Assembly: GCF_001866665.1 (NCBI RefSeq) | Contig: NZ_MLYO01000062.1 | Location: 1 to 64,000, forward strand | Source: Streptomyces monashensis | GTDB taxonomy: Bacteria; Actinomycetota; Actinomycetes; Streptomycetales; Streptomycetaceae | Length of the DNA: 64,000 bases | Direction of reading: 5' to 3' | In this document: positions 1-64,000 of the stretch, piece after piece | Layout of the letters: every line of letters starts with the position of its first letter | Numbering within the stretch: the first letter of the stretch is position 1 | The notes under the pieces: generated by a model | Database searches by the model: none | What the model was told of the DNA's origin: nothing | Seen by the model: only the letters and a program-made list of their open reading frames with translations | Program-made: the position numbers and the translations under genes

Positions 1-150
1 CCACCCCGCCACCGCGAAACGCCGCTCGCCCCCTCCGACCCCTCGCCTGCCTCTTGGCCCCCGCCCCGGTCCCGTCACCCGCCCCTTGGGCCCCGCGCCG
101 GCCCGCCGCTCGCCCCCGTCGAAGAGTCCCCGGATTCCCGGCGGCGAGGC

Positions 151-156
151 TATGCT
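151..156 (+). promoter_or_regulatory. Putative -10 box for the trpS leader
   Basis: TATGCT lies seven bases before the leader ATG at 163, which puts the likely transcription start on or next to that ATG. No convincing -35 hexamer is visible, which is common in Streptomyces. With no Shine-Dalgarno at a usable distance, the leader message looks leaderless. This is inference from spacing only. Confidence 0.5.
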
Positions 157-162
157 GTGCGC

Positions 163-204
163 ATGCATCTTTCGGCATGTCTGAGCTGGTGGCGCTCCGC
201 GTAG
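163..204 (+). CDS. Trp leader peptide of the trpS attenuator (13 aa)
   Basis: The short frame reads MHLSACLSWWRSA and stops at TAG (202-204). Two adjacent TGG tryptophan codons (187-192) lie just before the stop, as in trp leader peptides. The frame ends inside the first arm of a chain of overlapping hairpins that finishes with a terminator before trpS, so its role would be to sense charged tRNA-Trp through ribosome stalling. There is no Shine-Dalgarno in front of it; translation from the 5' end of the RNA is the simplest reading. Ribosome-mediated attenuation of an auxiliary TrpRS gene is known in S. coelicolor; assignment here is by structure alone. Confidence 0.8.
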   Translation: MHLSACLSWWRSA

Positions 205-255
205 GAGCGGCCGACTCGCATGCACACCGGGCCGTTCGGAATGGACGGCCCTTTC
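193..255 (+). promoter_or_regulatory. Transcription attenuator upstream of trpS
   Basis: Three mutually exclusive pairings can be drawn. A pause hairpin pairs CGCTCC (193-198) with GGAGCG (204-209). An antiterminator pairs GAGCGGCC (205-212) with GGCCGTTC (230-237), eight pairs including one G-U. A terminator pairs GGGCCGT (229-235) with ACGGCCC (245-251), followed by TTTCT. A ribosome stalled on the two Trp codons at 187-192 would cover the first arm, free the antiterminator and let transcription enter trpS. High tryptophan would favour the terminator. Confidence 0.8.
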
Positions 256-316
256 TCGTCCCCTGGACCAGGGCTCGTGCCTCTCTGACGGCGAGACCGA
301 CTCACCAGGAGACGTC

Positions 317-1429
317 GTGAACACCACGCCCCAGGCCGCCGGCCCCGACGCCGCTGCCGCAGACTCCGTTGCCGACTCGCTCGGGACGTCCGCCGCGCAG
401 GCGCGCAGTGCGGTGCTGGAGGAGCTCATCCGCAAGGACCCCGGACGGTTCCGCATGCTGACCGGCGACCGTCCCACCGGCCGGCTGCACCTGGGGCACT
501 ACTTCGGCACGCTGCACAACCGCGTACGCCTCCAGGACCTCGGCGTGGAGACGTACGTGATCATCGCGGACTACCAGGTCCTGACCGACCGGGACGTCGC
601 CGACAACCTGACCGGGCACGTCGAGGACCTCGTCCTGGACTACCTCGCCATCGGCGTGGACCCGCGGCGCAGCACGATCTTCACGCACAGCGCCGTCCCC
701 GCCCTCAACCAGCTGATGCTGCCCTTCCTCAGCCTCGTGTCCGTCGCCGAGCTGAACCGCAACCCCACGGTCAAGGACGAGATCGCCCACTCGCGCCAGT
801 CCGCCGTCAGCGGCCTGATGTTCACCTACCCCGTCCACCAGGCCGCCGACATCCTCTTCTGCAAGGGCAACCTGGTGCCGGTCGGCCAGGACCAGCTCCC
901 GCACCTGGAGGTCACCCGCACCATCGCCCGCCGCTTCAACGACCGCTACGGCAACGGCACTCCGGTCTTCCCGCAGCCCGACGCCCTGCTCTCCCACGCC
1001 CCGCTGCTGCTCGGCACCGACGGCACCAAGATGAGCAAGAGCCGCCGTAACGCCATCACGCTGGCCGCCGACGCCGACGAGACCGCGCGTCTGCTCAAGG
1101 GGGCCAGGACGGACTCCGAGCGGCACATCACCTACGACCCGGCGCACCGCCCCGAGGTGTCCTCCCTCCTGCTGCTGGCCGCCCTGTGCCAGAACCGCAG
1201 GCCCGAGGAGGTGGCCGAGGAGATCGGCGCGGCGGGGGCCGCCGCGCTGAAGAAGACCGTGACCGAGGCGGTCAACGAGTACCTGGCGCCGATCCGGGCC
1301 CGCCGCAGTGAGTACGCCCGGGACCGCGCCTTCCTCCAGCGGACCCTGCGCGAGGGCAACGAGCGCGCCCGCGCGGTGGCCGACGCCACGCTCGCCGAGG
1401 TCCGTGCCGCGATGAACAGCCACTACTGA
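317..1429 (+). CDS. trpS: Tryptophanyl-tRNA synthetase, auxiliary type
   Basis: A class I aminoacyl-tRNA synthetase of 370 residues that charges tRNA-Trp in the cytoplasm. The HIGH-type motif appears as TGRLHLGHY near residue 55 and the KMSKS loop is intact at residues 238-242. The stretch ADYQVLTDR has Gln where indolmycin-sensitive bacterial enzymes have the active-site His, which suggests the auxiliary, possibly indolmycin-tolerant class; that is inference from remembered alignments. GTG at 317 is preceded by AGGAG at a normal distance. The first 40 residues form a non-conserved Ala-rich tail. The gene sits behind a Trp attenuator, so it is probably induced when charged tRNA-Trp falls. Auxiliary Streptomyces TrpRS genes are known for this kind of control. 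Confidence 0.92.
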   Translation: MNTTPQAAGPDAAAADSVADSLGTSAAQARSAVLEELIRKDPGRFRMLTGDRPTGRLHLGHYFGTLHNRVRLQDLGVETYVIIADYQVLTDRDVADNLTGHVEDLVLDYLAIGVDPRRSTIFTHSAVPALNQLMLPFLSLVSVAELNRNPTVKDEIAHSRQSAVSGLMFTYPVHQAADILFCKGNLVPVGQDQLPHLEVTRTIARRFNDRYGNGTPVFPQPDALLSHAPLLLGTDGTKMSKSRRNAITLAADADETARLLKGARTDSERHITYDPAHRPEVSSLLLLAALCQNRRPEEVAEEIGAAGAAALKKTVTEAVNEYLAPIRARRSEYARDRAFLQRTLREGNERARAVADATLAEVRAAMNSHY

Positions 1430-1513
1430 CCGGGCGCGACCGGCCCGAACGGCTCCGCGGTCGGCCCACGGCCGGAGAACCGCCACGCCGGCGGAGCGCT
1501 TACGCTGGGCGGT

Positions 1514-2428
1514 GTGCTGCGCGACGTGACTGCTGTTCGATACGTGACCCCTCTCCGGTCCGGCGGCTCCGTGCCCGCAGTCGTCGAGGCCGACGACCTC
1601 GGCACGTACGTCGTGAAGTTCACCGCCTCCGCGCAGGGACACAAGGCGCTGGTCGCCGAGGTGATCGTCGGTGAACTCGCCCGCGCGCTGGGCCTGCGCT
1701 TCCCGGAGCTGGTCCTCGTCCACTTCGATCCGGCGATCGCCGCGGACGAGCCCCACCAGGAGGTCCGGGAGCTGCACGGCGCGAGCGCGGGGGTGAACCT
1801 CGGCATGGACCATCTGCCGGGCGCCGCCGACCTCACCCCCGAGATCGCGCGGGTCTTCCCGGTGGACCCGCTGGAGGCGGGCCGGATCGTCTGGCTGGAC
1901 GCGCTCACGGTCAACGTGGACCGTACGGTGCACAGCTCCAACCTGATGGTCTGGCCCACGTTCGGCACCGCGGCGCCGCACCTGTGGCTGATCGACCACG
2001 GTGCCGCCCTCGTCTTCCATCACCGCTGGGACACCACGGCCCCGGGAAAGAAGTACGACTTCCGCCATCACGCTCTCGGCCACTACGGCCCCGACGTCCG
2101 GGCCGCCGACGCCGAACTGGCCCCCCGGGTGACCGGGGAACTGCTGCGCGGCATCGTGGCCGAGGTCCCGGACGCCTGGCTCGCCGAGGACGCGGGCTTC
2201 GCGACCCCCGACGACGTCCGCGCCGCCTACGTCGACTACCTCCTGGCCCGGGTGCGGCTGTCGGCGCACTGGCTGCCCACCGACTTCCCGAGCCGCGAGC
2301 AGCTCGCCGCCGAGGAGGCGCTGCGCGCGGCGAGGAGCCAGGCGGGCCGGCCGGCCTGGCTCAAGCAGGTCCCCGACCTGCACGGCAAGCCGGCCGCGGC
2401 ACAGGACTGGTCGGTCCACCTGGGGTGA
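1514..2428 (+). CDS. HipA-like protein kinase family protein
   Basis: A 304-residue stand-alone protein resembling the C-terminal kinase half of HipA. The nucleotide-binding lysine lies in YVVKFTAS near residue 36. The catalytic loop reads LTVNVDRTVHSSNLM near residues 135-150, with Asp and Asn in the usual places. A DHG replaces DFG in LWLIDHGAALVF. No HipB-like HTH partner is adjacent, so a classical toxin-antitoxin function is not supported by context. GTG at 1514 was taken as the start; another GTG lies five codons later. It ends in a strong hairpin shared with the converging aceB. The substrate is unknown. Confidence 0.7.
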   Translation: MLRDVTAVRYVTPLRSGGSVPAVVEADDLGTYVVKFTASAQGHKALVAEVIVGELARALGLRFPELVLVHFDPAIAADEPHQEVRELHGASAGVNLGMDHLPGAADLTPEIARVFPVDPLEAGRIVWLDALTVNVDRTVHSSNLMVWPTFGTAAPHLWLIDHGAALVFHHRWDTTAPGKKYDFRHHALGHYGPDVRAADAELAPRVTGELLRGIVAEVPDAWLAEDAGFATPDDVRAAYVDYLLARVRLSAHWLPTDFPSREQLAAEEALRAARSQAGRPAWLKQVPDLHGKPAAAQDWSVHLG

Positions 2429-2436
2429 ACACGCGC

Positions 2437-2468
2437 GAGCGGTCCCGGGAGGGCTCCCGGGACCGCTC
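2437..2468. terminator. Bidirectional terminator hairpin between HipA-like gene and aceB
   Basis: A perfect 14-bp stem: GAGCGGTCCCGGGA (2437-2450) pairs with TCCCGGGACCGCTC (2455-2468) around a four-base loop. It lies between two converging genes. There is no T-tract, which is usual for Streptomyces terminators. Confidence 0.85.
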
Positions 2469-2482
2469 GGCGGGCCCGGCGC

Positions 2483-4108
2483 TCAGCCCCGCAGCTGCTC
2501 GTACGCCGGCAGGGTGAGGAAGTCGGCGTAGTCCTCGTCCAGCGAGACCTTCAGCAGCAGGTCGTGGGCCTCCTGCCAGTGCCCGGCGGCGAAGGCCTCC
2601 TCGCCGATCTCCTGGCGGATGTCGGACAGTTCCTCGGCGGCGACCTTGCGGGCCAGTTCCGGCGTGGCCGTGTCGCCGTTCTCGAACTCGACGCCCGCGT
2701 TGATCCACTGCCAGATCTGCGAGCGGGAGATCTCGGCGGTTGCCGCGTCCTCCATCAGGTTGAAGATGGCGACCGCACCGAGGCCGCGCAGCCAGGCCTC
2801 GATGTAACGGATGCCCACCTGAACGGCGTTGACCAGACCGGCGTACGTCGGCTTCGCGTCCAGCGAGTCGATCGCGATCAGGTCGGCGGCCTCGACGTGG
2901 ACGTCCTCGCGCAGCCGGTCCTTCTGGTTCGGCCGGTCACCGAGGACCTTGTCGAAGGACTCCATGGCGATCGGCACGAGGTCGGGGTGGGCGACCCAGG
3001 AGCCGTCGAAACCGTCGTTCGCCTCGCGGTCCTTGTCGGCGCGGACCTTCTCGAAGGCCACCTTGTTGACCTCGGCGTCCCTGCGGGACGGGATGAAGGC
3101 CGCCATGCCGCCGATCGCGTGCGCGCCGCGCTTGTGGCAGGTGCGCACCAGGAGTTCGGTGTACGCCCGCATGAACGGGGCGGTCATCGTCACGGCGTTG
3201 CGGTCCGGCAGGACGAACTTCGCGCCGCCGTCACGGAAGTTCTTGACGATGGAGAACAGGTAGTCCCAGCGGCCGGCGTTCAACCCGGAGGCGTGGTCGC
3301 GCAGTTCGTAGAGGATCTCCTCCATCTCGTACGCGGCGGTGATGGTCTCGATCAGGACGGTCGCGCGGACGGTGCCCTGCGGGATGCCGACGTAGTCCTG
3401 GGCGAAGACGAACACGTCGTTCCAGAGGCGGGCCTCCAGGTGCGACTCGGTCTTCGGCAGGTAGAAGTACGGGCCCTTGCCGAGGTCCAGCAGGCGCTGG
3501 GCGTTGTGGAAGAAGTACAGGCCGAAGTCGACGAGGGCGCCCGGGACCGGCGTGCCGTCGGCGTCGGCCAGGTGGCGCTCGGTCAGGTGCCAGCCGCGCG
3601 GGCGCATGACGACGGTCGCCAGCTCCCCGTCGGGGCGCAGGGCGTACGACTTGCCCGACGCCGGGTCGGTGAAGTCGATGTTCCGGGTGTAGGCGTCGGC
3701 CAGGTTGACCTGACCGAGGACGACGTTCTCCCAGGTGGGCGCGGAGGCGTCCTCGAAGTCGGCGAGCCAGACCTTCGCGCCCGAGTTGAGGGCGTTGATC
3801 GTCATCTTGCGGTCGGTCGGGCCGGTGATCTCGACGCGCCGGTCGTTCAGCGCGGCCGGGGCCGGGGCGACCTTCCAGGAGTCGTCCGCGCGGATCGCGG
3901 CCGTCTCCGGGAGGAAGTCGAGGGTGCAGGTGCGGGCGATCTCGGCGCGGCGCTCGGCCCGGCGGGCGAGGAGTTCGTCACGGCGCGGGGTGAACCGCCG
4001 GTGCAGCTCCGCCACGAAGGCGAGCGCGGCGTCCGTGAGGACCTCTTCCTGCCGGAGCAGGGGCTCGGCGTCGACGATGGCCAGCGGGGACGGCGCTGGT
4101 GCGGACAT
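2483..4108 (-). CDS. aceB: Malate synthase (A-type)
   Basis: Condenses glyoxylate with acetyl-CoA to malate. The 541-residue length fits malate synthase A. The family signature is complete in [16 protein letters not shown] near residue 270, and the conserved stretches MRPRGWH and KTESHLEA are present. The ATG at 4108 is preceded by GGAAG. No isocitrate lyase gene is nearby; the neighbours are purine-degradation genes, so its likely job here is to use the glyoxylate released by ureide breakdown. Its upstream region carries a sequence (4201-4228) that lines up with one in front of allantoinase, suggesting shared AllR control. The C-terminus lacks an obvious extension. Confidence 0.95.
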
Positions 4109-4200
4109 GAGCTGTCACTTCCTTCAGCGGTGGCACCGGGTGCCTAGTGGCACGAATAGGGCGAACAGCGCCCGCTGTGCGGTCAGGCGCTTCTGAACAG

Positions 4201-4228
4201 TGGATACTAGTTTCCTCATCGTGGAACT
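4201..4228. promoter_or_regulatory. Candidate AllR operator upstream of aceB
   Basis: The sequence reads TGGATACTAGTTTCC followed by TCATCGTGGAACT. The first 16 bases form an imperfect GGA-TCC type dyad, and TTCC (4212-4215) and GGAA (4223-4226) are separated by seven bases. The same elements with the same spacing occur at 6653-6680 between allR and allB. IclR-family regulators in enteric bacteria recognise GGAA...TTCC dyads. It lies about 100 bases upstream of the aceB start, between aceB and the next gene. Confidence 0.5.
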
Positions 4229-4292
4229 TCAATGGTTTGTTGACGTCGAGATTCTCTGGGTCGAGGAAAGGTGTCGCTCGGTGCCACCGCGC

Positions 4293-4904
4293 TCACTCAA
4301 GGTGGCGCAGATCGGCCTCGGTGTCGATGTCGTACGGTTCGGCCACGTCCGCGCACTCCACCAGCCGGAGCTCGCTCTCGTGTTCCTTCAGATAGGCGCG
4401 GGCCCCGCGGTCCCCGGTGGCCGTCCGCGCGATGCCCGCCCAGTGGGCCGACCCGAACAGCACGGGATGCCCGCGCACCCCCGCGTAGGCGGCCGAGACC
4501 AGCGACTTCTCGTCCTCGTGGGCGTCGAGCACCCGGGCCGCCGCGGCCGCCCCGATGCCCGGCTGGTCGACGAGGCTCACCAGGGCCGCGCGCGCCCCCG
4601 TGCCGCGGAGCGAGTCCAGCCCCGCCCGCAGCGAGGAGCCCATGCCCTCGGCCCAGTCGGGGTTGTCCACGAGGACGCAGCCGCTCAGCTCGGCCCGCGC
4701 CCGCACCTCGTCGGCGCGGGCGCCCAGGACCACGTGGATCCGCCGGCATCCGGCGGCGCGCAGCACCCCCACCGCGTGCTCGACCAGCGGTCGTCCCCGG
4801 TGCTGCAGCAGCGCCTTCGGCCGCCCGCCGAGCCGTCGCCCGCCGCCCGCGGCGAGCACCAGCCCGGCGACCTCCGCGCGCTCCTCGTCATGCGTGTCCG
4901 TCAT
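4293..4904 (-). CDS. MobA-like nucleotidyltransferase family protein
   Basis: A 203-residue NTP-transferase fold. The N-terminal nucleotide-binding loop is LVLAAGGGRRLGGRPKALL at residues 15-33, followed by a conserved VDQPGI motif near residue 115. Relatives include MocA/MobA-type enzymes that attach CMP or GMP to molybdopterin, the cofactor of xanthine dehydrogenase. Its place beside purine-catabolic genes would fit cofactor maturation for xanthine dehydrogenase, but no such dehydrogenase is in the window. Transcription runs toward aceB across a gap of about 180 bases that holds the putative aceB operator. The specific nucleotide is not determinable from sequence. Confidence 0.8.
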   Translation of the reverse strand: MTDTHDEERAEVAGLVLAAGGGRRLGGRPKALLQHRGRPLVEHAVGVLRAAGCRRIHVVLGARADEVRARAELSGCVLVDNPDWAEGMGSSLRAGLDSLRGTGARAALVSLVDQPGIGAAAAARVLDAHEDEKSLVSAAYAGVRGHPVLFGSAHWAGIARTATGDRGARAYLKEHESELRLVECADVAEPYDIDTEADLRHLE

Positions 4905-5033
4905 GCGTCCTGCATACCTGACGCGGGCCGCGACGGCGCGTTTCCTTGGGCTGAATTTCGGTCGGCGCTGTGGCGCTCCAGGGCGGGGTGGCGTTTACTG
5001 ACCCGCGCACGACGGCGTGCGAGGGGGAGGGCT

Positions 5034-5351
5034 GTGTTGCGGAGCTTGGGGCAGAGGCCAGTGATCGGCAGCGACGAGGACCCGAGAGTGACGGAACTGC
5101 GGACCGCGGTGTCCCGGTTGCGTCGCGAACTCGCCACACTGCCCTCCGAGTTCCCCGACCGGGCCATAGCGGAGGACGAACTGGCGGCCCTGGCGGCGAT
5201 GGCCTCCGGCGGCACACCGGAGACCCCGCGCCTGCGCAGCTCCCTGTTACTGATCGCGGGCGCGATCGGCTCGGTGAGCGCCCTGGCGAGGGGCCTCAAG
5301 GGCGTGCGGGAGGCAGTCGATCTCTTCGGGGAGCCGACGCAGCGGGGCTAG
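5034..5351 (+). CDS. Small conserved hypothetical protein with a TTA codon
   Basis: About 105 residues: an N-terminal charged helical part (TELRTAVSRLRRELATLPSE) and a C-terminal Ala/Gly-rich hydrophobic helix (SSLLLIAGAIGSVSALARGL). It may belong to the DUF5955-type small actinobacterial proteins; that is from memory and unsure. The start is uncertain: GTG at 5034 follows GGGGGAGGG very closely, TTG at 5037 is better spaced, and GTG at 5061 would shorten it by nine residues. A TTA leucine codon at 5247-5249 would make translation depend on the bldA tRNA. Its TAG stop (5349-5351) lies inside the CTAG that begins a MITE, so the native C-terminus may have been altered. Confidence 0.6.
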   Translation: MLRSLGQRPVIGSDEDPRVTELRTAVSRLRRELATLPSEFPDRAIAEDELAALAAMASGGTPETPRLRSSLLLIAGAIGSVSALARGLKGVREAVDLFGEPTQRG

Positions 5352-5592
5352 GGCCTGTCGTTTGGATCATGTCGGTGTCGCGGGCCCTGGCACGCGCATC
5401 TGCGGCGTTGTCGTCGGTCGCCGACTCCCCCACGCTCGGCTTCTCCCCCACTCTCGGCTTCGCTCGAGCGGGAGGGGCCCCCACCGCGTCGACTCCCTCC
5501 TCCGCCTTGCATCTGCACGCACCAGACCCCGCTCGGGCCGGTCGCAAGGCGCGGTCTCTCTCAACCGACCTGATCAAAACGACAGACCCTAG
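5348..5592. mobile_element. MITE-like non-autonomous insertion element (245 bp)
   Basis: Both ends carry a matching terminal inverted repeat. The left end reads CTAGGGCCTGTCGTTTGGAT and the right end, reverse-complemented, reads CTAGGGTCTGTCGTTTTGAT; similarity continues for about six more bases. CTAG stands at both edges (5348-5351 and 5589-5592), either as a target-site duplication or as part of the repeat. There is no transposase frame inside. CTAG-type targets fit IS5-related elements, so mobilisation in trans by such a transposase is inferred. The interior holds a short GC-rich repeat (about 5430-5490) common in Streptomyces. Confidence 0.8.
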
Positions 5593-5620
5593 CCGCGGTC
5601 GCCCGGCACCGTATCCGCCC

Positions 5621-5768
5621 AGCGGGTGCGGCGAAGTCCGGTGCGGTTCGGCAGCGCCCCGAAGGGGCGCGGGGCTCCGTCGATACGCGGCTCCGCCGCG
5701 TGGGCGCGACCAGCCGCGACGGCCGCGCGGACGACCGACGGCGCGGTGCGGCACGTCCAGCGGAGCGC
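5621..5768 (-). repeat. 148-bp dispersed repeat, copy A, directly after allR
   Basis: This stretch matches, in reverse complement, the sequence at 31867-32014 at roughly nine bases in ten. It contains a GCGCCCC-TTCG-GGGCGC hairpin with a UUCG-type loop. It starts at the base next to the allR stop codon; copy B likewise starts right after a stop codon, and both read the same way relative to their gene. It could serve as a 3' end or terminator module. Confidence 0.8.
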
Positions 5769-6563
5769 TCAGGCGCCCGAACTGGCCAATGCCTGGGACA
5801 GTTCCCGTGCGATCCCCTGCAGCACCGGCACGATCTTCTCGGTGGCGGCCTCGGTCACCCGCCCGGCCGGCCCCGAGATGGAGATCGCCGCGGCCGTCGG
5901 GGACTCCGGCACGGACACCGCCAGGCACCGCACCCCGATCTCCTGCTCGTTGTCGTCGACGGCGTACCCCAGCTGCCGTACCTCGTCCAGCGCCGCCAGG
6001 AACCCGTCGGGCGTGGTGATCGTCTTCTCGGTCGCGGCCGGCATCCCCGTCCGGGCGAGCAGCGCCCGCACCTCGTCGTCCGGCACCCCGGCGAGCAGCG
6101 CCTTGCCGACGCCGGTGGAGTGGGGGAGCACCCTCCGGCCCACCTCGGTGAACATCCGCATCGAGTGCTTCGACGGCACCTGTGCCACGTACACGATCTC
6201 GTCGCCGTCCAGCAGTGCCATGTTCGCCGTCTCGCCGGTCTCCTCGACCAGTCGCGCCAGGTACGGCCGCGCCCAGGTGCCGAGCAGCCGGGACGCCGAC
6301 TCGCCGAGCCGGATCAGGCGGGGGCCGAGGGCGTAGCGCCGGTTCGGCTGCTGGCGGACGTAGCCGCAGGCGACCAGCGTGCGCATCAGCCGGTGGATGG
6401 TCGGCAGCGGCAGCCCGCTGGTCGCGGACAGCTCGCTGAGACCCACCTCGCCCCCCGCGTCCGCCATCCGCTCGAGCAGATCGAAGGCGCGCTCGAGGGA
6501 CTGGACACCGCCGCCGGCGGAGGACTTGGCGGAGTCGGTGGTGCTGGCGCTGGACGTCGGCAC
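5769..6563 (-). CDS. allR: IclR-family regulator of allantoin catabolism
   Basis: A 264-residue repressor-type protein. The N-terminal winged HTH spans roughly residues 20-85 (LSELSATSGLPLPTIHRLMRTLVACGYV), followed by the IclR effector domain with conserved stretches such as HSTGVGKALLA and DDNEQEIGVRCLAVSV. It is divergent from allantoinase, and the shared 273-bp gap holds a candidate operator that also appears before aceB. Glyoxylate or allantoate would be the expected inducing ligand by analogy with other AllR proteins. The name rests on family plus context. Its 3' end runs straight into dispersed repeat A. Confidence 0.9.
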   Translation of the reverse strand: MPTSSASTTDSAKSSAGGGVQSLERAFDLLERMADAGGEVGLSELSATSGLPLPTIHRLMRTLVACGYVRQQPNRRYALGPRLIRLGESASRLLGTWARPYLARLVEETGETANMALLDGDEIVYVAQVPSKHSMRMFTEVGRRVLPHSTGVGKALLAGVPDDEVRALLARTGMPAATEKTITTPDGFLAALDEVRQLGYAVDDNEQEIGVRCLAVSVPESPTAAAISISGPAGRVTEAATEKIVPVLQGIARELSQALASSGA

Positions 6564-6652
6564 GGCGCGTTCCTTTCGGGACTGGCGAGAGGGCAGAAGC
6601 CTACCCGGCAGTCGGTTGACTCCCCGCTTGTACGTAGCTACGTTCTGCTTGC

Positions 6653-6680
6653 TGGAATTCTAATTCCGCTTTGTGGAAAC
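6653..6680. promoter_or_regulatory. Candidate AllR operator between allR and allB
   Basis: Contains the perfect dyad GGAAT-TCTA-ATTCC (6654-6667) overlapping TTCC-N7-GGAA (6664-6678). The layout matches the sequence 100 bases upstream of aceB base for base in spacing. A second dyad, TTCAAC-N5-GTTGAA, follows at 6756-6772. The position, about 90 bases from allR and 160 from allB, suits control of both divergent genes. Confidence 0.55.
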
Positions 6681-6836
6681 GTCCAGAGTGGGCGCCGATG
6701 GCGTGCTGCCCAGAAGTGTGCCCCTTGACGACGCGGAAGCGGGAGTGAAGACTCCTTCAACAGAACGTTGAAATCCGTTACGTAGGTGTAAATCCCGTTT
6801 CCTGGGCGTAAAACGGCGGTACAGAGAGGGGTTCGG

Positions 6837-8174
6837 GTGTCCGACGCTGAACTGGTCCTGCGCTCGACGCGCGTCATCACTCCGGAGGGGACACGGGCCG
6901 CCGCGGTCACCGTGTCCGCCGGGACGATCACGGCCGTCCTGCCGTACGACGCCGGGATTCCGGCCGGCGCCCGGCTGGAGGACGTCGGCGACCACGTCCT
7001 GCTGCCCGGCCTGGTCGACACCCACGTGCACGTCAACGACCCCGGCCGCACCGAGTGGGAGGGCTTCTGGACCGCCACGCGCGCGGCGGCGGCCGGCGGC
7101 ATCACGACGCTGATCGACATGCCGCTCAACTCCCTCCCGCCGACCACGACCGTGGACCACCTGCGGGTGAAGCAGGACGTGGCCCGCGACAAGGCGCACA
7201 TCGACGTCGGCTTCTGGGGCGGCGCCCTGCCCGACAACGTCAAGGACCTGCGCCCGCTGCACGAAGCAGGCGTCTTCGGCTTCAAGGCGTTCCTGTCCCC
7301 GTCCGGCGTGGACGAGTTCCCGCACCTCGACCAGGACCGGCTCGCCCGGTCCCTGGCGGAGATCGCCGGCTTCGACGGGCTGCTGATCGTGCACGCCGAG
7401 GACCCCCACCACCTCGCCGCCGCCCCGCAGCACGGCGGCCCGAAGTACACCGACTTCCTCGCCTCCCGCCCGCGCGACGCCGAGGACACCGCCATCGCGA
7501 CCCTCGTCGCACAGGCCAAGCGGCTCCACGCGCGCGTGCACGTCCTGCACCTGTCCTCCAGCGACGCGCTGCCGCTGATCCGCGCCGCCCGCGCCGAGGG
7601 CGTCCGCATCACCGTCGAGACGTGCCCGCACTACCTCACCCTGACCGCCGAGGAAGTCCCCGACGGCGCCAGCGAGTTCAAGTGCTGCCCGCCCATCCGC
7701 GAGGCCGCCAACCAGGACCTGCTGTGGGAGGCGCTGGCCGACGGCACCATCGACTGCGTCGTCACCGACCACTCGCCCTCCACCGCCGACCTGAAGACCG
7801 CCGACTTCGCCGCCGCCTGGGGCGGCATCTCCGGCCTCCAGCTCAGCCTGTCCGCCGTATGGACGGCGGCACGCGCGCGTGGACACGGTCTGGAGGACGT
7901 CGTGCGCTGGATGTCCACGCGGACCGCCGCGCTGGCGGGCCTCGGCCGAAAGGGCGCCATCGAGGTCGGCCGCGACGCCGACTTCGCCGTCCTCGCCCCG
8001 GACGAGACCTTCACCGTGGACCCGGCCGCCCTCCAGCACCGCAACCGCGTCACCGCGTACGCCGGCAAGACCCTGTACGGCGTCGTGAAGTCCACCTGGC
8101 TGCGCGGCGAACGCATCGTCCACGACGGCGAGTTCACCGAGCCGCGGGGCACGCTGCTCGCCCGCCCCCGGTAA
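6837..8174 (+). CDS. allB: Allantoinase
   Basis: Hydrolyses allantoin to allantoate. The 445-residue amidohydrolase shows the metal-binding pair [16 protein letters not shown] near residues 60-75, the lysine that becomes carbamylated in [11 protein letters not shown], later His ligands in IVHAED and VLHLSS, and the final Asp in TDHSPST. GTG at 6837 was chosen because GAGAGGG lies just upstream. Allantoicase follows 45 bases downstream and is probably co-transcribed. Regulation by AllR is expected from the divergent arrangement. Confidence 0.94.
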
Positions 8175-8219
8175 TCCACCCCGCCCCCGCCCACTCCCGG
8201 AAAGGAACCCCTGATCACC

Positions 8220-9335
8220 GTGACGGCGACCTCCAGCTTCACCGGCGACGCGAACCCCTACTCGGGCGGTGACCCGTACGCCGACTACCGCACCGCCGAC
8301 TTCCCCTTCACCCAGTACGCCAACCTCGCCGACCGGCAGCTCGGCGCGGGCGTGGTCGCCGCCAACGACGAGTTCTTCGCCCAGCGCGAGAACCTGCTGG
8401 TGCCCGAGCGGGCCGAGTTCGACCCCGAGCACTTCGGCCACAAGGGCAAGATCATGGACGGCTGGGAGACCCGCCGCCGGCGCGGTGTCTCCGCCGAGCA
8501 CCCGTGGCCGACCGCCGAGGACCACGACTGGGCGCTGGTCCGTCTCGGCGCGCCCGGCGTGATCCGCGGGATCGTCGTCGACACCGCCCACTTCCGCGGC
8601 AACTACCCGCAGGCCGTCTCCGTCGAGGCCGCGTCCGTCCCCGGCTCGCCCTCTCCCGAGGAACTGCTCGGCGACGACGTGAAGTGGACGACGATCGTCC
8701 CGCGCACCGCGGTCGGCGGCCACGCGGCGAACGGCTTCGCCGTCTCCGCCGAGCAGCGCTTCACGCACCTGCGCGTCAACCAGCACCCCGACGGCGGCAT
8801 CGCGCGCCTGCGCGTGCACGGCGAGGTCGTCCCCGACCCCGCGTGGCTGTCGGTGCTGGGCACCTTCGACGTGGTCGCGCTGGAGAACGGCGGCCAGGTC
8901 GAGGACGCCTCCAACCTCTTCTACTCCCCGGCCACCAACACCATCCAGCCGGGCCGTTCCCGCAAGATGGACGACGGCTGGGAGACCCGCCGCCGCCGTG
9001 ACCTGGGCAACGACTGGATCCGCTACCAGCTGGCCGGCCAGTCCCAGATCCGCGCGATCGAGATCGACACCGCCTATCTGAAGGGCAACAGCGCCGGCTG
9101 GGCGTCGGTCTCCGTGCGCGACGGCGAGGACGGCGAGTGGACGGAGATCCTTCCCCGCACCCGCCTGCAGCCCGACACCAACCACCGCTTCGTGCTGCCC
9201 GCCCCGGCCGTCGGCACGCACGCGCGCGTGGACATCTTCCCCGACGGCGGCATCTCCCGCCTGCGGCTGTTCGGCTCCCTGACCGAGGACGGCGCGGCCC
9301 GGCTCGCCGCCCGCCACCAGGAACTGGGCGGCTGA
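8220..9335 (+). CDS. alc: Allantoicase
   Basis: Converts allantoate to ureidoglycolate and urea. The 371-residue protein has the two internally repeated allantoicase domains: KIMDGWETRRRRG near residue 80 recurs as KMDDGWETRRRRD near residue 250, and IVVDTAHFRGNYPQ recurs as IEIDTAYLKGNSAG. The second pathway step directly follows allB. The GTG start at 8220 is preceded by GGAAAGG at a rather long distance of about 14 bases. No ureidoglycolate lyase gene is present, so the next step must be encoded elsewhere. Confidence 0.93.
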   Translation: MTATSSFTGDANPYSGGDPYADYRTADFPFTQYANLADRQLGAGVVAANDEFFAQRENLLVPERAEFDPEHFGHKGKIMDGWETRRRRGVSAEHPWPTAEDHDWALVRLGAPGVIRGIVVDTAHFRGNYPQAVSVEAASVPGSPSPEELLGDDVKWTTIVPRTAVGGHAANGFAVSAEQRFTHLRVNQHPDGGIARLRVHGEVVPDPAWLSVLGTFDVVALENGGQVEDASNLFYSPATNTIQPGRSRKMDDGWETRRRRDLGNDWIRYQLAGQSQIRAIEIDTAYLKGNSAGWASVSVRDGEDGEWTEILPRTRLQPDTNHRFVLPAPAVGTHARVDIFPDGGISRLRLFGSLTEDGAARLAARHQELGG

Positions 9336-9454
9336 CCCACCCCGCGCGTGGGGCGCCCCGGCCTGGACAGCACCGGGCGCCCCGCGTGTCACCCGTACGG
9401 CCCCGATTCCGGCCGCCCGGAACCCACGGGCCCGGGTCCGGCGTTCTTCCCCAC

Positions 9455-10282
9455 GTGACCCTTCAGCAAGAGATCGTCGGCAACGCCATGCAGATGGCGG
9501 TCGTCAGCCTGCAACCCGGCCAGACCGTGTACTGCGAGGCCGGGAAGTTCCTCTTCAAGACGACGAACGTGACCATGGAGACGCGCCTGTCCGGCCCGTC
9601 CGCAAACGGCAGCGGCGGCCGGCAGGGGCAGGGCGGCGCGGGCGGCGGCGGGATGGGCGGCCTGCTGCGCCAGGCCATGGGCACCGCCATGCAGGTGGGC
9701 CAGCGCGCGCTCGCGGGCGAGTCGCTGGCGTTCCAGTACTTCACCTCCCAGGGCGGCCAGGGCACGGTCGGCTTCGCGGGCGTCCTGCCCGGCGAGATGC
9801 GCGCGCTGGAACTCGACGGCAGGCGCGCGTGGTTCGCCGAGAAGGACGCCTTCGTGGCCGCCGAGTCCACCGTCGAGTTCGGCATCGCCTTCGCCGGCGG
9901 CCGCACCGGCATGAGCGGCGGCGAGGGCTTCGTCCTGGAGAAGTTCACCGGGTACGGCACGGTGATCATCGCCGGCGCGGGCAACTTCATCGATCTCAAC
10001 CCGGCCGACTTCGGCGGCCGCATCGAGGTCGACACCGGCTGCGTGGTCGCCTTCGAGGAGGGCATCCAGTACGGCGTCCAGCGCATCGGCGGCCTCAACC
10101 GCCAGGGACTCATGAACGCCGTCTTCGGCGGCGAGGGCCTGTCCCTGGCCACCCTGGAGGGCAACGGCCGGGTGATCCTGCAGTCCCTCACCATCGAGAG
10201 CCTCGCCAACGCCCTGAAGAAGGCCCAGGGCGGTGACAAGCAGGGCCCGACCGGCGGGCTGTTCTCCACGCACGCGGGCTGA
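9455..10282 (+). CDS. AIM24 / TIGR00266-type protein
   Basis: A 275-residue beta-rich protein of the AIM24 family. Characteristic stretches are LQPGQTVYCEAGKFLF near the N-terminus, a Gly-rich insertion (residues about 48-70), and the C-terminal FIDLNPADFGGRIEVDTGCVVAFE. The biochemical role of bacterial members is unknown. GTG at 9455 lies 119 bases after the alc stop; no good ribosome-binding site is visible and an earlier in-frame start is possible. It has no evident link to allantoin breakdown. Confidence 0.8.
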   Translation: MTLQQEIVGNAMQMAVVSLQPGQTVYCEAGKFLFKTTNVTMETRLSGPSANGSGGRQGQGGAGGGGMGGLLRQAMGTAMQVGQRALAGESLAFQYFTSQGGQGTVGFAGVLPGEMRALELDGRRAWFAEKDAFVAAESTVEFGIAFAGGRTGMSGGEGFVLEKFTGYGTVIIAGAGNFIDLNPADFGGRIEVDTGCVVAFEEGIQYGVQRIGGLNRQGLMNAVFGGEGLSLATLEGNGRVILQSLTIESLANALKKAQGGDKQGPTGGLFSTHAG

Positions 10283-10356
10283 ACCGATGAGTTCCGGGGG
10301 CCGGCGGGGTCCGCAGTGGTGACAGCAGACCCCGCACCCGGAAGAAGGCACCCCTC

Positions 10357-10983
10357 ATGGGTAAGCTCGTCTCCACTCTTTTCGTCACCCTCGACGGCGT
10401 CTACCAGGGCCCGGGCGGCCCCGGCGAGGACACCCGGGACGGCTTCACGCAGGGCGGCTGGAGCTTTCCGCTCGGCGACGACGACTCCGGCCGCTTCGTC
10501 ACCGGGGTCTTCGAGCGCGCCGACGCCTTCCTGCTCGGCCGCCGTACGTACGACATCTTCGCCGCCTACTGGCCGCGGGTGACCGACCCGGCCAACCCCT
10601 TCGCCTCCCGCCTCAACACCCTGCCCAAGTACGTCGTCTCCGCCACCCTCCAGGATCCCGCGTGGTCCGGCACCACGGTGCTCGGCGGCGACCTCGCCAA
10701 GGAGGTCCAGGCCCTCAAGGAGCGCACCGACGGCGAACTCCAGGTGCACGGCAGCGGCGCCCTCGTGCGCTCCCTGATCGGCCTGCGCCTCCTCGACACC
10801 CTGCACCTGCTGACCTTCCCGGTCGTCCTCGGCTCCGGCCGCCGGCTGTTCCCGGACGGCACGGCCCCCACCCGCTTCCGGCACACCGGCGGCCACGTCA
10901 CCGGTTCGGGCGTCTCCCTCCAGACGTACGACCTGGCGGGCGACCCGGAGTACGGCTCGTACGACCTCCCCGAGGACGCCTGA
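10357..10983 (+). CDS. Dihydrofolate reductase family protein (RibD C-terminal fold)
   Basis: A 208-residue protein with the fold shared by DHFR and the RibD reductase domain. It begins MGKLVSTLFVTLDGVYQGP, carries LLGRRTYDIFAAYWP near residue 55, and has TFPVVLGSGRRLFPDG near residue 155. Such proteins are widespread in actinomycetes and usually bind NADPH, but their substrates are mostly unknown. GAAGAAGG precedes the ATG. A single-gene unit, 74 bases after the AIM24 gene. Confidence 0.82.
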   Translation: MGKLVSTLFVTLDGVYQGPGGPGEDTRDGFTQGGWSFPLGDDDSGRFVTGVFERADAFLLGRRTYDIFAAYWPRVTDPANPFASRLNTLPKYVVSATLQDPAWSGTTVLGGDLAKEVQALKERTDGELQVHGSGALVRSLIGLRLLDTLHLLTFPVVLGSGRRLFPDGTAPTRFRHTGGHVTGSGVSLQTYDLAGDPEYGSYDLPEDA

Positions 10984-11108
10984 GGCCGGCCCCGACCCCC
11001 GGCCGGCAAATCCCTGGCCGAAGATCGTCGCCGCCGGTACGGTGAGCCCGCCCCGTGCGAGCCGCCGACGTCTCCGCACCCCCACCGGAGACCGGGAGAG
11101 CCGCCCGC

Positions 11109-12020
11109 ATGTCCTCGATCGCCGTACCGGGCGCCGCCGCCGCGCCCCGCCGCGCCTGGCACACCGACCTGCCCGTCCTGCTCGTCGCGGTCTGCTGGGG
11201 CGCCAGCTATCTCGCCGCGAAGGACATCGTCACCGCCCGTACGGTGCTCGCCGTCCTCGTGCTGCGCTTCGCGCTCGCCGTGCCCGTCCTGGCCGTCACC
11301 GGCCGCCGTGCCCTGCGCGCGCTCACCGGCGCCCAGTGGCGCGGCGCGGCCCTGCTCGGGCTGATCCTCAGCGGGATCTTCCTGCTGGAGACCTACGGCG
11401 TCGTCCGCACCTCGGCGACCAACGCGGGTCTGATCATCAGCCTCACCATGATCTTCACCCCGCTCGCCGAGGCCGCCGTCACCCGCACCCGGCCCACCCC
11501 GGCCTTCCTCGGCGCGGCGCTGCTGTCGGTCCTCGGCGTCGTCCTGCTCACCCAGGGCGGCGGCGTCACCCGGCCCTCGTCCGGCGACCTGCTGATGCTG
11601 CTCGCCGCGCTCGCCCGCACCGTGCACGTCCTCGCGATGTCCCGCACCAGGGCCGTACAGGGAGCGGCCGCGCTGCCGCTCACCACGGTCCAACTCGGCG
11701 CGTCCGTCGCCGTCTTCGCCCTGCTGTCGGCCCTCTCCGGCACTCCGGCGCCGTGGACGGTCGCGGCGGACCTCGGCGCCCGGGACTGGGCCGGGCTGCT
11801 GTTCCTGGCCGTGCTGTGCACGGTGTTCGCCTTCTTTGTGCAGATGTGGGCGGTGCGCCGTACGTCCCCCTCGCGGGTCGGGCTGCTGCTCGGCACCGAA
11901 CCGCTGTGGGCGGCCGCGACCGGCATCGCGCTCGGCGGCGAACGGCTCGGCACGCTCGGCCTGGCCGGGGGTGCGCTGGTGCTCGCGGGGACCGCGTGGG
12001 GGCGCAGGGCGGCAGGTTAA
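11109..12020 (+). CDS. EamA/DMT-family transporter
   Basis: A 303-residue inner-membrane protein with about ten hydrophobic helices in two EamA halves. The opening LPVLLVAVCWGASYLAAKDIV is the usual first helix, and the second half ends with GLLLGTEPLWAAATGIALGGERLG. Members export amino acids, metabolites or drugs; no substrate can be inferred here. ATG at 11109 is preceded by GGGAG at a good distance; an in-frame ATG or GTG upstream would add residues without homology. Stands alone between two unrelated genes. Confidence 0.85.
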   Translation: MSSIAVPGAAAAPRRAWHTDLPVLLVAVCWGASYLAAKDIVTARTVLAVLVLRFALAVPVLAVTGRRALRALTGAQWRGAALLGLILSGIFLLETYGVVRTSATNAGLIISLTMIFTPLAEAAVTRTRPTPAFLGAALLSVLGVVLLTQGGGVTRPSSGDLLMLLAALARTVHVLAMSRTRAVQGAAALPLTTVQLGASVAVFALLSALSGTPAPWTVAADLGARDWAGLLFLAVLCTVFAFFVQMWAVRRTSPSRVGLLLGTEPLWAAATGIALGGERLGTLGLAGGALVLAGTAWGRRAAG

Positions 12021-12068
12021 CTTTCTGAAAACTCAGCGGACTTGAAGGGAAAATCTTCAACGTTGTCG

Positions 12069-12097
12069 TTGACATGCCAACGTCTACGCGCGTCATC
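12069..12097 (+). promoter_or_regulatory. Putative promoter of the secreted RNase gene
   Basis: A consensus -35 TTGACA (12069-12074) is followed after about 17 bases by a weak -10 around GTCATC (12092-12097). It overlaps an imperfect dyad TTCAAC (12056-12061) and GTTGAC (12068-12073). It lies just before the ATG at 12106. Confidence 0.45.
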
Positions 12098-12105
12098 ATG
12101 GGGGC

Positions 12106-12501
12106 ATGAGATTCCCCCCACGCACCACTCGCATCGGCGCCGCAGCCGCGCTCCTGTCCGCCCTCGTCGTCGGCGGCACCGTCACCGCCACCTCGGCGAA
12201 CGCCGCGGCCGACTCGGTCGGCAGCATCTGCTACAGCGCCCTGCCGTCGCAGGCTCACGACACCCTGAACCTGATCGCCCAGGGCGGCCCGTACCCGTAC
12301 TCGCAGGACGGCGTCGTCTTCTCCAACCGTGAAGGCGTCCTGCCCAGCCAGGCGTCCGGGTACTACCACGAGTACACCGTGATCACGCCCGGTTCGCCCA
12401 CGCGCGGCGCCCGGCGCATCGTCACCGGAGAGCAGTCCCAGGAGGACTACTACACCTCCGACCACTACGCGACGTTCAACCTGGTCGACTTCGGATGCTG
12501 A
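12106..12501 (+). CDS. Secreted guanyl-specific ribonuclease, RNase Sa type
   Basis: A 131-residue precursor. Residues 1-34 form a Sec signal peptide ending in SANAAA. The mature part closely resembles S. aureofaciens RNase Sa from memory, which cleaves RNA after guanosine. The catalytic set is present: Glu89, Arg100, Arg104 and His120 correspond to Glu54, Arg65, Arg69 and His85 of RNase Sa, and Cys42 and Cys131 would form its single disulfide. No barstar-like inhibitor gene lies beside it, so any inhibitor must be encoded elsewhere. A strong terminator hairpin follows. Confidence 0.93.
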   Translation: MRFPPRTTRIGAAAALLSALVVGGTVTATSANAAADSVGSICYSALPSQAHDTLNLIAQGGPYPYSQDGVVFSNREGVLPSQASGYYHEYTVITPGSPTRGARRIVTGEQSQEDYYTSDHYATFNLVDFGC

Positions 12502-12586
12502 GCCGACGTACCGGACCCGGAAGAACGGCGCGACAGCGGTGACGCGGTAGACGAACCGCGTCCGACGTACTCGAGCACCTGTCCAC

Positions 12587-12627
12587 CTCGCCCCGCGGCC
12601 TCCCCCCACTCCGGGCCGCGGGGCGAG
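12587..12627 (+). terminator. Terminator hairpin after the RNase gene
   Basis: CTCGCCCCGCGGCC (12587-12600) pairs perfectly with GGCCGCGGGGCGAG (12614-12627) across a 13-base loop. No T-run follows. It separates the RNase gene from the two-component pair. Confidence 0.8.
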
Positions 12628-12684
12628 CGGCGTCCGCACCGCCGCCGGCCGGGATCCCGACGCGCGTCGCGCGGGAGCCGTACG

Positions 12685-12707
12685 AAAGTCGGCGATCTCG
12701 CGACTTT
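12685..12707. promoter_or_regulatory. Palindromic candidate operator before the histidine kinase
   Basis: AAAGTCG (12685-12691) and CGACTTT (12701-12707) form a perfect dyad with a nine-base centre. It lies about 60 bases upstream of a TAGATT -10 box (12755-12760) that is itself eight bases before the GTG start. The position fits autoregulation by the NarL-type regulator encoded downstream. Confidence 0.5.
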
Positions 12708-12768
12708 GGTAGCCGATCCCGCGCGCGGGGCGGCCGACAGAGGCGGGCTCTGCGTAGATTTGTCGACC

Positions 12769-14040
12769 GTGAGTGAAGACCGACCCCAGCCGGCCCAGGT
12801 TTGGGCCCCCGTCCCCGGGGACGGGCTGCGCCGCTGGATGCTCCCGTCGGCCGTGGTGCGGGAACTGGACCCGGACGCGGTCCCCGAGGGCCGCCGGCCA
12901 CGCCGCACGGCCCGGGACTGGGCCGTCGACACCTGCTGCTTCCTGATGGTCGTCCTGCTGTACCTGGTGACCGCGGTGTCCCTGGTGCAGCACCCCGACG
13001 TGCCCGAGGGGCTCGTCGTCGCCGACGGGGTGCTGGGCGGCCTGTCCTGCCTCGCCGTCTGGGTGCGCCGCCGCTGGCCGGTCGGCCTCGCCGTCGCGAT
13101 GATCCCCGTCGGCCTCGTCTCCTCGACCGCGGGCTGGGCCGAACTGGCCGCCCTGTTCACCGTCGCCGTGCACCGGCCCTTCCGGTACGTCGCCTGGACC
13201 GCCGGCGCCACCCTCGCCTTCGCCCCCCTCTACTACTGGCTGCGCCCCGAGACCGGACTGCCGTACGTGGCCTCCCTGGTCTTCGCGCTGCTGCTCACCG
13301 TCTGTGTCGTCGGCTGGGGCATGTTCGTGCGCTCCAAGCGGCTGCTGATGATGAGCCTGCGGGACCGGGCGCACCGCGCGGAGACCGAGGCGCGGCTGCG
13401 CGCCGAGCAGGCCCAGCGCCTCGCGCGTGAGGACATCGCGCGCGAGATGCACGACGTGCTCGCCCACCGGCTGACCCTGCTGAGCGTGCACGCCGGAGCC
13501 CTGGAGTTCCGGCCGGACGCGCCGCGCGAGGAGATCGCGCGGGCCGCCGGTGTCATCCGGGAGAGCTCCCACGAGGCCCTCCAGGACCTGCGGGAGATCA
13601 TCGGCGTGCTGCGCACCGGCGGCTCCGACGACGCGGCCGGCGGCCGCCCGCAGCCCACGCTCGCCGCGCTCGAACCGCTCGTCGCCGAGTGCCGCGAGGC
13701 CGGCATGAAGATCACGCTCGACCATCGCGTCGCCGACCCCGGCGCCGTACCCGCCTCCGTCGGCCGCACCGCCTACCGCATCGCGCAGGAGGCCCTGACC
13801 AACGCCCGCAAGCACGCCCCCGGTGCCGAGGTCACCCTCCGCCTCACCGGCACCTGCGGCGACGGCCTCGCGATCACCGTCACCAACCCGCCGCCCGAGT
13901 CCGAGGCCCCGCCCGTCCCCGGCTCCGGCCAGGGCCTGATCGGCCTCACGGAACGCGCGACGCTGGCCGGCGGCCGGCTGCAGCACGGCACCACACCCGA
14001 CGGCGGCTTCGAGATCCGGGCCTGGCTGCCCTGGGGGTGA
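12769..14040 (+). CDS. Sensor histidine kinase (DesK/NarL type)
   Basis: A 423-residue membrane kinase. A cytoplasmic lead of about 60 residues precedes four or five transmembrane helices (about 65-195), then a short coiled linker and a HisKA_3 domain. His228 in the phospho-acceptor box DIAREMHDVLAH is the predicted site, and the C-terminal ATPase has QEALTNARKHA and GSGQGLIGLTER. GTG at 12769 has no Shine-Dalgarno, but TAGATT ends eight bases upstream, so the transcript may be leaderless. It pairs with the response regulator 95 bases downstream. Signal unknown. Confidence 0.9.
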   Translation: MSEDRPQPAQVWAPVPGDGLRRWMLPSAVVRELDPDAVPEGRRPRRTARDWAVDTCCFLMVVLLYLVTAVSLVQHPDVPEGLVVADGVLGGLSCLAVWVRRRWPVGLAVAMIPVGLVSSTAGWAELAALFTVAVHRPFRYVAWTAGATLAFAPLYYWLRPETGLPYVASLVFALLLTVCVVGWGMFVRSKRLLMMSLRDRAHRAETEARLRAEQAQRLAREDIAREMHDVLAHRLTLLSVHAGALEFRPDAPREEIARAAGVIRESSHEALQDLREIIGVLRTGGSDDAAGGRPQPTLAALEPLVAECREAGMKITLDHRVADPGAVPASVGRTAYRIAQEALTNARKHAPGAEVTLRLTGTCGDGLAITVTNPPPESEAPPVPGSGQGLIGLTERATLAGGRLQHGTTPDGGFEIRAWLPWG

Positions 14041-14135
14041 ACGGGCGGGGCCCCGGGCCGCCGCTCCCGGCCGGCCACGAGGGACGGCCCGGCTCCGGCG
14101 CCATGGGCCGTGCGAACCGTGATTACGTTGGGCCC

Positions 14136-14807
14136 ATGACGCCGATCAGACTCCTCCTCGTAGACGACGACCCCTTGGTGCGCACCGGACTCGCGCTGAT
14201 GATGGGCGGGGCCGAGGACATCGAGATCGTCGGGGAGGCCGCCGACGGCACCGAGGTCGAGGAACTCGTCGGGCGCACCCGTCCCGACGTCGTCCTGATG
14301 GACATCCGCATGCCGTCGGTGGACGGGCTCGCCGCGACCCGACTGCTCCGCGCGCGTGCGGACGCCCCGCAGGTCGTGGTGCTCACCACCTTCCACGCGG
14401 ACGAACAGGTGCTGCGCGCCCTGCGCGCCGGCGCCGCCGGGTTCGTCCTGAAGGACACCGCGCCCGCGGAGATCGTCGACGCCGTGCGCCGGGTCGCCGC
14501 CGGGGAACCGGTGCTGTCGCCCGCCGTCACCCGCCAGCTGATGCGGCACGCGGCGGGCACCGCCGCCGACTCCCGCCGCTCACGCGCGCGTGAGCGGCTC
14601 GCCGAGCTGGGCGACCGTGAGCGGGAGGTCGCCGTCCTGGTCGGCCGGGGCCTGGCCAACGCCCAGATCGCCGCCGAGCTCTTCATGAGCGTGGCCACCG
14701 TCAAGACCCATGTCTCGCGCATCCTCGCCAAGCTCGGCCTCAACAACCGGGTCCAGATCGCCCTGCTCGCCTACGACGCGGGACTGCTCGACGAGGACGG
14801 GCGCTGA
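14136..14807 (+). CDS. NarL/LuxR-family response regulator
   Basis: A 223-residue two-domain regulator. The receiver domain begins IRLLLVDDDPLVRTG, with Asp56 in LMDIRMP as the phosphorylation site and Lys in FVLKDT. The LuxR HTH is at the C-terminus (LGDREREVAVLVGRGLANAQIAAELFMSVATVKTHV, given here only as a span near residues 160-195). It is the partner of the kinase just upstream. A TACGTT sequence ends six bases before the ATG and no Shine-Dalgarno is seen, so this gene may also have its own leaderless promoter. Targets are unknown apart from the palindrome upstream of the pair. Confidence 0.9.
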   Translation: MTPIRLLLVDDDPLVRTGLALMMGGAEDIEIVGEAADGTEVEELVGRTRPDVVLMDIRMPSVDGLAATRLLRARADAPQVVVLTTFHADEQVLRALRAGAAGFVLKDTAPAEIVDAVRRVAAGEPVLSPAVTRQLMRHAAGTAADSRRSRARERLAELGDREREVAVLVGRGLANAQIAAELFMSVATVKTHVSRILAKLGLNNRVQIALLAYDAGLLDEDGR

Positions 14808-14945
14808 GACTCGACGGGGACGGGCGCTGAAGAGCGGGCACGTGCCGAGAACGGGTGGCCGGGGCGGGCACTAACGTCGCGTGCCGTGCGTTGTCCCGGT
14901 ACCGGCGCACGTCCGGTGGCCTCGGGGGAGTCCGGAAGGGGAGCT

Positions 14946-16130
14946 GTGGACAGGCAACAGTCGGTGGATCTGGGGGAGTTCGAGCAAGCGCTGCACGAGG
15001 ACCCGCATCCGGTGTACGCCCGGCTGCGCGCGCAGGGCCCTGTGCACCGTGTCCGGCTGCCCGGCTGGAGCGAGGACGCCTGGCTGGTCGTGGGGTACGA
15101 GGCGGCGCGGACGGCCCTCGCCGACCCCCGGCTGGTCAAGGACACCACCAAGATCGGCGTGACCATCATGGAGCGGGACATGGTCGGCGATCATCTGCTG
15201 GCCACCGATCCACCCCAGCACACCCGGCTGCGCGCGCTCGTCACGCGCGCGTTCACGATGCGCCGGGTCGAGCAACTGCGCCCGCGCATCCAGCAGATCA
15301 CCGATGAACTGCTGGACGAGATGCTCCCGGCGGGCCGCGCCGACCTGATCGGCTCGCTCGCCTACCCGCTGCCCATCACGGTCATCTGCGAACTGCTCGG
15401 CGTGCCGGACATGGACCGCGCGGAGTTCCGCAAGATGTCCACCGAGGTGGTCGCGCCGGCCGACGTGGAGACGGAGCAGTCCGCGGTCGTCCGCCTCGGC
15501 GAGTACCTCACGGAGCTGATCGAGGACAAGCGCCGCTCCGGCCCCACCGACGACCTGCTGAGCGACCTGATCCGCACCACCGCCGAGGACGGCGACCGGC
15601 TCTCCGCGCGGGAACTGCGCGGCATGGCCTTCCTGCTGCTGATCGCCGGCCACGAGACCACCGTCAACCTCATCGGCAACGGCGTCCACGCCCTCCTCAC
15701 CCATCCCGACCAACTCGCCGCCCTGCGGGCCGACATGAGCCTCCTGGACGGCGCCGTGGAGGAGATGCTGCGCTACGAGGGCCCGGTGCACAGCGCCACG
15801 TACCGGTTCGCCGGCGAGCCCCTGGAGATCGGCGGCACACCGATCGGGAAGGGCGAGCACGTGGTGGTCGGCCTCACCGCGGCCCAGCGCGACGACGGCC
15901 GTTACGACGACCCCGACCGCTTCGACATCCGCCGCGACACCCGGGGCCATCTCGCCTTCGGCCACGGCATCCACTTCTGCCTCGGCGCACCCCTGGCCCG
16001 CCTGGAGGGCCGCATCGCCATCGGCACCCTCCTGCGCCGCGCCCCCGGCCTCGCACTCGACGGCACCCCGGGCGCGTGGCTGCCGGGGCTGCTGATGCGC
16101 GGGATGCGCAACCTCCCCCTGCGCTGGTGA
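14946..16130 (+). CDS. Cytochrome P450
   Basis: A 394-residue soluble bacterial P450. The I-helix motif is LIAGHETT, the ExxR appears in YEG/ATYR context (EEMLRYEGPVHSATYR), and the haem-binding loop FGHGIHFCLGAPLARLE holds the proximal Cys345. GTG at 14946 was chosen because GGAAGGGGAG lies directly upstream; longer starts add non-conserved residues. It does not sit in a recognisable biosynthetic cluster, and no ferredoxin or ferredoxin reductase is adjacent. The substrate is unknown; related CYP105/CYP107-like enzymes hydroxylate macrolides, terpenoids or xenobiotics. Confidence 0.92.
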   Translation: MDRQQSVDLGEFEQALHEDPHPVYARLRAQGPVHRVRLPGWSEDAWLVVGYEAARTALADPRLVKDTTKIGVTIMERDMVGDHLLATDPPQHTRLRALVTRAFTMRRVEQLRPRIQQITDELLDEMLPAGRADLIGSLAYPLPITVICELLGVPDMDRAEFRKMSTEVVAPADVETEQSAVVRLGEYLTELIEDKRRSGPTDDLLSDLIRTTAEDGDRLSARELRGMAFLLLIAGHETTVNLIGNGVHALLTHPDQLAALRADMSLLDGAVEEMLRYEGPVHSATYRFAGEPLEIGGTPIGKGEHVVVGLTAAQRDDGRYDDPDRFDIRRDTRGHLAFGHGIHFCLGAPLARLEGRIAIGTLLRRAPGLALDGTPGAWLPGLLMRGMRNLPLRW

Positions 16131-16213
16131 CCGGCCCCTGACGCCGGCCTGGGGTGCGGGCCGGGCCGGCGTTGGGCCCGCCGTCGTGCCCCCGCCCCCG
16201 AGCCGGGCCGCCG

Positions 16214-17236
16214 TCAGCCGTACGACGGCTGTACCCGGTCCGGGACCTCCGTGAGGGCGACCGGGCGGTGCTCGCGGCGGGAGATCTCGCAGGCCTCGGC
16301 GATCCGCAGCGCCTGGAGGGCCTCGTGGCCGTCGCAGGGGTTCGGCCGCTCGCCGCGCACCACGTCGACGAAGGCGTTCAGCTCGGCCTCGTAGGCGGGC
16401 CCGAACCGCTCCAAGAAGCCCGTCCACGGCGTGTCCGCGGGCGGCGGCCCGCTCGGCTCGGTCGAGGCGAGCGGCGTACGGTCGTCCAGTCCCACCACGG
16501 CCGTGTCCCGCTCCCCGGCCAGCTCCATGCGCACGTCGTAGCCGGCGCCGTTGAGCCGGGTCGCGCTCACCGTGGCCAGCGTGCCGTCGTCGAGCGTGAG
16601 CAGGGCTGCGCCGGTGGCCACGTCGCCGGCCTCGCGGAACATCGCGGGCCCGGTGTCCGACCCGGCGGCGTACACGTCCACCACCTCACGGCCGGTCACC
16701 CAGCGCAGCACGTCGGCGTCGTGGATCAGCGTGTCCCGGAACAGCCCGCCGGACAGCCTCAGCCAGTCGGCCGGGGGAGGGGCCGGGTCGCAGGTCAGCG
16801 CCCGTACGGTGTGCAGCCGCCCGAGCCGTCCCGAGCGCACCGCCTCCCGGGCGCCGGCGTACCCCGCGTCGAAGCGCCGCTGGAACCCCATCTGAAGGAT
16901 CGTTCCGGCGCGCTCCACCTCGGTGAGCGCCTGCAGGGTGCCGGGCAGGTCGAGCGCGATCGGCTTCTCGCAGAAGACCGGCAGGCCCGAGCGCGCCGCC
17001 CGGCCGATCAGCTCGGCGTGTGCCGCCGTCGCCGTGGTGATCACCACCGCGTCCACGCCCCAGGTGTAGATCTCGTCCACCCCCGGGGCCGCCGTCTCGC
17101 CCAGCCGGTGCGCCAGTTCCTGGGCGCGCACGGGATCCGCGTCCGTCAGGATCAGCGAGCCGACCTCGCGGTGGCGGCTGAGCGTTCTCGCGTGAAGGGT
17201 GCCGATGCGGCCCGTACCGATGACCCCGATGCGCAT
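16214..17236 (-). CDS. Gfo/Idh/MocA-family oxidoreductase, inositol dehydrogenase-like
   Basis: A 340-residue NAD(P)-dependent dehydrogenase. The Rossmann motif GVIGTGRIG starts at residue 3, the catalytic EKPIALD motif is near residue 96, and the substrate-binding DTLIHDADVLRW is near residue 168. Closest in style to myo-inositol 2-dehydrogenases, but polyol or sugar specificity cannot be fixed. ATG at 17236 begins the Rossmann strand. It is divergent from a GntR regulator that is followed by a sugar ABC transporter, and a 17-bp operator lies 43 bases upstream, so it is probably the catabolic enzyme for the imported substrate. Confidence 0.87.
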   Translation of the reverse strand: MRIGVIGTGRIGTLHARTLSRHREVGSLILTDADPVRAQELAHRLGETAAPGVDEIYTWGVDAVVITTATAAHAELIGRAARSGLPVFCEKPIALDLPGTLQALTEVERAGTILQMGFQRRFDAGYAGAREAVRSGRLGRLHTVRALTCDPAPPPADWLRLSGGLFRDTLIHDADVLRWVTGREVVDVYAAGSDTGPAMFREAGDVATGAALLTLDDGTLATVSATRLNGAGYDVRMELAGERDTAVVGLDDRTPLASTEPSGPPPADTPWTGFLERFGPAYEAELNAFVDVVRGERPNPCDGHEALQALRIAEACEISRREHRPVALTEVPDRVQPSYG

Positions 17237-17278
17237 GGAAACAAAGTGAGGGCGGACCCCGCGCGCTGTCAATGCATA

Positions 17279-17295
17279 TGTCCGGACAATCGGAC
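17279..17295. promoter_or_regulatory. Operator copy 1 of the GntR regulator
   Basis: TGTCCGGACAATCGGAC contains the dyad GTCCG-N6-CGGAC. The identical 17 bases recur at 18129-18145 upstream of the transporter genes. This copy lies in the divergent gap between the dehydrogenase and the regulator. Confidence 0.75.
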
Positions 17296-17339
17296 TTCAC
17301 AACTTCCCGTCAACCCATCACGCGACTACGCTCAGCCCC

Positions 17340-18104
17340 GTGCCGAAACCTGATGTGGACCCGACTGTCGCGCTCGACCTCCGTGTGGACCGTAGTTCGC
17401 CGGTGCCCCTCTACTTCCAGCTCTCCCAGCAGCTGGAGGCCGCGATCGAGCACGGCGGCCTCACCCCGGGCAGTCTGCTGGGCAACGAGATCGAGCTGGC
17501 CGCACGGCTCGGCCTGTCCCGGCCGACCGTCCGTCAGGCCATCCAGTCCCTGGTCGACAAGGGCCTGCTCGTGCGCCGCAGAGGCGTCGGCACCCAGGTC
17601 GTGCACAGCCAGGTCAAGCGCCCGCTGGAGCTGAGCAGCCTCTACGACGACCTGGAGGCGGCCGGTCAGCGCCCCGCGACCAAGGTGCTGGTCAACACCG
17701 TCGTACCGGCCTCCGCCGCGGTCGCCGCCGCGCTCGGTGTTGCCGAGGGCGGCGACGTGCACCGCATCGAGCGGCTGCGGCTCGCGCACGGCGAACCGAT
17801 GGCGTACCTGGTCAACCATCTCCCGACCGGTCTGCTCGACCTGGACACCGGGCAGCTGGAGGCCACCGGCCTGTACCGGCTGATGCGCGCCGCCGGGATC
17901 ACCCTGCACAGCGCCCGCCAGTCCATCGGCGCCCGCGGCGCCACGGCCGCCGAGGCCGAGCGGCTCGCCGAGTCCGAGGGTGCCCCGCTGCTCACCATGC
18001 AGCGCACCACCTTCGACGACACCGGCCGCGCGGTCGAGTTCGGCGACCACACCTACCGCCCGAGCCGCTACTCCTTCGAGTTCCAGCTCCTCGTACGGCC
18101 GTGA
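17340..18104 (+). CDS. GntR-family regulator with UTRA domain
   Basis: A 254-residue HutC-type regulator. The winged HTH occupies about residues 20-85 (LLGNEIELAARLGLSRPTVRQAI), and the UTRA ligand domain occupies the rest, ending RPSRYSFEFQLLVRP. It begins at GTG 17340 with no Shine-Dalgarno; TACGCT (17327-17332) suggests a leaderless transcript. It presumably senses a sugar or polyol phosphate and controls the divergent dehydrogenase and the downstream ABC operon through the two identical operators. Repressor versus activator role is not visible, though most of the family repress. Confidence 0.9.
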   Translation: MPKPDVDPTVALDLRVDRSSPVPLYFQLSQQLEAAIEHGGLTPGSLLGNEIELAARLGLSRPTVRQAIQSLVDKGLLVRRRGVGTQVVHSQVKRPLELSSLYDDLEAAGQRPATKVLVNTVVPASAAVAAALGVAEGGDVHRIERLRLAHGEPMAYLVNHLPTGLLDLDTGQLEATGLYRLMRAAGITLHSARQSIGARGATAAEAERLAESEGAPLLTMQRTTFDDTGRAVEFGDHTYRPSRYSFEFQLLVRP

Positions 18105-18128
18105 CCCGAGTCCCCGGACTCCTCGCAA

Positions 18129-18145
18129 TGTCCGGACAATCGGAC
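18129..18145. promoter_or_regulatory. Operator copy 2, upstream of the sugar ABC operon
   Basis: An exact copy of TGTCCGGACAATCGGAC found at 17279-17295. It starts 24 bases after the regulator's stop codon and 125 bases before the binding-protein start, which places it to control the transporter genes. Confidence 0.75.
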
Positions 18146-18270
18146 GGTCACGGCACCCCCTGCCCTGTCATGAGTGTTCATGGTGTTCGATACTGGATTA
18201 TTTGGGGCCGCTGAGGACTGATCGCCGGCCCCTTCCGTACGTACGAACACGGCAAGAAGGGCACGGCCTC

Positions 18271-19275
18271 GTGGCACGGATTCGGACCTGGGCAGTCTTC
18301 GCACTGACAGGGGCACTTTCGCTGTCCCTGGGGGCGTGCAGCAGCACCGGCGGCAAACGGGCCGAGGACGCCCGCAAGGCCGCGGCCGCCCAGGGCAGGG
18401 CGGCGGTGAACACCCCGCGCTGGACCTTCGCGATGATCACCCACTCCGGGGACGGCGACACCTTCTGGGACATCGTGCAGAACGGCGCCCGGCAGGCCGC
18501 CGTCAAGGACAACATCAACTTCCTGTACTCCCACGACGACCAGGCCCAGCAGCAGGCGCAGCTGGTGGACGCGGCCGTGGACAAGAAGGTCGACGGGATC
18601 ATCGTCACCCTCGCCAAGCCGGACGCCATGAAGGCGGCCGTGGCCCGCGCCGAGAAGGCCGGCATCCCGGTGATCACGGTCAACTCCGGCTCCGAGGAGT
18701 CCAAGGCCTTCGGCGCCCTCGCGCACATCGGCCAGGACGAGTCCGTCGCCGGCGAGGCCGTCGGCGACGAGCTGAACGCGCGCGGGAGGAAGAAGGCCCT
18801 GTGCGTGCTGCACGAGCAGGGCAACGTCGGCCACGAACAGCGCTGCGACGGCGTGGCCAAGACCTTCCACGGCGCGCTCCAGAAGCTCTACGTCAACGGC
18901 ACGAACATGCCCGACGTGCAGTCCGCGATCGAGGCCAAGCTCCAGGCCGACACGTCCATCGACTCGGTCGTCACCCTCGGCGCCCCGTACGCCGACACCG
19001 CCGTGAAGGCGAAGGGCGACGCGGGCAGCAAGGCCGAGATCGACACCTTCGACCTCAACGCCCAGGTCGCCGCCGAACTGAAGAACGGCACCCTCGGCTT
19101 CGCCGTGGACCAGCAGCCGTACCTCCAGGGCTACGAGGCGGTCGACCTGCTGTGGGCCTACAAGTACAACGGCGACGTCCTCGGCGGGGGCAGGCCCGTG
19201 CTGACCGGCCCGCAGATCATCACCAAGGACCAGGCGTCCGCGCTGGCCGCGTACACCGAGCGGGGCACCCGATGA
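18271..19275 (+). CDS. Sugar ABC transporter substrate-binding lipoprotein
   Basis: A 334-residue periplasmic-binding-protein type 1 domain of the ribose-binding family. The lipobox LSLGAC places the lipidated Cys at residue 23, and the mature part shows FWDIVQNGARQAA, DGIIVTLAKPDAM and AVDQQPYLQGYEAVDLLWAYK. It captures a sugar or polyol outside the membrane and delivers it to the permease encoded next. GTG at 18271 has AAGAAGGG upstream. The stop overlaps the permease start in ATGA, so the three transporter genes are one operon. Confidence 0.92.
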   Translation: MARIRTWAVFALTGALSLSLGACSSTGGKRAEDARKAAAAQGRAAVNTPRWTFAMITHSGDGDTFWDIVQNGARQAAVKDNINFLYSHDDQAQQQAQLVDAAVDKKVDGIIVTLAKPDAMKAAVARAEKAGIPVITVNSGSEESKAFGALAHIGQDESVAGEAVGDELNARGRKKALCVLHEQGNVGHEQRCDGVAKTFHGALQKLYVNGTNMPDVQSAIEAKLQADTSIDSVVTLGAPYADTAVKAKGDAGSKAEIDTFDLNAQVAAELKNGTLGFAVDQQPYLQGYEAVDLLWAYKYNGDVLGGGRPVLTGPQIITKDQASALAAYTERGTR

Positions 19276-20300
19276 ACGCCTCCGTTGATGAAAGGATTCT
19301 GCGGAGGTCTCCGCTGAAGAAGCTCCTCGCCCGGCCGGAACTGGGCTCCGTCGTCGGCGCCCTCGCCGTCCTCGTCTTCTTCGCCGTCACCGCCGACGGC
19401 TTCCTCGACGCCGCCAGCCTCAGCACGGTGCTGTACGCCTCCTCGACCATCGGGATCATGGCCGTACCGGTGGCGCTGCTGATGATCGGCGGCGAGTTCG
19501 ACCTGTCGGCCGGTGTCCTGGTGACGTCCTCCGCGCTGGTCTCCTCGATGTTCAGCTACCAGATGACGGCGAACACCTGGGTCGGCGTCGGCGTGTCCCT
19601 TCTCGTGACGCTGGCCGTCGGCGCCTTCAACGGCTTCGTGCTCACCCGCACCAAGCTGCCCAGCTTCATCGTCACGCTGGGCACCTTCCTGATGCTGACC
19701 GGCCTGAACCTCGGCTTCACCAAACTGATCGACGGCACCGTGTCGACGAAGACCATCGGGGACATGGAGGGCTTCCCCGCCGCCCACGCCGTCTTCGCCT
19801 CGACGCTCACCGTCGGCGGGGTCGACGTCAAGGTCACGATCCTGTGGTGGCTCGCCCTGGTGGCCGTGGCCTCCTGGATCCTGCTGCGCACCCGCGCCGG
19901 GAACTGGATCTTCGCCGTCGGCGGCAACCAGGACGCGGCCCGCGCGGTCGGCGTCCCGGTCGCGCGGACCAAGATCGGCCTCTACATGGGCGTCGCGTTC
20001 GGTGCCTGGATCTCCGGCCAGCACCTGCTCTTCTCCTTCGACGCCGTCCAGTCCGGGGAGGGCGTCGGCAACGAACTGATCTACATCATCGCGGCCGTCA
20101 TCGGCGGCTGCCTGATCACCGGCGGTTACGGCAGCGCGATCGGCTCCGCCGTGGGCGCCCTCCTCTTCGGCATGACCAGCAAGGGCATCGTCTTCGCCGA
20201 GTGGAACCCGGACTGGTTCAAGTTCTTCCTCGGAGCGATGCTGCTCCTCGCGACCCTGCTGAACCACTGGGTCCGGGGGCGCGCGGAGGCGACGGCATGA
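19272..20300 (+). CDS. Sugar ABC transporter permease (RbsC family)
   Basis: A 342-residue inner-membrane permease with eight to ten helices, of the branched-chain/ribose permease type. Family marks are [13 protein letters not shown] near residue 75, [19 protein letters not shown] near residue 120 and [12 protein letters not shown] near residue 218. A single permease gene fits a homodimer. The start overlaps the binding-protein stop, and its own stop overlaps the ATPase start, so translation is likely coupled. Confidence 0.92.
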
Positions 20301-21127
20301 CCGACGACGTGACGGACGACATGACGGGCGGCACGGCGGCGGGGACCGCCGAGCGCACGGCTCTGGTCGAGCTGACCGACGTGGCCAAGCAGTACGGCAA
20401 CGTACGCGCCCTGGAGGGCGTCTCGCTGGAGGTCCACGCGGGCGGTGTCACCTGCGTCCTCGGCGACAACGGCGCCGGCAAGTCGACCCTGATCAAGATC
20501 ATCGCCGGCCTGCACGGCCACGACGCCGGGACGCTGCGCATCGAGGGCGAGGAGACCCGCCTGACCTCCCCGCGCGACGCCCTGGACCGCGGCATCGCCA
20601 CGGTCTACCAGGACCTCGCCGTCGTCCCGCTGATGCCGGTCTGGCGCAACTTCTTCCTGGGCTCCGAGCCCCGCAGGGGCGCGGGCCCCTTCAGGCGCCT
20701 GGACACCGGCCTCATGCGCCGCACCACCCGCGAGGCCCTGCTCCGCCTGGGCATCGACCTCCGCGACGTCGACCAGCCCATCGGCACCCTCTCCGGCGGC
20801 GAACGCCAGTGCGTGGCGATCGCCCGGGCGGTCCACTTCGGCGCGAAGGTCCTGGTCCTGGACGAGCCGACCGCGGCACTGGGCGTGAAGCAGTCCGGTG
20901 TGGTCCTGAAATATGTGGCCGCGGCACGCGACGAGGGCCTGGGCGTCGTCCTGATCACCCACAACCCGCATCACGCGTACCTGGTGGGGGACAGGTTCGT
21001 CCTGCTCCGCCGGGGCACGATGGTGGGCAATTACACACGGGACGGGATCACCCTGGACGAACTCACGCAGCAGATGGCGGGAGGCTCCGACCTGGACGCT
21101 CTGGTCCACGAACTGCGGCGATCCTGA
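20297..21127 (+). CDS. Sugar ABC transporter ATP-binding protein (single domain)
   Basis: A 276-residue ATPase with Walker [11 protein letters not shown]-loop VYQD, signature LSGGERQ, Walker [13 protein letters not shown] and switch His in LITHNP. It has one nucleotide-binding domain, not the fused pair of RbsA, so it should work as a dimer, as in FrcA-like systems. ATG at 20297 overlaps the permease stop. The first 20 residues are an Asp/Thr-rich tail. A sequence after the stop (about 21126-21180) faintly resembles a common Streptomyces intergenic repeat. Confidence 0.93.
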
Positions 21128-21244
21128 AGGGCGAGGGGAGCTGCGGGCCGCGCCACGACGCACCCGCACCCGGCCGGGCTCACGCGCCCCCGCCCCCTTC
21201 CCCGTACGGCACCCATACCTGCGGTGAGGCAGAATCGACGAACG

Positions 21245-22390
21245 ATGAGCACCTATCGCGACCTCACCGCTCCCATCGGCTCCCGCCGAGCCCCCGTCCT
21301 GCGCACCGTGGGCACGAGGGAACGCCGCTCCCACCTGACCGCACCCCGGGTTCCCACGGTCGGCATCGACATCGGCGGCACCAAGGTCATGGCGGGCGTC
21401 GTGGACGCCGACGGCAACATCCTGGAGAAGGTCCGCACGGAGACCCCGGACAAGTCCAAGAGCCCCAAGGTCGTCGAAGACACCATCGTCGAACTGGTCC
21501 TGGACCTGTCCGACCGGCACGACGTGCACGCGGTCGGCATCGGCGCCGCCGGCTGGGTCGACGCCGACCGTAACCGCGTCCTGTTCGCCCCGCACCTGTC
21601 CTGGCGCAACGAGCCCCTGCGCGACCGCCTGAGCGGCCGCCTCTCGGTGCCGGTCCTGGTCGACAACGACGCCAACACCGCCGCCTGGGCGGAGTGGCGC
21701 TTCGGCGCCGGCCGCGGCGAGGACCACCTCGTCATGATCACGCTCGGCACCGGCATCGGCGGCGCCATCCTGGAGGACGGCCAGGTCAAGCGGGGCAAGT
21801 TCGGCGTCGCGGGTGAGTTCGGCCATATGCAGGTCGTGCCCGGCGGCCACCGCTGCCCGTGCGGCAACCGCGGCTGCTGGGAGCAGTACAGCTCCGGCAA
21901 CGCCCTCGTCCGCGAGGCCAAGGAGCTGGCCGCCGCCGACTCCCCGGTGGCGTACGGGATCATCGAGCGCGTCAAGGGCAACATCGGCGACATCACCGGC
22001 CCGCTGATCACCGAGCTGGCCCGCGAGGGCGACGCGATGTGCATCGAGCTGCTCCAGGACATCGGCCAGTGGCTCGGCGTCGGCATCGCCAACCTCGCCG
22101 CCGCCCTCGACCCCTCCTGCTTCGTGATCGGCGGCGGTGTCTCCGCCGCCGACGACCTGCTCATCGGCCCGGCCCGGGACGCCTTCAAGCGCCACCTCAC
22201 CGGCCGCGGCTACCGCCCCGAGGCCCGCATCACCCGCGCCCAGCTCGGCCCCGAGGCCGGCATGGTCGGCGCGGCCGACCTCGCCCGGCTGGTGGCCCGC
22301 CGGTTCCGCCGCGCCAAGCGCCGCCGCGTGGAGCGCTACGAGCGGTACGAGCGCTACACCCAGGCCCGCCGCGACCGGGACACCGCGTGA
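21245..22390 (+). CDS. ROK-family sugar kinase, glucokinase-like
   Basis: A 381-residue sugar kinase. The phosphate loop is GIDIGGTKVMAGVVD near residue 42, the catalytic Asp lies in LVDNDANTAAWAEW, and the ROK zinc motif CPCGNRGCWEQY is complete. It would phosphorylate the sugar brought in by the ABC system upstream. The N-terminal 35 residues precede the fold and the C-terminal 30 are strongly basic (RRFRRAKRRRVERYERYERY), which is unusual. ATG at 21245 was preferred to an ATG seven codons earlier. The stop overlaps the next gene's GTG. Confidence 0.9.
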   Translation: MSTYRDLTAPIGSRRAPVLRTVGTRERRSHLTAPRVPTVGIDIGGTKVMAGVVDADGNILEKVRTETPDKSKSPKVVEDTIVELVLDLSDRHDVHAVGIGAAGWVDADRNRVLFAPHLSWRNEPLRDRLSGRLSVPVLVDNDANTAAWAEWRFGAGRGEDHLVMITLGTGIGGAILEDGQVKRGKFGVAGEFGHMQVVPGGHRCPCGNRGCWEQYSSGNALVREAKELAAADSPVAYGIIERVKGNIGDITGPLITELAREGDAMCIELLQDIGQWLGVGIANLAAALDPSCFVIGGGVSAADDLLIGPARDAFKRHLTGRGYRPEARITRAQLGPEAGMVGAADLARLVARRFRRAKRRRVERYERYERYTQARRDRDTA

Positions 22391-22968
22391 CCGCGGCCCT
22401 GCCGCGCCAGGCGGCCCCGCCGGACGAGCCGCGCCGCCCCGCCGAGAACCCCGGGCACAAGGCCAGGCGACGTGCGCTCACCCTGCTCATCATCGGCCTG
22501 CTGATCGGCATCCCGGCCGGCTATCTGGTGATCTCCGCCAACCAGAGTCGCAACAGCGGCAAGGACAAGGAGGCGAAGTACGCGGCGACGGGGCTCACCC
22601 CCGGCCTGCCGTCGGCGCTGCAGCGACGCCTCTACCAGGTGCCGGTTCCTCACCCGGCCGACTCCCCCGCCTCCTACGAGACCAACAACTGGAAGACCAG
22701 CCGCCTCTACGTGCAGTTCCGCACCAACGACGCCGGTCTCGACGCCTTCCTGGAGTCGATGGGCACGCGCCGGGAGAAGCTGAGGAAGGGCGACATCGCC
22801 ATCGCCGCCCGCGACCAGAAGGTCAGCGGCTGGCGCTTCACCGGCACCGGCCCCTGGTGGGGCCTCACCCATGCGCAGAAGAACCCGGCCCCCACCCAGG
22901 ACGTGGTCGTGAACATGTCCGACCCGAAGAACCCGGTGGTGTACCTCGTCTCGCGCACGGTGCCGTAA
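22387..22968 (+). CDS. Conserved hypothetical protein with one membrane anchor
   Basis: A 193-residue protein: a proline-rich basic cytoplasmic start, one transmembrane helix (ALTLLIIGLLIGIPAGYLVI, about residues 30-50) and an extracytoplasmic domain of about 140 residues with no recognised motif. GTG at 22387 overlaps the kinase stop as GTGA, so it is translationally coupled to the ROK gene. Its co-occurrence with the sugar genes is the only clue to function. Confidence 0.75.
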   Translation: MTAALPRQAAPPDEPRRPAENPGHKARRRALTLLIIGLLIGIPAGYLVISANQSRNSGKDKEAKYAATGLTPGLPSALQRRLYQVPVPHPADSPASYETNNWKTSRLYVQFRTNDAGLDAFLESMGTRREKLRKGDIAIAARDQKVSGWRFTGTGPWWGLTHAQKNPAPTQDVVVNMSDPKNPVVYLVSRTVP

Positions 22969-23105
22969 CGCCGGCCCCCGACCGGTGCCGACCGGTGTCC
23001 GGGGCCCGTTGTCAGACCCCGCCCGTAGAGTCGAAGGCGTCTGACGACGTCCGATGACGTCCGACGAGGTCTGTTCCGGTATGCGGGCGGGAGGTGGCAG
23101 GACAG

Positions 23106-25961
23106 ATGAGCACGGGCACGGTCGCGGCGGCGGGTCGCACGGACGGTTCCGCGCGGGCCGAGGACCTGGTCCCGGTGCGCCTGGCGTCGGTCTATCTGCC
23201 CGCGCCCCTGCCGCGCCAGGGCCGCATCGCCTTCTGGGACCCCGACGGCGGCCCCGTGGCCGGCCCCGGCGACCCCGAGGAGCTCACCGTCGTACGGCGG
23301 CACGGTGCCGGTGTGCGCCGCCGGCAGGTCCCCGCGCTGACGCTGCCGCTCGCCGAGGCCCTGCCGCTGCTGGTCCGGGCCCGCCGGGACCCGGCCGCCC
23401 ACCCGGCGACGGCCTGCTGGGGCGCTGCCGCGCTGCACGCGCTGCGGCTGGTCGCCCGCGGCCGGCTGCTGCCGGGCCTGACCCCCGGCGGGCACGACGC
23501 CTGGCGGGCCGGCCCGCTGGAGCCCGACGACATCGCCCATCTGCGCGCGGTGGCCGCGGCCCTGCCCCCGGAGGGCCACGCCGTGCCGCTCGCCGGCACC
23601 GGCCCGCTGCGGCTGCCCGAGCCCGAGGCCCTCGTCCGCTCCTTCCTGGACGCGGTCGCCGACACCCTGCCGCGCACCCCGGCCGCCCCGCACACCGCGG
23701 GCCGGCCCTTCGCCGCCCGCGAACCCGTGGCCCTGCCCCGGGCGCACGCCTGGGCGGCCGAGGTCGCCGCCGGCATGGACGCGGGGGTACGGATCTCGCT
23801 GCGCCTGGACCTGTCCGCGTACGACGTCTTCGACGCCGGTGCGAGCGACGGCGCGCGGGCCGCCGGAGCGGCGATCGTGCAGGTCCACAGCCTCGCCGAC
23901 CCCACCCTGGTGGCCGACGCGGCGGCGCTGTGGGCGGGGGAGGCCGACGCGGCGTTCGGCCCCCGCGCGCGCGTGGACGCCGCCCTCGCCGTACGGCGCG
24001 CGGCCCGCGTGTGGGCGCCCCTGGACCGGCTCGCCGAGCAGGACGTGCCCGACGTGCTCGCCCTGTCCGAGGAGGAGCTGGGCGAACTGCTCGGCGTCGC
24101 CGCCTCCCGGCTGGCCGCCGCCGGGGTCGCCGTGCACTGGCCCCGGGACCTCGCCCGCGATCTCACGGCCACCGCGGAGGTCCGCCCGGCACCCGGCTCG
24201 GCGACCGACGGCACCGGCTTCTTCGAGAGCGAGGACCTGCTCCGGTTCCGCTGGCAGCTGGCGCTCGGCGGCGACCCGCTCAGCGAGGCCGAGATGGACG
24301 CCCTCGCCGAGGCCCACCGCCCGGTCGTCCGGCTGCGCGACCGCTGGGTCCTGGTCGATCCGGCACTGGTCCGCAAGGCCCGCAAGCGCGAACTGGGCCT
24401 GCTCGACCCGGTCGACGCCCTGTCCGTCGCACTCACCGGCACCGCCGAGGTCGACGGCGAGACCGTCGAAGCCGTGCCGACGGGTGCCCTGGCGGCGCTC
24501 CGCGCGCGTCTCACGGCGGGCCTGCACCCGGCCGACCCGCCCGCGGGGCTGGCCGCCACCCTCCGCGACTACCAACTGCGCGGCCTGGCCTGGCTCGACC
24601 TCATGACCTCCCTCGGTCTCGGCGGCTGCCTCGCCGACGACATGGGCCTCGGCAAGACGGTCACCCTCATCGCCCTGCACCTGAAGCGGGCCCGCACCGA
24701 GCCGACCCTCGTCGTCTGCCCCGCCTCCCTGCTCGGCAACTGGCAGCGGGAGATCACCCGGTTCGCACCCGGTGTCCCCGTCCGCCGCTTCCACGGCCAG
24801 GACCGCACCCTGGACGGCCTGGCGGGCGGCTTCGTCCTCACCACGTACGGCACGATGCGCTCGGCGGCCGAACAGCTCGCCGACCACCCCTGGGGCATGG
24901 TCGTCGCGGACGAGGCCCAGCATGTGAAGAACCCCTACTCGGCCACGGCCAAGGCGCTGCGCACCATCCCGGCCCCCGCGCGCGTGGCCCTCACCGGCAC
25001 CCCGGTGGAGAACAACCTCTCCGAGCTGTGGGCCCTGCTCGACTGGACCACCCCCGGCCTCCTCGGCCCCCTGAAGTCCTTCCGCGCCCGTCACGCGCGC
25101 GCGGCGGAGAACGGCGCGGCCGAGGAGAACGGGGCGGCGGTCGAGCGTCTGGCCCGCCTGGTCCGCCCCTTCCTCCTGCGCCGCAGGAAGTCCGACCCGG
25201 GTATCGTCCCCGAGCTGCCGCCCAAGACCGAGACGGACCACCCGGTCCCGCTCACCCGCGAGCAGGCCGCGCTGTACGAGGCGGTGGTACGCGAGTCGCT
25301 GCTCGCCATCGAGACCGCGGAGGGCATCGCCCGCAGGGGCCTGGTCCTGAAGCTGCTGGGCGCCCTGAAGCAGATCTGCGACCACCCCGCGCTCTACCTG
25401 AAGGAGGAGTCGGGCGGGGGTCGCCCGGCGCACCGCTCCGGCAAACTCGCCCTGCTCGACGAGCTGTTGGACACCCTGCTCGCCGAGGACGGCTCGGCGC
25501 TGGTCTTCACCCAGTACGTCGGCATGGCCCGCCTCATCACCGCGCACCTGTCCGCCCGCGCGATCCCGGTGGACCTGCTGCACGGCGGCACCCCGGTCCC
25601 GGAACGGGAGCGCATGGTCGACCGCTTCCAGGACGGTGAGACCCCGGTCCTGGTGTTGTCCCTGAAGGCGGCGGGCACCGGCCTGAACCTCACCCGCGCG
25701 GGTCACGTCATCCACTTCGACCGCTGGTGGAATCCGGCGGTGGAGGAGCAGGCCACCGACCGCGCCTACCGGATCGGCCAGACCCAGCCCGTCCAGGTCC
25801 ACCGCCTGGTCACCGAGGGCACGGTCGAGGACCGCATCGCCGAGATGCTCACCGCCAAGCGTGCCCTCGCCGATGCCGTCCTGGGCTCCGGCGAGGCGGC
25901 CCTGACCGAGCTGACCGACCGCGAACTGTCCGACCTCGTCTCTCTCCGGAGGACCCCATGA
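23106..25961 (+). CDS. SNF2-family DEAD/DEAH helicase
   Basis: A 951-residue Swi2/Snf2 ATPase. The first 450 residues hold a variable region of the bacterial SNF2 type. The ATPase core follows: motif I DDMGLGKT near residue 515, DEAQ in VVADEAQHVKN, motif III LTGTPVENN, and a C-terminal helicase lobe with LVFTQYVGM and the RIGQTQPV sequence typical of SNF2. It probably translocates on DNA; the cellular role is unknown. ATG at 23106 follows GGGAGG. It overlaps the SWIM-domain gene (ATGA), the usual partner. Confidence 0.92.
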   Translation: MSTGTVAAAGRTDGSARAEDLVPVRLASVYLPAPLPRQGRIAFWDPDGGPVAGPGDPEELTVVRRHGAGVRRRQVPALTLPLAEALPLLVRARRDPAAHPATACWGAAALHALRLVARGRLLPGLTPGGHDAWRAGPLEPDDIAHLRAVAAALPPEGHAVPLAGTGPLRLPEPEALVRSFLDAVADTLPRTPAAPHTAGRPFAAREPVALPRAHAWAAEVAAGMDAGVRISLRLDLSAYDVFDAGASDGARAAGAAIVQVHSLADPTLVADAAALWAGEADAAFGPRARVDAALAVRRAARVWAPLDRLAEQDVPDVLALSEEELGELLGVAASRLAAAGVAVHWPRDLARDLTATAEVRPAPGSATDGTGFFESEDLLRFRWQLALGGDPLSEAEMDALAEAHRPVVRLRDRWVLVDPALVRKARKRELGLLDPVDALSVALTGTAEVDGETVEAVPTGALAALRARLTAGLHPADPPAGLAATLRDYQLRGLAWLDLMTSLGLGGCLADDMGLGKTVTLIALHLKRARTEPTLVVCPASLLGNWQREITRFAPGVPVRRFHGQDRTLDGLAGGFVLTTYGTMRSAAEQLADHPWGMVVADEAQHVKNPYSATAKALRTIPAPARVALTGTPVENNLSELWALLDWTTPGLLGPLKSFRARHARAAENGAAEENGAAVERLARLVRPFLLRRRKSDPGIVPELPPKTETDHPVPLTREQAALYEAVVRESLLAIETAEGIARRGLVLKLLGALKQICDHPALYLKEESGGGRPAHRSGKLALLDELLDTLLAEDGSALVFTQYVGMARLITAHLSARAIPVDLLHGGTPVPERERMVDRFQDGETPVLVLSLKAAGTGLNLTRAGHVIHFDRWWNPAVEEQATDRAYRIGQTQPVQVHRLVTEGTVEDRIAEMLTAKRALADAVLGSGEAALTELTDRELSDLVSLRRTP

Positions 25962-28150
25962 GCCTCCCCCCGCAGGACCCCACGGCGTCCCCCGCCCCCC
26001 GCCCCGCCGACGCGGCCCGCCAGGCCCTGCGGGCGGCCCGGCGACGTGCCGACGCCGCGCGCGAGGAGGTACGGGACGGGGAGCAGGCGACTCCTGCCGC
26101 CGCGGCCGCCGGGGCCACGGGCGAGCAGGCGCGAGAGCGGGAGGGGGCGGCCGGGGCCGAGGAGACTCCTGCCGGCATGGCTCACCGAGTGCTCAGGGAG
26201 GCACGGGAACGGTCGAAGGCAGAGCGCGCGTCGGATTCCGGGACGGCGGAGGAGGACTCCGCCGGCACAGCGGAGGCACCGGCGGGGCGGGGCGGCGCTG
26301 AGGCGTGGCCGGAGAGCGTGGCCGTACCCCGCCCTGCCACGGCCACGGACCCGGCTGACGCCACCATCCCGGTCCGGGACGAGACCCCCGCGACCCGGGC
26401 CCGCCCCGGCACTCCCGCCGCCGGCCGGCCCGCCGACATCGCCAGGGAAGCGCTGCGAGCCGCACGGCGGGAGGCGGTTCGGGCCCTGGCCGAGGCCGAG
26501 GCGGACGCGGCGGAACGAGGTGCCGCGCGGGCCAGGCGGACGGCGCAGCCCCGTCCCCGAGGCGGTGCGCCCGCACCCGGCGGCTCCGTCGCGGCCGAGC
26601 CCGGACCGGAGTCCCCGGCGATCCGGAGCAAGGCCGCCCAGGACATGCGGCACTACCTGGCCAACGCCTTCCGGATGCCCACCTGGTCCGACACCCCGGA
26701 CGAGGAGACCCGGCCCTCGGACACCAGCGCCGGCGCCGGCGGCCACACCCACCCGGAGCCCTCGCCCACCGCCCCCGTATCCACTGCCGACGAGACCCAC
26801 CCGTCACCCACCTCTGCCGCCGCCGACCCCGACCACCCCGCCACTGCCCCCGCCTCCGCGCGCCCGTACCTGCCCGCCACCATGGCCACCCCCCACCGGG
26901 ACACCGAACTGCGGCGTACGTTCCCGGCGTTCGCGGCGCGTGCGGCTGCCGACGGGGTTGCGCCGTTCGCCGGGACCTGGTGGGGCAACGCGTGGGCCGA
27001 CGCGCTGGAGCAGGGGGCGCTGGACGCCAAGCGACTGGCGCGGGGCCGGGGTTACGCCGACCAGGGGCACGTCGACGCGATCACCGTGACACCGGGGCTG
27101 GTGCTGGCGTACGTACGCGGCAGCCGGCCGCGGCCGTACCGCGTGCAGGTGCGGGTCCGGACGCTGGAGGACGAGGACTGGGAGCGTTTCCTGGACGCGG
27201 CCGCCGACCGGCCAGGGCACATCGCCGCGCTGCTCGACAGGGAGCTGCCCCAGTCCCTCGCCGACTGCGGTGCGCCGCTGCTGCCCGGGCCAGGTGACCT
27301 CGCCCCGCAGTGCAGCTGTCCCGACTCCGGGCACCCCTGCAAGCACGCCGCCGCGCTCTGTTACCAGACGGCCCGGCTGCTCGACGCCGACCCGTTCGTG
27401 CTGCTCCTGCTGCGCGGCCGGGGCGAGAAGGACCTGCTCGACGCGTTGTCCCGGCGCAGTGCGGCCCGCGCGGCCCGTGCCGCCCAGGAGCGGCAGGTCG
27501 ACTCCCTGTCCGGCGTGCGCGCCACCGACGCCCTCGCGCCCCGCCGACTGCCGCCGCTGCCCCCGCCGTTGCCCGTGCCGCCCCATTGCGGGCAGCCACC
27601 GGTCTATCCCGCGGCCCCCGGCGGCCCGGACCCCTTCGCCCTGGACCAGCTCGCGACCGACGCCGCCGCCCGCGCGCACGCGCTGCTCGACACCGGCCGT
27701 GACCCGGTGGGGGAGCTGACCCTGTGGCAGGACGCGGTGCGCCTCGCCGCCGCCCGCCCCGGCTCCGGCCTCACGGCCGCCACCCGCACGCTGTACGCCA
27801 CGCTCGCCACGGCCGTCGGCCGTACCGCGTCCGACCTCGCGCGGGCCGTCGCCGCCTGGCGGCAGGGCGCGTCCGCCGGGCTGGCCGCCCTGGAGGAGCC
27901 GTGGGATCCGCCGGCCGGCCGCTTCGACCGGGCCCGCCCGCTGCTGCTCGCCGCCGACCTCCCGGCGTTCCGCCCCTGGCGCAACCGCCTCACCCACCCG
28001 CAGGGCCACGCCCAGCTCCGCCTCGGCCGCGACGGACTGTGGTACGCCTACGAGTCCGAGCCCGGCCGCGACGACTGGTGGCCCCGCGGCACCCCGGACC
28101 TCGACCCGGTGGGCGCCATGACCGGCCTCGGCACCCCGGAGGGCCTCTAG
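25958..28150 (+). CDS. SWIM zinc-finger protein paired with SNF2 helicase
   Basis: A 730-residue protein. Residues 1-300 are low-complexity Ala/Pro/Glu-rich sequence with repeated (R)EALRAARREA-like segments. A conserved domain starts at ETTWWGNAW-type sequence (FAGTWWGNAWADALEQGAL) near residue 345. The SWIM motif is C-x-C-x6-C-x-H: Cys452, Cys454, Cys461 and His463. SWIM proteins bind DNA or protein and are commonly encoded with SNF2 helicases. The start overlaps the helicase stop and GGAGG lies upstream, so the two are co-translated. Confidence 0.88.
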   Translation: MSLPPQDPTASPAPRPADAARQALRAARRRADAAREEVRDGEQATPAAAAAGATGEQAREREGAAGAEETPAGMAHRVLREARERSKAERASDSGTAEEDSAGTAEAPAGRGGAEAWPESVAVPRPATATDPADATIPVRDETPATRARPGTPAAGRPADIAREALRAARREAVRALAEAEADAAERGAARARRTAQPRPRGGAPAPGGSVAAEPGPESPAIRSKAAQDMRHYLANAFRMPTWSDTPDEETRPSDTSAGAGGHTHPEPSPTAPVSTADETHPSPTSAAADPDHPATAPASARPYLPATMATPHRDTELRRTFPAFAARAAADGVAPFAGTWWGNAWADALEQGALDAKRLARGRGYADQGHVDAITVTPGLVLAYVRGSRPRPYRVQVRVRTLEDEDWERFLDAAADRPGHIAALLDRELPQSLADCGAPLLPGPGDLAPQCSCPDSGHPCKHAAALCYQTARLLDADPFVLLLLRGRGEKDLLDALSRRSAARAARAAQERQVDSLSGVRATDALAPRRLPPLPPPLPVPPHCGQPPVYPAAPGGPDPFALDQLATDAAARAHALLDTGRDPVGELTLWQDAVRLAAARPGSGLTAATRTLYATLATAVGRTASDLARAVAAWRQGASAGLAALEEPWDPPAGRFDRARPLLLAADLPAFRPWRNRLTHPQGHAQLRLGRDGLWYAYESEPGRDDWWPRGTPDLDPVGAMTGLGTPEGL

Positions 28151-28359
28151 TCCGTACCGCCGAGTCCTCCGGCAGGGGCGCGCGGGGCAGCCCCGCGGCC
28201 GTGGACCCTCGCCGCCGCCCTCCCTCATCGCCCCGGCACGTGTGGAGAGCGCCGCGGGAACTGTGGGGGTCCGGTGTGGTGGTCCGGGGTGGTGCGCGGG
28301 GGCCGAAGAGCCGGTGGCATCATGACCGGCCGGATCGACATCGGGTGGGCGGGGGAGAC

Positions 28360-28974
28360 GTGACACCGGTGAGGGCGGGAAGAGCCCGGGCGGGAACCCG
28401 GAGCGAGCCGAGGACCAGGCTGGGCCGTGTCGGGATGGTGCTGTTCGGGGTGTTCGCAGGGGTGCTGTTCAGTGGCCTCGGCATCGGCGGCGCCGTGGGT
28501 CTCGCCGACGGCATGAAGTACTCCATGCGGATGTCCGGCACCCCGGGGCTGCTGCGGATCGAATACTGCGAGACCTCCGGCACCGGCAAACAGCGTCACA
28601 CCGACTGCTACGGAGACTTCCGCTCCGACGATCACCGGGTCACGGACGCGTACGCCTCCATCGGTGAGTCGTTCACGGCGGGGACGGTCCTGCCGGTCCA
28701 GCGGGACGCGAGGGGCCATTGCTACCTTGTCGGGGTCGCTCCGACGGCCGGGAGGCTGGCCGGGATCTGTGTCGGCGTGGTGGCGTTCGTCGCCGGCCTG
28801 ACCCTCCTGTGTGGCGCGTTCTCCACCGCGATGCCCCGGCTGGGCGGGCGGATCGGCGCGGCGTTGTGGTCCCCCGGGGCCGGCCGGCTGCTGAGGAGGC
28901 TGCTGCTGGCGTGCGGCATCGGTTTCGCCGTCTTCGGCGTGGCCGGCGTGATCGGATGGCTGGCCATGCCCTGA
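28360..28974 (+). CDS. Conserved membrane protein of unknown function
   Basis: About 204 residues. One helix lies near residues 25-48, a roughly 75-residue extracytoplasmic loop with several Cys (EYCETSG, TDCYGDF, GHCYLV) follows, then helices near 130-150 and 175-200. Cys pairs suggest a disulfide-stabilised outer loop. GTG at 28360 is very close to GGGGGAG; GTG at 28369 is the alternative and is slightly distant. No family was recognised. Confidence 0.65.
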   Translation: MTPVRAGRARAGTRSEPRTRLGRVGMVLFGVFAGVLFSGLGIGGAVGLADGMKYSMRMSGTPGLLRIEYCETSGTGKQRHTDCYGDFRSDDHRVTDAYASIGESFTAGTVLPVQRDARGHCYLVGVAPTAGRLAGICVGVVAFVAGLTLLCGAFSTAMPRLGGRIGAALWSPGAGRLLRRLLLACGIGFAVFGVAGVIGWLAMP

Positions 28975-29262
28975 GGCCGGACATCCGATGACCGGGGACA
29001 GCCATTGATCGCACATACGGGTGATCGGACCTATGTGATAGAGCCTGGCCCGGCCAGGATCTACACTCAGTTGGTAGCCGCAAGCAACGGTACGTGAGTG
29101 AAGATCGGCACGGGCCGCCGGAGGCCGTGAGTGAGCAGCGCGCTCGCACGTCGATCGGGGATTGGTGCAGCGCCCCCACGGCGACCCGGCGACCCACAGG
29201 AACACGAGCCTCGGAGCCGGGAAGAGCCCGGGGGGCGAGGCGAGGCAAGGAGATTCGTACGC

Positions 29263-31866
29263 ATGACCATGTCAGCGTCCCCGGCCCGCGGGGGAACCGC
29301 AGAGATATCCGCGTCGCCACCACCGGCCGGCAGAATGACGCACCGGCAGATCATGACGATCCTCAGCGGCCTGATGCTGGGGATGTTCCTCGCGGCTCTC
29401 GACCAGACCATCGTCAGCACCTCGATCCGCACGATCGCCGACGATCTGCACGGCCTCAGCTCGCAGGCGTGGGTCACGACCGCGTATCTGATCACCTCCA
29501 CCATCAGTACGCCGCTGTACGGCAAGCTGTCCGACATCTACGGCCGCAAGCCGTTCTTCCTCGCGGCCATCTCGATCTTCATCGTCGGCTCGGCGGCCTG
29601 TTCGTTCGCCACCTCGATGACGGAGCTGGCGGCCTTCCGGGCCTTCCAGGGCATCGGCGCGGGCGGCCTGATGGCACTGGCGCTGGCGATCATCGGTGAC
29701 ATCGTCCCGCCCCGCGAGCGGGCCCGCTACCAGGGCTACATGCTCGCGATGTTCGGCTCCTCCAGCGTGCTCGGCCCGCTGATCGGCGGTTTCCTCGCGG
29801 GCCGCGGCAGCATCCTGGCCATCACGGGCTGGCGCTGGGTCTTCCTGGTCAACGTGCCGGTCGGCATCATCGCGCTGTTCGTCGTCGCCAAGGTGCTGAA
29901 CCTCCCGCACACCCGCCGTGAACACCGCATCGACTGGTGGGGCGCGCTCACCATCGCCATCGGTGTCGTACCGCTGCTGCTCGTCGCCGAGCAGGGCCAG
30001 GACTGGGGCTGGGGCTCCACCAGGTCCCTCGTCTGCTACGGCGTCGGCGCGGTCGGTCTGATCGTGTGGGTCCTCGTCGAACGGGCGATGGGCGAGGAGG
30101 CCCTGATCCCGATGCGGCTGTTCCGCAGCGCCGTGTTCAGCAAGATGAGCCTGCTGTCCGTGCTCGTCGGCATGGGCATGTTCGGCGGCATGATGATGGT
30201 CCCGCTGTACCTCCAGATCGTGAAGGGGGTCAGCCCCACCAAGTCCGGCCTGCTGATGCTGCCGCTGATGGTCGGCATGATCGCCGGCACCATCGTGGTC
30301 GGCCGCATCATCCAGCAGACCGGCAAGTACAAGATCTTCCCCGTCATCGGCACCCTGCTGATCATCGCCGCGCTGCTGCTGTTCCACTACCGGGTGGAGT
30401 GGAACACCGCGCTGCCCGAGACCATGGCCTACATGGCGCTGTTCGGCATCGGTCTCGCCGGCTGCATGCAGATCCTGACCCTGGCCGTGCAGAACGCCGT
30501 GGAGCCCAAGGACATGGGCGTGGCGACCGCGTCGGCCACCTTCTTCCGGCAGATGGGCGGCACCGCCGGTACCGCGATCTTCCTCTCCGTGCTGTTCAGC
30601 ACCGTCGGCGACAAGATCGGCTCCGCCTTCCGCTCCGCCGCGCAGACGCCCGCGTTCCAGGCCGCGCTGCACGACCCGGCCGTCCGCGCCGACCCCGCCA
30701 ACGCGCCCGTGCTGGACATGCTCAAGCACCCCGCGGCGAGCGGCAGCGGCGGTTCGGGCGTGCTGAACGACTCCTCGTTCATCCAGCGGCTCGACCCGCG
30801 CCTGGCCGAGCCGTTCAAGGTCGGCTTCACCGACTCGATGCAGCTCGTGTTCCTCATCGCCGCCGGCGTGATGGTCCTGGGCTTCCTGGTCGCCGTGTGG
30901 ACCAAGGAGGTTCCGCTGCGCAAGGTCTCCGGACTGGAGGCGCAGGCCGCCGAGGAGAACGGCGCCCCGGCCGTCGAGCAGGCCGCCGAGCCCGTCGCCG
31001 AGCTCGTCGCCGCAGAGCCCGCCGCCGGGCCCGCCGGTGACGACCGACCCACCGCCGTGTCGCCCGCCGACCGGTTCGCACCCGTACCGGGCGGCCCGTC
31101 GTACGTCGTCCGGGGCCATGTGCTGGACGGCGCCAACGCGCCGGTGGCGCAGGCCGTGATCACCGTGATCGACGTCGACGGACGGCAGCTCGGCCGCGCC
31201 GTCACCGGCCCCGACGGCGGCTACACGGTGTCCGTCACCGGCCCCGGCACCTATGTGCTGATCGCCGCCGCCGGTTCCCGCCAGCCGCAGGCCGTCACCG
31301 TGCTCGTCGGCGAGGAGCCGGTCGTCTGCGACCTCGCGCTCAGCGGCACCGTCGCCCTGTCCGGGGTCGTCCGCGACGCCGACGACGCCCGCCCGGTGCC
31401 CGCGGCGCTGCTGGTCGCCACCGACGTGCGCGGCGAGGTCGTGTCCTCCGGGACCACCGCCGAGGACGGCACGTTCACGCTCGCCGAACTGGTCCCGGGC
31501 AGCTACACGCTGGTCGTGAACGCGCCCGGACACCGCCCGGCCGCACTTCCCGTCGAGGTCACCGCGGGCGCCGGGGAGGTCCACGAGATCCGCCTGGAGT
31601 CGAGTGCGCGGCTGGGCGGGGTCGTCACCACCCCCGCCGGCACGCCGCTCGACGATGCCAAGGTCACGCTGCTGGACTCGGCCGGAAACGTGGTCGGCAC
31701 CGCGGTCACCGGCACCGACGGGGTCTACGGGTTCACCGACCTGGACGGCGGCGAGTACACCGTCATCGCCAGCGGCTACGCCCCGGTCGCCACGTCCGTA
31801 CGTCTGGACGGCAGCGGCGTGACCGACTTCGACCTGGAACTGTCCCACCAGGACGAGGCCCGCTAG
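29263..31866 (+). CDS. DHA2-type MFS drug exporter with C-terminal carboxypeptidase-regulatory-like repeats
   Basis: An 867-residue protein. Residues 25 to about 560 are a 14-helix major facilitator of the EmrB/QacA type: LDQTIVSTSIRTIADDL (motif D1), GKLSDIYGRKP (motif A) and LGPLIGGFLAG (motif C). An Ala/Glu-rich linker leads to about 260 residues with three repeats of a beta-sandwich carboxypeptidase-regulatory/CnaB-like unit (VRGHVLDGANAPVAQAV, LSGVVRDADDARPVPAA, LGGVVTTPAGTPLDDAK). A proton-driven exporter with an appended beta domain is inferred. ATG at 29263 is preceded by AAGGAG. No regulator gene is adjacent. Confidence 0.9.
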   Translation: MTMSASPARGGTAEISASPPPAGRMTHRQIMTILSGLMLGMFLAALDQTIVSTSIRTIADDLHGLSSQAWVTTAYLITSTISTPLYGKLSDIYGRKPFFLAAISIFIVGSAACSFATSMTELAAFRAFQGIGAGGLMALALAIIGDIVPPRERARYQGYMLAMFGSSSVLGPLIGGFLAGRGSILAITGWRWVFLVNVPVGIIALFVVAKVLNLPHTRREHRIDWWGALTIAIGVVPLLLVAEQGQDWGWGSTRSLVCYGVGAVGLIVWVLVERAMGEEALIPMRLFRSAVFSKMSLLSVLVGMGMFGGMMMVPLYLQIVKGVSPTKSGLLMLPLMVGMIAGTIVVGRIIQQTGKYKIFPVIGTLLIIAALLLFHYRVEWNTALPETMAYMALFGIGLAGCMQILTLAVQNAVEPKDMGVATASATFFRQMGGTAGTAIFLSVLFSTVGDKIGSAFRSAAQTPAFQAALHDPAVRADPANAPVLDMLKHPAASGSGGSGVLNDSSFIQRLDPRLAEPFKVGFTDSMQLVFLIAAGVMVLGFLVAVWTKEVPLRKVSGLEAQAAEENGAPAVEQAAEPVAELVAAEPAAGPAGDDRPTAVSPADRFAPVPGGPSYVVRGHVLDGANAPVAQAVITVIDVDGRQLGRAVTGPDGGYTVSVTGPGTYVLIAAAGSRQPQAVTVLVGEEPVVCDLALSGTVALSGVVRDADDARPVPAALLVATDVRGEVVSSGTTAEDGTFTLAELVPGSYTLVVNAPGHRPAALPVEVTAGAGEVHEIRLESSARLGGVVTTPAGTPLDDAKVTLLDSAGNVVGTAVTGTDGVYGFTDLDGGEYTVIASGYAPVATSVRLDGSGVTDFDLELSHQDEAR

Positions 31867-32014
31867 GCGCTCCGCCGGAAGTGCCGCACGGCGCCGTCGG
31901 TCGTCCGCGGGGCCGTCGCGACGGGTCGCGCCCACGCGGCGGAGCCGCATATCGACACAGCCCCGCGCCCCTTCGGGGCGCTGCCGGACCGCACCGGACT
32001 TCGCCGGACCCGCT
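31867..32014 (+). repeat. 148-bp dispersed repeat, copy B, directly after the MFS gene
   Basis: Reverse-complement match to 5621-5768, starting on the base after the TAG of the exporter. The CGCCCC-TTCG-GGGCG hairpin is conserved. The rest of 31867-32376 holds this repeat, the terminator at 32039-32083 and the upstream region of the response regulator; no further gene is seen there. Confidence 0.8.
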
Positions 32015-32038
32015 GAGCGACCCGCGGCACGCACACCG

Positions 32039-32083
32039 GGAGGGCCGGCCGGGCGACCACTGGGGTCGCCGGGCCGGCCCTCC
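32039..32083 (+). terminator. Strong terminator hairpin after the MFS gene
   Basis: A 20-bp stem with two mismatches: GGAGGGCCGGCCGGGCGACC (32039-32058) against GGTCGCCGGGCCGGCCCTCC (32064-32083), with a five-base loop. Confidence 0.85.
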
Positions 32084-32376
32084 GTGATCGGCGTGCGCGA
32101 CGAAGGGGGCTGGGGCTTCCCTCTGGCGCGCCGCCCTCAACCGTTCCGGTTCAGGTACGGGAGAGATGACGGACAGGTATGTCCGATCGGCGGCTTGCGG
32201 GCAGGGGAATGTCGCCACGGCGGCATCGACTTCCGAGCGATGGAACTTCCGCCACGTGGGACTCCGGGAGGCCCGCGCCGCCCATCGGTCCCGGGGAAGC
32301 GCGTGGCCCCCGCGGTGGAGGAACTCCGCGACCTGTGAGCCCGCCTGCAGGGAAGCGACCTGCCTGCTCTGTTGCC

Positions 32377-33138
32377 ATGGGCACGCCTGCCGCACCGGAC
32401 CGCAGCCGTCTGCACATCCTGGTCGTCGAGGACGACGACACCATCGGACGCCACCTGGAAACCGGCCTGCGCGTCAACGGCTACGCCTCCGCATGGAGCC
32501 GCACCGGCGCCTCGGCCCTGGCGGAGACGGACCGCACCGCCTACGACGCCGTTCTCCTGGACCTCGGCCTGCCCGACCTCGACGGACTGGACCTCGCCCG
32601 CACCCTGCGCGCACGCTTTCCCGACCTGCTGATCGTCATCCTCACCGCTCGCACCGACGACATCGACGTCATCGCCGGCCTGGACGCAGGCGCCGACGAC
32701 TACCTGGTCAAGCCCTTCAGCCTCACCGTCCTGCTGGCCCGCCTCCGCGCCCACCTGCGCCGCCAGACCGGCACGTCGCAGCCGCAGCCCTCACTACGGC
32801 TCGGCGACCTGGTCATCGACACCACGTCCCGCCGCTGCACCCTCCACGACACGGAGATCTCCTTGCGGCCGAAGGAATTCGACCTCCTCGCCCTGCTCGC
32901 CAGGAACCCCGGCATCGCTGTCTCGCGAGAAACGCTGATGGCACAGGTGTGGGACGAGAACTGGTTCGGCCCCACCAAGACCCTGGACGTCACCATGGCC
33001 GGCCTGCGCCGACGTCTCACCCAGGCCGCCGAGGAGTCCGCCCGCCCGTGCCGGTTGCCTCACATCACCACGCTCCGAGGGCACGGCTACCGCCTCGAGC
33101 GCTGCGGCTGGAGCGATGAGGCCGGGACGAAGAGTTGA
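32377..33138 (+). CDS. OmpR-family response regulator, orphan
   Basis: A 253-residue regulator. Receiver domain: ILVVEDDDTIG, phospho-acceptor Asp62 in LLDLGLPD, Lys in YLVKPFS. The OmpR/PhoB winged HTH follows (LRPKEFDLLALLARNPGIAVSRE and TTLRGHGYRLE). ATG at 32377 was chosen; an earlier frame extension has no homology and no good ribosome-binding site was found. No histidine kinase is beside it; the next two-component pair lies on the opposite strand with its own regulator. The partner kinase and targets are unknown. Confidence 0.87.
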   Translation: MGTPAAPDRSRLHILVVEDDDTIGRHLETGLRVNGYASAWSRTGASALAETDRTAYDAVLLDLGLPDLDGLDLARTLRARFPDLLIVILTARTDDIDVIAGLDAGADDYLVKPFSLTVLLARLRAHLRRQTGTSQPQPSLRLGDLVIDTTSRRCTLHDTEISLRPKEFDLLALLARNPGIAVSRETLMAQVWDENWFGPTKTLDVTMAGLRRRLTQAAEESARPCRLPHITTLRGHGYRLERCGWSDEAGTKS

Positions 33139-33264
33139 CTGGCCCTCGCCTGTCCGCGCAGCAGGGTCTGCACTCATCATCCGGCCGACGCCATCCGGTC
33201 AGCGACCGCCCACGAGAGTCTGCGGACGTGCCCGGGCCGCCTGCGCTGTCCGCGGCTCGCCGGC

Positions 33265-33306
33265 GTGTGCCAGGGCGGCGCGGTTCTCTGCGCAGCCCTG
33301 GCACAC
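33265..33306. terminator. Bidirectional terminator between convergent genes
   Basis: GTGTGCCAGGGC (33265-33276) pairs perfectly with GCCCTGGCACAC (33295-33306) around an 18-base loop. It lies between the orphan regulator and the oppositely directed membrane-protein gene. Confidence 0.8.
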
Positions 33307-33350
33307 GGAGCCCGTCGGCCGGGTGGGCCGGCCGGGCGCTGTGCGGTCTG

Positions 33351-34625
33351 TCAGCCCATGTCCGTCAGGAGCGCGTTCAGTTCCTTCTCCTGCTGGGCAG
33401 GCGACATCGGCGGGTTCGAGTGATCGATGCCGAAGGTCTTGAGCACCTTGTCCATCTGGGCGTCGATGGAGGTCCAGCCGGTCTGGTCCAGCGGCTGCAG
33501 CGAGTCCTGGTCGGCGTCCCACAGGTCACGCAGCTTCTGGGCGGCCGTGTGGGCCCCGGCCGCGTTCCCCGAGCGTGCGTCCTGGAGCGAGGTGGAGGCG
33601 AGGGTCTTCAGCGCGGCGACCTTGGCGGGCGGGAACTTCTTCACCGCCTGTCCGGGAGCCATCTGGACGGCGGAGGTGGTGTCGGTCTCCGGCGCCGGGC
33701 CGACGTGCGGCTGGCCGTGGGCCCAGACCAGCAGGCCCGCGGTGGCGACGGCGAGCAGTCCGAAGCCGGCGAGCGCGGTGCGCTCCTTGCGCGGGTTGCT
33801 GGTGGCCGGTGCGGCGTGGGTCGCCTCGTGGGTCTCGGTCACGTCCGAGCGCGTCACCGTCAGGTAGATGACCGTCGCCAGAATCAGGCCGAGGAAGATC
33901 AGGCTGGTGGTGAACGTGCCCAGGTCGAGACCGGTCGGGTCGCCCGGGTTCTGGGCGACCTTGGGGGAGGCGAGCCAGTCGCCGATGTTCGCGCCCAGCG
34001 GGCGGGTCAGGATGTAGGCGAGCCAGAAGGACAGCACGGGGTTGGCGCCGAACTTCCACAGCAGCGTGATCGCCGCGATGAGGCCGAGCGGCAGCAGGAC
34101 CGAGACTCCCGGGCTCCAGCCGGTGAGCTCGAGGGTCCAGTCGCCGGTCGCGGTGCCGAGCGCGAAGGTGACGAGAACGGCGAGCCAGTAGAACGACTCA
34201 CGCGGCAGCGTCGTGACCGAGTGGATCGACAGCGTGCGCTCACGCGCCCACCACACGCCGAAGACCACCGCGAGCAGCACCGAGAAGACTGCGGAACTGA
34301 TCCACAGCGGCACGTTCAGCTGGTCGGTCAGGATGTCGGTGTACAGGGTGCCCGTGACGCTGACAACGACCACGGTCAGCCAGTAGGGGAACGGAACGTA
34401 CCGCTTCAGCCGCAGCTGGACGGCCAGAACCACCACGAACACCGCGGTGAAGATCCAGGCCGTGTTCACCAGGCCGACGCCCAGCTTCATGTTGATCCAG
34501 TCGGCGAAGCTCTCACCGACGGTCGTGCACAGGATCTTGATCACCCAGAACCAGACGGTGACCTCGGGAACCTTGTTGAGCATGAGACGCCCGCTGCGCG
34601 TGCGTGCTTCCGTTGTCGTTGTCAT
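33351..34625 (-). CDS. COG4705-type repeat-containing membrane protein
   Basis: A 424-residue inner-membrane protein. The first 270 residues contain four related units, each with an aromatic-Trp start and a Gly/Asp end: FWVIKILCTTVGESFADW, YWLTVVVVSVTGTLYTD, YWLAVLVTFALGTATGDW and FWLAYILTRPLGANIGDW. A ninth helix and a C-terminal extracytoplasmic domain of about 120 residues with a charged, helical end follow. Function of the family is not known to me. It lies 38 bases after the histidine kinase stop and is probably the third gene of the operon, so it may be a regulated output or part of sensing. Confidence 0.78.
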   Translation of the reverse strand: MTTTTEARTRSGRLMLNKVPEVTVWFWVIKILCTTVGESFADWINMKLGVGLVNTAWIFTAVFVVVLAVQLRLKRYVPFPYWLTVVVVSVTGTLYTDILTDQLNVPLWISSAVFSVLLAVVFGVWWARERTLSIHSVTTLPRESFYWLAVLVTFALGTATGDWTLELTGWSPGVSVLLPLGLIAAITLLWKFGANPVLSFWLAYILTRPLGANIGDWLASPKVAQNPGDPTGLDLGTFTTSLIFLGLILATVIYLTVTRSDVTETHEATHAAPATSNPRKERTALAGFGLLAVATAGLLVWAHGQPHVGPAPETDTTSAVQMAPGQAVKKFPPAKVAALKTLASTSLQDARSGNAAGAHTAAQKLRDLWDADQDSLQPLDQTGWTSIDAQMDKVLKTFGIDHSNPPMSPAQQEKELNALLTDMG

Positions 34626-34663
34626 GCGGGGAGGTTTACGCGGGGAATCTGCACATAACCTGA

Positions 34664-35932
34664 CTACGCGGTTGCGCGGGCGGCCGGGAGCGTCACCTCG
34701 ACGTGACCGCGGCCGTCCGCGATCGCGCGGACCTCCGCACCGGCCGAGGCGGCGATGCGCCGGACCACCGGCAGCCCCAGCCCGTACCCGTCGCCGCCGC
34801 TCACCCCCGCTTCGAAGACCCGGTCGACGTCCGCGGGATCGAATCCGGGGCCGTCGTCCAGGACATCGACCACGATGGCCTCGCCCTGGAGGCGCGCAGT
34901 GATCCACACTCGGGACTTCGCATGCCGCAGGCCGTTGTCCAGCAAGGGCGACAGCAGCGACACGGCGACGTCGGCCGCAACGGCGACCTCGACCTTCGCG
35001 GGGAAGGCGACCTCGACCGCGCGGCCGGCGATCGCCTGCCGTGCGGCGGAGCGCAGATCGCACCGGGTCCCCTTGTCCGTCCGTGCGCGCGCGGCGCGCA
35101 GAAGCGTCGTGATCGCCGCATCGAGGCGGTCGACCTCGCTCAGCACCGCCTCCGTCGGCACCGGCCCGCCGGACAGCTGCGCCAGCTGTGCCTCGGCCCG
35201 CAGGACCGTGAGCGGTGTCCGCAGCTCGTGGGCGATCTCGTCGGTGAGCCGGCGCTCGTCCGCCAGCGCGTTGTCGACGCGCTCCAGAAGATGGTCCAGG
35301 GTCCGCCCCAGTTCCCCGAACTCGTCGCGGGGAACCCCGAGGTTGAAGCGGCGCCCGGGTTCGTGATGGCCCCAGTCGTCGGCGAGGGCGGCCATCTCGT
35401 GCACGACCCGCAGCGCGCGGTGTACCACGAGGTGTGCGACACCGCCGGCGAGGAGGATCGTGAGGCCGCCCAGTATCAGGGACAAGGCAAGGCTGCGCTG
35501 TTCGGATGTCTCGTAGGGCGTGAGGTCCACCCGGACGATCACCATGACGTGGTGGCCGTCGATCGGGACCTTCCGCGCGTACAGGAGGTAGTTGCCGACG
35601 GACGCGGTCTGCGACCGCTCCGAGTCCGCCAGCTCCTCGACGCGATCGACCACGCTCGGCGGTACGTTCCCGTCGATCAGGCGGCCGTCGGCATACACCC
35701 AGGCGACCTCGTCCAGCGCCTCGCTGCTGTTCTCCGTGAGCACGACACGGCCGCCCTTGGCGGTGACGTTCGCCGCGACCGCCTCGGCGCGGGTACGCGC
35801 CAGATCGTGCGCGTCGGTGTCCGTCACCCGGCTCAGCAGCACGTGCGAGACCACGACCAGGATCGCGACCACGGCGGTGGCGATCAGCACGGTGAGCGCG
35901 ACGACTCTGCTGCGGAATCCCGTCACTGCCAT
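34664..35932 (-). CDS. Sensor histidine kinase (two-helix, HAMP-containing)
   Basis: A 422-residue kinase. Helix 1 spans about residues 10-32, an extracytoplasmic sensor domain about 33-145, and helix 2 about 148-170. HAMP leads to the HisKA box DEIAHELRTPLTVL with His235. The ATPase domain has LLDNGLRHA, VLDDGPGFDP and GYGLGLPVV. ATG at 35932 overlaps the regulator's stop by ten bases, so the two are translationally coupled. The signal is unknown. Confidence 0.9.
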   Translation of the reverse strand: MAVTGFRSRVVALTVLIATAVVAILVVVSHVLLSRVTDTDAHDLARTRAEAVAANVTAKGGRVVLTENSSEALDEVAWVYADGRLIDGNVPPSVVDRVEELADSERSQTASVGNYLLYARKVPIDGHHVMVIVRVDLTPYETSEQRSLALSLILGGLTILLAGGVAHLVVHRALRVVHEMAALADDWGHHEPGRRFNLGVPRDEFGELGRTLDHLLERVDNALADERRLTDEIAHELRTPLTVLRAEAQLAQLSGGPVPTEAVLSEVDRLDAAITTLLRAARARTDKGTRCDLRSAARQAIAGRAVEVAFPAKVEVAVAADVAVSLLSPLLDNGLRHAKSRVWITARLQGEAIVVDVLDDGPGFDPADVDRVFEAGVSGGDGYGLGLPVVRRIAASAGAEVRAIADGRGHVEVTLPAARATA

Positions 35933-36576
35933 CGGTAGCCCACGCCGCGGACGGTCGCCAGACGCTCGGCCACACCCAGCGGAGCGAGCTTGGTCCGCAG
36001 CCGGCGCACATAGGAGTCGAGGGTGTTGTCGCTGACCTGCGCCCCGTGCGGCCAGCCGGCGGCGATCAGGGCGTGGCGGCGTACCGCGTCGCCCTGCGAG
36101 GCGATCAGGCGGCCCAGCAGCCGGTACTCGGTCGGGGTCAGGCTCATGCTCACCGCATCGTAGGTCACCACGTGCTTCGCCGGATCGAGGACGACCTCGT
36201 GCGGTGCGGGCGCCACGGTGGCCCGGCGCAGCAGCGCTCGGACGCGGACCAGTAGTTCCGGGATGTCGAAGGGCTTGGTCAGGTAGTCGTCGGCGCCGGC
36301 CTCGAAGCCGCCCACCTTGTGATGCAGGCCGTCCAAGGCGGTGAGCATCAGCACCGGCGCATCCACGCCGCGAGCCCGCAGGGCCAGGCAGACGTCGCGG
36401 CCGTCGGCGTCCGGCAGTCCGAGATCCAGGACGACCAGGTGGGGCGCCGGTGCGAGCTGCCGCAGCAGGCTGTCGGCCGTGGCGGCGACGGAGACGGTGT
36501 GACCGTCGTGCTCCAGGGCGCGCCTGAGGACGCCGCGGACCGCCGCGTCGTCTTCGCACACCATGATGAAAGCCAC
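35923..36576 (-). CDS. OmpR-family response regulator
   Basis: A 217-residue regulator, first gene of a three-gene operon with a kinase and a COG4705 membrane protein. The receiver starts FIMVCEDDAAVRG, with phospho-acceptor Asp51 in VVLDLGLPD and Lys in YLTKPFD. The winged HTH ends TVRGVGYRWQ, normal for the family. Direct targets cannot be read from the sequence; the 166-bp gap to the divergent DUF1801 gene holds the promoter region. Confidence 0.9.
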   Translation of the reverse strand: MAFIMVCEDDAAVRGVLRRALEHDGHTVSVAATADSLLRQLAPAPHLVVLDLGLPDADGRDVCLALRARGVDAPVLMLTALDGLHHKVGGFEAGADDYLTKPFDIPELLVRVRALLRRATVAPAPHEVVLDPAKHVVTYDAVSMSLTPTEYRLLGRLIASQGDAVRRHALIAAGWPHGAQVSDNTLDSYVRRLRTKLAPLGVAERLATVRGVGYRWQ

Positions 36577-36742
36577 GTGCTGACCCTAGATACTCCCGTC
36601 CCGGTTCTCCATCTTCCCTGGTCAGCCGCCTGACGGTCGGGAACGGTCCACTGGTGCCGCACGGCCCTGCCCTGCCATGAAGCCGCGACGGTCGTGCGCG
36701 AGGGGCCGAGCCTGCAGCAGCGGTGTTCGCGGGAGGACGACA

Positions 36743-37090
36743 ATGGGTCGCATGGGCTCTGTGCAGGAGTACCTCGACTACATTGCGCCAGGTCACCGTC
36801 GGCTCTTCGACCGGGTGAGCGGGCTGATCCTGGAGGAATTCCCGCAGGCGAGCGTGGCGCTGTCCTACGGAATGCCCACCTACCGGGTCGAAAAGCGCAG
36901 GCTGCACATCGGTGTCTGGCAGCACGGCGTCTCGATCTACGGGTGGGGAACGGACCGCGATGGTGGCTTCAGCTCCCGCCATCCCGAGCTCATCAGCGGA
37001 AAGGCCACCATTCGGCTGCGGTCCACGGACATGGCGGCCGTCACCGACGATGAACTGCGCGCTCTCATCCGTGCCGCGCTGAAGCCCTGA
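36743..37090 (+). CDS. DUF1801-family protein
   Basis: A 115-residue small cytoplasmic protein of the DUF1801/YdhG type. Typical stretches are YLDYIAPGHRRLFDRVSGLILEE, the LSYGMPTYRVEKR turn and C-terminal ELRALIRAALKP. Family members fold like frataxin-related proteins; function is unclear. ATG at 36743 is preceded by GGGAGG at a suitable distance; a second ATG three codons later is possible. Not part of the divergent two-component operon. Confidence 0.75.
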   Translation: MGRMGSVQEYLDYIAPGHRRLFDRVSGLILEEFPQASVALSYGMPTYRVEKRRLHIGVWQHGVSIYGWGTDRDGGFSSRHPELISGKATIRLRSTDMAAVTDDELRALIRAALKP

Positions 37091-37499
37091 CCGGGGACCC
37101 GGCCCCGCACGCAGGCACAGCCAGGCGGCCCCTGGACGGCCCGACCGCGTTCCGCCCTCGCGGTTGAATGTGCGGTGACGTTCGTTGGTCTGACCGTTGG
37201 GGGTGCTCGCATCCTGGGAACAGGCTGCGGCAGCTTGCGCGCATCGGTGTCCTGCGGTTCCCCGCGTCAGGCCGGACCCGTACGACTCGGTTGGCGGCCT
37301 GAGCCACCGCCATCCAGACCACATCAGGCAATGCTGCCGGTGCCCTGGCCGTCCGGACGAATCCGGGAAGCCCGACACCCACGTTGACGAGGGCGAAGAG
37401 CCCCTGCCGTACACGGCTCGGCATCCGCCTCCTCGACGCCCCGGACGCGTGGCCGAACGCAACGCCCCGCAACTGCCAGCACGAGTGGGCCAGTGCCGC
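37091..37499. other. Gene-poor stretch before the IS scars
   Basis: No intact gene is supported in these 409 bases. Several overlapping frames exist on both strands but none shows a recognisable motif. The last 60 bases run into a degraded IS110-type transposase reading frame, so part of this stretch may be older IS or flanking debris. Confidence 0.5.
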
Positions 37500-37775
37500 C
37501 ACCCTACTGATCACGATGGGGGACAATCCCGAGCGACTGGGCACGGAGGCGTCGTTCGCTGCGTTGTGCGGGGTCAGCCCGGTCGAGTATGCGTCGGGCC
37601 GCCGGAGCTCGCGCCGGCTCAACCATGGCGGCGACCGCCAAGCCAACGCCGCACTGCACCGCATCGTGTTCACCCGCCTGCGCTACGACCCGCGCACGCA
37701 GGCGTACGTCGAACGCCGCACCCAGGAGGGCAGGACCCGGCGTGAGATCATCCGATGCCTCGAGCGATACGCCGC
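37500..37775 (+). pseudogene. IS110-family transposase, C-terminal fragment
   Basis: Reads ATLLITMGDNPERLGTEAS, FAALCGVSPVEYASGR, RLNHGGDRQANAALHRIV and TRREIIRCLERYAA, the Transposase_20 part of IS110/IS1111 enzymes. The catalytic N-terminal DEDD domain is missing and the 3' end dissolves into an oppositely directed IS5-type fragment. It is clearly related to the longer remnant at 41172-41951, in the same orientation on the other side of the RNase J gene. Confidence 0.85.
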
Positions 37776-38030
37776 CCGGCCTGCTGGCCGAGGGTCCGGA
37801 TGCGGGCATGCGCGGCGTTGACCGCGCGTTGACCTGTCGAGAGCCGGTCCCACCGGCCACGGAAGGGCACTCGCACCGTGCCGCCCGCGCCCCGATAGCC
37901 CTTGTCCGCCCAGCAGGCCAGGCCCGCCTCGGTGAGGGCGTCGATGATGCCGTGGGTTCGGGCGGCCTTGATGTCGTGCACAGAGCCGGGCAGGGTGGAC
38001 GAGGCCCACAGCAGCTTGCCCCACATCGGT
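37775..38030 (-). pseudogene. IS5-type transposase, internal fragment
   Basis: On the minus strand: LLWASSTLPGSVHDIKAAR, HGIIDALTEAGLACWADKGY, RGAGGTVRVPFRG and AVNAAHARIRTLG, matching the DDE-domain end of Streptomyces IS5-family transposases. Both ends are lost: upstream sequence falls out of frame near 38033 and the downstream end fuses with the IS110 fragment. No inverted repeats remain. Confidence 0.8.
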
Positions 38031-38037
38031 CCAGCCG

Positions 38038-38202
38038 GTGACCGCCGAGGTGCAGAGCTCGGACTCCTCCGCGGGGGCGGTCTACGTCGTACTGCACGAC
38101 GTGGCAGACGAGAGCCGGGCCCGCGAACTCGCAGCCGCCCTGCACGCCGCCCTGTACGGAAACCTGGCGCCGCTCGCCCGCGCGATACCCACCGCATCCT
38201 GA
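38038..38202 (+). CDS. Short ORF, possible gene remnant (54 aa)
   Basis: Starts GTG at the edge of the IS5 scar and ends TGA at 38200-38202. The product (VTAEVQSSDSSAGAVYVVL, HDVADESRARELAAAL, HAALYGNLAPLARAIPTAS) has ordinary amphipathic composition and GC-rich third positions, so it could be the 3' remnant of a gene cut by the IS event. No family was recognised and no start signal is evident. Confidence 0.3.
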   Translation: MTAEVQSSDSSAGAVYVVLHDVADESRARELAAALHAALYGNLAPLARAIPTAS

Positions 38203-38355
38203 CCAGCCGCCTTCAGGACCCCGAGATCATCTCGTGGCGGCTTTTGAGCTCACCTTGGCTGGACCCCGCCTTGACCCCTCCCTGTCCGGCCGCCGGCGTC
38301 ATCGGATCGTCCCCGGACACCCGTTGTGGTGCCCCGACCCTGTCGGGAGGAGGTA

Positions 38356-38397
38356 ATGGATCACCTGTCCCGCTCTCCGGGTACCGTCAGGGTATGA
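38356..38397 (+). CDS. Leader ORF overlapping the RNase J start (13 aa)
   Basis: ATG at 38356 directly follows GGGAGGAGGT, the strongest ribosome-binding site in this part of the window. The frame reads MDHLSRSPGTVRV and its TGA (38395-38397) overlaps the RNase J ATG (38394) as ATGA. RNase J itself has no Shine-Dalgarno at its own start, so its translation may depend on termination of this leader. AGGT (38351-38354) could also pair with ACCT (38363-38366). Inference from layout only. Confidence 0.5.
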   Translation: MDHLSRSPGTVRV

Positions 38398-40079
38398 GTC
38401 ATCCGCACCCCGAGCTGAAAGCCGCCCCGCCCCTTCCCGAAGGGGGGCTGCGGGTCGTCGCCCTGGGCGGCCTGGGTGAGATCGGCCGCAACATGACCGT
38501 CTTCGAGCACGCGGGCAAGCTGCTCATCGTCGACTGCGGCGTGCTGTTCCCCGAGGAGATCCAGCCCGGTGTGGACGTGATCCTGCCGGACTTCACCTCG
38601 ATCCGGGACCGGCTGGACGACATCGTGGCCGTGGTCCTCACCCACGGCCACGAGGACCACATCGGCGGCGTGCCGTACCTCCTGCGCGAACGGCGCGACA
38701 TTCCCGTCGTCGGCTCCAAGCTGACGCTGGCGTTCCTGGAGGCCAAGCTCAAGGAACACGGCATCCGACCGCGCACGGTGCGGGTGCGGGAGGGCGACCG
38801 GCGTGGCTTCGGGCCCTTCGACTGCGAGTTCGTGGCGGTCAACCACTCCATCCCCGACAGCCTCGCGGTCGCGATCCGCACCCGGGCCGGGATGGTGCTG
38901 CACACCGGCGACTTCAAGATGGACCAGTTCCCTCTCGACGACCGCATCACCGACCTGCGCGCCTTCGCCCGCCTCGGCGAGGAGGGCGTGGACCTGTTCC
39001 TCACCGACTCCACCAACGCCGAAGTACCCGGCTTCACCACCTCCGAGCGAGAGCTGAACCCGGCGATCGAGCAGGTGATGCGCACCGCGCCGCGCCGGGT
39101 CATCGTCTCCAGCTTCGCCAGCCACGTGCACCGCATCCAGCAGGTCCTGGACGCCGCCCACCAGCACGGCCGCAAGGTCGCCTTCGTCGGCCGGTCGATG
39201 GTCCGCAACATGGGCATCGCCCGTGACCTGGGCTATCTGAAGGTCCCCTCCGGTCTGGTCGTGAGCACCAAGGAGCTGGAGAAGCTCCCGGACCACAAGA
39301 TCACTCTGGTGTGCACCGGCTCCCAGGGCGAACCGATGGCCGCGCTGTCACGGATGGCCAACCGCGACCACATGATCCGCATCGGCAAGGACGACACCGT
39401 CCTGCTCGCCAGCTCCCTCATCCCCGGCAACGAGAACGCCATCTACCGGGTGATCAACGGACTCACCCGGTGGGGCGCCCACGTGGTCCACAAGGGCAAC
39501 GCCAAGGTGCACGTCTCCGGGCACGCCAGCGCCGGCGAACTCGTCTACTGCTACAACATCGTCAAACCCCGCAACGTCATGCCCGTGCACGGCGAATGGC
39601 GCCACCTGCGGGCCAACGCCGACCTCGCCATCCGTACCGGTGTCGACCCGGACCGGGTCGTCATCGCCGAGGACGGCGTCGTCGTCGACCTGATCGACGG
39701 ACGCGCGTCCATCACCGGCAAGGTCCCCGCCGGCAACGTCTACGTGGACGGCATGGAAGTCGGCGGCGCCACCGAGGCGTCTCTCAAGGACCGCCTCACC
39801 CTCGCCGCCGAAGGCGTGGTGACGGTGGTGGCGATCGTCGACGCGGACACCGGCGCCCTCGCCGAGGCCCCCGACTTTCTGGCCCGGGGCTTCGTCCACG
39901 ACGACGCCACCTTCGAGTCGGTCATCCCTGTCATCGAGAAGACCCTGGCCACCGCAGCCGAGGAAGGCGTCGGGGACGCGCGCCAACTCGAACAGCTCCT
40001 CGCCCGCGCCGTGGCGAACTGGGCGTTCCGCACCCACCGCCGCAAGCCCCTCATCATCCCCGTCATCATCGACGCCTGA
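38394..40079 (+). CDS. Ribonuclease J, probable second copy
   Basis: A 561-residue metallo-beta-lactamase/beta-CASP ribonuclease that processes and degrades RNA with 5'-exo and endonuclease activity. The metal motif HGHEDHIGG is near residue 85, HTGDFKMD near 175, DSTNAEVPG near 210, beta-CASP CTGSQGEPMAAL near 310 and HVSGHASAGEL near 375. Compared from memory with the housekeeping RNase J of Streptomyces it is similar but clearly divergent toward the C-terminus, so I take it as a paralogue. It is bracketed by IS110-type remnants, which suggests arrival or duplication with mobile DNA. Translation is probably coupled to a leader ORF. Confidence 0.9.
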   Translation: MSHPHPELKAAPPLPEGGLRVVALGGLGEIGRNMTVFEHAGKLLIVDCGVLFPEEIQPGVDVILPDFTSIRDRLDDIVAVVLTHGHEDHIGGVPYLLRERRDIPVVGSKLTLAFLEAKLKEHGIRPRTVRVREGDRRGFGPFDCEFVAVNHSIPDSLAVAIRTRAGMVLHTGDFKMDQFPLDDRITDLRAFARLGEEGVDLFLTDSTNAEVPGFTTSERELNPAIEQVMRTAPRRVIVSSFASHVHRIQQVLDAAHQHGRKVAFVGRSMVRNMGIARDLGYLKVPSGLVVSTKELEKLPDHKITLVCTGSQGEPMAALSRMANRDHMIRIGKDDTVLLASSLIPGNENAIYRVINGLTRWGAHVVHKGNAKVHVSGHASAGELVYCYNIVKPRNVMPVHGEWRHLRANADLAIRTGVDPDRVVIAEDGVVVDLIDGRASITGKVPAGNVYVDGMEVGGATEASLKDRLTLAAEGVVTVVAIVDADTGALAEAPDFLARGFVHDDATFESVIPVIEKTLATAAEEGVGDARQLEQLLARAVANWAFRTHRRKPLIIPVIIDA

Positions 40080-40585
40080 GCCACACCCGGGCAGGCGTCC
40101 GGGGGCGGACGCCGATGTGCACGAGGTGAAACCCGGCGACGAGTCGGTCCTGATGTCCAGCCTCATCACCGGCCCACCGGCCCACCGGCCCACCGGCCCA
40201 CCGGCCCACCGGCCCACCGGGTCGGCCCCGGCGGCCCGGTGGCGAGCGCTGCGCCGGGCATCCCGCAGCACCTCCAGCAGTTCACCTGCCGCCCGAGCAG
40301 CAACATGACGGCCACGGGCAGCAGAAACGCGGACAGCCCGGTGTACCGGCCAAAGGAGGAGAGAAGGTCCGTCAGACATGACGCTCATGTGACGCTCCGG
40401 CCGCCTCACAGCCCGCGCCCAAGGCAGGAAAACCCCATGTGACCTGCAGATTCTCCTCCCGTCCACACACCTTGTGACGTGTTTTCGATGACGCATCACG
40501 TGGAGTGCGTGGCGATTCTGGAGCCTGCGGACAAGGGCGCCTGACCTCGGGTGCGTGAGCCAGGGCGATGGCGGTCGAGGTGCTC
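40080..40585. other. Gene-poor stretch after RNase J
   Basis: About 500 bases without a supportable gene. It holds a short GC tandem repeat (40167-40220) and, on the minus strand near 40265-40360, a hydrophobic stretch (RYTGLSAFLLPVAVMLLLG) that could be debris of a membrane-protein gene but has no start and no family. Part of the rearranged patch. Confidence 0.5.
40167..40220. repeat. 8-bp tandem repeat, about 6.5 copies
   Basis: Six consecutive perfect copies of GGCCCACC (40171-40218), with half a unit (CACC) before and GG after. It is not inside any supported gene. Confidence 0.9.
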
Positions 40586-41172
40586 CTACCGTTCGATGTC
40601 GCAAGGGCCCGCCGCGGCGGACACACAGGTCTGGACGAGGACGCCCGGCTCGGCCTCGGTGATCTCGCCGGTGCGCAGGTCGCGGACGGCGCCCGCCTTG
40701 AGCGGCGTGACGCAGCCGAAGCAGATGCCCATGCGGCACCCGGAGGGCATGAGCACGCCGGCCTCTTCGCCGATGTCCAGCAACGGCGTGGCGCCGTCCG
40801 CGTCGACGCTCTTGCCGGTGGCGCGGGACGTGACCTCGCCGCCGCATCCGTCGCCGGCGACGACGTCGCCGGGGCGGAAGCGTTCGGTGTGCAGGCGTTC
40901 TTGGACGCCGTGCCCGCTCCCGTGCTCTTCGGCGGCGTCGAGCGGGCCCGCGGGCCCGCAGGCCCAGGTCTCGCGCTCGGCCCAGTCGGGCACGAGTTCG
41001 TCGAGACGGGCGATGTCGAGCATGCCGTCTGTGTCGGTGTGCACCTCGAGGAGCCGCAGCTTCTTGTCCGCGACCAGGTCGTGCAGTTCGTTGCGGAAGA
41101 TCACGTCCTGCGGCCGTGGCACGCAGTGGACCATGACGACGTCGTCGAACTCGATGTCGCGCCGACGGCGAG
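40586..41172 (-). pseudogene. Truncated NAD(P)H ferredoxin reductase with 2Fe-2S domain
   Basis: The remaining 195 residues are the C-terminal half of a flavodoxin/ferredoxin reductase of the stearoyl-CoA-desaturase partner type. Visible are DELVPDWAERETWACGPAG (NAD domain end), and the plant-type 2Fe-2S ligands CRMGICFGC with the fourth Cys in VQTCVSAA. The FAD domain is gone: the frame starts abruptly near 41172, exactly where IS110 transposase sequence begins on the other strand. Non-functional, created by an IS-linked deletion or insertion. Confidence 0.85.
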
Positions 41173-41951
41173 GCACGTCGGACCCGCTCGATGCCGAGAA
41201 CGCGGCCCGGGCGGTGCTGAGCGGGCGGGCGCGTGCCCAGGCGAAGACGGGCGATGGGCCGGTGGAGATCGCCCGGATGTACAAGCCGGCCGAGGACTCG
41301 GCGGTCAAGGCCCGTACCCAGGCGATCAACCAGCTCAAGGCCGTCCTCATCCGTGCCGATCCGCAGCTGAGGGAGGAACTGGCCGGGCTGGGCAACGCCG
41401 AGCTCTTCCGCACCTGCGCAGGGCTCGTCGACGACAGCCTGAACCGCGAGGCCGACGAAGGGGCGGTGCTCCACGCCACCCACGTCATCCTGGGTCTCCT
41501 GGCCCGGCGCATCAGGCAGCTCAGCGACGCGGTCCAGGACCTGGAAGGCCGCCTGACCCGACTGGTGGAATGCCACGCTCCGCAGCTGCTTGAGGCAGTG
41601 GGCATCGGTCCGGACACGGCCGTCACTTTGCTGATCAGGATCGGGGACAACCCGGAACGCCTGGGCAGTGAGGCGTCCTTCGCGGCGCTGTGCGGGGTCA
41701 GCCCGGTCGAGCGTTCCTCGGGCAGCCGGCAGTACCGTCGCCTCAACCGCGGCGGCGACCGGCAAGCGAACGCGGCCCTGCACCGGATCGTGCAGACCCG
41801 CCTGCGCGTCGACCCGCGTACCCAGGAGTACTGCGAACGCCGCAGCAAGGAGGGCAAGACCCGGCGCGAGACAGTCCGAAGTCTCAGGCGCTACGCGGCC
41901 CGGGAGGTCTTCCACCTGGTCAGACCTGTGCAGCCGCAACCCTCGTCATAG
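41172..41951 (+). pseudogene. IS110-family transposase, 5'-truncated
   Basis: About 260 residues from SDPLDAENAARAVLSGRA through ARTQAINQLKAVLIRADP, then GIGPDTAVTLLIRIGDNPERL and FAALCGVSPVERSSGSRQ to a normal-looking end. The first 100 or so residues with most of the DEDD nuclease domain are missing. The reading frame to the left is fortuitous sequence antisense to the reductase pseudogene. It ends 33 bases before the pcaL-like gene and shares strong similarity with the fragment at 37500-37775. Confidence 0.88.
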
Positions 41952-41983
41952 GGGCAGACGTGAGACGTGAGAGGGTCTGGGGC

Positions 41984-43273
41984 GTGAGTGAGACACCACC
42001 GAACACCCTGCAATACCGCTTTGACGGGCCAGAAGACGCTCCGGTCCTGATCCTGGGTCCCTCACTGGGTACCACATGGCACATGTGGGACCGGCAGGTG
42101 CCGGAGCTGGCCAAGCAGTGGCGGGTCTTCCGTTTCGACCTGCCCGGACACGGCGGTGCCCCGGCTCACCCGGCGGGTTCCGTCGCCGAGCTGACCGGCC
42201 GGTTGCTCGCCACGCTGGACGCGGTGGGTGTGCAGCGGTTCGGGTACGCGGGCTGTGCGCTGGGCGGTGCGATCGGGCTGGAGCTGGCGCTGCGCCACCC
42301 GGAGCGGCTCGCCTCGCTGGCGCTGGTCGCCGCCTCGCCCCGGTTCGGGACCGCCGACGAGTTCCGCCAACGGGGCGTGATCGTCCGGACCAACGGGCTC
42401 GACCCGATCGCCCGGACCTCCCCGGACCGCTGGTTCACCGGCTCCTTCGCCGCCGCCCAGCCCGCGATCACCGAGTGGGCCGTGCAGATGGTCCGCACCA
42501 CCGACCCCGGCTGCTACATCGCCGCCTGCGAGGCCCTGGCCGCCTTCGACGTCCGTGCCGAGCTGGGCCGGGCCGCGGCGCCGACCCTCGTGCTGGTCGG
42601 CGCCGACGACGGTGTCACCGGGCCGGCCGAGGCCCGCACCCTGGTCGCCGGCATACGGGACGCCCGGCTCGCGGTCGTCCCCGGCGCCTCCCACCTGGTC
42701 CCCGTCGAGCAGCCGGCCGCCGTCACCGACCTGCTGGTCCACCACTTCTCCACCGCCTGGCAGCAGCCGTACGACACCGGGCAGACGGCCCTGCCGAGCC
42801 TCGCCGCCCTGCCCGTCCCCCTCGCGCCGCCGCCGGTCGTCCCGGTCGCCGAGATCGCGCCGGCCCCCGTACCGGCCGCGCTGCCCGAGCCGCCCGACCG
42901 GTACGAGACCGGGCTGAAGATCCGCCGCGAGGTGCTCGGCGACGCGCACGTGGACCGGGCGCTGACCGCGTCCGACGCGTTCTCCGGGGACTTCCAGGAC
43001 TTCCTCACCCGCGTCACCTGGGGCGAGGTCTGGGACCGGCCGGGCCTGGACCGCCGTACCCGCAGCTGCATCACGCTGACCGCGCTGGTCGCGGGCGGCC
43101 ACCTGGAGGATCTCGCCTCCCACACCCGGGCGGCCCTGCGCAACGGCCTCACCCCGGACGAGATCAAGGAGGTGCTGCTGCACACGGCCGTGTACTGCGG
43201 GGTGCCGGCCGCGCATCGCGCCTTCCGGGTGGCCCAGGGCGTCATCGCGGAGGAGACCACGCCCGACGCGTGA
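41984..43273 (+). CDS. Fusion of 3-oxoadipate enol-lactonase-like and 4-carboxymuconolactone decarboxylase domains
   Basis: A 429-residue PcaL-type fusion of the beta-ketoadipate pathway. Residues 1-255 are an alpha/beta hydrolase (PcaD). A Pro/Ala linker follows, and residues 300-425 are a carboxymuconolactone decarboxylase (PcaC) with RSCITLTALVAGGHLEDL and VLLHTAVYCGVPAAHRAF. The nucleophile elbow reads GCALGG: Ala92 stands where Ser is expected, though the Asp (GADDG) and His (ASHLVP) positions are kept. The lactonase half may be inactive or altered. No other pca gene is present. It starts 33 bases after an IS110 remnant, so its promoter may have been changed. Confidence 0.87.
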   Translation: MSETPPNTLQYRFDGPEDAPVLILGPSLGTTWHMWDRQVPELAKQWRVFRFDLPGHGGAPAHPAGSVAELTGRLLATLDAVGVQRFGYAGCALGGAIGLELALRHPERLASLALVAASPRFGTADEFRQRGVIVRTNGLDPIARTSPDRWFTGSFAAAQPAITEWAVQMVRTTDPGCYIAACEALAAFDVRAELGRAAAPTLVLVGADDGVTGPAEARTLVAGIRDARLAVVPGASHLVPVEQPAAVTDLLVHHFSTAWQQPYDTGQTALPSLAALPVPLAPPPVVPVAEIAPAPVPAALPEPPDRYETGLKIRREVLGDAHVDRALTASDAFSGDFQDFLTRVTWGEVWDRPGLDRRTRSCITLTALVAGGHLEDLASHTRAALRNGLTPDEIKEVLLHTAVYCGVPAAHRAFRVAQGVIAEETTPDA

Positions 43274-43319
43274 GGCGCCGAGCGACCGCCGGGCCGCCGC
43301 AGGCGGCAGGATGGCGGGC

Positions 43320-43955
43320 ATGAAGCTCACGAAGAAGTCCCACGCCTGCGTCCGCCTGGAGAAGGACGGGCGGACGCTCGTCATCGACCCCGGCGGCTTC
43401 AGCGAGGCGGACGCGGCCGTCGGCGCGGACGCCGTCCTGGTCACCCACGAGCACCCGGACCACTTCGACGAGGGCCGGCTGCGCGCCGCCCTGGAGGCGA
43501 ACCCGGCCGCCGAGATCTGGACGCTGAAGTCCGTGGCGGAGCAGATCGCGGCGGCCTTCCCGGGCCGGGTGCACACCGTCGGCCACGGCGACACGTTCAC
43601 CGCGGCCGGCTTCGACGTGCAGGTCCACGGCGAACTGCACGCCGTGATCCACCCGGACATCCCGCGCATCACCAACGTGGGCTATCTGATCGACGACGGC
43701 ACGGTCTTCCACCCCGGCGACGCGCTCACCGTCCCCGACCGGGCGGTGCAGACGCTGATGCTGCCCGTGATGGCGCCCTGGAACAAGATCTCCGAGGTCA
43801 TCGACTACGTCCGCGAGGTGCGCCCGCAGCGCGCCTACGACGTCCACGACGCCCTGCTCACCGACCTCGCCCGGCCGATCTACGACCGCCAGATCGGCAC
43901 CCTGGGCGGCACCGACCACCTGCGGCTGACCCCGGGAGCCTCGGCGGAGCTCTGA
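43320..43955 (+). CDS. MBL-fold metal-dependent hydrolase (UlaG-like)
   Basis: A 211-residue metallo-beta-lactamase-fold protein. The metal motif is THEHPDHFDEG near residue 43 (HxHxDH), another ligand lies in HGELHAVIHPD, and VFHPGDAL holds the bridging Asp region. It resembles the L-ascorbate-6-phosphate lactonase-like group, but substrate is unknown. ATG at 43320 was preferred over one three codons earlier because homologues begin MKLTKKSHACVR. It follows the PcaL-type gene by 46 bases and could be co-transcribed. Confidence 0.82.
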   Translation: MKLTKKSHACVRLEKDGRTLVIDPGGFSEADAAVGADAVLVTHEHPDHFDEGRLRAALEANPAAEIWTLKSVAEQIAAAFPGRVHTVGHGDTFTAAGFDVQVHGELHAVIHPDIPRITNVGYLIDDGTVFHPGDALTVPDRAVQTLMLPVMAPWNKISEVIDYVREVRPQRAYDVHDALLTDLARPIYDRQIGTLGGTDHLRLTPGASAEL

Positions 43956-43991
43956 GGTCCGTTGTCAGAGCCTGCGGGTAGGTTGTGAGAC

Positions 43992-44771
43992 ATGCGCATC
44001 GCAACCTGGAACGTGAACTCGATCACAGCCCGCCTCCCGAGGCTGCTGGCCTGGCTGGAGAGCAGCGGCACCGACGTGCTCTGCCTCCAGGAGGCCAAGG
44101 TCGCCGAGGAGCAGTTCCCGTCCGACCAGCTGCGCGAGCTGGGCTACGAGGCGGCGGTGCACGCCACCGGCCGGTGGAACGGCGTGGCGGTGCTCTCCCG
44201 CGTCGGCATCGAGGACGTGGTCAAGGGCCTGCCCGGCGACCCCGGCTACGACGGCGTGAGCGAGCCCCGCGCCCTCTCGGCGACCTGCGGCCCGGTCCGC
44301 GTCTGGTCGGTGTACGTGCCGAACGGCCGCGAGGTGGACCACCCGCACTACGCGTACAAGCTCCAGTGGTTCGAGGCCCTGAAGGCCGCCGTCGCCGGTG
44401 ACGCGGGCGGCAGCCGCCCGTTCGCCGTCCTGGGCGACTACAACGTGGCGCCGACGGACGACGACGTCTACGACACGGCCGCCTTCGAGGGCCTCACCCA
44501 CGTCACCCCCGCCGAGCGCGCCGCCCTCGCCGCGCTGCGCGAGACGGGCCTGGACGACGTCGTGCCCCGCCCGCTGAAGTACGACCACCCGTACACCTAC
44601 TGGGACTACCGCCAGCTCTGCTTCCCGAAGAACCGCGGCATGCGCATCGACCTCGTGTACGGCAACAAACCCTTCGCCGAGGCGGTCAAGGACGCGTACG
44701 TCGACCGTGAGGAGCGCAAGGGCAAGGGCGCGTCCGATCACGCGCCGGTGGTGGTCGACCTCGACGTGTGA
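43992..44771 (+). CDS. xthA: Exodeoxyribonuclease III
   Basis: A 259-residue AP endonuclease/3'-5' exonuclease for base-excision repair. The family blocks are present: ATWNVNSITARLPRLL at the start, LQEAKVAEEQFP with the metal Glu, YVPNGREVDHPHY, LGDYNVAPTDDDVYD with the catalytic Asp-Asn, and SDHAPVVVDLDV at the end. No Shine-Dalgarno precedes the ATG; TAGGTT (43979-43984) ends eight bases upstream, pointing to a leaderless transcript. Confidence 0.94.
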   Translation: MRIATWNVNSITARLPRLLAWLESSGTDVLCLQEAKVAEEQFPSDQLRELGYEAAVHATGRWNGVAVLSRVGIEDVVKGLPGDPGYDGVSEPRALSATCGPVRVWSVYVPNGREVDHPHYAYKLQWFEALKAAVAGDAGGSRPFAVLGDYNVAPTDDDVYDTAAFEGLTHVTPAERAALAALRETGLDDVVPRPLKYDHPYTYWDYRQLCFPKNRGMRIDLVYGNKPFAEAVKDAYVDREERKGKGASDHAPVVVDLDV

Positions 44772-44786
44772 TGCCAGGCTGGGTCC

Positions 44787-45206
44787 ATGAACCTTCCGTT
44801 CCTGGGCCACCGGCACAAGAAGAACGGCGACGCGGTTCTTCCGGCCGACCCCGAGTCGGTCGCCGCGCTGCTGTCCGAGTGCGAGCTGCTGCGCGCACAG
44901 GCGGATCAGGCGGGTGTCCGCCTCGATGACACCCCGGCCTCCCTGGAGGCCCTGGACCAGGTCGTCCCGCGCTGGCGCGACGACGCCGAGACCCTGCCCG
45001 GGCTCGGCCATGACGCGGGGCTCTATCTGGGCACGGTCGTGGTGCGCACCGTGCCCGGCGCCCGCTGGCGGATCCGCCCCGGCGGGGAGCCCGTCGTCCT
45101 CCTGTCCTCCGGCCGGGAGATCGAGGTGGCGGACGCCGGGCTGGAGTGGGCGGCGAGCGGTGCCCCCGAGCTGTCCCGGCTGTACGCCGAGATCGCCGAG
45201 AGCTGA
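44787..45206 (+). CDS. Conserved hypothetical protein (DUF6278-like)
   Basis: A 139-residue soluble protein found in many Streptomyces genomes. Recognisable stretches are MNLPFLGHRHKK, LGHDAGLYLGTVVVRTVPGARW and a C-terminal ELSRLYAEIAES. I associate it with DUF6278, from memory. No signal peptide or catalytic motif is seen. It starts 15 bases after xthA and may be co-transcribed with it. Confidence 0.7.
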   Translation: MNLPFLGHRHKKNGDAVLPADPESVAALLSECELLRAQADQAGVRLDDTPASLEALDQVVPRWRDDAETLPGLGHDAGLYLGTVVVRTVPGARWRIRPGGEPVVLLSSGREIEVADAGLEWAASGAPELSRLYAEIAES

Positions 45207-45389
45207 CCCGGTCACTGCCACCGGTCGCGACCGCCAGCCCGCGCCCCAGCCTGTGCTGCCATGCCCACCTTCACCCCATTTGCGGTAAATACGGCTAATG
45301 CCCGAAAAGTGCGTGTCGTCCCTCAACTCCGCTGCCGTCTGGATAGGTTGCGGCAACCACGACACAGCTGAGAGTGGGTAGGGCTGCGT

Positions 45390-46133
<744 letters not shown>

Positions 46134-46150
46134 CCGGGGGAGCGCGCACC

Positions 46151-47098
46151 ATGATCCGTACCGCCCGTGCGCCCCGCGCCCCGGGCGCCGTCCTGGGCGC
46201 TGTCCTCGGCGCGCTCGTGCTGCTCGCCGCCGCCTGCGGCAAGGAGGGCAGCCCGCCCGGCAAGGGCCCGGCGGCCGGCAAGCTCCCGCACTACCAGGTC
46301 GACCGGAACTTCCGTCTGCCCGCCTCCGGCACCTGGACCCGGGCGAAGCGGCGCGGCTATTTCGTCGTCGGCGCCAAGGAGGACCAGCCCTACCTCGGCG
46401 AGAAGGACCCGGCGACCGGCACCTACTCCGGCTTCGACATCGAGATCGCCAGGATGATGTCCGCCTCCCTCGGCCTCGCGCCGCAGTCGGTGCACTTCAA
46501 GACCATCGCCTCCGCCAACCGCGAGACCGCCCTGCAGAACGGCCAGATCGACTACTACGTCGGCACCTACACCATCAACGCCAACCGCAAGAAGCTCGTC
46601 GGCTTCGCCGGGCCCTACTTCATGGCCGGCCAGTCCCTGCTGGTCCGCAGGGACGAGAACGACATCCACGGCCCCGGGGACCTCGGCGGCAGACGCGTCT
46701 GCTCGGCCGCCGGCTCCACGCCGTACCAGCGCATCCGCGCCGACTACCCGAAGGCCGTCCTGGTCGGCTACGACACCTACTCGGTCTGCGTCGACAACCT
46801 GCTCACCTATCAGGTCGACGCGGTCACCACCGACGACGCCATCCTCCTCGGCTACACGGCCAAGGCCCCCGGCGAACTCAAGCTCGCCGGCCGGCCGTTC
46901 TCGAGGGAGCCGTACGGCATCGGCGTCCCGCGCAGTGACAACGCCCTGCGCTTCGCCCTGAACGACGCCCTGGAGGCCCGCCAGAGGAACGGTGACTGGA
47001 AGAAGGCGTACGAGGCCACGCTCGGCCTGTCCGGCGTGCCCGCCCCCCACCCGCCCCCGATCGACCGCTACCCGGCGCCCGACGGGAGGACGGCGTGA
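46151..47098 (+). CDS. Glutamate-type ABC transporter binding lipoprotein
   Basis: A 315-residue family-3 solute-binding protein. Lipobox LAAAC gives lipidated Cys29. The mature part shows YSGFDIEIARMMSASLG, TIASANRETALQNGQIDYYVGTYT-type binding-site blocks, FAGPYFMAGQSLLV and the C-terminal GDWKKAYEATLG. Acidic or amide amino acids are the likely ligands. It has a normal spacer after the ATPase and overlaps the first permease gene by four bases (GTGA). Confidence 0.93.
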   Translation: MIRTARAPRAPGAVLGAVLGALVLLAAACGKEGSPPGKGPAAGKLPHYQVDRNFRLPASGTWTRAKRRGYFVVGAKEDQPYLGEKDPATGTYSGFDIEIARMMSASLGLAPQSVHFKTIASANRETALQNGQIDYYVGTYTINANRKKLVGFAGPYFMAGQSLLVRRDENDIHGPGDLGGRRVCSAAGSTPYQRIRADYPKAVLVGYDTYSVCVDNLLTYQVDAVTTDDAILLGYTAKAPGELKLAGRPFSREPYGIGVPRSDNALRFALNDALEARQRNGDWKKAYEATLGLSGVPAPHPPPIDRYPAPDGRTA

Positions 47099-47739
47099 AC
47101 GTACTGACCGACAACTTCTCCCTCTACGCCCGGGGTTTCCTCGGCACCGTCGAACTCACCGTCTACGCCGGGCTGCTGGCGCTGGCGCTGGGCTTCCTGA
47201 TGGCGTCGTTCCGGGTCGCCCCCGTCGCCTCCCTGCGCGCCTTCGGCACCGTGTGGGTCACCGTGCTGCGCAACACCCCGCTCACCCTGCTGTTCTTCGC
47301 GGTGGTGCTCGGCCTGCCCCGGTTCGGACTCGTGCTGCCCTTCCGGGTGTTCGCCGTCCTCGCCCTCGGCTGCTACACCTCGGCGTTCATCTGCGAGGCC
47401 CTGCGCGCCGGCATCAACACCGTGCCCAGGGGCCAGGGCGAGGCGGCCCGCAGCCTCGGCATGACCTTCGGCCAGACCCTCAACCTGGTCGTGCTGCCCC
47501 AGGCGTTCCGCTCGGTGATCCCGCCGGTCGGCTCCACCCTCATCGCCCTCGCGAAGAACTCCGCGATCGCGGGCGCCTTCAGCGTCACCGAACTGCTCGG
47601 CACCTACAAGACCCTCAACGAGCTGGGCTACGACATCGTCTGGACCTTCGTCTGGATCGCCCTCGGCTACCTGATCATCACGCTCGCCCTCAGCGCGCTG
47701 TTCCACGCGCTGGAGCGCACCTGGGGAGTCGCCCGATGA
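47095..47739 (+). CDS. Glutamate-type ABC transporter permease 1
   Basis: A 214-residue inner-membrane permease with about five helices. The EAA coupling loop is INTVPRGQGEAARSLGMTFGQ (quoted as a span near residues 103-125), and RNTPLTLLFFAVV is the usual second-helix mark. GTG at 47095 overlaps the binding-protein stop; its own stop overlaps the second permease. It corresponds to GluC. Confidence 0.92.
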   Translation: MNVLTDNFSLYARGFLGTVELTVYAGLLALALGFLMASFRVAPVASLRAFGTVWVTVLRNTPLTLLFFAVVLGLPRFGLVLPFRVFAVLALGCYTSAFICEALRAGINTVPRGQGEAARSLGMTFGQTLNLVVLPQAFRSVIPPVGSTLIALAKNSAIAGAFSVTELLGTYKTLNELGYDIVWTFVWIALGYLIITLALSALFHALERTWGVAR

Positions 47740-48614
47740 CCGGCACCACCGCCCTGTACGACATCCCGGGCCCGCGCACCAGGCAGCGGCACCGCCTCTA
47801 CGGCGTGCTGGCCACCGCCGTCCTGCTCGGCCTGATCGCCTGGATCCTGTATCTGCTGTTCGACACCGGCCAGTTCACGTACACCAAATGGATGCCCTTC
47901 GTGTACAAGGGCATCCAGGAACTGCTGCTGCGCGGCCTCGGCAACACCCTGAAGGCCTTCGCGATCGCGGCCGCGCTCTCCCTCGTGCTCGGCGGGGTGC
48001 TCGCCGTCGGGCGGCTGTCGGACCACCGGCCGGTGCGCCGGGCGGCCGCGGTCCTCGTGGAGTTCTTCCGCGCCATGCCCGTCCTGGTGATGATCTTCTT
48101 CATCTTCGTGGCGCTCAAGGCACAACCGCTGACCGCGCTCGTCGCCGGACTCACCCTCTACAACGGCTCGGTGCTCGCCGAGGTCTTACGCTCGGGCGTG
48201 AACGCGGTCGAACGCGGCCAGCGGGAGGCCGCGTTCGCGCTCGGCATGCGCAAGACACAGGTCATGGCGCACGTCCTCGTCCCCCAGGCGGTACGCGCCA
48301 TGCTGCCCGCCGTCATCAGCCAGTTGGTGGTCGCCCTGAAGGACACCTCGCTCGGCTACCTCATCACCTACGAGGAGTTCCTCCATGCCGGGAAACTGAT
48401 CGCCTCCAACCTCGACTACGATTTGCCGTTCATCCCCGTGGTGATGGTGATCTCGCCGATCTACATCGGGATGTGCATGCTGCTCTCGTGGTGCGCCGTC
48501 CGGGTGTCCCGCCGTGAGCAGCGCAGCCCCAGGACCGGGGCGGTGGCGGTCGCCACACCCGGTCCCGGGGCGCTGCTGCCGGGCGGGGAGCCCCCCACGG
48601 TCCCGAAACCCTAG
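47736..48614 (+). CDS. Glutamate-type ABC transporter permease 2, with a TTA codon
   Basis: A 292-residue permease. An N-terminal helix is followed by the transmembrane core and the EAA loop VNAVERGQREAAFALGM near residue 155. The Pro/Gly-rich tail (about the last 30 residues) is atypically long. It corresponds to GluD. Codon 151 is TTA (48186-48188), so complete assembly of the importer would depend on the bldA tRNA and thus on developmental stage. ATG overlaps the preceding stop as ATGA. Confidence 0.92.
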   Translation: MTGTTALYDIPGPRTRQRHRLYGVLATAVLLGLIAWILYLLFDTGQFTYTKWMPFVYKGIQELLLRGLGNTLKAFAIAAALSLVLGGVLAVGRLSDHRPVRRAAAVLVEFFRAMPVLVMIFFIFVALKAQPLTALVAGLTLYNGSVLAEVLRSGVNAVERGQREAAFALGMRKTQVMAHVLVPQAVRAMLPAVISQLVVALKDTSLGYLITYEEFLHAGKLIASNLDYDLPFIPVVMVISPIYIGMCMLLSWCAVRVSRREQRSPRTGAVAVATPGPGALLPGGEPPTVPKP

Positions 48615-48663
48615 GAGGGGCGGCAGTTCACACGGGCCAGGCTCGTCCGGCGGCAGCCGGAGA

Positions 48664-50250
48664 TCACTGCTCGCGCACGGGGACGGACACGTACGACGGG
48701 TCGTCCGAGGGCGAGGAGAAGGTCAGCTGCGCGCCGGACGGGTTGTGCTCGATGTACAGCGGGTCGACCGTGTCGACCACCAGCGCGAGGCGGTGCCCGG
48801 CGGGTACGTCGTACGCCGTGGAGAACAGATCCAGGTCGACGTCGAACGCCTCGCCGGGCGTTCGCCCGTGCCAGGTGTACGGCGCGTGCGTGACCAGCTT
48901 GCCGACGCCGAGCGGTCCCACGTCGTACAGATAGGCGACGAGGGTGCCGCTCTCCGCCGTCGGGGTCAGCGTCGTGTGCAGGCTCGCCGTGCCCCGCACC
49001 TGCTGCCCGGTGCCGTACCGCGGCGACTGCCACACGGCCGCCCAGCGGCGCGGCAGCAGCGGGATCGAGGCCATCGGCGGCAGCTGGGCGACCTGGTCCA
49101 GGATGCTGGAGAGGAAGACGATCCCGCCGTCGGCGCCCGAGTCGACGTTCGCGTGGATGGTGGTGGAGCCCTCGAGCGCGAGCTTCTTCCGGGTCGCGCC
49201 GACCGACTTCCAGTCCGGGTAGCCCTCGTATCCCCCCGCGCTACGGGACTTCAGCCGGACCGGTTCCTCGCGGTTGATGCCGTTGTCGCTGCCCTTGAGG
49301 TAGTGGTCGAGCCAGCGCTCGGTGTCCGTCCAGACGTCGTTGGGCAGCCCGAACAGACCGGTCAGCTCGGCGGTCGCGTGGTCGCCGGGGCGCAGCTCCA
49401 GCCGCTTGGGCACCTTGAGCTTCTCGTAGAAGTCGGCGTACTCGTTGGGGTTGAAGATGGTGTCGCCCCAGGCGTTGGCGAGCATCACGGCGGCGCCGTT
49501 GCGGTTCAGCTGGTCGAGATAGGTCGCGGGGGAACGCTTCTTCGCCCACGCGATCATCTCCTGCTCCTTCGACAGGTTCGAGGAGTACAGGTTCCGGAAC
49601 ATCGCGCGCAGTTCCGGGCTCTCGCGGCCGGTGAGCCGCCCCAGGCCGTCCAGCACGCCGAGGGCCTGGAGGTGCTGGGTGCGGCCCGAGTAGATCGAGT
49701 CGACCAGGTCCGCCCAGCCGCTCAGCGCAGCCACCGCCTTGATCCGCTTGTCGTGGGCGGCGGCGAGCAGACTGATCCCGGCGCCGTACGACACCCCCGC
49801 CATGCCGATGTGCCCCGGGTCGGCCGGGGTGTGGGCCAGGGCCCAGTCGATGACCTTGGAGGCGTCCGCCATGTCCGGCGGACCGGCCACTTCTATCTGC
49901 CCGCCGGACTGCCAGAACCCGCGCACGTTGTAGCTGAGGACCACATAGCCGGCGTCGGCGAGTTTCTCGGCCTGCGCCAGATACTCCACCTGGGGCAGGG
50001 ACCAGCTCGTGGGCAGCACGACGAGCGGGTAGCGGTGCGTGGCGCTCGCGTCGGCGGGCGCGACGACGTTCGCCTTCAGCACGGTGCCGCCGTCGCCGGT
50101 GATGTCCACGAAGCGCACGGACGGGGCGGCGGCCGGCACGGCCTCGGCGGCCGGGGCCAGGCCGACGACGCCTGTCGAGACCAGCGCCGCCGATACGGCC
50201 GTGGCGGCTGTGGCGCGCAGCGCGGTGCGGCCATGTCCTACGGATCCCAC
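48664..50250 (-). CDS. Secreted CocE/X-Pro dipeptidyl-peptidase-like hydrolase
   Basis: A 528-residue exported alpha/beta hydrolase. A signal peptide of about 36 residues ends near AAEA. The nucleophile is Ser154 in GVSYGAG; LANAWGDTIF near residue 265 and RPGDHATAEL near residue 300 supply the Asp and His. A C-terminal beta-jelly-roll of the X-Pro dipeptidyl peptidase type follows (LDLFSTAYDVPAGHRLALVVD). It may cleave peptides or esters outside the cell. A dyad (50306-50329) lies upstream of the start. Confidence 0.85.
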   Translation of the reverse strand: MGSVGHGRTALRATAATAVSAALVSTGVVGLAPAAEAVPAAAPSVRFVDITGDGGTVLKANVVAPADASATHRYPLVVLPTSWSLPQVEYLAQAEKLADAGYVVLSYNVRGFWQSGGQIEVAGPPDMADASKVIDWALAHTPADPGHIGMAGVSYGAGISLLAAAHDKRIKAVAALSGWADLVDSIYSGRTQHLQALGVLDGLGRLTGRESPELRAMFRNLYSSNLSKEQEMIAWAKKRSPATYLDQLNRNGAAVMLANAWGDTIFNPNEYADFYEKLKVPKRLELRPGDHATAELTGLFGLPNDVWTDTERWLDHYLKGSDNGINREEPVRLKSRSAGGYEGYPDWKSVGATRKKLALEGSTTIHANVDSGADGGIVFLSSILDQVAQLPPMASIPLLPRRWAAVWQSPRYGTGQQVRGTASLHTTLTPTAESGTLVAYLYDVGPLGVGKLVTHAPYTWHGRTPGEAFDVDLDLFSTAYDVPAGHRLALVVDTVDPLYIEHNPSGAQLTFSSPSDDPSYVSVPVREQ

Positions 50251-50305
50251 GGGTCACTCCCTCACTCGTGTCAGTGCAAAGTGACCCGACGGTAACCGTG
50301 CCCCT

Positions 50306-50329
50306 TTACCGTAAGTAACCCGTCGGTAA
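50306..50329. promoter_or_regulatory. Dyad and direct repeats upstream of the secreted hydrolase gene
   Basis: TTACCG (50306-50311) and CGGTAA (50324-50329) form a dyad with a 12-base centre. In addition ACCCG(A/T)CGGTAA occurs twice in direct orientation, at 50284-50295 and 50318-50329, 34 bases apart. These lie 34-80 bases before the ATG at 50250 and could bind a TetR-type regulator not encoded nearby. Confidence 0.4.
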
Positions 50330-50358
50330 GTTACGTGCGGGTAAAGATTGTTGAAGTG

Positions 50359-51102
50359 CTAAGCGGCCGTGTCGGCGGAGGCCGTCGCGGGGGCCGGGGT
50401 GCGCGCTGCCCGGGTCACGTCCGCCACCAGCTCCACCACGTCCGGGCCGTACGCCTGCGAGTTGAGCACCTTGAGCAGCAGTACGAACGAGCCGGTTCCG
50501 TACTTTCGGCGCAGCCGCTCGTGGTGGCGGGCGAGATAGCGGGTCGCGGCCTGGTTGGTGATCGCGCTCTGGCCGCAGAAGAGGAACACCGGCCGGGCCT
50601 GGCCGCTCGTGGCGACCCGGGCGAGCAGCACGTGCTCGGCGGTGCCCCGCGCCATCGGGTAGTGCTTGCCGCCGATCCGGAAGGCGCCCCGCTCCGGCCC
50701 CGGCTCCGGATCGGTGTTGACCGCGAGGCCCGGCAGCATCGCCGTCATGTGGGCGGCCGTGCGCCGGTTGGAGGCCGGCCCGCCGACACAGAACTCGGTG
50801 CGCTCGCCGAACCCCTGCTGGACCGTGTCCTGCGTGACCACCTGGGCGTTGGCTCCGCACTCCTTGATGAGCGCGGACAGTTCCAGCAGCGCGAACACGT
50901 CGAAGCGGTGCACCGCCGGTTCGGCGGCGGCCGGGTCGCGGTTGACGACGAGCAGCGACTCCGCGTTCTCCGGCAGCCCGAAGAACGCCTGCTTGCGCCG
51001 GAGTCTGCGGCGCCACAGATACGTACGGGCGAGCCAGCCCAGCGAGGCGGAGATGCCCGTGGCCACCAGGCCGAGGACGATGTTGCGCACGTCGTCGTTC
51101 AT
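50359..51102 (-). CDS. Conserved hypothetical protein with N-terminal membrane anchor
   Basis: A 247-residue protein. One helix (IVLGLVATGISASLGWLA, residues 7-24) is followed by basic RRRLRRK, placing the rest in the cytoplasm. The soluble domain has ESLLVVNRDP, FVFCVGGPASN-like (TEFCVGGPASNRRTAAHM) and VFLFCGQSAITNQAA stretches, suggesting a Rossmann-like alpha/beta fold. Function unknown. It reads in the same direction as the secreted hydrolase gene, 108 bases before it. Confidence 0.72.
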   Translation of the reverse strand: MNDDVRNIVLGLVATGISASLGWLARTYLWRRRLRRKQAFFGLPENAESLLVVNRDPAAAEPAVHRFDVFALLELSALIKECGANAQVVTQDTVQQGFGERTEFCVGGPASNRRTAAHMTAMLPGLAVNTDPEPGPERGAFRIGGKHYPMARGTAEHVLLARVATSGQARPVFLFCGQSAITNQAATRYLARHHERLRRKYGTGSFVLLLKVLNSQAYGPDVVELVADVTRAARTPAPATASADTAA

Positions 51103-51242
51103 GGGCGCGCATGTTAGCGGTCCCGGGCAACGGCTACGTACCGGTGTTCGATCCGTGACGGTCGTGCGGCGGGGCCGAGGCGTACTGTCGGTTCTGTGTC
51201 GGTCTCGTTACGCTGCGTGTACTGTCCTGATGGGAGGCACGG

Positions 51243-53039
51243 ATGGGTCGTTCTGGCACGAAACTTGCGGTTCTGGCGGTCTCGGCCGCTCTGGTGTCGG
51301 TGGGGGCGGCCGCGCCGCCCGCCGCGAGAAGCGGCACCCCGACCCGGGCTCCGGTGGCCGTCGGTTACGGCGGCGCCGTCGCGAGTGCCGACGCGGACGC
51401 CACCGCGGCCGGCATCGAGGTCCTGCGGCGCGGCGGCAACGCGGTCGACGCGGCCGTCGCCACCGCGGCCGCGCTCGGCGTCACCGAGCCCTACTACTCC
51501 GGCATCGGCGGAGGCGGCTACTTCGTCTACTACGACGCCGGCACCCGTACCGTGCACACCATCGACGGCCGGGAGACGGCGCCGCTGAGCGCGGACTCCG
51601 ACCTGTTCGTGGAGCACGGCAAGCCGCTCTCCTTCGGCGACGCCGTCAGCAGCGGGCTGAGCGTCGGCACCCCGGGCACGCCCGCCACCTGGCAGACGGC
51701 GCTGGACGAATGGGGCACCAGGGGGCTCGCCACGGTACTGAAGCCCGCCGAGCGGATCGCCCGCAACGGCTTCACCGTGAGCGACAACTTCCGCTCGAAG
51801 ACCGCGTCCAACGAGACCCGGTTCCGCTACTTCCCCGACACCGCGAAGCTCTTCCTGCCGGGCGGCCGGCTCCCCGTCGTGGGCTCCACTTTCAAGAACC
51901 CCGAACTCGCCCGCACCTACGAGGAGTTGGGCAGCAAGGGTATCGGCGCGATCTACCGCGGGGACATCGGCGACGACATCGTCAAGACGGTGGAACACCC
52001 GCCCGTGGACCCCGCCTCCGGCTGGAACGCCCGCCCCGGCAAGCTGGCGGAGAAGGACCTCGCCGTCTACCGGACCAAGCTCCAGGCCCCGACGAGGACG
52101 TCCTACCGCGGCCTGAACGTGTACTCCATCGCGCCCTCCGCCGCCGGCGGCACCACGGTCGGGGAGGCGCTCAACATCCTGGAGAACAGCGACCTTTCGA
52201 AGATGAGCGAGGTGCAGTATCTGCACCACTTCATCGAGGCCAGCCGCATCGCCTTCGCCGACCGGGGGCGCTGGGTCGGCGATCCCGCGTTCGAGAACGT
52301 GCCGACCAGGCAACTGCTGTCGCAGAGGTTCGCCGACTCGCGCGCCTGCCTGATCAAGGACAACGCCGTCCTGACCAGTCCGCTCGCCCCCGGCGACCCG
52401 CGCCACCCGAAGGCCTGCGACAAGGGCGGCACGGCGGCCCCGACGACGTACGAGGGCCAGAACACCACCCATCTGACCGTGGCCGACAAGTGGGGCGACA
52501 TCGTCTCCTACACGCTCACCATCGAGCAGATCGGCGGCAGCGCCATGACGGTGCCCGGCCGGGGCTTCCTGCTCAACAACGAGCTGACCGACTTCTCCTT
52601 CACCCCGGCCGACCCGGCCGTGCACGACCCGAACCTGCCGGGTCCGGGCAAGCGGCCCCGCTCGTCGATCGCGGCGACGATCGTGCTGGACAAGCACAAC
52701 GTGCCGGTGGTGGCGCTCGGTTCGCCCGGCGGAGCCACCATCATCACCACCGTGCTCCAGACCCTGACCGAGTTCCTCGACCGGCACCTCCCGCTGGTCG
52801 ACGCCATCGCCGCCCCGCGCGCCAGCCAGCGCAACAGGGCCCAGACCGAACTCGAACCCGCCCTCTACAACAGTGACGTGAAGAAACAGCTGGAGGCCAT
52901 CGGTCACTCCTTCTCCCTCAACCCCGAGATCGGCGCGGCCACCGGTGTCCAGCCCCTGCCCGGCGGCAAGTGGCTGGCCGCCGCCGAGAAGGTACGCCGC
53001 GGCGGCGGCTCGGCGATGGTGGTGGACCCGGCGCCCTGA
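51243..53039 (+). CDS. ggt: Gamma-glutamyltransferase
   Basis: A 598-residue exported precursor that matures by self-cleavage and hydrolyses or transfers the gamma-glutamyl group of glutathione and related peptides. The signal peptide covers about residues 1-28. Thr408 in GQNTTHLTVAD is the predicted cleavage site and nucleophile of the small subunit. GGRLP, PGRGFLLNNELTDFSF and GSPGGATIITTVLQ are the usual family blocks. ATG at 51243 follows GGGAGGC. A hypothetical gene is divergent upstream; a ClpC-like gene converges downstream. Confidence 0.94.
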   Translation: MGRSGTKLAVLAVSAALVSVGAAAPPAARSGTPTRAPVAVGYGGAVASADADATAAGIEVLRRGGNAVDAAVATAAALGVTEPYYSGIGGGGYFVYYDAGTRTVHTIDGRETAPLSADSDLFVEHGKPLSFGDAVSSGLSVGTPGTPATWQTALDEWGTRGLATVLKPAERIARNGFTVSDNFRSKTASNETRFRYFPDTAKLFLPGGRLPVVGSTFKNPELARTYEELGSKGIGAIYRGDIGDDIVKTVEHPPVDPASGWNARPGKLAEKDLAVYRTKLQAPTRTSYRGLNVYSIAPSAAGGTTVGEALNILENSDLSKMSEVQYLHHFIEASRIAFADRGRWVGDPAFENVPTRQLLSQRFADSRACLIKDNAVLTSPLAPGDPRHPKACDKGGTAAPTTYEGQNTTHLTVADKWGDIVSYTLTIEQIGGSAMTVPGRGFLLNNELTDFSFTPADPAVHDPNLPGPGKRPRSSIAATIVLDKHNVPVVALGSPGGATIITTVLQTLTEFLDRHLPLVDAIAAPRASQRNRAQTELEPALYNSDVKKQLEAIGHSFSLNPEIGAATGVQPLPGGKWLAAAEKVRRGGGSAMVVDPAP

Positions 53040-53065
53040 GCGGACGCCCGGGCCTTCAGGGGCCG

Positions 53066-55603
<2,538 letters not shown>

Positions 55604-55950
55604 GGCGTTCCGTTCCTCGCTGGCTGTTCATGCCCACGATGACACGATCCGTTGGGGCGGGCATGTTCGCCTGTGGGGGAGCGGGGCGCCGCGCGGCGGG
55701 CGGCCGCGGGTGCGTCGCGGTCGGTACGCGCGGTTCCCGCGTCACCCGTACCGTCGCCTCCTCACGGGCACGCCTGGCCGACGGCGTGCCGATGCCGCCG
55801 ACGCGGTCGCCCGGGGCGGCCGCCGCGATGTCCGCCGCCAGGCCCGCTCGGCGGTGTCGATGAGGCGGGTCCGCCGTGAGCTCCATCTGATCAATTACTA
55901 TACCGGTATTTGAATAGGGTGCATCGGGTGGCCGGTATTAGAATGGCCGC
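55604..55950. other. Intergenic region between ClpC-like gene and small HTH gene
   Basis: 347 bases without a supported gene; frames on both strands look like chance GC frames. It should hold the divergent promoters of both neighbours. A CATGCCC (55629-55635) / GGGCATG (55659-55665) pair lies near the ClpC-like start. No CIRCE or HAIR heat-shock operator was found. The AT-richer last 60 bases carry the promoter of the HTH gene. Confidence 0.6.
55903..55950 (+). promoter_or_regulatory. Direct repeats and -10 box of the small HTH gene
   Basis: CCGGTATTTGAATAG (55903-55917) and CCGGTATTAGAATGG (55932-55946) are near-identical and 29 bases apart. The second contains TAGAAT (55939-55944), a consensus -10 box ending six bases before the ATG, which suggests a leaderless transcript. 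The repeats could be binding sites for the HTH protein itself. Confidence 0.55.
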
Positions 55951-56202
55951 ATGGTGCGCACCCCCCTGACCCCCGAAGAGCGTGAACGCGGCGAGCGGCT
56001 CGGACAGTTGCTGCGCGAGGCGCGCGGCGGCCGGAGCATGACCGAGATCGCGGCGGCGGCGGGCGTCTCGGCCGAGACGCTCCGCAAGATCGAGACGGGC
56101 CGGGCGCCGACGCCGGCCTTCTTCACCGTGGCCGCGCTGGCCCCGGTCCTCGGGCTGTCGATGGACGAACTGGTCACCCGCTGCGCACTCGTCGCCGCGT
56201 GA
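55951..56202 (+). CDS. Small Xre-type helix-turn-helix protein
   Basis: An 83-residue single-domain DNA-binding protein. The HTH is MTEIAAAAGVSAETLRKIETG at about residues 30-50, followed by PTPAFFTVAALAPVLGLSMDELV typical of the Xre fold. No effector domain is present. It has no Shine-Dalgarno; the promoter sits on top of the start. Two direct repeats in front of it suggest self-regulation. Not adjacent to any toxin-like partner. Confidence 0.85.
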   Translation: MVRTPLTPEERERGERLGQLLREARGGRSMTEIAAAAGVSAETLRKIETGRAPTPAFFTVAALAPVLGLSMDELVTRCALVAA

Positions 56203-56318
56203 TCCTCTGCCCGGGGTGAGAGGCCCGCGCACTGCCGGAAAACGCCGCGTAGCAGAGCCGTAACACGACGGGTGTTGCCTGGTGGCCGTAGTGTCGGCGG
56301 TCGGGCGGGAGCTGGGCG

Positions 56319-57983
56319 ATGGCGGTGGGGCGACTCCCCGGTCCGGTGTGGGAGTTCGCGGGCTGTCTGGACGGCCTGCTGGCCCGCCTGGACCAGGGCG
56401 AGGGCTGGAGCGGCGTCTTCTGGCAGCGCGACCCCGAGGGTATGCGGGCCTGCCTGGAGGGGCGCGAGGTGCCGCCGTGGGACGTCGTGGAGGCGCTGCT
56501 GGACGACCTCGCGGCGGTGTACGGCACGGCCGCGGCGGACGCCGAACGGGCCCGGGCCCGGAGCCTGTACCGGGCGGCTCTCGCCTCGTGCGACGCCCGC
56601 CCCGGGGCACGCGCGGCCCTGGCCGACCGGCTCGACGTCATGCTCCGCGAACAGCGCTACGCGGCCGAACGCCAGGCCGAACTGACCCGTCTGCTCACCA
56701 CGGGCGCCCCGGGCGCCGACCTCGACTCCCTCCGCCTCGACCTCGCCTGGGCCCATGACGACCACGCCCGGGCCTCCGCGAGGTGCGAGGAACTCCGGGG
56801 CCGTCTGGCGGAGTTGGACCGGCGGGCGACGGTCCACCGCGCGGGGTCCGTGCGGGAACGGCCGGCTCCGGGAGGGGGCCCGCCGGCTGACCGGCCCGGC
56901 CGGGCGGAGGCGCCGGTGGCCGACGGCGTCCGGGCCGAGGTGCCCGTGCGTGGCGGCGGCGGTTCGGTGGAGGTGTCGTCGGGCGGCGGTGCCGGTTCGG
57001 CGGAGGTACCGGTGGATGACGGCGGCCGGGCCGAGGTGCGGGTGGGTGGTCGTGCCGGGTGGGCCGAGGTGCCGGGCGGTGCCGGTGCGGTGGAGGCGCC
57101 GGTGGCCGCCGCCCCGTTCGCCCCCGCCTCCCCGACCGTCGTGGTCCCGGAACCGGACCCCGTGCCCCCGCCACCGGCCGCCCGGCACGCCCCGCACTCC
57201 GCCGCGGGGCCACCGCCCGATTCGGGGTCACTCCCCGTGCCGGGCGCCACTCCCCGGAAACGCCGGCGGGGCAGTGCCCGGTTCGCCGGGATGGCCGAGG
57301 ACGAGGCCGCGCCCGTCGTCGTACCGCAGGCGCCCGTAGCGGCGGCCCGGGCGCCGCAGGCGGCCGAGTCCGCCCGGCCGCGCGGGGCCCGGTTCGCCGG
57401 GGCGGCGGAGCGGCCCGCAGAGGCGGAGACGGCGCGCGTCGAGCACGTCGATACCGGGGCGGACGCGGCGGTCGCCGAAGCCGTCGGGCGGCTGGCGCGG
57501 CTGCGGGCCGCCGGGCGCAGCGGCGAGGCGCACGCGCTGCTGGCCGACGTCGCGCAGTGGCCCCCGGCCCGCTTCCCCCTGCTCGCCGATGCCCTGCACC
57601 GGGCCGGGCTCGGGGCCGACTGGGCGACGCTGCTGTGGGAGGCCGCCTCGCTGCCCGCGCAGCGGCTGGCCGGCGTCGCCGACGCGCTCGCCGCCGCGGG
57701 GCGGGACGGCGACGGGCGGCAGTTGCTGCGGCAGGGCGTGGCCCGCCCCGCCGAGCAGGTCGGGTCCGCCGTGCTGCGGCTGGCGGACGACGGGCGGCGG
57801 CGTGAGGCGCGGGCCCTGCTGGACGCCTGTGTGCGCGGGCGGACGGCGCAGGAGGCCGCCCGGACCGTCGCCCCCGAGCCGGGGCGGCTCGTGCCGCTGC
57901 TGCTCGACGCCGCCCGTGGCGTCTCCGAGGAGCGGCACTGGGACCTCGTGCACGCCCTGCGTGTCGCCGGGTACGGCGTGTGA
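56319..57983 (+). CDS. Large Ala/Gly-rich hypothetical protein
   Basis: A 554-residue protein of three parts. Residues 1-165 are an ordered helical domain (WEFAGCLDGLLARLDQGEGW, AERQAELTRLLTTG). Residues 165-340 are low-complexity with several approximate repeats of the type AEVPVxxGG, then a Pro/Ala-rich stretch. Residues 380-554 are helical, with TPR-like segments (GRLARLRAAGRSGEAHALLADV, RQLLRQGVARPAEQVGSAVL). Streptomyces homologues have been labelled UL36-like, a low-complexity artefact. Start ATG 56319 has GGGAGCTGGG upstream. Function unknown. Confidence 0.7.
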   Translation: MAVGRLPGPVWEFAGCLDGLLARLDQGEGWSGVFWQRDPEGMRACLEGREVPPWDVVEALLDDLAAVYGTAAADAERARARSLYRAALASCDARPGARAALADRLDVMLREQRYAAERQAELTRLLTTGAPGADLDSLRLDLAWAHDDHARASARCEELRGRLAELDRRATVHRAGSVRERPAPGGGPPADRPGRAEAPVADGVRAEVPVRGGGGSVEVSSGGGAGSAEVPVDDGGRAEVRVGGRAGWAEVPGGAGAVEAPVAAAPFAPASPTVVVPEPDPVPPPPAARHAPHSAAGPPPDSGSLPVPGATPRKRRRGSARFAGMAEDEAAPVVVPQAPVAAARAPQAAESARPRGARFAGAAERPAEAETARVEHVDTGADAAVAEAVGRLARLRAAGRSGEAHALLADVAQWPPARFPLLADALHRAGLGADWATLLWEAASLPAQRLAGVADALAAAGRDGDGRQLLRQGVARPAEQVGSAVLRLADDGRRREARALLDACVRGRTAQEAARTVAPEPGRLVPLLLDAARGVSEERHWDLVHALRVAGYGV

Positions 57984-58145
57984 GAGGAGTCGGGGAGACC
58001 TCGTCCCGGTCTGCTCCGTTTCACCCCGTCGCGCGGATCGCCCGCTCGCCCATCGGCGTGTGAAACGTGATCGACTCCGCCTGTTGACGACGATGGTCTT
58101 GGCAAGGGCCTCCAGGAGGCTTACTTTCGTCCCTCTACGGCTTGA

Positions 58146-58159
58146 TCTACGGGTGTAGA
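58146..58159. promoter_or_regulatory. Palindrome upstream of the pyrimidine-catabolic genes
   Basis: TCTAC-GGGT-GTAGA (58146-58159) is a perfect dyad 31 bases before the first ureidopropionase ATG. A further TCTACGG lies in direct orientation at 58134-58140. It overlaps the region expected for the transcript start and could bind the PucR-type or another local regulator. Confidence 0.5.
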
Positions 58160-58189
58160 GGCTCTGGCGTCCCGTCGAAGGAGCAGCTC

Positions 58190-59032
58190 ATGGCCAACCT
58201 CGTACGCGCTGCACTGGTCCAGGCCACCTGGACCGGCGACACCGAGTCCATGGTGGCGAAACACGAGGCGCACGCCCGTGCGGCGGCCCGGCAGGGTGCC
58301 CAGGTCATCGGGTTCCAGGAAGTCTTCAACGCGCCCTACTTCTGCCAGGTCCAGGAGCCCGAGCACTACCGCTGGGCCGAGCCGGTGCCCGACGGGCCGA
58401 CCGTGCGGCGGATGCGGGAGCTGGCGCGGGAGACCGGCATGGTGACCGTCGTGCCGGTCTTCGAGGTCGAGCAGTCCGGCTTCTACTACAACACCGCCGC
58501 CGTGATCGACGCCGACGGCACCTACCTCGGCAAGTACCGCAAGCACCACATCCCGCAGGTCAAGGGCTTCTGGGAGAAGTACTACTTCAAACCCGGCAAC
58601 CTCGGGTGGCCCGTCTTCGACACCGCCGTCGGCAAGGTCGGCGTGTACATCTGCTACGACCGGCACTTCCCGGAGGGGTGGCGGCAACTCGGGCTCAACG
58701 GCGCCCAGTTGGTCTACAACCCCTCCGCCACCCACCGGGGCCTGTCCGCTTACCTGTGGCAGCTGGAGCAGCCCGCCGCGGCCGTCGCCAACGAGTACTT
58801 CGTCGCCGCCATCAACCGGGTGGGCCGGGAGGAGTACGGGGACAACGACTTCTACGGGACCAGTTACTTCGTTGATCCGCGTGGGCAGTTCGTGGGGGAG
58901 CCGGCGAGCGACACGTCCGAGGAACTGCTCGTCCGCGACCTCGACTTCGGCCTGATCGACGACGTGCGGCAGCAGTGGGCCTTCTACCGCGACCGCCGCC
59001 CCGACGCCTACGAAGGACTGATCCAGCCGTGA
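58190..59032 (+). CDS. Beta-ureidopropionase-like nitrilase-superfamily hydrolase (copy 1)
   Basis: A 280-residue carbon-nitrogen hydrolase. The Glu-Lys-Cys triad is seen in IGFQEVFNAPYF, GKYRKHHIPQ and YICYDRHFPEGW. Last step of reductive pyrimidine breakdown: N-carbamoyl-beta-alanine to beta-alanine, CO2 and ammonia. ATG at 58190 follows GAAGGAG. It overlaps the aminotransferase gene (GTGA), which would take beta-alanine further. A close paralogue of the same length lies 3 kb downstream. Confidence 0.87.
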   Translation: MANLVRAALVQATWTGDTESMVAKHEAHARAAARQGAQVIGFQEVFNAPYFCQVQEPEHYRWAEPVPDGPTVRRMRELARETGMVTVVPVFEVEQSGFYYNTAAVIDADGTYLGKYRKHHIPQVKGFWEKYYFKPGNLGWPVFDTAVGKVGVYICYDRHFPEGWRQLGLNGAQLVYNPSATHRGLSAYLWQLEQPAAAVANEYFVAAINRVGREEYGDNDFYGTSYFVDPRGQFVGEPASDTSEELLVRDLDFGLIDDVRQQWAFYRDRRPDAYEGLIQP

Positions 59033-60312
59033 ACGACCTCTACTCGCGCCACCGCCAGGTCCTGCCCGACTGGCTGGCCCTCTACTACGACGAGCCGATC
59101 GAGATCACCCACGGCGAGGGGCGCCACGTCTGGGACTCCGCCGGCAACAAGTACCTGGACTTCTTCGGCGGCATCCTGACCACGATGACCGCCCACGCCC
59201 TGCCCGAGGTCACCAAGGCCGTCGCCGAGCAGGCCGGGCGGATCATCCACTCGTCCACGCTGTACCTGAACCGGCCGATGGTCGAACTCGCCGAGCGCGT
59301 CGCCCAGCTGAGCGGCATCCCCGACGCCCGGGTCTTCTTCACCACCTCCGGCACCGAGGCCAACGACACCGCCCTGTTGCTCGCCACCGCGTACCGGCGC
59401 AGCAACACGGTCCTCGCGATGCGCAACAGCTACCACGGCCGCTCTTTCAGCACCGTCGGCATCACCGGCAACCGCAGTTGGTCCCCGACCTCGCTGTCCC
59501 CGCTGCAGACCCTCTACGTGCACGGCGGGGTGCGCACCCGGGGGCCGTTCGCCGAGCTGGACGACCGCGCGTTCATCGCCGCGTGCGTCGCCGACCTCGA
59601 GGACATCCTGGGGCACACCCGCCCGCCCGCCGCGCTGATCGCCGAGCCCATCCAGGGCGTCGGCGGCTTCACCTCGCCGCCCGACGGCCTCTACGCCGCC
59701 TTCCGCGAGGTCCTGAAGGAGCACGGCATCCTGTGGATCGCCGACGAGGTGCAGACCGGCTGGGGCCGTACCGGCGAGCACTTCTGGGGCTGGCAGGCAC
59801 ACGGTCGAAGCGGTCCGCCGGACATCGTCACCTTCGCCAAGGGCATCGGCAACGGCATGTCCATCGGCGGCGTGATCGCCCGCGCCGAGATCATGAACTG
59901 CCTGGACGCCAACAGCATTTCGACGTTCGGCGGCACCCAGGTCACCATGGCGGCCGGGCTCGCCAACCTCGCCTACCTCCTCGAACACGACCTCCAGGGC
60001 AACGCCCGCCGGGTCGGCGGCCTGCTCATCGAGCGGCTGCGGACGATCGCCGCCCAGCTGCCGGGGGTCCGGGAGGTGCGCGGGCGCGGGCTGATGATCG
60101 GCGTCGAGCTGGTCAGGCCGGGCACGGACGAGGCGGACCCGCGGTCGGCCTCCGCCGTCCTGGAGACGGCCCGTGAGGGCGGGCTGCTCATCGGCAAGGG
60201 CGGCGGCCACGACACCAGCGCCCTGCGCATCGCCCCGCCGCTGTCGCTGACCGTCGCGGAGGCCGAGGAGGGCGCCGCGATCCTGGAACGGGCCCTGCGG
60301 AGCGCGTACTAG
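59029..60312 (+). CDS. Class III aminotransferase, probably beta-alanine transaminase
   Basis: A 427-residue PLP enzyme. Fold marks are YLDFFGGILTT, TTSGTEANDTALLLA (phosphate site), IAEPIQGVGGF, ADEVQTGWGRTG and TFAKGIGNGMS, whose Lys binds PLP. In this cluster it most likely transaminates beta-alanine or its methylated analogue; the family also contains alanine-glyoxylate and GABA enzymes, so specificity is inferred from context. GTG start overlaps the preceding stop. Confidence 0.88.
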   Translation: MNDLYSRHRQVLPDWLALYYDEPIEITHGEGRHVWDSAGNKYLDFFGGILTTMTAHALPEVTKAVAEQAGRIIHSSTLYLNRPMVELAERVAQLSGIPDARVFFTTSGTEANDTALLLATAYRRSNTVLAMRNSYHGRSFSTVGITGNRSWSPTSLSPLQTLYVHGGVRTRGPFAELDDRAFIAACVADLEDILGHTRPPAALIAEPIQGVGGFTSPPDGLYAAFREVLKEHGILWIADEVQTGWGRTGEHFWGWQAHGRSGPPDIVTFAKGIGNGMSIGGVIARAEIMNCLDANSISTFGGTQVTMAAGLANLAYLLEHDLQGNARRVGGLLIERLRTIAAQLPGVREVRGRGLMIGVELVRPGTDEADPRSASAVLETAREGGLLIGKGGGHDTSALRIAPPLSLTVAEAEEGAAILERALRSAY

Positions 60313-60363
60313 GGAACGCCCGGGGGGAATCGGCGCACGGACGAGAGAGACAGGTGCACGGCC

Positions 60364-61929
60364 ATGACCACCGCCTCGCAGACCCCGTACGGCTGGGAGC
60401 CCGTGCTCTCCGTGCGCCAGGTGCTCTCCCTGGAACGGGTGCTCGCCGGGGAACCCGAGGTGGTGGCCGGAGCCGGGCAGCTGGACCGGCCGGTGCGCTG
60501 GGTGCATGTGGCCGAGGCCGCCGACGTCGGGGTCATGCTCAGCGGCGGCGAGATGGTCCTCACCACCGGCGTGCTGCTCGCCGGTGACGAGGCCAAGCAG
60601 GCCGAGTACGTCCAGTCGTTGCACCGGGCCGAGGCGGCCGCAGTCGTCCTCGGCCTGGGCCGCGCCTTTCCCGCGCCCCCGGAGGCCATGCGGCGCGCGG
60701 CGGACCGCTGCGGGCTGCCCATGGTGGTCCTGCACCGCCCCTTCCCCTTCGCCGAGCTGACGGAGGAGGTCCAGTCCCGGCTGGTACGGCGGAAGTTCGC
60801 CGCCGTCAGCCTCTCGGAGTCGGTCCGCACCGCCCTCACCGGCCTCATCACTGCCGGTGCCCCCCTGCAGCGGCTGCTCGACGAGATCGCCGTGCACAGC
60901 GGCTGCCCGGTCGTCGTCACCAACCTCGCCCACCGCGTCCTCGCCACGGCGGGGGAGCGGCCGGCCGTGGACGACGTGCTGCGCGACTGGGAGCGCATCG
61001 CCCGGCAGGCCGGCGCCGCCCACGGCGACGGCTGGATCAGCGCCGAACTGGGCGGTCGCGGGGAGCGCTGGGGCCGGCTGCTGCTGTGCGGCCACCGGGG
61101 CGGCGCCGCCACCGGGCGGCTGCTCGCCGACCGGGCCGCCGAGGCGCTGGTCCTGCACCGCATGCTCGGCGGCTCCAGCGCGGCGAGCTGGGAGGAGCAG
61201 TCCGCGCAGGGGCTGCTGACCGACCTCGTCTCCGGTGTCGTACCGGCCCGGACCCTGCTGCCCCGGGCCCGCGCGGCCGGGCTCCCGGTCAACCGGCGCA
61301 CCTTCGTGCCCCTCGTCGTCCTCGGCCCGGGCCCCGAGGAACTCGACCGCGTGCTCAGGCTGTTGGGGCTGTCCGGACTCGTCGCCGAACTCGCCGACGG
61401 GGCCGCCGCCGTGCTGCTGAGCCTCGCCCGGGACCAGGACGCCATGGCGCTCACCGGCCACTTCGCGGCCCGGCTGCGCGCCGGGTCCGGGGCCGTGGTC
61501 GCCGCCGCCGATGCCCGTACCGCGTGGGACGAGGTGCCCGCCGGGCTGCGCGAGGCCCGGCATGTCGCCGACGCCGTCGCCGACTCCTCGCACGCCCTCG
61601 GCCTGCCCGACGTGGTCCGGCTCGGGGACGTCCATCTGCGCGGCCTGGTCCGGCTGTTGCGCGACGACCCGCATGTGCAGTCCTTCGCCGAGCGGGAGCT
61701 GGACGGGCTGCTGTGCGCGGCCGAGCCGGAGCTGCTGGGCGTCCTGCGGACCTATCTCGCGACCGGCCGCAACAAGTCCCGCACCGCCCAGCTCCACCAT
61801 GTCTCCCGGCCCGCCCTCTACCGCCGCCTGGAGGCCATACAGACCCGCCTCGGCGTCGACCTGGACGACTTCGAACAGGCGGCCTCCGTCCACATCGCGC
61901 TGCTCGCGCACGATGCGCAACAGCGCTGA
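60364..61929 (+). CDS. PucR-family transcriptional regulator
   Basis: A 521-residue regulator. The N-terminal PucR domain begins PVLSVRQVLSLERVL and continues RPVRWVHVAEAADVGVMLSGGE; a GGDEF-like CdaR middle domain follows. The C-terminal HTH_30 includes LLGVLRTYLATGRNKSRTAQLHHVSRPALY. PucR regulators control purine or pyrimidine use, in keeping with its position between two ureidopropionase genes. ATG 60364 lies 51 bases after the aminotransferase stop. Likely targets are its own cluster; the palindrome at 58146 is a candidate site. Confidence 0.88.
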   Translation: MTTASQTPYGWEPVLSVRQVLSLERVLAGEPEVVAGAGQLDRPVRWVHVAEAADVGVMLSGGEMVLTTGVLLAGDEAKQAEYVQSLHRAEAAAVVLGLGRAFPAPPEAMRRAADRCGLPMVVLHRPFPFAELTEEVQSRLVRRKFAAVSLSESVRTALTGLITAGAPLQRLLDEIAVHSGCPVVVTNLAHRVLATAGERPAVDDVLRDWERIARQAGAAHGDGWISAELGGRGERWGRLLLCGHRGGAATGRLLADRAAEALVLHRMLGGSSAASWEEQSAQGLLTDLVSGVVPARTLLPRARAAGLPVNRRTFVPLVVLGPGPEELDRVLRLLGLSGLVAELADGAAAVLLSLARDQDAMALTGHFAARLRAGSGAVVAAADARTAWDEVPAGLREARHVADAVADSSHALGLPDVVRLGDVHLRGLVRLLRDDPHVQSFAERELDGLLCAAEPELLGVLRTYLATGRNKSRTAQLHHVSRPALYRRLEAIQTRLGVDLDDFEQAASVHIALLAHDAQQR

Positions 61930-61977
61930 AACACACGACGACCTGGGAAAACGGCGGTGAAACATGCGGCAGGCAAC

Positions 61978-62019
61978 ACGTGACACGGTGGCACGCCGCG
62001 CGCCCGCAGACGTGACACG
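61978..62019. promoter_or_regulatory. Direct repeat upstream of the second ureidopropionase gene
   Basis: ACGTGACACG occurs at 61978-61987 and again at 62010-62019, 32 bases (three helical turns) apart, between the PucR gene and copy 2. Spacing on one DNA face suggests a regulator site; no matching copy was noticed before the first gene. Confidence 0.35.
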
Positions 62020-62084
62020 CTGCCCGTCGAAGGCTCCCCGCGCGCTTTCTAGGCTCACCGCACACCGAGCCGACGGAGGTCCCG

Positions 62085-62927
62085 ATGAGCCGAGTGATCC
62101 GTGCCGCCCTGTTCCAGACCGCGTGGACCGGCGACAAGGAATCCATGATCCAGGTGCACGAGCAGGCGGCCCGCGACGCCGCCGCCCAGGGCGCCCAAGT
62201 CCTCTGCTTCCAGGAGCTGTTCTACGGCCCCTACTTCTGCCAGGTGCAGGACAAGGCCTTCTACGAGTACGCCGAGCGGATCCCCGAGGGCCCGACCGTC
62301 CAGCGCTTCCAGCGCCTGGCGCGCGAGCTGGGCATCGTCCTCGTCCTGCCGATGTACGAGGAGGAGCAGCCGGGAGTCCTCTACAACACCGCCGCGGTGA
62401 TCGACGCGGACGGCTCCTACCTCGGCAAGTACCGCAAGACCCACATCCCGCAGGTCCGGGGATTCTGGGAGAAGTTCTACTTCCGCCCGGGCAACAGCGG
62501 CTGGCCCGTCTTCGACACGGCCGTCGGCAGGATCGGCGTGTACATCTGCTACGACCGTCACTTCCCCGAGGGCTGGCGGGCGCTCGGTCTCGCCGGCGCC
62601 GAGATCGTCTTCAACCCCTCGGCCACCTCCCGCGGCCTGTCCCGCTACCTGTGGCAGCTGGAGCAGCCGGCGGCGGCCGTCGCCAACGAGTACTTCGTCG
62701 GCGCGATCAACCGGGTCGGCGTGGAGGACCTCGGCGACAACGACTTCTACGGCACGACGTACTTCGTGGACCCCGAGGCCCAGTTCGTCGGCGAGGTCGC
62801 GAGCGACAAGGCGACCGAACTCGTCGTCCGCGACCTGGACCTGGCCAAACTCCGCGAGGTCCGCGACCGCTGGCAGTTCTACCGGGACCGCGCGCCGGGG
62901 GCGTACGAGCCGCTGACCGCGCCCTGA
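62085..62927 (+). CDS. Beta-ureidopropionase-like nitrilase-superfamily hydrolase (copy 2)
   Basis: A 280-residue carbon-nitrogen hydrolase with the triad in LCFQELFYGPYF, GKYRKTHIPQ and YICYDRHFPEGW. Identical length and high similarity to copy 1 (long shared blocks such as QLEQPAAAVANEYFV) indicate a duplication, with divergence toward the C-terminus. It stands just before dihydropyrimidinase, so it is the better candidate for hydrolysing the product of that enzyme. ATG 62085 follows GGAGG. Confidence 0.87.
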   Translation: MSRVIRAALFQTAWTGDKESMIQVHEQAARDAAAQGAQVLCFQELFYGPYFCQVQDKAFYEYAERIPEGPTVQRFQRLARELGIVLVLPMYEEEQPGVLYNTAAVIDADGSYLGKYRKTHIPQVRGFWEKFYFRPGNSGWPVFDTAVGRIGVYICYDRHFPEGWRALGLAGAEIVFNPSATSRGLSRYLWQLEQPAAAVANEYFVGAINRVGVEDLGDNDFYGTTYFVDPEAQFVGEVASDKATELVVRDLDLAKLREVRDRWQFYRDRAPGAYEPLTAP

Positions 62928-62955
62928 CCGTAACCGAGTTGACCGAGGGAGCAGC

Positions 62956-64000
62956 ATGACCGGCCGTACAGTCATCCGCGGAGGGCTTGTCATCACCGCC
63001 TCCGACGAGATCCACGCCGACGTCCTGATCGAGGACGGCCGCATCGCCGCCCTCGCCGCCTCCGGAACCCCCGCCGCCGAGGCGTTCACCGCCGAGCGAA
63101 GCGAGATGGGGGCACCCCCGCCCGAAGGGTGGGGGAGGGTCGTCGACGCCACCGGGAAGTACGTCGTCCCGGGCGGCGTCGACGCACACACCCACATGGA
63201 GCTGCCGTTCGGCGGGACCTTCGCCTCCGACACCTTCGAGACCGGCACCCGAGCCGCCGCCTGGGGCGGGACGACCACGATCGTCGACTTCGCGGTGCAG
63301 AGCGTCGGCCACACCCTGCGCGAGGGCCTCGACGCCTGGCACGCCAAAGCCGAGGGCAACTGCGCGATCGACTACGCCTTCCACATGATCGTCGCCGACG
63401 TGAACGACGAGACGCTGAAGGAGATGGACCTGCTGGTGGAGGAGGGGGTGACCTCCTTCAAGCAGTTCATGGCGTATCCGGGCGTCTTCTACTCCGACGA
63501 CGGGCAGATCCTGCGCGCCATGCAGCGCTCCGCCGAGAACGGCGGGCTGATCATGATGCACGCGGAGAACGGCATCGCCATCGACGTCCTGGTCCAGCAG
63601 GCCCTGGCCCGCGGCGAGACCGACCCGCGCTACCACGGCGAGGTCCGAAAGGCCCTGCTGGAGGCGGAGGCCACACACCGCGCCATCCGGCTCGCGCAGG
63701 TCGCCGGCGCGCCCCTGTACGTCGTGCACGTCTCGGCGCAGGAGGCGGTGGCCGAGCTGGCGCGGGCGCGCGACGAGGGGTTCCCCGTCTTCGGCGAGAC
63801 CTGCCCGCAGTACCTGTTCCTGTCCACCGACAACCTCGCCGAGCCGGACTTCGCGGGCGCGAAGTACGTGTGCAGCACGCCGCTGCGGCCCAGGGAGCAC
63901 CAGGCGGCGCTGTGGAGGGGCCTGCGCACCAACGACCTCCAGGTGGTCTCCACCGACCACTGCCCCTTCTGCTTCACCGGCCAGAAGGAGCTGGGCCGCG
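62956..64000 (+). CDS. hydA: Dihydropyrimidinase (5' part, runs past the window end)
   Basis: The first 348 residues of a D-hydantoinase/dihydropyrimidinase that opens dihydrouracil and dihydrothymine. Metal motif GGVDAHTHMELPFGG near residue 85, carbamylated Lys in TSFKQFMAYPG, MHAENG, YVVHVSAQEA, and TDHCPF near the end. ATG 62956 follows GAGGGAG. Its stop lies beyond 64000. Residues 49-60 (SEMGAPPPEGWG) are an insertion encoded by a short repeat between an AER and a VVDATGKYV segment. Confidence 0.92.
   Translation, partial: MTGRTVIRGGLVITASDEIHADVLIEDGRIAALAASGTPAAEAFTAERSEMGAPPPEGWGRVVDATGKYVVPGGVDAHTHMELPFGGTFASDTFETGTRAAAWGGTTTIVDFAVQSVGHTLREGLDAWHAKAEGNCAIDYAFHMIVADVNDETLKEMDLLVEEGVTSFKQFMAYPGVFYSDDGQILRAMQRSAENGGLIMMHAENGIAIDVLVQQALARGETDPRYHGEVRKALLEAEATHRAIRLAQVAGAPLYVVHVSAQEAVAELARARDEGFPVFGETCPQYLFLSTDNLAEPDFAGAKYVCSTPLRPREHQAALWRGLRTNDLQVVSTDHCPFCFTGQKELGR
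63100..63135 (+). repeat. 36-bp short repeat inserted in frame in hydA
   Basis: The inserted bases include AGCGAGATGGGGGCACCCCC and GCCCGAAGGGTGGGGG, matching the style of a common Streptomyces intergenic repeat (compare the interior of the MITE near 5440-5490 in reverse complement). The length is divisible by three and no stop is created, so the frame is kept. Confidence 0.7.

Follow-up and report, generated by a model that had tools for sequence, protein, structure and literature searches.

A predicted leaderless tryptophan attenuator in front of an auxiliary tryptophanyl-tRNA synthetase gene of Streptomyces monashensis

We found that a gene for an auxiliary tryptophanyl-tRNA synthetase (TrpRS) in Streptomyces monashensis is preceded by a short leader frame and by pause, antiterminator and terminator helices. 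Together these elements very likely constitute a ribosome-mediated transcription attenuator with a leaderless leader, through which an auxiliary, probably inhibitor-resistant TrpRS would be made only when charged tRNA-Trp is short. This reading builds on the anatomy of the sequence, the geometry between promoter and start codon, the missing Shine-Dalgarno (SD) sequence and the covariation of the helices. Where transcription starts, that the leader is translated without a 5′ UTR, that ribosomes stall on it, that the gene is induced and that the enzyme resists inhibitors are predictions. The window, that is the whole stretch of 64,000 nucleotides that was analysed, begins with the first base of its contig, and only 162 nt precede the leader ATG. 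The features of the locus are collected in Table 1. An earlier note on this DNA had described a 13-codon frame with two adjacent Trp codons, and this frame is indeed present, running from ATG163 to TAG204. Its stop codon lies at the loop of the stem formed by CGCTCC (193-198) and GGAGCG (204-209). According to an independent scan, the terminator reads GGGCCGTTC-GGAAT-GGACGGCCC with the tail TTTCTC, and the TrpRS gene itself starts with GTG317, 3′ of an AGGAG.

Table 1. Positions of the attenuator elements and the TrpRS gene in the window
Feature	Position	Strand	Remark
-10 promoter element TATGCT	152-157	+	six bases 5′ of leader ATG
Leader ORF MHLSACLSWWRSA	163-204	+	13 codons, stop TAG at 202-204; ATG predicted to lie at or close to +1 (leaderless)
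Adjacent Trp codons (codons 9 and 10), regulatory	187-192	+	read from sequence
Pause hairpin (1:2)	175-223	+	inner stem 191-198/204-212; outer stem 175-180/218-223
Antiterminator (2:3)	205-237	+	205-212 with 230-237; pair counts across relatives and folding energy
Terminator (3:4)	229-254	+	229-251 plus start of T-rich tail; independent terminator scan
AGGAG Shine-Dalgarno sequence of TrpRS gene	307-311	+	read from sequence
Auxiliary tryptophanyl-tRNA synthetase, 370 aa, 'class C'	317-1429	+	TIGR00233, tree

In the proposed mechanism, RNA polymerase would start at or within about two bases of A163, and the bare 5′ AUG would be bound by a ribosome. When Trp-tRNA is plentiful, this ribosome would reach the stop codon and cover strand 2 (205-212), upon which strands 3 and 4 would make the terminator and transcription would end near 252-260. 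When Trp-tRNA is scarce, either by starvation or by the action of a TrpRS inhibitor such as indolmycin, the ribosome would stall on codons 9-10 and cover strand 1; the freed strand 2 would then pair with strand 3 (230-237), and the polymerase would read into trpS. If the leader were not translated at all, the pause and terminator helices would form and trpS would stay off.

The window TrpRS scores 241.5 bits against TIGR00233 (curated cut-off 176.75), and a second TrpRS, 37% identical to it, is encoded elsewhere in the S. monashensis genome. Streptomyces TrpRSs were divided into class A, the housekeeping enzyme (15 examined), class B, another auxiliary enzyme (14 examined), and class C, which contains the window gene. 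In an unrooted tree of 57 TrpRS proteins, 28 of them class C, for which the program warns that long branches meet, one branch (100/100) parts class C from A and B; class B forms one group (100/98), and class A is less sure (92/79). Mean identities are 48.8% for A-B, 35.4% for A-C and 34.6% for B-C. The nearest solved structures, ranked by search and not by tree placement, are 1yi8 (1.4e-71, named tryptophanyl-tRNA synthetase) and 2a4m (7.2e-71, named TrpRS II), both presumably from Deinococcus. The class I signatures HLGHY and KMSKS are present in the window TrpRS, KMSKS being found in 107 of the 110 class C frames. At the class B loci (L126-L139), a simple KMSKS-type pattern was found in none of the 14 TrpRS frames, and the signature may be altered there. 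Near the Trp site, the motif VDLHA(I/L)T occurs in all 15 class A and in 13 of 14 class B enzymes, and ADYQV(L/I)T in 103 of the 110 class C frames. The histidine of VDLHA(I/L)T is important for indolmycin, and resistance of class C enzymes is only suggested.

We compared 110 close (class C) TrpRS loci: that of the window, 80 on named contigs, which were the top 80 among 315 relatives, and 29 from Streptomyces genomes (part of the close genome matches); seven of the 110 repeat another locus. A leader was found at 96 of them, with 90 distinct sequences, counts that ignore shared ancestry, and a recognisable leader was missing at the other 14 (13 distinct), including all three Micromonospora loci. 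At the latter (L017, L019, L030) the segment before the gene is partly kept and the leader and attenuator are decayed or missing. Two Trp residues are encoded in 85 of the 90 distinct leaders and one in five, and translation of the leader begins with ATG in 83 cases and with GTG in seven (before a start correction at locus L045). Among the leaders of 13 residues, Cys6 is found in 83 of 86 and Arg11 in all 86. Cys6 (178-180 in the window) is kept though pairing alone might allow other codons, which may reflect RNA structure only. The 90 natural variants, some with changes that restore pairing, are material for tests of how ribosome and RNA polymerase are paced when translation starts at the 5′ end.

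In addition, 139 loci, comprising 110 of class C, 15 of class A and 14 of class B and amounting to 769,094 bases, were scanned on both strands for TAnnnT followed after 6-7 nt by ATG or GTG and a short ORF with adjacent Trp codons. The pattern matched at 104 loci, once each, of which 92 were class C, 12 class B and none class A. All matches but one were located no more than 700 nt upstream of the TrpRS gene (103/104), and the remaining one is the leader of locus L032, displaced by an insertion. The layout of the leader is beyond chance at TrpRS loci. At L032, roughly 0.9 kb (between about 1990 and 2870) has been inserted into the pause hairpin loop, where the leader stop codon lies, and parts the leader from its terminator and the TrpRS gene.

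The distance between the TAnnnT hexamer and the start codon is 6 nt in 77 and 7 nt in 12 of the 90 distinct leaders. In the single exception, L045, the start had been assigned six bases too far downstream, and an upstream ATG restores the gap. Further upstream, the hexamer was found at 20 of 23,887 positions. An SD core precedes two of the 90 leaders (eight in one shuffled control), compared to 88 of 90 TrpRS starts. In S. lividans the distance from the −10 element to the transcription start site is 6.3 nt on average, with 88.7% between 5 and 7, and leaderless is defined there as 0-3 nt 5′ of the start codon (PMC8079986). By this rule the window transcript would start at or within about two bases of A163; the spacing of the −10 element and the missing SD thus strongly predict a transcript start 0-3 nt before the leader start codon. 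The earlier note had placed the −10 box such that the ATG falls at or near +1, a placement which TATGCT, its conserved gap and the missing SD favour. Counting from the first base of the −10 hexamer, the twelfth, which in gap-6 rows directly precedes the start codon, is C or T in 85 of 89 rows, as expected ahead of a purine start. In the window fold, the predicted transcript is almost entirely single-stranded over its first eleven bases.

No conserved column was found in the −35 region among the 89 rows; a hexamer matching TTGACA in at least four of six positions is present in 15 of these, versus 4 in one shuffle. A promoter scan of the window returned no promoter pair at its threshold. We also considered the leader as the tail of a longer conserved ORF. 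The frame in the window is open upstream to the contig end, which counts against a leaderless attenuator, yet conservation stops at the −10 element, 5′ of which only columns −3 and −2 exceed 0.6 bit, and this candidate was rejected. Alternatively, the attenuator may work as described with its leader inside a longer transcript, whose 5′ UTR would come from a promoter 5′ of 163 or from an upstream gene that is read through. As the contig reaches back only 162 nt from the ATG, promoters may lie further upstream in this genome, and at locus L014 an upstream frame in the same direction stops about 20 nt short of the leader, so that read-through transcripts could also carry the leader there. Against such a 5′ UTR, an SD core is missing in front of 88 of the 90 leaders, and TAnnnT keeps its distance of 6-7 nt to the start codon in 89 of 90, with variable sequence beyond it. 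We therefore consider a longer 5′ UTR improbable, and a leaderless start remains our preferred reading.

The earlier note had proposed folding the RNA to find the competing structures. When a ribosome is taken into account this folding gives both of the expected states. Without a ribosome, the stretch 163-262 forms the pause hairpin and the terminator (−44.6 kcal/mol), with a z-score of only −2.05 and 6 of 200 shuffles folding as well, so that single-sequence folding alone is weak evidence. If a ribosome stalled at Trp10 masks the RNA to about 203 and transcription has reached nt 240, the resulting fold is the antiterminator (−14.8 kcal/mol). If the ribosome has moved on to the stop codon and masks to about 215, the terminator alone forms (−17.9 kcal/mol). 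Once strand 4 is present next to a stalled ribosome (204-258), the terminator is again the more stable fold (−22.8 kcal/mol), and the switch must therefore be kinetic. Kinetic switching is usual for attenuators. The segment between the terminator and the TrpRS start (262-316) seems to be conserved in some close relatives, and a small hairpin is possible there as judged by eye.

Conservation of pairing was counted in 88 distinct rows, in which 941 of 962 cells are paired for the pause inner stem (a count that adds three pairs of the relatives' stem, 188-190 with 213-215), 691 of 702 for the antiterminator and 788 of 790 for the terminator. In 500 shuffles the maximum was 933 for the pause and 686 for the antiterminator, and neither reached the observed value. 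For the terminator the maximum of the 500 shuffles equals the observed 788, and covariation gives no support beyond shuffles. When the partners were slid by one or two bases, at most 63% (497/790) were paired. Cells changed on both sides number 12 for the pause, nine for the antiterminator and one for the terminator, which counts sequences and not events. Position 206 is common to two rival helices, pairing with 196 in the pause hairpin and with 236 in the antiterminator. In nine of the 88 rows A206-U236 is replaced by G-C: with G206, position 236 is C in all nine, and position 196 is C in six and T in three (G-U). The pair 206:236 is unpaired in three rows. The outer pause stem, in which codons 5-6 pair with the stretch after strand 2, reached a score of 509 over 90 leaders, against a mean of 483 and a maximum of 494 in 300 shuffles. 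Two rows are unpaired at two positions in the fixed register and complementary in a stem of their own; we take these to be the Pro forms L076 and L079. The pause, antiterminator and terminator helices are mutually exclusive, and an intrinsic terminator stands before the TrpRS gene. The exclusive pairings reported in the earlier note are thus conserved in about 90 distinct relatives, with compensatory changes in the pause and antiterminator.

The same stem changes bear on another explanation, according to which the ribosome is arrested by the nascent leader peptide itself, with a ligand (Trp, indolmycin or some other compound) as the signal in place of uncharged tRNA-Trp. The strong conservation of the non-Trp residues Cys6 and Arg11 and the single Trp codon in five of the 90 leaders would fit such an arrest. 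Residues 11 and 12 are encoded in the pause stem, however, and changes in the stem are mirrored in the peptide, with Ser12 to Leu in six leaders and Arg to Pro in two leaders of 12 residues; the Cys6 codons are likewise part of the outer stem. As these Leu and Pro substitutions accompany stem changes, conservation at the peptide level as the cause of the WWRS motif was mostly rejected. Moreover, a peptide of 13 residues barely enters the exit tunnel. We hold arrest by the peptide to be quite unlikely. That the short frame is incidental and the hairpin nothing but a terminator, or else a riboswitch that binds a tRNA or a metabolite (a T-box, for example), is highly improbable, because, certain as the terminator is, no T-box or other Rfam family matched up to E = 1 in window 1-3000, and frame, Trp codons, stop and start geometry are kept across the 90 distinct leaders.

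Attenuation at the level of stalled ribosomes, our preferred reading, has known parallels in the genus. The earlier note regarded attenuation by a leaderless peptide as an unusual detail. This does not hold, since in S. lividans the trpE, trpS, leuS and leuA leaders, as well as those of ilvB, metN and thrS, were called leaderless from RNA-seq in PMC8079986, and a trpE-type leader of S. monashensis has the same geometry. In the latter, MFAHSTLNQNWWWTARPAAH (G000:C149:209730), TAGGGT and the ATG that follows it are 7 nt apart; there is an in-frame GTG three codons further up, and a weak trpE-family match follows after ~400 nt. The Streptomyces trpE attenuator TrpL1 resembles the window element in its Trp codons, hairpins and leaderless leader (PMC8079986) and differs in governing tryptophan synthesis and in having three Trp codons and a longer leader. 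Attenuators have also been predicted before the trp operons and trpS2 of S. avermitilis (PMC1262725).

A close likeness is TrpL2-trpS (SLIV_21112/SLIV_21110) of S. lividans TK24, a leaderless Trp leader of 13 residues before a TrpRS gene and followed by hairpins. No U-rich stretch was found there (PMC8079986), whereas a short one follows the terminator of the window. Each of the 14 class B genes is preceded by a leader of 12-13 residues in which one or two Trp codons lie towards the end and whose start codon follows TAnnnT at a distance of 6-7 nt; among the 15 class A genes no such leader was found. The 14 class B leaders examined, e.g. MMTRAYTLRWRAA and MTTRTCTQLWWAA, look like TrpL2 (MMTRTCTQLWRAA), and we therefore put S. 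lividans trpS in class B, which by leader similarity separates it from the window class (class B is ~49% identical to the housekeeping enzyme and ~35% to the window class). As it belongs to a separate TrpRS lineage, the window gene is probably not the counterpart of S. lividans trpS/TrpL2, and two distantly related lineages of auxiliary TrpRS thus have leaderless-looking Trp attenuators of one plan.

Vecchione and Sello reportedly described in 2010 the ribosome-mediated transcriptional attenuation of an auxiliary, antibiotic-resistant TrpRS gene, trpRS1 of S. coelicolor. This gene, which the earlier note took as the model, shares with the window gene that it is an attenuated auxiliary TrpRS; it is probably not its orthologue, as class C stands apart from A and B in the tree, with a C-B identity of 34.6%, and we infer trpRS1 to be class B from leader similarity and the kinship with S. 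lividans, not from enzyme sequence. A second Streptomyces TrpRS that tolerates a Trp-like antibiotic is SGR_3809 of S. griseus, described as an indolmycin-resistant auxiliary TrpRS (PMC6804068) and likened here by description, not by sequence. We suspect, without proof, that it belongs to class C. Further away, the leaderless short cysteine ORFs of mycobacteria (PMC4633059) are likewise short ORFs at the 5′ end with a repeated codon thought to sense an amino acid and to tune downstream genes; they differ in being built on cysteine instead of tryptophan and in being described, in a paper that cites Canestrari et al. 2020, as translation attenuation. Polycysteine leaderless short ORFs of mycobacteria are said to be the subject of Canestrari et al. 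2020.

Leaderless Trp attenuators are thus already known in Streptomyces, and what is newly added is another enzyme lineage, a conserved attenuator with compensatory changes and the near-exclusion of class B. Our literature search, to which most subscription papers were closed, turned up no description that we recognised as one of the class C leaders, and there may be one in print. In 199 Streptomyces genomes, including the window's own, we found class C in 36, class B in 132 (at 75% identity or more; three of the matches are partial), both in four and neither in 35 (Fisher p 3e-14, phylogeny ignored). A covariance model of the element, built from 37 leaders and run with stricter filters that may lose weak matches, matched 33 of the 199 genomes at E below 1e-13. 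All of these are class C genomes, and in 32 the match lies directly before the class C gene; a strong match in G186 lies at one end of contig C15, 175 nt short of its edge. G012, G074 and G083, the class C genomes that the model did not match, belong to the four in which class B occurs as well. Their loci (L096, L092 and L094, respectively) have a class C TrpRS without the attenuator, and the spare copy may have other control. The distribution suggests that a leaderless Trp attenuator is the common arrangement for spare Streptomyces TrpRS genes, in two distant lineages that rarely share a genome. The element would mark candidate inhibitor-resistant TrpRS genes that would be silent until a Trp-tRNA inhibitor is present, and such genes matter for finding inhibitor producers or for explaining inducible resistance.

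In the TrpRS tree, a group of 13 rows (100/97) mixes Streptomycetaceae, Micromonosporaceae, Pseudonocardiaceae, Streptosporangiaceae and Propionibacteriaceae, and the leader is kept at Nonomuraea, Labedaea, Microlunatus and Actinoplanes loci. This pattern suggests that gene and attenuator may have been transferred together between families. Somewhat speculatively, an auxiliary TrpRS of foreign origin could travel between actinobacterial families together with a self-contained cassette for its induction, made up of promoter, leaderless leader and attenuator, for which the host supplies only RNA polymerase and a ribosome that starts on a 5′ AUG. It could have replaced the class B TrpRS, whose own leaderless attenuator follows the same plan and was built separately. 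The leaderless start may belong to the design, as it would tie the first ribosome closely to the polymerase and leave no SD that hairpins could hide. Against the class B leaders the class C model gave weak matches (best 20.9 bits), several aligned from about 12 nt before the start, and the two attenuators may or may not be one sequence family of common descent.

The element was also considered in front of other genes, and this was rejected: outside TrpRS loci the model gave five weak matches (E 1e-4 to 9e-4). One consists of two plain hairpins (L175), one of a tRNA-Leu followed by a terminator-like hairpin (L176), and two are terminator-like hairpins without a Trp leader (L179, L180). The fifth, L178 (G158:C1:3768416-3768537), is a perfect hairpin of ~25 pairs with PCRNWWP in one frame and without a leader start or stop, in a genome that has only one TrpRS match; it is possibly an attenuator relic or a coincidence. 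On the 3′ side of the window TrpRS gene (1514-2428) lies a gene for a HipA-like kinase domain protein (PF20613); in L014, too, the TrpRS gene is followed by a very similar neighbour.
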